A stretch of DNA of 10,115 nucleotides. It comes from a candidate division Zixibacteria bacterium RBG_16_43_9. Lineage in GTDB: Bacteria; Zixibacteria; MSB-5A5; RBG-16-43-9. Below the pieces are notes generated by a model. It saw only the letters and a list, made by a program, of their open reading frames with translations. It did not search any database and was not told the DNA's origin. This document shows positions 1 to 10,115 of the stretch, in pieces. The stretch spans positions 13,407-23,521 of the forward strand of contig MEWM01000010.1 of assembly GCA_001775355.1 (NCBI GenBank), given 5' to 3'. The stretch's first letter is position 1, and every line of letters starts with the position of its first letter. The position numbers and the translations under genes were made by a program.

Positions 1-1799
1 GTGGTAAAGGTAGATTGAACCTCAGGAAAGGAAAAAAGGATCTTCTCGACTTGAGTTGCTACTTTTTCTGTAGCCTGGATAGAAGTACCAATCGGAGTCT
101 CCAGTATCACCCTGAATTCACCTCGATCTCCCTGAGTCATAAACTCCTTGCCGATGAAAAAAGTTAAGCTCAGACTCAAGAAGAAAATTATTATGGAAGC
201 TGAGATTATTAAAAACTTGTGGGTCAATGACCAGGCTAAAACCTTTCCGTAGGTCTGATTGAGTTTAGAATAGCCCCGGTTAAAAGGGGCAAATAATCTC
301 TTCAACAGGCTTTCCTTATCTTTTTTCTCTTTCACTAAAACCTTGGCGGAAAGCATTGGAGCCATAGTAAAAGAATCCCATAAGGAATAAAGTATTGCAA
401 AGACAACTGTGAAGGCAAAAGCTCTGAAGAACTTCCCCACGATGTCGCTCATATAGGCAACTGGAACGAAGACAGCTATAATAGTAAAAGTGCAAGCCAT
501 AACAGCCAGCCCTACCTCGGCAGTGCCAAACCTTGAAGCCTCCTCAGGTTCCATCCCTTCCTCCACGTGCCGGAAGATATTCTCCCGCACCACGATGGCA
601 TCATCTATCAGGATACCCACGCACAAAGATAAGCCCATCAGGGTCATCATATTTATAGTATAGCCGAAAAGGTTCATCATGATGAATGTGGCTAAAATGG
701 AGGTGGGAATGGCTAAAGCCGCAATTATGGTGCTTCTGAAATTTCCTAAGAAGATAAATATGACCAGCGTGGCAAAGATAGCTCCCAGATATAAAGTTCT
801 CATGGTTTCATTTACCGATCTGCGGATGAATTTGGACTGATCCGAGGCTATCTCGATTGCGGTGCCTGGAGGAAGTTCTTTTTCCAATTTAGATATAGTC
901 TTTTTGATCCTCTCACATACCTTTACAGTATTGCCGCCAGACTGCTTAAATACAATAAATGAGACCGAAGGCCTGCCATTAAGCTGAGCAATCTCCCTTA
1001 ACTCCTTAAAGGTATCTTTGATCTTAGCTACATCTTTTAAATAAACCGAAGTCCCCTGATAATTAGCCACAGGTATCTTTCCAATATCTGATACCTCCTG
1101 TAACTCTCCGGTAGACCTTAGCACAAACTCCTGAGGTTCTATTTCCACCCTACCACCTGGCACATTCAGATTCTCGCGAGCTAAATTTCCAATCACCTGC
1201 TCAACTGCTAAGTTGTAAGCCTGGAGTTTCTTTCTATCCACCTCCACTCTTATCTCCCTTTCCAATCCTCCAACTAATTTGACCTCAGCTACTTCTTCTG
1301 TCTGCTGGATAACATTTTTGACCCTGTCCTCAGCTAAAGTCCTGAGCTCATCTAAAGGAAGATCACTTGCCAGAGAAAAGATCATCACCGGTGTAGCTGA
1401 GACATCAAACCGGGCTATGGTAGGCTCATCTATATCCTTGGGAAGTTTTGAACGAATCTCAGAAAGCTTCTCCCTCACATCTGTTTCCGCATCCCGGACC
1501 TTTTTTTCAATTTTGAATTCTAATAGAACCTGGGAAAAACCTTCGGCTGTGGTAGAGTAGATATTCTTCAGCCCATTGATAGCGCTCATAGCCTCTTCGA
1601 TCGGCTTGGTCACCTGGTTTTCAATCTCCTGAGCCCCGGCTCCTGGATAAACTGTGGTGATCGAGATATAGGGGAATTCGACATTTGGCATCAAGTCGAT
1701 TCCTATTCGGGTATAGGAAACCACCCCTAAGACTAAGACCGCTAAGACCTGCATCACGATGAAAACAGGCCGGCGAATGGATAAATTAGGCAGAAACAT
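1..1799 (-). CDS. RND-family efflux pump (AcrB/HAE1-like), 3' part missing
   Basis: This is the inner-membrane proton-driven pump of a tripartite efflux system. I translated it from the ATG at 1799; 599 codons lie in the window and the frame runs open off the left edge, so about 60% of a usual ~1030-residue protein is present. The N-terminus (MFLPNLSIRRPVFIVMQVLA) is the typical first transmembrane segment of the family. It is followed by a periplasmic porter region with the YPGAGAQEIENQVTKPIEEA block. A cluster of membrane segments then contains the GILIDDAIVVREN motif. Its paired aspartates, Asp399 and Asp400, match the proton-relay Asp407/408 of AcrB. The start codon overlaps the adaptor stop by one base (TAATG), which implies translational coupling. 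Substrates cannot be read from the sequence: drugs, metals or lipids are all possible. The general family call is secure; the sub-family is less so. Confidence 0.95.
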   Translation of the reverse strand, partial: MFLPNLSIRRPVFIVMQVLAVLVLGVVSYTRIGIDLMPNVEFPYISITTVYPGAGAQEIENQVTKPIEEAMSAINGLKNIYSTTAEGFSQVLLEFKIEKKVRDAETDVREKLSEIRSKLPKDIDEPTIARFDVSATPVMIFSLASDLPLDELRTLAEDRVKNVIQQTEEVAEVKLVGGLEREIRVEVDRKKLQAYNLAVEQVIGNLARENLNVPGGRVEIEPQEFVLRSTGELQEVSDIGKIPVANYQGTSVYLKDVAKIKDTFKELREIAQLNGRPSVSFIVFKQSGGNTVKVCERIKKTISKLEKELPPGTAIEIASDQSKFIRRSVNETMRTLYLGAIFATLVIFIFLGNFRSTIIAALAIPTSILATFIMMNLFGYTINMMTLMGLSLCVGILIDDAIVVRENIFRHVEEGMEPEEASRFGTAEVGLAVMACTFTIIAVFVPVAYMSDIVGKFFRAFAFTVVFAILYSLWDSFTMAPMLSAKVLVKEKKDKESLLKRLFAPFNRGYSKLNQTYGKVLAWSLTHKFLIISASIIIFFLSLSLTFFIGKEFMTQGDRGEFRVILETPIGTSIQATEKVATQVEKILFSFPEVQSTFT

Positions 1800-2725
1800 T
1801 ATCTTCCTTCTCCTTTAACTATCCTTACTTTATCTCCAGGCTGGAGTTGACTTTGACCTAAAATCACTAAACTATCTTCCAATGCCAGCCCGCTTTTTAC
1901 GTAGGTCAACCCCCCTTCACTGAATCCGGTCTCAACCATCCTCTCCTCTGCTTTACCATTTTTCACCACGTAGACTTTCTTCTTCCCGGCTTCGGTCAGA
2001 ACAGTATATCTGGGAACCAGAATCAAATTCTCGGTCTTACCGGTGGCTAAGTCTACCTCCGCAAACATCCCCGGCTTTAAGAGATGATTCGAGTTGGGAA
2101 TGGTTATTTCTACACTGGCGGTCCGGGCTAAACTGTTCAGGGTAGGGCTGATCAGGGTAATCACCCCATTGAACTCTTTATCTGGATATGAATCAACTCT
2201 GATTTTGGCTCTTTGATTTAATTTGACCTTGGGAAGGTCCTCTTCTGTAACCTGGATTATTATTTTCACTGAGTCAAGATTCAGAATTTGAGCTAAGGCA
2301 GTACCCATGCCCGGACCAGGGGAAGGAGGATTTACCTCTGCGCCTTTGTCCAGATATACCTTGCCCACAATCCCTTCGACCGGGGAAACGGTTTCAGACC
2401 GTTCAAATTCCAAACCAGGTATATCCCTATCGACCAGAGCCACCACCTGATCTTTTTTCACCCTGTCTCCTTCTTTTACCTTCATCTCCATTAACTTGCC
2501 TGAGGCTTTAGGATAAATCAGCACCTCTTCTATACCCTTGACCTCCCCGGTGTAATTAAGGATTGGGGTATAAGGCGAGGCTTTAACAATCTCCACCTCC
2601 ACCGGGATAATCCTTTCCTTTACCTCTGCGGTTTGAGCTTTCTTCTCCTTGAGAAAGACCATTATCTTGTAGAAAACAAAGAACAGGATCAAAAGGATAA
2701 TCAGAACTCCGATTAATTTTTTCAT
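1799..2725 (-). CDS. RND periplasmic adaptor (HlyD/AcrA type), short hairpin-less form
   Basis: This membrane fusion protein should bridge the inner-membrane pump encoded next to it and the outer envelope. Residues 4-25 are a hydrophobic N-terminal anchor with no lipobox cysteine. A first lipoyl half-motif spans about 66-100 (YPKASGKLMEMKVKEGDRV). The second half follows at about 111-130 (ETVSPVEGIVGKVYLDKGAEV). Then come a Pro/Gly-rich patch at 132-139 and the beta-barrel and membrane-proximal domains (about 150-300, with LKPGMFAEV at 216-224). Only some ten residues separate the two lipoyl halves, so the long coiled-coil hairpin that meets TolC in AcrA is absent. At 308 residues it is also shorter than usual adaptors. 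The ribosome binding site AAGGAG lies just upstream of the ATG. The gene follows padR after 96 bases and overlaps the pump gene by one base. Confidence 0.9.
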   Translation of the reverse strand: MKKLIGVLIILLILFFVFYKIMVFLKEKKAQTAEVKERIIPVEVEIVKASPYTPILNYTGEVKGIEEVLIYPKASGKLMEMKVKEGDRVKKDQVVALVDRDIPGLEFERSETVSPVEGIVGKVYLDKGAEVNPPSPGPGMGTALAQILNLDSVKIIIQVTEEDLPKVKLNQRAKIRVDSYPDKEFNGVITLISPTLNSLARTASVEITIPNSNHLLKPGMFAEVDLATGKTENLILVPRYTVLTEAGKKKVYVVKNGKAEERMVETGFSEGGLTYVKSGLALEDSLVILGQSQLQPGDKVRIVKGEGR

Positions 2726-2730
2726 CTTCT

Positions 2731-2763
2731 CTCCTTAACTTTTTTAAGCTTTGTGTCTTTTCA
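2731..2763. repeat. Direct repeat copy A (degenerate copy of padR tail plus ribosome site)
   Basis: This 33-base stretch matches 2808-2841 at 30 of 34 aligned positions, with three substitutions and one single-base gap. On the minus strand it would encode the last padR codons and stop again (KRHKA versus KRYKA), followed by AAGGAG. It supplies the ribosome site actually used by the adaptor gene. Confidence 0.8.
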
Positions 2764-2807
2764 TTTTTTTCTCCCTCCCTTTAAGGGAGGGATGTAAGGG
2801 AGGGTGA
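2764..2807. repeat. Short palindromic element between padR and adaptor genes
   Basis: It contains the 21-base palindrome at 2772-2792 (arms tccctccctt and aagggaggga around one t), then a third aagggaggg unit at 2796-2804. No T-run follows the hairpin in either direction that would make it a standard terminator. It may be a dispersed short palindromic repeat, and as RNA it could fold between padR and the adaptor and alter their relative expression. Confidence 0.65.
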
Positions 2808-2841
2808 CTCCTTAATTCTTTTTAAGCTTTATATCTTTTCA
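2808..2841. repeat. Direct repeat copy B (padR 3' end and following bases)
   Basis: This copy contains the true padR stop and, just after it on the minus strand, TTAAGGAG. The two copies flank a 44-base G/C-tract element at 2764-2807. The arrangement suggests a duplication made when that element arrived. Confidence 0.8.
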
Positions 2842-3355
2842 CCTGGCTGGTCAGCTTATCTATCAATTTTATATCCAGCTTGAGATGGGATACCCCTCGT
2901 TCTAAAATGAACTTCCAGTTAAAGGGCATCTTTTTACATTCTTTCCCGCATAGTTTTTGAATTGTCAGGATCACTTTATGAAGCTTCTTTTTCTTATGCG
3001 AAAGGGAATCTAAGATTTTTTTCCTATCTAACCCCTGCAGAAAAGCCACACCCACGATAAAGCTATCCTCCGGCATCTTGTGCTCATTCAATGCTATCTC
3101 CACTAATTCCCCTAACTTTTTTTTACCGCTGGGGGTGATGTGGTAAACCCTTCTTTCCGGCATCTTGCCCGGCTTTTCACCCTTCCCCTCGATAAGCTTA
3201 TCTTTCTGCAGACGATTGAGGGTATTATAGATCGAGGCTAAATTTACCTGCGCCCAGTGCTCCATCTCCCTTCTTTCGATCTCCTGGTAGAGCTGATAAC
3301 CATACATTGGCTTTTCGCTCAACAACCCCAGGACCACCAGTTCATTTTTAGTCAT
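2822..3355 (-). CDS. PadR-family transcriptional regulator
   Basis: This is a DNA-binding repressor of the PadR family, whose members often control the efflux or detoxification genes beside them. Residues 1-85 form the winged helix: ELVVLGLLSEKPMYGYQLYQ, then SIYNTLNRLQKDKLIEG as the recognition-helix region, then RRVYHITPSGKKKL as the wing. Residues about 95-177 are helical and basic and fit the C-terminal dimerisation domain; the 177-residue length suits the subfamily with the longer C-terminus. The ATG has GGAG five bases upstream. It is the first gene of the padR-adaptor-pump operon, and a perfect 23-base palindrome lies 16 bases before its start, which points to autoregulation. The inducing ligand is unknown. 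The family call is firm; control of the pump is inferred from position. Confidence 0.92.
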   Translation of the reverse strand: MTKNELVVLGLLSEKPMYGYQLYQEIERREMEHWAQVNLASIYNTLNRLQKDKLIEGKGEKPGKMPERRVYHITPSGKKKLGELVEIALNEHKMPEDSFIVGVAFLQGLDRKKILDSLSHKKKKLHKVILTIQKLCGKECKKMPFNWKFILERGVSHLKLDIKLIDKLTSQVKRYKA

Positions 3356-3370
3356 CCCTACTCCAGTTGT

Positions 3371-3393
3371 AATTATTCTAAGTTAGAATAATT
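3371..3393. promoter_or_regulatory. 23-base perfect palindrome, candidate PadR operator
   Basis: The arms aattattctaa and ttagaataatt are exact reverse complements around a single central g. The site overlaps the end of the predicted -10 box and the predicted transcription start of padR, so a bound dimer would block initiation. PadR proteins commonly bind AT-rich dyads of this size in their own promoters. Binding here is inferred from position and symmetry. Confidence 0.6.
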
Positions 3394-3418
3394 TAATATG
3401 TAATACGGGGGAAATCAA
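3390..3418 (-). promoter_or_regulatory. Predicted promoter of padR-efflux operon
   Basis: On the minus strand TTGATT (3418-3413) and TAAATT (3395-3390) are spaced by 17 bases. The -10 box is only a four-of-six match. The predicted start of transcription near 3383 would fall in the middle of the adjacent palindrome, leaving a leader of about 28 bases before padR. Confidence 0.5.
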
Positions 3419-3510
3419 GGTTTGTTTCAATTTTTTTTGAAATTTCCTAATAAACAGATGGGCTTCCAGCAACTTCAGTGTTTCGTTGAGGTTAAAGGGA
3501 AAAATATTTG

Positions 3511-3565
3511 TGGAGTATAAAGCTTTAGCTTTATTTAACTGGTAAACCTGAAGGTTTACACTCCA
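3511..3565. repeat. Double-hairpin (three-way-junction) element at the end of the radical SAM gene
   Basis: An outer stem tggagt/actcca (3511-3516 with 3560-3565) encloses two perfect hairpins. The first is ataaagct-tt-agctttat at 3517-3534; the second is gtaaacct-ga-aggtttac at 3542-3559. It begins seven bases after the radical SAM stop in the direction of transcription. It could act as a transcript end, since AAATATTTTT follows on the minus strand, or be a dispersed repeat unit. The fold is seen in the sequence; the function is not. Between it and the padR promoter (3419-3510) I recognise nothing. Confidence 0.65.
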
Positions 3566-3571
3566 AGCATT

Positions 3572-4594
3572 TTACCAGGTACAATTACATCTTATCTTCT
3601 TATAATCCAAATCCGGGGATTCAAATTTAGACTTCAGCTTTTCCCACATCTCCACAGTCTCCTTGCAAAGGGAGATATTGGTGTAATTGTATTTTTCTTT
3701 GAGATATTTAATTAAGTGCAGATACATAGTAAATCTATTGGAGAACTCTATCTTCTTGCCCCAGTTCGACTTTTCCTCTAAGTAAATTTGCCAGGACTTA
3801 TCTTTGGTTCCATTAATAGTGCTCTGTAAACCCCTTAAAGAGCCTAAAGTTATTCGCTCAGGGATAAACTTTGCAAAAATCTGGTCAATTAGCTGCTTAT
3901 AACTTTCCTGCCATCCAGCCATCGGCACCATCGGATCTATTCTCACTCTTATCTCATAACCTGCCTCTGCCAACCTGCTGGCGGCTTCAATTCGCTTTGA
4001 AACGGCAGGCGCTTTTTTCTCCCATTTTTTTGCTACTTTATCCGCATTCAGACTAAAGCTTATAATTGTCTGATTGTGCGGTTTTATTTCAAGTAAATGC
4101 TTAATATTCGTCGATTTAGTCAAGAATAGAACCTTATGTTTATTTTGAGATTCGAACAGCGGAATTATGAATTTGGAAAAAGGGTTATGCCCATTTTCCC
4201 ACATTAGGGAATCGGCAATTTCTCCGGTGTTAAGGACCTCAGGGGGTAGAGACGCATGGCTATTCGTCTCTACATTAAGAAATTCCCTGACGTGCAGTTC
4301 AATTTTAGCATAATCTTTAATTACCGGTTTTATCCCTTCGGGCCTAAACCTGAAAGTCCCCTTTAAATAACACCAGGAACAATCAAACGGACACCCATAA
4401 GCCCATTTAAGTTCCAAAAAGTGAGGGCAGACAACGTCGGTAGGCTCAGAAGGTAAAGGGGTCTTCTCAAATCGAGTGATAATTGAACCATCACCTATCT
4501 GTTTAACAAACCTATCTTGGGTACCATTTATTAATCTATATAACTGTAAATTTGTTCTCAAAATTCTATTTTTTGTAGTTTTTGCTAAAAGCAT
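3572..4594 (-). CDS. Radical SAM protein, spore-photoproduct-lyase-like, TcmP partner
   Basis: This is a 340-residue radical SAM enzyme of unknown substrate. The [4Fe-4S] motif CX3CX2C is Cys68, Cys72, Cys75 (YGCPFDCSWCY). The rest follows the order seen in spore photoproduct lyase-like proteins: a TGEIADSL strand near 123-130, VLFLTKSTNIKHLL, ISFSLNAD, KRIEAASRLAEAGYEIRVRIDPM and GWQESY. The C-terminus ends in CNCTW (Cys336, Cys338), and a further Cys56 precedes the cluster motif; these could bind metal or donate hydrogen, but that is inference. Residues 108-116 are encoded by a palindromic repeat that appears to be inserted in frame. The gene starts 10 bases after the tcmP stop, with AGGAA overlapping the intergap, so the two are surely co-transcribed. 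Spot base counts of 27-37% G+C are below most flanking genes. It is not a true spore DNA lyase by context; nucleic-acid repair or modification is only a possibility. Confidence 0.85.
   Translation of the reverse strand: MLLAKTTKNRILRTNLQLYRLINGTQDRFVKQIGDGSIITRFEKTPLPSEPTDVVCPHFLELKWAYGCPFDCSWCYLKGTFRFRPEGIKPVIKDYAKIELHVREFLNVETNSHASLPPEVLNTGEIADSLMWENGHNPFSKFIIPLFESQNKHKVLFLTKSTNIKHLLEIKPHNQTIISFSLNADKVAKKWEKKAPAVSKRIEAASRLAEAGYEIRVRIDPMVPMAGWQESYKQLIDQIFAKFIPERITLGSLRGLQSTINGTKDKSWQIYLEEKSNWGKKIEFSNRFTMYLHLIKYLKEKYNYTNISLCKETVEMWEKLKSKFESPDLDYKKIRCNCTW
4246..4273. repeat. Small inverted repeat inside the radical SAM coding sequence
   Basis: Nine-base perfect arms gtagagacg and cgtctctac flank a ten-base centre (catggctatt) that is itself nearly symmetric. 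This resembles the GTAGAGACG-type short palindromic repeats known between genes in several bacteria. Here it lies in frame and encodes residues 108-116 of the radical SAM protein. Confidence 0.7.
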
Positions 4595-4604
4595 GAAATT
4601 CCTA

Positions 4605-5444
4605 TTAAGTTAATTTATCAAGAAAAGAAATTTGACCTCTAATCCAATCTTTTTGCAAAACATGTTTCATAATTTTTGCACCTGCAGAATGGTCAGTTGT
4701 GAAAATCAAGTAATATAATGGACGACCTTCTCTGCTTTCAATTAGTTTCCAATCAACAAACTTATATCCAAGTCTTTTTAAACCATCTGTAAAAATTTTA
4801 AGTATACGCTTTCTCACCTCAAGTGGTTTAAGTCTCCCTTTAATTCTATCTTCATATACGTCGATCCAGCTATTGTAAGGCAATGTCTTGTTTAACAATA
4901 AAGCGATATTTTCTTTATCAAATCTTTTTTTGTTATAGTAAAGAACACGAGCAAATGCCATATTATAAGGAAATAGAATAAACAATTCGATCTTTCTTCC
5001 TTTCTTATAGATAGCAATTTTTTCAATTGTCGACCATTCTACTTCAAAACCTTCTGGGTCAAGAAAGGCAAAGCATGGAGCCTCCTGAGGGATTTCAGAA
5101 AGTATTTCATCGATGACCAAATTGCAATCTCCTTCCCTTATTTTATATCGATTTTGTGGAAAGTCTTTCAAAAGTCTGGTCAACGTTTTTATATTTTTCT
5201 TCTTGATTTCAATAAAAAAACATTTAGTGAATCCAGGTTTTAATTTCATTGCAATTAAAGGTGAGCCGTTAACAGTTTGAGTTCGAGATGTGCCAGGAAT
5301 TTCTATCTCACATTGTCCGTCCCCTGCGAGAGCATCTAAATAATAACGTTCCATAGCTCCCTTGGTTGCCGTTACATAGCCTTGAAGATATTTTTCTAAA
5401 AGAGTCAGTTTCTCCTTCGTATGAATTTTACTAATTCTTGCCAT
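4605..5444 (-). CDS. tcmP: Three-Cys-motif partner protein (TcmP-like), methyltransferase-like fold
   Basis: This 279-residue protein resembles TcmP, a family named for sitting beside proteins with a three-cysteine radical-SAM-like motif (the Gp37/Gp68 group), exactly as here. The sequence reads like a class I methyltransferase. There is a glycine-rich LDALAGDGQ at 36-44 (motif I position), GSPLIA at 60-65, an acidic strand end FIEI at 77-80 (motif II), GDC at 105-107, FLDPEGFEVEW at 127-137 (a DPxG-like active-site loop), and ILFPYNMAFAR at 156-166. The C-terminal PLYYLIFTTDHSAGAKIMKHV block is also typical of the family as I remember it. Whether it binds S-adenosylmethionine or transfers methyl groups is not established. 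The start has a GGGGAAG ribosome site five bases before the ATG. It follows the dipeptidase stop after 17 bases and precedes the radical SAM gene by 10. Five 60-base blocks gave 23-47% G+C, mostly near 25%. Confidence 0.82.
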   Translation of the reverse strand: MARISKIHTKEKLTLLEKYLQGYVTATKGAMERYYLDALAGDGQCEIEIPGTSRTQTVNGSPLIAMKLKPGFTKCFFIEIKKKNIKTLTRLLKDFPQNRYKIREGDCNLVIDEILSEIPQEAPCFAFLDPEGFEVEWSTIEKIAIYKKGRKIELFILFPYNMAFARVLYYNKKRFDKENIALLLNKTLPYNSWIDVYEDRIKGRLKPLEVRKRILKIFTDGLKRLGYKFVDWKLIESREGRPLYYLIFTTDHSAGAKIMKHVLQKDWIRGQISFLDKLT

Positions 5445-5461
5445 TTATACTTCCCCATTAT

Positions 5462-6640
5462 TCATTTACAAACCTCCCCAAACACTCTCAAAAAATTCCC
5501 GCCCAGTATTTTTTTAATATCCTCATCTTTATACCCCCGGTTCATCAGCTCCTGGGTTATTTCAGGCAAGCCAGAGGCATCTTTTATCTCAAGAGGTATA
5601 GCCGGAATCCCATCAAAATCCGAGCCTAAGCCTACATAATCTGGTCCCACCAATTTAACTATATAGTCTATATGGTCAACTAACTTTGACAAAGTAGCCG
5701 GAGGAGGAAAATTAGCATTCCGGTAGAGCAGAGAAGTCTCCTCTTCGATTTTCTTATCATCCCCTTTGAACTTTTCTTTGATCTCCTCTTTCTTGACCTG
5801 TATTTCCTTATAAATGCTATCAGAGGCTTTTCTGAAATCATCATCCAAATACCCGGAGAAAAAATTAATCCCGATGACTCCTCCGGATTTGGCAATCGCT
5901 TTTATCTGCTCGTCTGTGAGGTTGCGGTAATGGTTGCAGATCGCTTTAACGCAGGAATGAGACGCTATTATCGGAGCACTGGATAAATTTACCACATCCC
6001 GGAAAGCCTGCTCTGAAAGGTGAGAGACATCCACCATCATACCCAGTCTGTTCATCTCTTTTACTGTTTCTTTACCCAAATCGGTCAGACCACCTTTCTG
6101 CGAAGAGGTATCAGCCGCGGAGCTTGCTAAGGGGTTGGAATTCTCCCAGGTCAAAGTCATATACCTTACCCGCAGGCGATAAAAGGTTCGCAGCAACGAC
6201 AAATCCCCTTCGATTGCATGCCCTCCCTCCAGACCCAGGAAACAGGCTATCTTACCTTTTTTATTGATCCTTTTGAAATCTTTAATATTGGTAGCCAACT
6301 CCAAATCCTGGGGATATTTTTCAAGCTGTTGGTAGAAAAGGTCTATTAAATCTAAAGCCTGTTTGGCTGCGCTGTCCGGCAAAAATTTTGGCTCCACCCA
6401 GATGGCAAAAACCTGAAGGTCAATCCCTCCTTCTTTTAATCGGGGGATATCGATATGACCGGTGGAGTGTCTCTCCCCTAAGATATAATCTCCCTTTTTG
6501 AGCTTAAGCACAGTATCTGAGTGCAGGTCGCAGACTATAGCTTTAGAGTGAAGTTTTTTTGCTCTCATAGAAATATCATTGGCTCCAAAAGATATTTGGA
6601 ATAAAAAAAACAGGACAAAGCCTGTGAGTATTTTATACAT
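5462..6640 (-). CDS. Membrane dipeptidase, peptidase family M19 (renal dipeptidase-like), secreted
   Basis: This zinc dipeptidase hydrolyses dipeptides, including some with a D-residue at the C-terminal side, and should act outside the cytoplasmic membrane. Residues 1-19 form a signal peptide with a likely cut after SFGA; there is no lipobox cysteine. The family's metal and active-site residues are all visible: His40 and Asp42 (LHSDT), Glu138 bridging the metals (GLEGGH), His207 (VSHLSE), His228 (ASHS), Arg239 in NHYRN, and Asp341 in GSDFDG. The C-terminal GGNFLRVF block is typical. Length 392 is normal for the family. A charged helical segment lies at 276-303. No strong ribosome site is seen before the ATG, but it falls only 23 bases after the DUF1844 stop and is the only ATG that gives a full signal peptide. 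A role in peptide or cell-wall turnover is inferred. Confidence 0.93.
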   Translation of the reverse strand: MYKILTGFVLFFLFQISFGANDISMRAKKLHSKAIVCDLHSDTVLKLKKGDYILGERHSTGHIDIPRLKEGGIDLQVFAIWVEPKFLPDSAAKQALDLIDLFYQQLEKYPQDLELATNIKDFKRINKKGKIACFLGLEGGHAIEGDLSLLRTFYRLRVRYMTLTWENSNPLASSAADTSSQKGGLTDLGKETVKEMNRLGMMVDVSHLSEQAFRDVVNLSSAPIIASHSCVKAICNHYRNLTDEQIKAIAKSGGVIGINFFSGYLDDDFRKASDSIYKEIQVKKEEIKEKFKGDDKKIEEETSLLYRNANFPPPATLSKLVDHIDYIVKLVGPDYVGLGSDFDGIPAIPLEIKDASGLPEITQELMNRGYKDEDIKKILGGNFLRVFGEVCK

Positions 6641-6663
6641 AGATACATCAGGATGGTTGAGGT

Positions 6664-7020
6664 CTATTCTTTTTTCTCTCCCTCGGATTCGGAGGATTTA
6701 CCCTCATCTTTTTTCGACTCTTCTTTCTTCAACTCGTCCAGATAATTCATCCTCAACTCAAATAGTACGTTTTCTAAGTATTTGTTTTCTTCTTCCTTCA
6801 GGTTCCCTTTAGTTTTCTTCTGCAGGACCTCCAGGATGTCGATCGAGTATTTCGCCTGTTCTAAGTTTTTTTCTATCTTTTGGGTTACCGGGTTGATTAG
6901 CTTGCCCATCTGCTGCAACGCTGCAGTTTGAAACATAAAGACCAGATGTAAGAAAAGCTCATCTTTGGCCTGGCTCTTTTCCTCTTTAGTACCCATACGA
7001 TCTTGTTCCTTTAGCCCCAT
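6664..7020 (-). CDS. DUF1844 family protein
   Basis: This small cytoplasmic protein of unknown function matches DUF1844. The diagnostic core runs through FLHLVFMFQTAALQQMGKL, a proline turn (NPVTQKIEKNLEQAKYSID), then ILEVLQKKTKGNLKEEENKYLENVLFELRMNYLD in pieces, which is close to the family consensus as I know it. The C-terminal tail is almost entirely Lys/Glu/Ser and likely disordered. The start is uncertain. The ATG at 7020 has only a weak ribosome site, and a TTG immediately before it is unlikely. The ATG at 6996 has AAAGGA about ten bases upstream and would remove eight non-conserved residues. It lies 22 bases after the coiled-coil gene and 23 before the dipeptidase, so it is in the recG operon. 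Confidence 0.88.
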   Translation of the reverse strand: MGLKEQDRMGTKEEKSQAKDELFLHLVFMFQTAALQQMGKLINPVTQKIEKNLEQAKYSIDILEVLQKKTKGNLKEEENKYLENVLFELRMNYLDELKKEESKKDEGKSSESEGEKKE

Positions 7021-7042
7021 CAAGATGCTACCGGCTAAAAGC

Positions 7043-7237
7043 TCAATCCTTTTCTTCCTCTTCCAGAAATTTAAATGCGATATCCAGACTATGCTGTAAG
7101 TCCATCATCTCTGCATCCACCTTCTTCAAAAGTCGGGATAGGTCATAGTCTTTTGACTCGGTGACCAACCTTTTGATCTTTTTCTCTAACTTAGCCGCAT
7201 CTTCAATCAGCTCTTCAATCCTTTCTCTTGTGCTCAT
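7043..7237 (-). CDS. Small acidic coiled-coil protein, unknown
   Basis: I do not recognise this 64-residue protein. It is almost wholly helical by eye, with heptad-like spacing of Leu/Ile in RIEELIEDAAKLEKKIKRL and in SRLLKKVDAEMMDLQHSL. It is rich in Glu and Lys, has no cysteine, signal peptide or membrane segment, and ends in an acidic EEEEKD. A good ribosome site (GAGGT, six bases before the ATG) and its place in a tight string of genes 36 bases after the DUF366 gene support that it is real. It might act as a small adaptor or partner for a neighbour, but nothing in the sequence says which. Confidence 0.75.
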   Translation of the reverse strand: MSTRERIEELIEDAAKLEKKIKRLVTESKDYDLSRLLKKVDAEMMDLQHSLDIAFKFLEEEEKD

Positions 7238-7273
7238 CTTTTACCTCATTGTTTAAAAAAACGTCTTAAATCG

Positions 7274-7831
7274 TTAATCGATGCTCCTGGTCTTGACCAG
7301 CCTTTCTGCGACCCTCCTCATATCCAGACGATATTGATTCATCGCCACCTGAGCAAGGTCCAGTGGATCTAAGCCGTAATCCTCCAGACCTTTGGTTTTC
7401 ACCGGAGTATTCTTACTGGAGATATTAACCCCCAGATGGATCTTGGTGGAGACTTTTGTGCGGGTGACTGTGGAGATGGTCAGCTTGGCATCCCCGTCAA
7501 AGATATCGTTCCCCCACCTCTGCAGGACATCCCCTTTCAGCCTGTGATTTAATTTGTCCTTTAAGATTGAAACCAAAAGCTTCTGTTTCAAGATCGCCTT
7601 CTCCAGGTCTAAATCGAAATGCTCAACAACAAAATGCAGCATCTTCTCACTTCTTACCTGGGTTTTCTTCTTGTAGTGGTCAACACCTACCAAATATTTT
7701 TCCTCTATCTCGCACGGACCGATGAAGCTGACGATGCTGTCTCCTAAAAGGTCAAATTTAGTATACGCCCAATGAGAGATAAGTTGTTCTCCGGTAAATT
7801 TTATTTCCTCAGACACAAAAAGCGATTTCAT
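7274..7831 (-). CDS. DUF366 family protein
   Basis: This 185-residue protein matches DUF366, a family of unknown function found in various bacteria and archaea. The recognisable blocks are FTGEQLISHWAY near the N-terminus, GDSIVSFIGPCEI, MLHFVVEHFDLDLEKAILKQ, a central LQRWGNDIFDGDAKLTIS, and STKIHLGVNISSKNTPVKTKGL followed by a helical C-terminus. The conserved His and acidic residues suggest an enzyme or ligand-binding fold, but no reaction is known to me. There is no signal peptide or membrane segment. GAGGAA is placed four to five bases before the ATG. It follows recG by 49 bases and precedes the coiled-coil gene by 36. The family assignment is from memory of its consensus. Confidence 0.85.
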   Translation of the reverse strand: MKSLFVSEEIKFTGEQLISHWAYTKFDLLGDSIVSFIGPCEIEEKYLVGVDHYKKKTQVRSEKMLHFVVEHFDLDLEKAILKQKLLVSILKDKLNHRLKGDVLQRWGNDIFDGDAKLTISTVTRTKVSTKIHLGVNISSKNTPVKTKGLEDYGLDPLDLAQVAMNQYRLDMRRVAERLVKTRSID

Positions 7832-7880
7832 AATTCCTCACTTTTCCTGTGGATCCATTTTTTTGTAAAATATATGAAAT

Positions 7881-10037
7881 TTATCCAATATCCGCCAGCT
7901 TGAATTTATCTTTGTAGTTTCGTATAAACTTACTCCTCAGGCAAAGATTCTCCTTGGAGCTCAAATTCCCATCCTCCTGCACGATCTTGAAAGCCCAGTC
8001 GCGAGCCTTAAAAAGAAGCTCCAGATCCTCGGTCAAATCCGCTATTTTGAAATCCGGCAGCCCGTGCTGTCTGGTACCGAAAAACTCCCCAGGACCTCTC
8101 AATTTTAAATCTGCCTCTGAGATTTTGAAGCCGTCCGTAGTGGAGGATAAAATCTGGAGCCTTCTCCTTGCCTCTTCTGAAACCAACTTGGAAAATTTAA
8201 GGATACAGTAAGATTGTTCTTCGCCTCTGCCGATCCTGCCCCTTAGCTGGTGAAGCTGGGAAAGCCCGAACCTCTCCGCATGCTCGATTAGCATAAGGGT
8301 TGCATTTGGTACGTCTAAACCGACTTCGATTACTGTGGTGCAGACTAAGATATCGTACTCCCTGGAACGAAAAGCTTTCATTACTCTTTCCCTCTCTTCC
8401 CTTTTTATCCTGCCGTGAAGTAAAGCTATTTTTCTATGGGGGAATATTTTCCCCTGGAGAAACTGATACCCTTCTGTTGCTGCTTTTAAATCAGCCTTTT
8501 CTGACTCCTCGATCAGGGGATAAACGATATATGCCTGCCTGCCTTTTTTAAGCTCCTCTTCTAAGAAAATATAACCTTTCTCAGAGGAGTCTTCATCTAA
8601 AAGTCTGGTCTCGATTTTTTTTCTGCCCGGGGGCATCTGGTTAATCACCGAGATATCTAAGTCTCCATATACTGTCAGGGCTAAGGTGCGGGGAATAGGG
8701 GTTGCGGTCATGACCAGTAGGTGCGGCGACTCGCCTTTGAGCTTCAGACTCAGCCTCTGCATCACTCCGAAACGATGCTGTTCATCTATCACTGCCAGGC
8801 CCAATCTGTTGAAATTCACCTCTTTCTGAATAAGCGAATGCGTGCCCACTATTATCTTGGCTTCACCTGAAGAGATCTTTCTCAAAATCTCTTTTTTCTC
8901 ACCTGTTTTAACCGAGCTGGTTAAGAGGAGTGGCTCTATTTTTAAGGGCTCCAGGAGAATGGAAAGGCCCAGATGATGCTGCTCTGAGAGAACCTCTGTT
9001 GGTGCCATAATAGCTGTCTGGTAACCGTTTTCTATTGCCATCAGCATAGCTATGAGTGCCACGATAGTCTTGCCTGAGCCAACATCCCCCTGCAAAAGCC
9101 GATGCATAGCCTTACCTGAGGAGACGTCCTGATAGATCTCATTTAAAACCTTCCTTTGATCTTGAGTTAGCTCAAAAGGAAGACTCTCTAAAAATCTTTT
9201 CACTATCGCTCCGGGTCTTGAAAAAACCGAGCCTTTCTCCTTTAACTCCGAATGTCTTTTTCTCAAAGCTAAAAGCAACTCCAAATAGAAAAGCTCTTCA
9301 AAGGCTAACCTTTTTCTTGCTTTTGAAGCATCCTCAATGGAATCCGGAAAATGGATAGTTTTTAAAGACCAGTCCAATGCCGGAAGCTCAAGCTCTTCCC
9401 TTAACTTATCTGGAAGCGTCTCCTGAATCTGGGGAAAAAGGTTTTCCAGAAGATAGCTAATGACCCTGCGGAATCCGCGACTATCCAGGTAGACATTTTT
9501 TAACTCGGAGGTGGATGGATAAAGCGGGATTACCCTTCCGGTATGGATTAACTTTTCCCCCTTTTCCGAGTTCGGGTCCACATGACCGGAGATTATCTCA
9601 AACTCCGGGTGAGGCATCTGTAAACCGTAGAAAGTTCGCACCTCTCCAGAAGCCACAACTGTATCCCCCTCCTTGAACTTGTTCTGAATATATTTGATCC
9701 CGGAAAACCAGACCAATTTCAGAAAGCTTTTCTCATCTCTTAGGATAACCCAGTATTGAGGGGTTCTCCATCTTTTTATCCCGTAGGACTCAACTGTTCC
9801 CATCACTGTTGCCCTGGAGTTTACCTGAAGCTCGTCCATTGGCGTTATGGTGCTGCGGTCTAAATATCTGCGCGGGATGTGATACAGAAGGTCTTCAACA
9901 CTGTTTATTCCAATAGTGGCTAAAGCCTCTGCTTTAACCGGACCGATCCCTTTCAAGTACTGAACCGGGCTTTGAAGGTCTAATTTTCTCGGCCTGCCTG
10001 CTAAAGACTGAGCGTCAACCGTTGAAGCCGCTCTCAA
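7881..10037 (-). CDS. recG: ATP-dependent DNA helicase RecG
   Basis: RecG remodels stalled replication forks and branch-migrates Holliday junctions. In order from the chosen start there is an N-terminal helix-hairpin-helix-like stretch (YLKGIGPVKAEALATIGINS) and the wedge OB domain with RRYLDRS. Next come the helicase core with Walker A GDVGSGKT at 317-324, DEQHRFG at 418-424, TATPIPRTL, and the second RecA lobe with TTVIEVGLDVPNA and QLRGRIGRG. The C-terminal GPGEFFGTRQHGLPDFKIADL completes the family. I place the start at the TTG at 10037, which has CAGGAG six bases upstream and gives 718 residues. The frame is open up to another TTG at 10103, but that TTG is the -35 box of a near-consensus promoter and would add 22 residues unlike the family. 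An in-frame stop lies at 10111-10113, so the gene is complete. Confidence 0.95.
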   Translation of the reverse strand: MRAASTVDAQSLAGRPRKLDLQSPVQYLKGIGPVKAEALATIGINSVEDLLYHIPRRYLDRSTITPMDELQVNSRATVMGTVESYGIKRWRTPQYWVILRDEKSFLKLVWFSGIKYIQNKFKEGDTVVASGEVRTFYGLQMPHPEFEIISGHVDPNSEKGEKLIHTGRVIPLYPSTSELKNVYLDSRGFRRVISYLLENLFPQIQETLPDKLREELELPALDWSLKTIHFPDSIEDASKARKRLAFEELFYLELLLALRKRHSELKEKGSVFSRPGAIVKRFLESLPFELTQDQRKVLNEIYQDVSSGKAMHRLLQGDVGSGKTIVALIAMLMAIENGYQTAIMAPTEVLSEQHHLGLSILLEPLKIEPLLLTSSVKTGEKKEILRKISSGEAKIIVGTHSLIQKEVNFNRLGLAVIDEQHRFGVMQRLSLKLKGESPHLLVMTATPIPRTLALTVYGDLDISVINQMPPGRKKIETRLLDEDSSEKGYIFLEEELKKGRQAYIVYPLIEESEKADLKAATEGYQFLQGKIFPHRKIALLHGRIKREERERVMKAFRSREYDILVCTTVIEVGLDVPNATLMLIEHAERFGLSQLHQLRGRIGRGEEQSYCILKFSKLVSEEARRRLQILSSTTDGFKISEADLKLRGPGEFFGTRQHGLPDFKIADLTEDLELLFKARDWAFKIVQEDGNLSSKENLCLRSKFIRNYKDKFKLADIG

Positions 10038-10043
10038 AATGTG

Positions 10044-10049
10044 CTCCTG
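10044..10049 (-). promoter_or_regulatory. Ribosome binding site that decides the recG start
   Basis: CAGGAG lies six bases before the TTG at 10037. The other possible start, the TTG at 10103, has only CTCC before it and would lie upstream of the predicted transcription start. Confidence 0.7.
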
Positions 10050-10074
10050 AATGAAAAAATTATTAATCCAAGAT

Positions 10075-10103
10075 ATATTAATCTTTTTCCCAAAGCCTGT
10101 CAA
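10075..10103 (-). promoter_or_regulatory. Predicted sigma70-type promoter of recG operon
   Basis: On the minus strand TTGACA (10103-10098) is a perfect -35 box. It is followed by 17 bases and TAATAT (10080-10075) as the -10 box. The predicted start of transcription near 10068 leaves a leader of about 30 bases before the TTG start with its ribosome site. I see no operator-like repeat next to it. Confidence 0.7.
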
Positions 10104-10115
10104 GGAGTTTTAGGC

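Follow-up and report, generated by a model that had tools for sequence, protein, structure and literature searches.

TcmP paired with an SPL-family radical SAM protein: a widespread but patchy variant of the TcmP pairing

Closest described systems and the window cassette

Two proteins that lack an assigned function, TcmP and DUF5131, are already flagged by defence-finding software. The PADLOC models PDC-M41A/B and PDC-M30A/B match them, so that PADLOC already treats both as defence candidates, but does not model the SPL-type partner considered here; a preliminary description of this locus, made from the DNA letters, had called the biochemical role of TcmP undescribed and is corrected as to these existing models. 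According to a figure legend in PMC10855318, PDCs were found by guilt-by-embedding, and a passage of the same paper has PDC-M30 predicted for 32 of the 100 P. aeruginosa strains in one panel. In a passage of PMC11878078 PDC function is reported as not confirmed. Our literature search, limited in reach, found nothing on the mechanism of TcmP or on TcmP together with radical SAM proteins. The other close relatives are single proteins: spore photoproduct lyase (SPL; PF20903, PDB 4fhf) on one side, and on the other RlmJ, the 23S rRNA m6A2030 methyltransferase, and Trm1.

The window, by which we mean the whole stretch of 10,115 nucleotides that was analysed, corresponds to positions 13,407-23,521 of contig MEWM01000010.1 in a genome of 1.95 Mb that is 74% complete. 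Two open reading frames on its minus strand, 4605-5444 and then 3572-4594 in order of transcription, are separated by 10 bases. The motifs that drew attention to them (CX3CX2C in one gene; LDALAGDGQ, FIEI and FLDPEGF in the other) are all present, and the pair is indeed AT-rich, with a GC content of 36.0% compared with 43.4% in the rest of the window (33.1% for the TcmP gene and 38.4% for the radical SAM gene). The two-gene cassette (3567-5460, minus strand) is missing as a single block from the genus-mate genome G002, the DNA of which (locus L095) aligns to the window up to 3566 (80%) and from 5461 onward (92%), with 13 bases between. There the flanking dipeptidase (94% identity) and PadR (77%) genes lie on a single contig with neither cassette gene between them. 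The absent block is exactly the TcmP and radical SAM genes, and the cassette is therefore accessory; either gain or loss would fit this comparison. In G001 both cassette genes adjoin the dipeptidase, and the contig ends inside the radical SAM gene. The flanks, also on the minus strand, read as an RND efflux pump, a membrane-fusion protein and a PadR regulator (1-3355) and as an M19 dipeptidase and RecG (5462-10103). None of these neighbours (dipeptidase, RecG, PadR, RND efflux) is a defence gene.

The product of 4605-5444 (minus strand, 279 aa) is TcmP, as had been proposed: it matches TIGR04474 at 174.7 bits (E 3.5e-51, cut-off 53) over profile positions 2-261 of 263, and PADLOC's PDC-M41A at 112.1 bits (1.2e-32). 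It has a class I methyltransferase fold, best matched in structure by RlmJ and Trm1, both of which methylate RNA bases, and the TcmP profile matches RlmJ by sequence too. Motif I (LDALAGDGQ; 5313-5339, minus strand), of the SAM-binding type, aligns to YLDTHAGAG of RlmJ, and its residues D37, G41 and G43 are kept in 89, 87 and 86 of the 89 aligned rows. The GSP motif (residues 60-62; 5259-5267, minus strand) is common to the GSPLIA of RlmJ by alignment, with its residues kept in 88, 89 and 88 of the same rows, and D129-P130 of motif IV (FLDPEGF; 5046-5066, minus strand) is found in all 89. Such near-invariance of D37, G41, G43, GSP and D129-P130 is as expected of a working SAM site, judged from the aligned sequences. 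The catalytic motif of RlmJ is DPPY, whereas the window TcmP has DPEG, and the second proline occurs in 5 of 89 TcmPs; among TcmPs from the radical SAM loci motif IV is DPFG, the motif of Trm1, in 21 of 38 (by a pattern search that missed 4). RlmJ has some 40 residues between motif I and GSP that TcmP is without, and TcmP, unlike either enzyme, is paired with a radical SAM protein. Some TcmP relatives carry a GMT-wHTH (winged-helix) domain.

The product of 3572-4594 (minus strand, 340 aa) is an SPL-family radical SAM protein. It matches PF20903 at 78.9 bits (E 4.4e-22, gathering cut-off 27) and has no match to PF07505 (DUF5131/Gp37) up to E=1, which bears out the suggestion that it stands closer to spore photoproduct lyase than to phage Gp37/Gp68; PF04055 scores 27.2, just under its cut-off of 29.5. 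With a CX3CX2C motif and a radical SAM fold it belongs to the radical SAM superfamily, and by both sequence and model it folds like spore photoproduct lyase. The cluster motif CPFDCSWC (C68, C72 and C75, within residues 68-75; 4370-4393, minus strand) is present in 183 of 183 family sequences. Four other cysteines are invariant, all on the minus strand: C56 (4427-4429; 183 of 183), C310 (3665-3667; 178 of 183, the other five being gapped there) and, near the C-terminus, C336 and C338 of a CNC motif (3581-3589; 176 of 183, the other seven gapped). All four are found together in 170 of 172 full-cover members, the two misses being one sequence at a contig end and one record named partial.

Comparison with spore photoproduct lyase itself indicates where the resemblance stops. 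A profile alignment places E125 (4220-4222, minus strand) at the position of Cys140, the catalytic hydrogen donor of that enzyme, and Glu occupies it in 183 of 183 sequences. Because of this Glu the partner should not be called spore photoproduct lyase, despite the SPL-like fold. The equivalog model for the lyase, TIGR04070, scores it at 94.9 bits against a cut-off of 400. The four additional cysteines are family-specific, the residues beyond 311 lie outside the match, and the protein has TcmP as a partner. The source genome has a second, distant SPL-family radical SAM gene (G000:C84:16311-17108, 166 bits), with similar matches in relatives; no TcmP match was found on that contig.

Set beside PDC-M41 and PDC-M30 by model match, the cassette shares the TcmP component, the tight adjacency and the island context (on plasmids). 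The difference lies in the partner: DUF5131, their component B, has CX6CX2C, whereas the window partner is an SPL-family protein with CX3CX2C for which PADLOC gave 0 matches up to E=1, and the family of which is fused to TcmP in 11 of 47 loci.

Partner types, fusion and spread of the pair

A survey of 132 genomes of the phylum gave 37 TcmP matches in 34 genomes and 54 strong DUF5131 matches. When a partner is counted only on the same strand and within 1 kb, the gene next to TcmP is of the DUF5131 type in 20 cases, of the SPL type in six and of a third type in four; the remaining seven matches are six partial sequences and one tandem copy. The partner is downstream of TcmP in 30 of 30 pairs, as is the three-Cys-motif partner in the window. 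The SPL-type pair is thus a real new variant of the TcmP pairing, a point on which the preliminary description was right. For 34 of the 54 DUF5131 genes, in turn, no TcmP gene adjoins on the same strand. The third type (L079-L082, in G128, G125, G031 and G075) carries CX3CX3C (GCxHGCxYPCYAM). Comparison of profiles, which are shallow (two have 15 and 4 rows), links it with the SPL type (96.8%, 2.8e-10) and with DUF5131 (91.7%, 7.9e-7); the link between the SPL type and DUF5131 is weak (61.8%, 7.7e-5), and the cysteines are aligned in all three comparisons. These links argue that DUF5131, with its CX6CX2C, is probably a diverged radical SAM protein. Tandem TcmP genes lie beside a single DUF5131 gene in L064 (G044) and L091 (an Acidovorax plasmid). 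TcmP-DUF5131 pairs in L068, L070, L072, L077, L083 and L084 adjoin genes reading like pdxS and/or pdxT, by eye a recurring chromosomal place in one clade.

The search with the radical SAM profile gave 47 loci among named genomes of bacteria and archaea, where genes were called with a purpose-made simple gene caller, together with four loci in viral contigs. The 47 loci span 14 named bacterial and archaeal phyla, 10 loci being without a phylum name. Close to the source, matches occur in 8 of 59 relatives (one of which, G009, has a weak paralogue only), and the family is present in 7 of the 132 phylum genomes when distant SPL paralogues are set aside. In 11 of the 47 loci TcmP and the radical SAM domain are in one open reading frame, with TcmP first as in the gene order of the window; the exceptions to an intact fusion are L041, frameshifted within the radical SAM part, and L045, cut by a contig end. 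TcmP is adjacent on the same strand in another 18 (10 just upstream and 8 just downstream), with a gap or overlap within 30 bases in 15, and nearby on the opposite strand in two, where a second radical SAM gene lies between. The other 16 are without TcmP; in six of these the contig ends within 250 bases, and 10 have 700 bases or more to either side. Because of these 10, the pairing, earlier taken as regular, is to be called strong, not obligate. TcmP was sought genome-wide in 13 of the 16 host genomes and none was found in 11, so the radical SAM subunit is able to survive by itself. Recurrence and fusions are beyond chance and strongly support the view, put forward before the neighbourhoods were tabulated, that TcmP and the radical SAM protein form one functional and evolutionary unit.

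In the tree built from the radical SAM domain (52 rows, leaving out L048 and L059) the fused and adjacent states interchange at least five times, and the TcmP-less state needs eight changes, of which five are forced by well-supported branches. Several TcmP-less genes start with pieces that read by eye like TcmP ends, two of which were scored (77 bits in L023 and E 0.011 in L048). From these sequences the genes look as if TcmP was cut out of a fusion. Sister relations across phyla (L045 of Zixiibacteriota with L007 of Pseudomonadota; L002 of Planctomycetota inside Chloroflexota) point to horizontal transfer. The pair is genuine; its distribution is wide but patchy, and it is mobile and modular.

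Other arrangements of the two domains were seen as well. P0198 (418 aa) is a radical SAM protein with a winged-helix domain in front, and in P0216 (495 aa) the radical SAM protein is preceded by what reads as the C-terminal half of TcmP. Two successive radical SAM genes with TcmP on the opposite strand occur in the bathyarchaeal and viral loci L030, L034 and L049-L051, the viral L049-L050 nearly matching the archaeal copy in L030. Beside one fusion (L024/L057), which is 719 aa long in L024, two short open reading frames directly after the fused gene (G003:C241:1848-2623) score 69 and 61 bits with the radical SAM profile, each in a different frame, as if they were a broken second copy.

Genomic context of the module

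Clustering of the 281 genes near the module covered 56 loci: the 47, the four viral ones, two loci of distant SPL paralogues (L060 and L061) and L001, L055 and L059, the duplicates L053, L054, L056, L057 and L058 having been dropped beforehand. The largest cluster has 12 proteins in 10 loci. Eleven of these were examined (the twelfth, a second L052 gene, lies outside that set), and 10 are named restriction-modification (R-M) proteins by Pfam or PADLOC, in 9 of the 56 loci within four genes of the module; the L012 member is a fragment unnamed by Pfam. Among the R-M neighbours are type I HsdM/HsdS as well as type IIG enzymes from several families. An N6_Mtase gene stands directly upstream of 5 of the 47 modules compared with 0.09 expected (Poisson 5e-8), or 4 compared with 0.09 (Poisson 3e-6) without L004, a close relative of L003. 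This expectation follows from the 191 N6_Mtase genes in 46 host genomes, assuming one gene per kb and counting split matches. The R-M state (L012 included) changes at least seven times on the radical SAM tree. R-M genes are thus over-represented beside the module, with no R-M gene seen at most loci.

Neighbours of the island type include Schlafen AlbA_2 (L007, L014, L018 and L046), YhcG nucleases (L006 and L048), Fic (L006) and type III Res (L009). Plasmid pairs of TcmP and Gp37/Gp68 have island-type neighbours in all three regions opened, of four plasmid matches: a DNA methyltransferase, a helicase and a GIY-YIG gene in Acidovorax, a DNA methyltransferase in Deinococcus, and DUF262 genes in Paraburkholderia. 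In an expression table of PMC12445080 a TcmP, SMa2243, is listed beside Hna (SMa2245), a helicase of phage defence. It is context only that supports a role of the pair in defence.

Proposed chemistry and alternative explanations

Fusions elsewhere, together with restriction genes beside some copies, argue that the pair is probably one nucleic-acid-modifying, defence-linked enzyme, and both folds make nucleic acid its likely target. Our best explanation, to which we give a little less than an even chance, is that the two subunits make up one accessory enzyme, spread by horizontal transfer, which chemically alters nucleic acid (most likely DNA) in the service of genome defence. TcmP, aided in some relatives by the winged-helix domain, would grip the nucleic acid and bind or methylate an exocyclic base amine. 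The radical SAM subunit would reductively cleave SAM at the C68/C72/C75 cluster and take a hydrogen from the base or from the methyl just added. With Glu in the position of SPL's hydrogen-donating Cys, the radical would be passed on to an added group or bond, and not returned as it is when a lesion is repaired. A second cluster or a metal may be held by the four other invariant cysteines, and the product, made next to R-M systems, would label self or harm invading nucleic acid. Several points speak against this explanation: the 16 of 47 loci without TcmP, the non-defence neighbours of the pair in the window, the lack of an R-M gene at most loci, the motif DPEG in place of DPPY, the 34 of 54 DUF5131 genes with no TcmP alongside, and the small number of viral finds (four loci and one weak phage record).

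What the SPL-type pair supplies to the TcmP pairing is the missing element, a partner with a canonical radical SAM motif, and it adds in-frame fusions that strongly support joint function and fold assignments for both subunits. A "three-Cys-motif partner" can thereby be restated as a testable chemical hypothesis, a methyltransferase and a radical SAM protein acting on a base. A bolder version, which we regard as unlikely, is that TcmP, with its partners, represents a new class of radical enzymes that hypermodify nucleobases with two subunits and act in immunity. Methylation of a base amine in the manner of Trm1/RlmJ would be followed by remodelling of the methyl by an SPL-derived radical SAM protein with a second metal site, leaving a mark or lesion of a kind new to DNA; the SPL-type pair would then be one branch of a single system, with PDC-M30 and PDC-M41 as others, and DUF5131 would be a disguised radical SAM protein.

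The alternative that survives best, unlikely in our judgement, is an SOS-linked enzyme that, much like spore photoproduct lyase, would directly reverse or process a base lesion or crosslink. The SPL fold of the partner favours it, as do the genes directly upstream in two loci, RecA ahead of a fusion in L021 and LexA ahead of TcmP in L016, at a spacing of 65-67 bases with the stop codon included, and an HTH plus Peptidase_S24 repressor directly upstream in L076. We take Rv2734 and Rv2735c to be the DUF5131 and TcmP genes, Rv2735c being TcmP. The sole support for that identity is that BCG_2748c is called TcmP in a passage of PMC7387457. Passages elsewhere have recA, recX and Rv2735c co-transcribed (PMC3062782) and Rv2734, Rv2735c, recX and recA in one mitomycin C cluster (PMC5057432). 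Against repair, the position of SPL's catalytic Cys is Glu throughout the family, the RecA and LexA neighbours are a post hoc observation in 2 of the 47 loci, and R-M neighbours are commoner. The RecA, LexA and mitomycin C links suggest either that repair stays alive as an explanation or that a defence enzyme is under damage-induced control.

Modification of rRNA or tRNA, self or invader, as by RlmJ and Trm1 but with a radical second step, we consider more doubtful again: it would account for the structural and profile matches of TcmP and for the DPFG form of motif IV, but the patchy, mobile distribution is unlike that of core RNA modification, and the R-M and SPL links point to DNA. Least probable is that activity resides in the radical SAM protein alone, with TcmP as a regulatory or scaffold subunit that can be dispensed with and whose methyltransferase fold is dead, for although TcmP-less genes are scattered over the tree (at least five forced changes), some with short N-terminal TcmP remnants by eye, and motif IV is degenerate, the putative SAM-site residues of TcmP are nearly invariant.

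Two further kinds of neighbour recur beside the module. A gene reading by eye like QueH lies directly 3' of the radical SAM gene in L023 (1562-2134) and L042 (988-1551). Three similar genes in a row adjoin the module in one bacterium and one archaeon (L035:1169-4837 and L047:5894-9748); an HSP90-like ATPase is among them in L047, and another of the three reads like a radical SAM gene.
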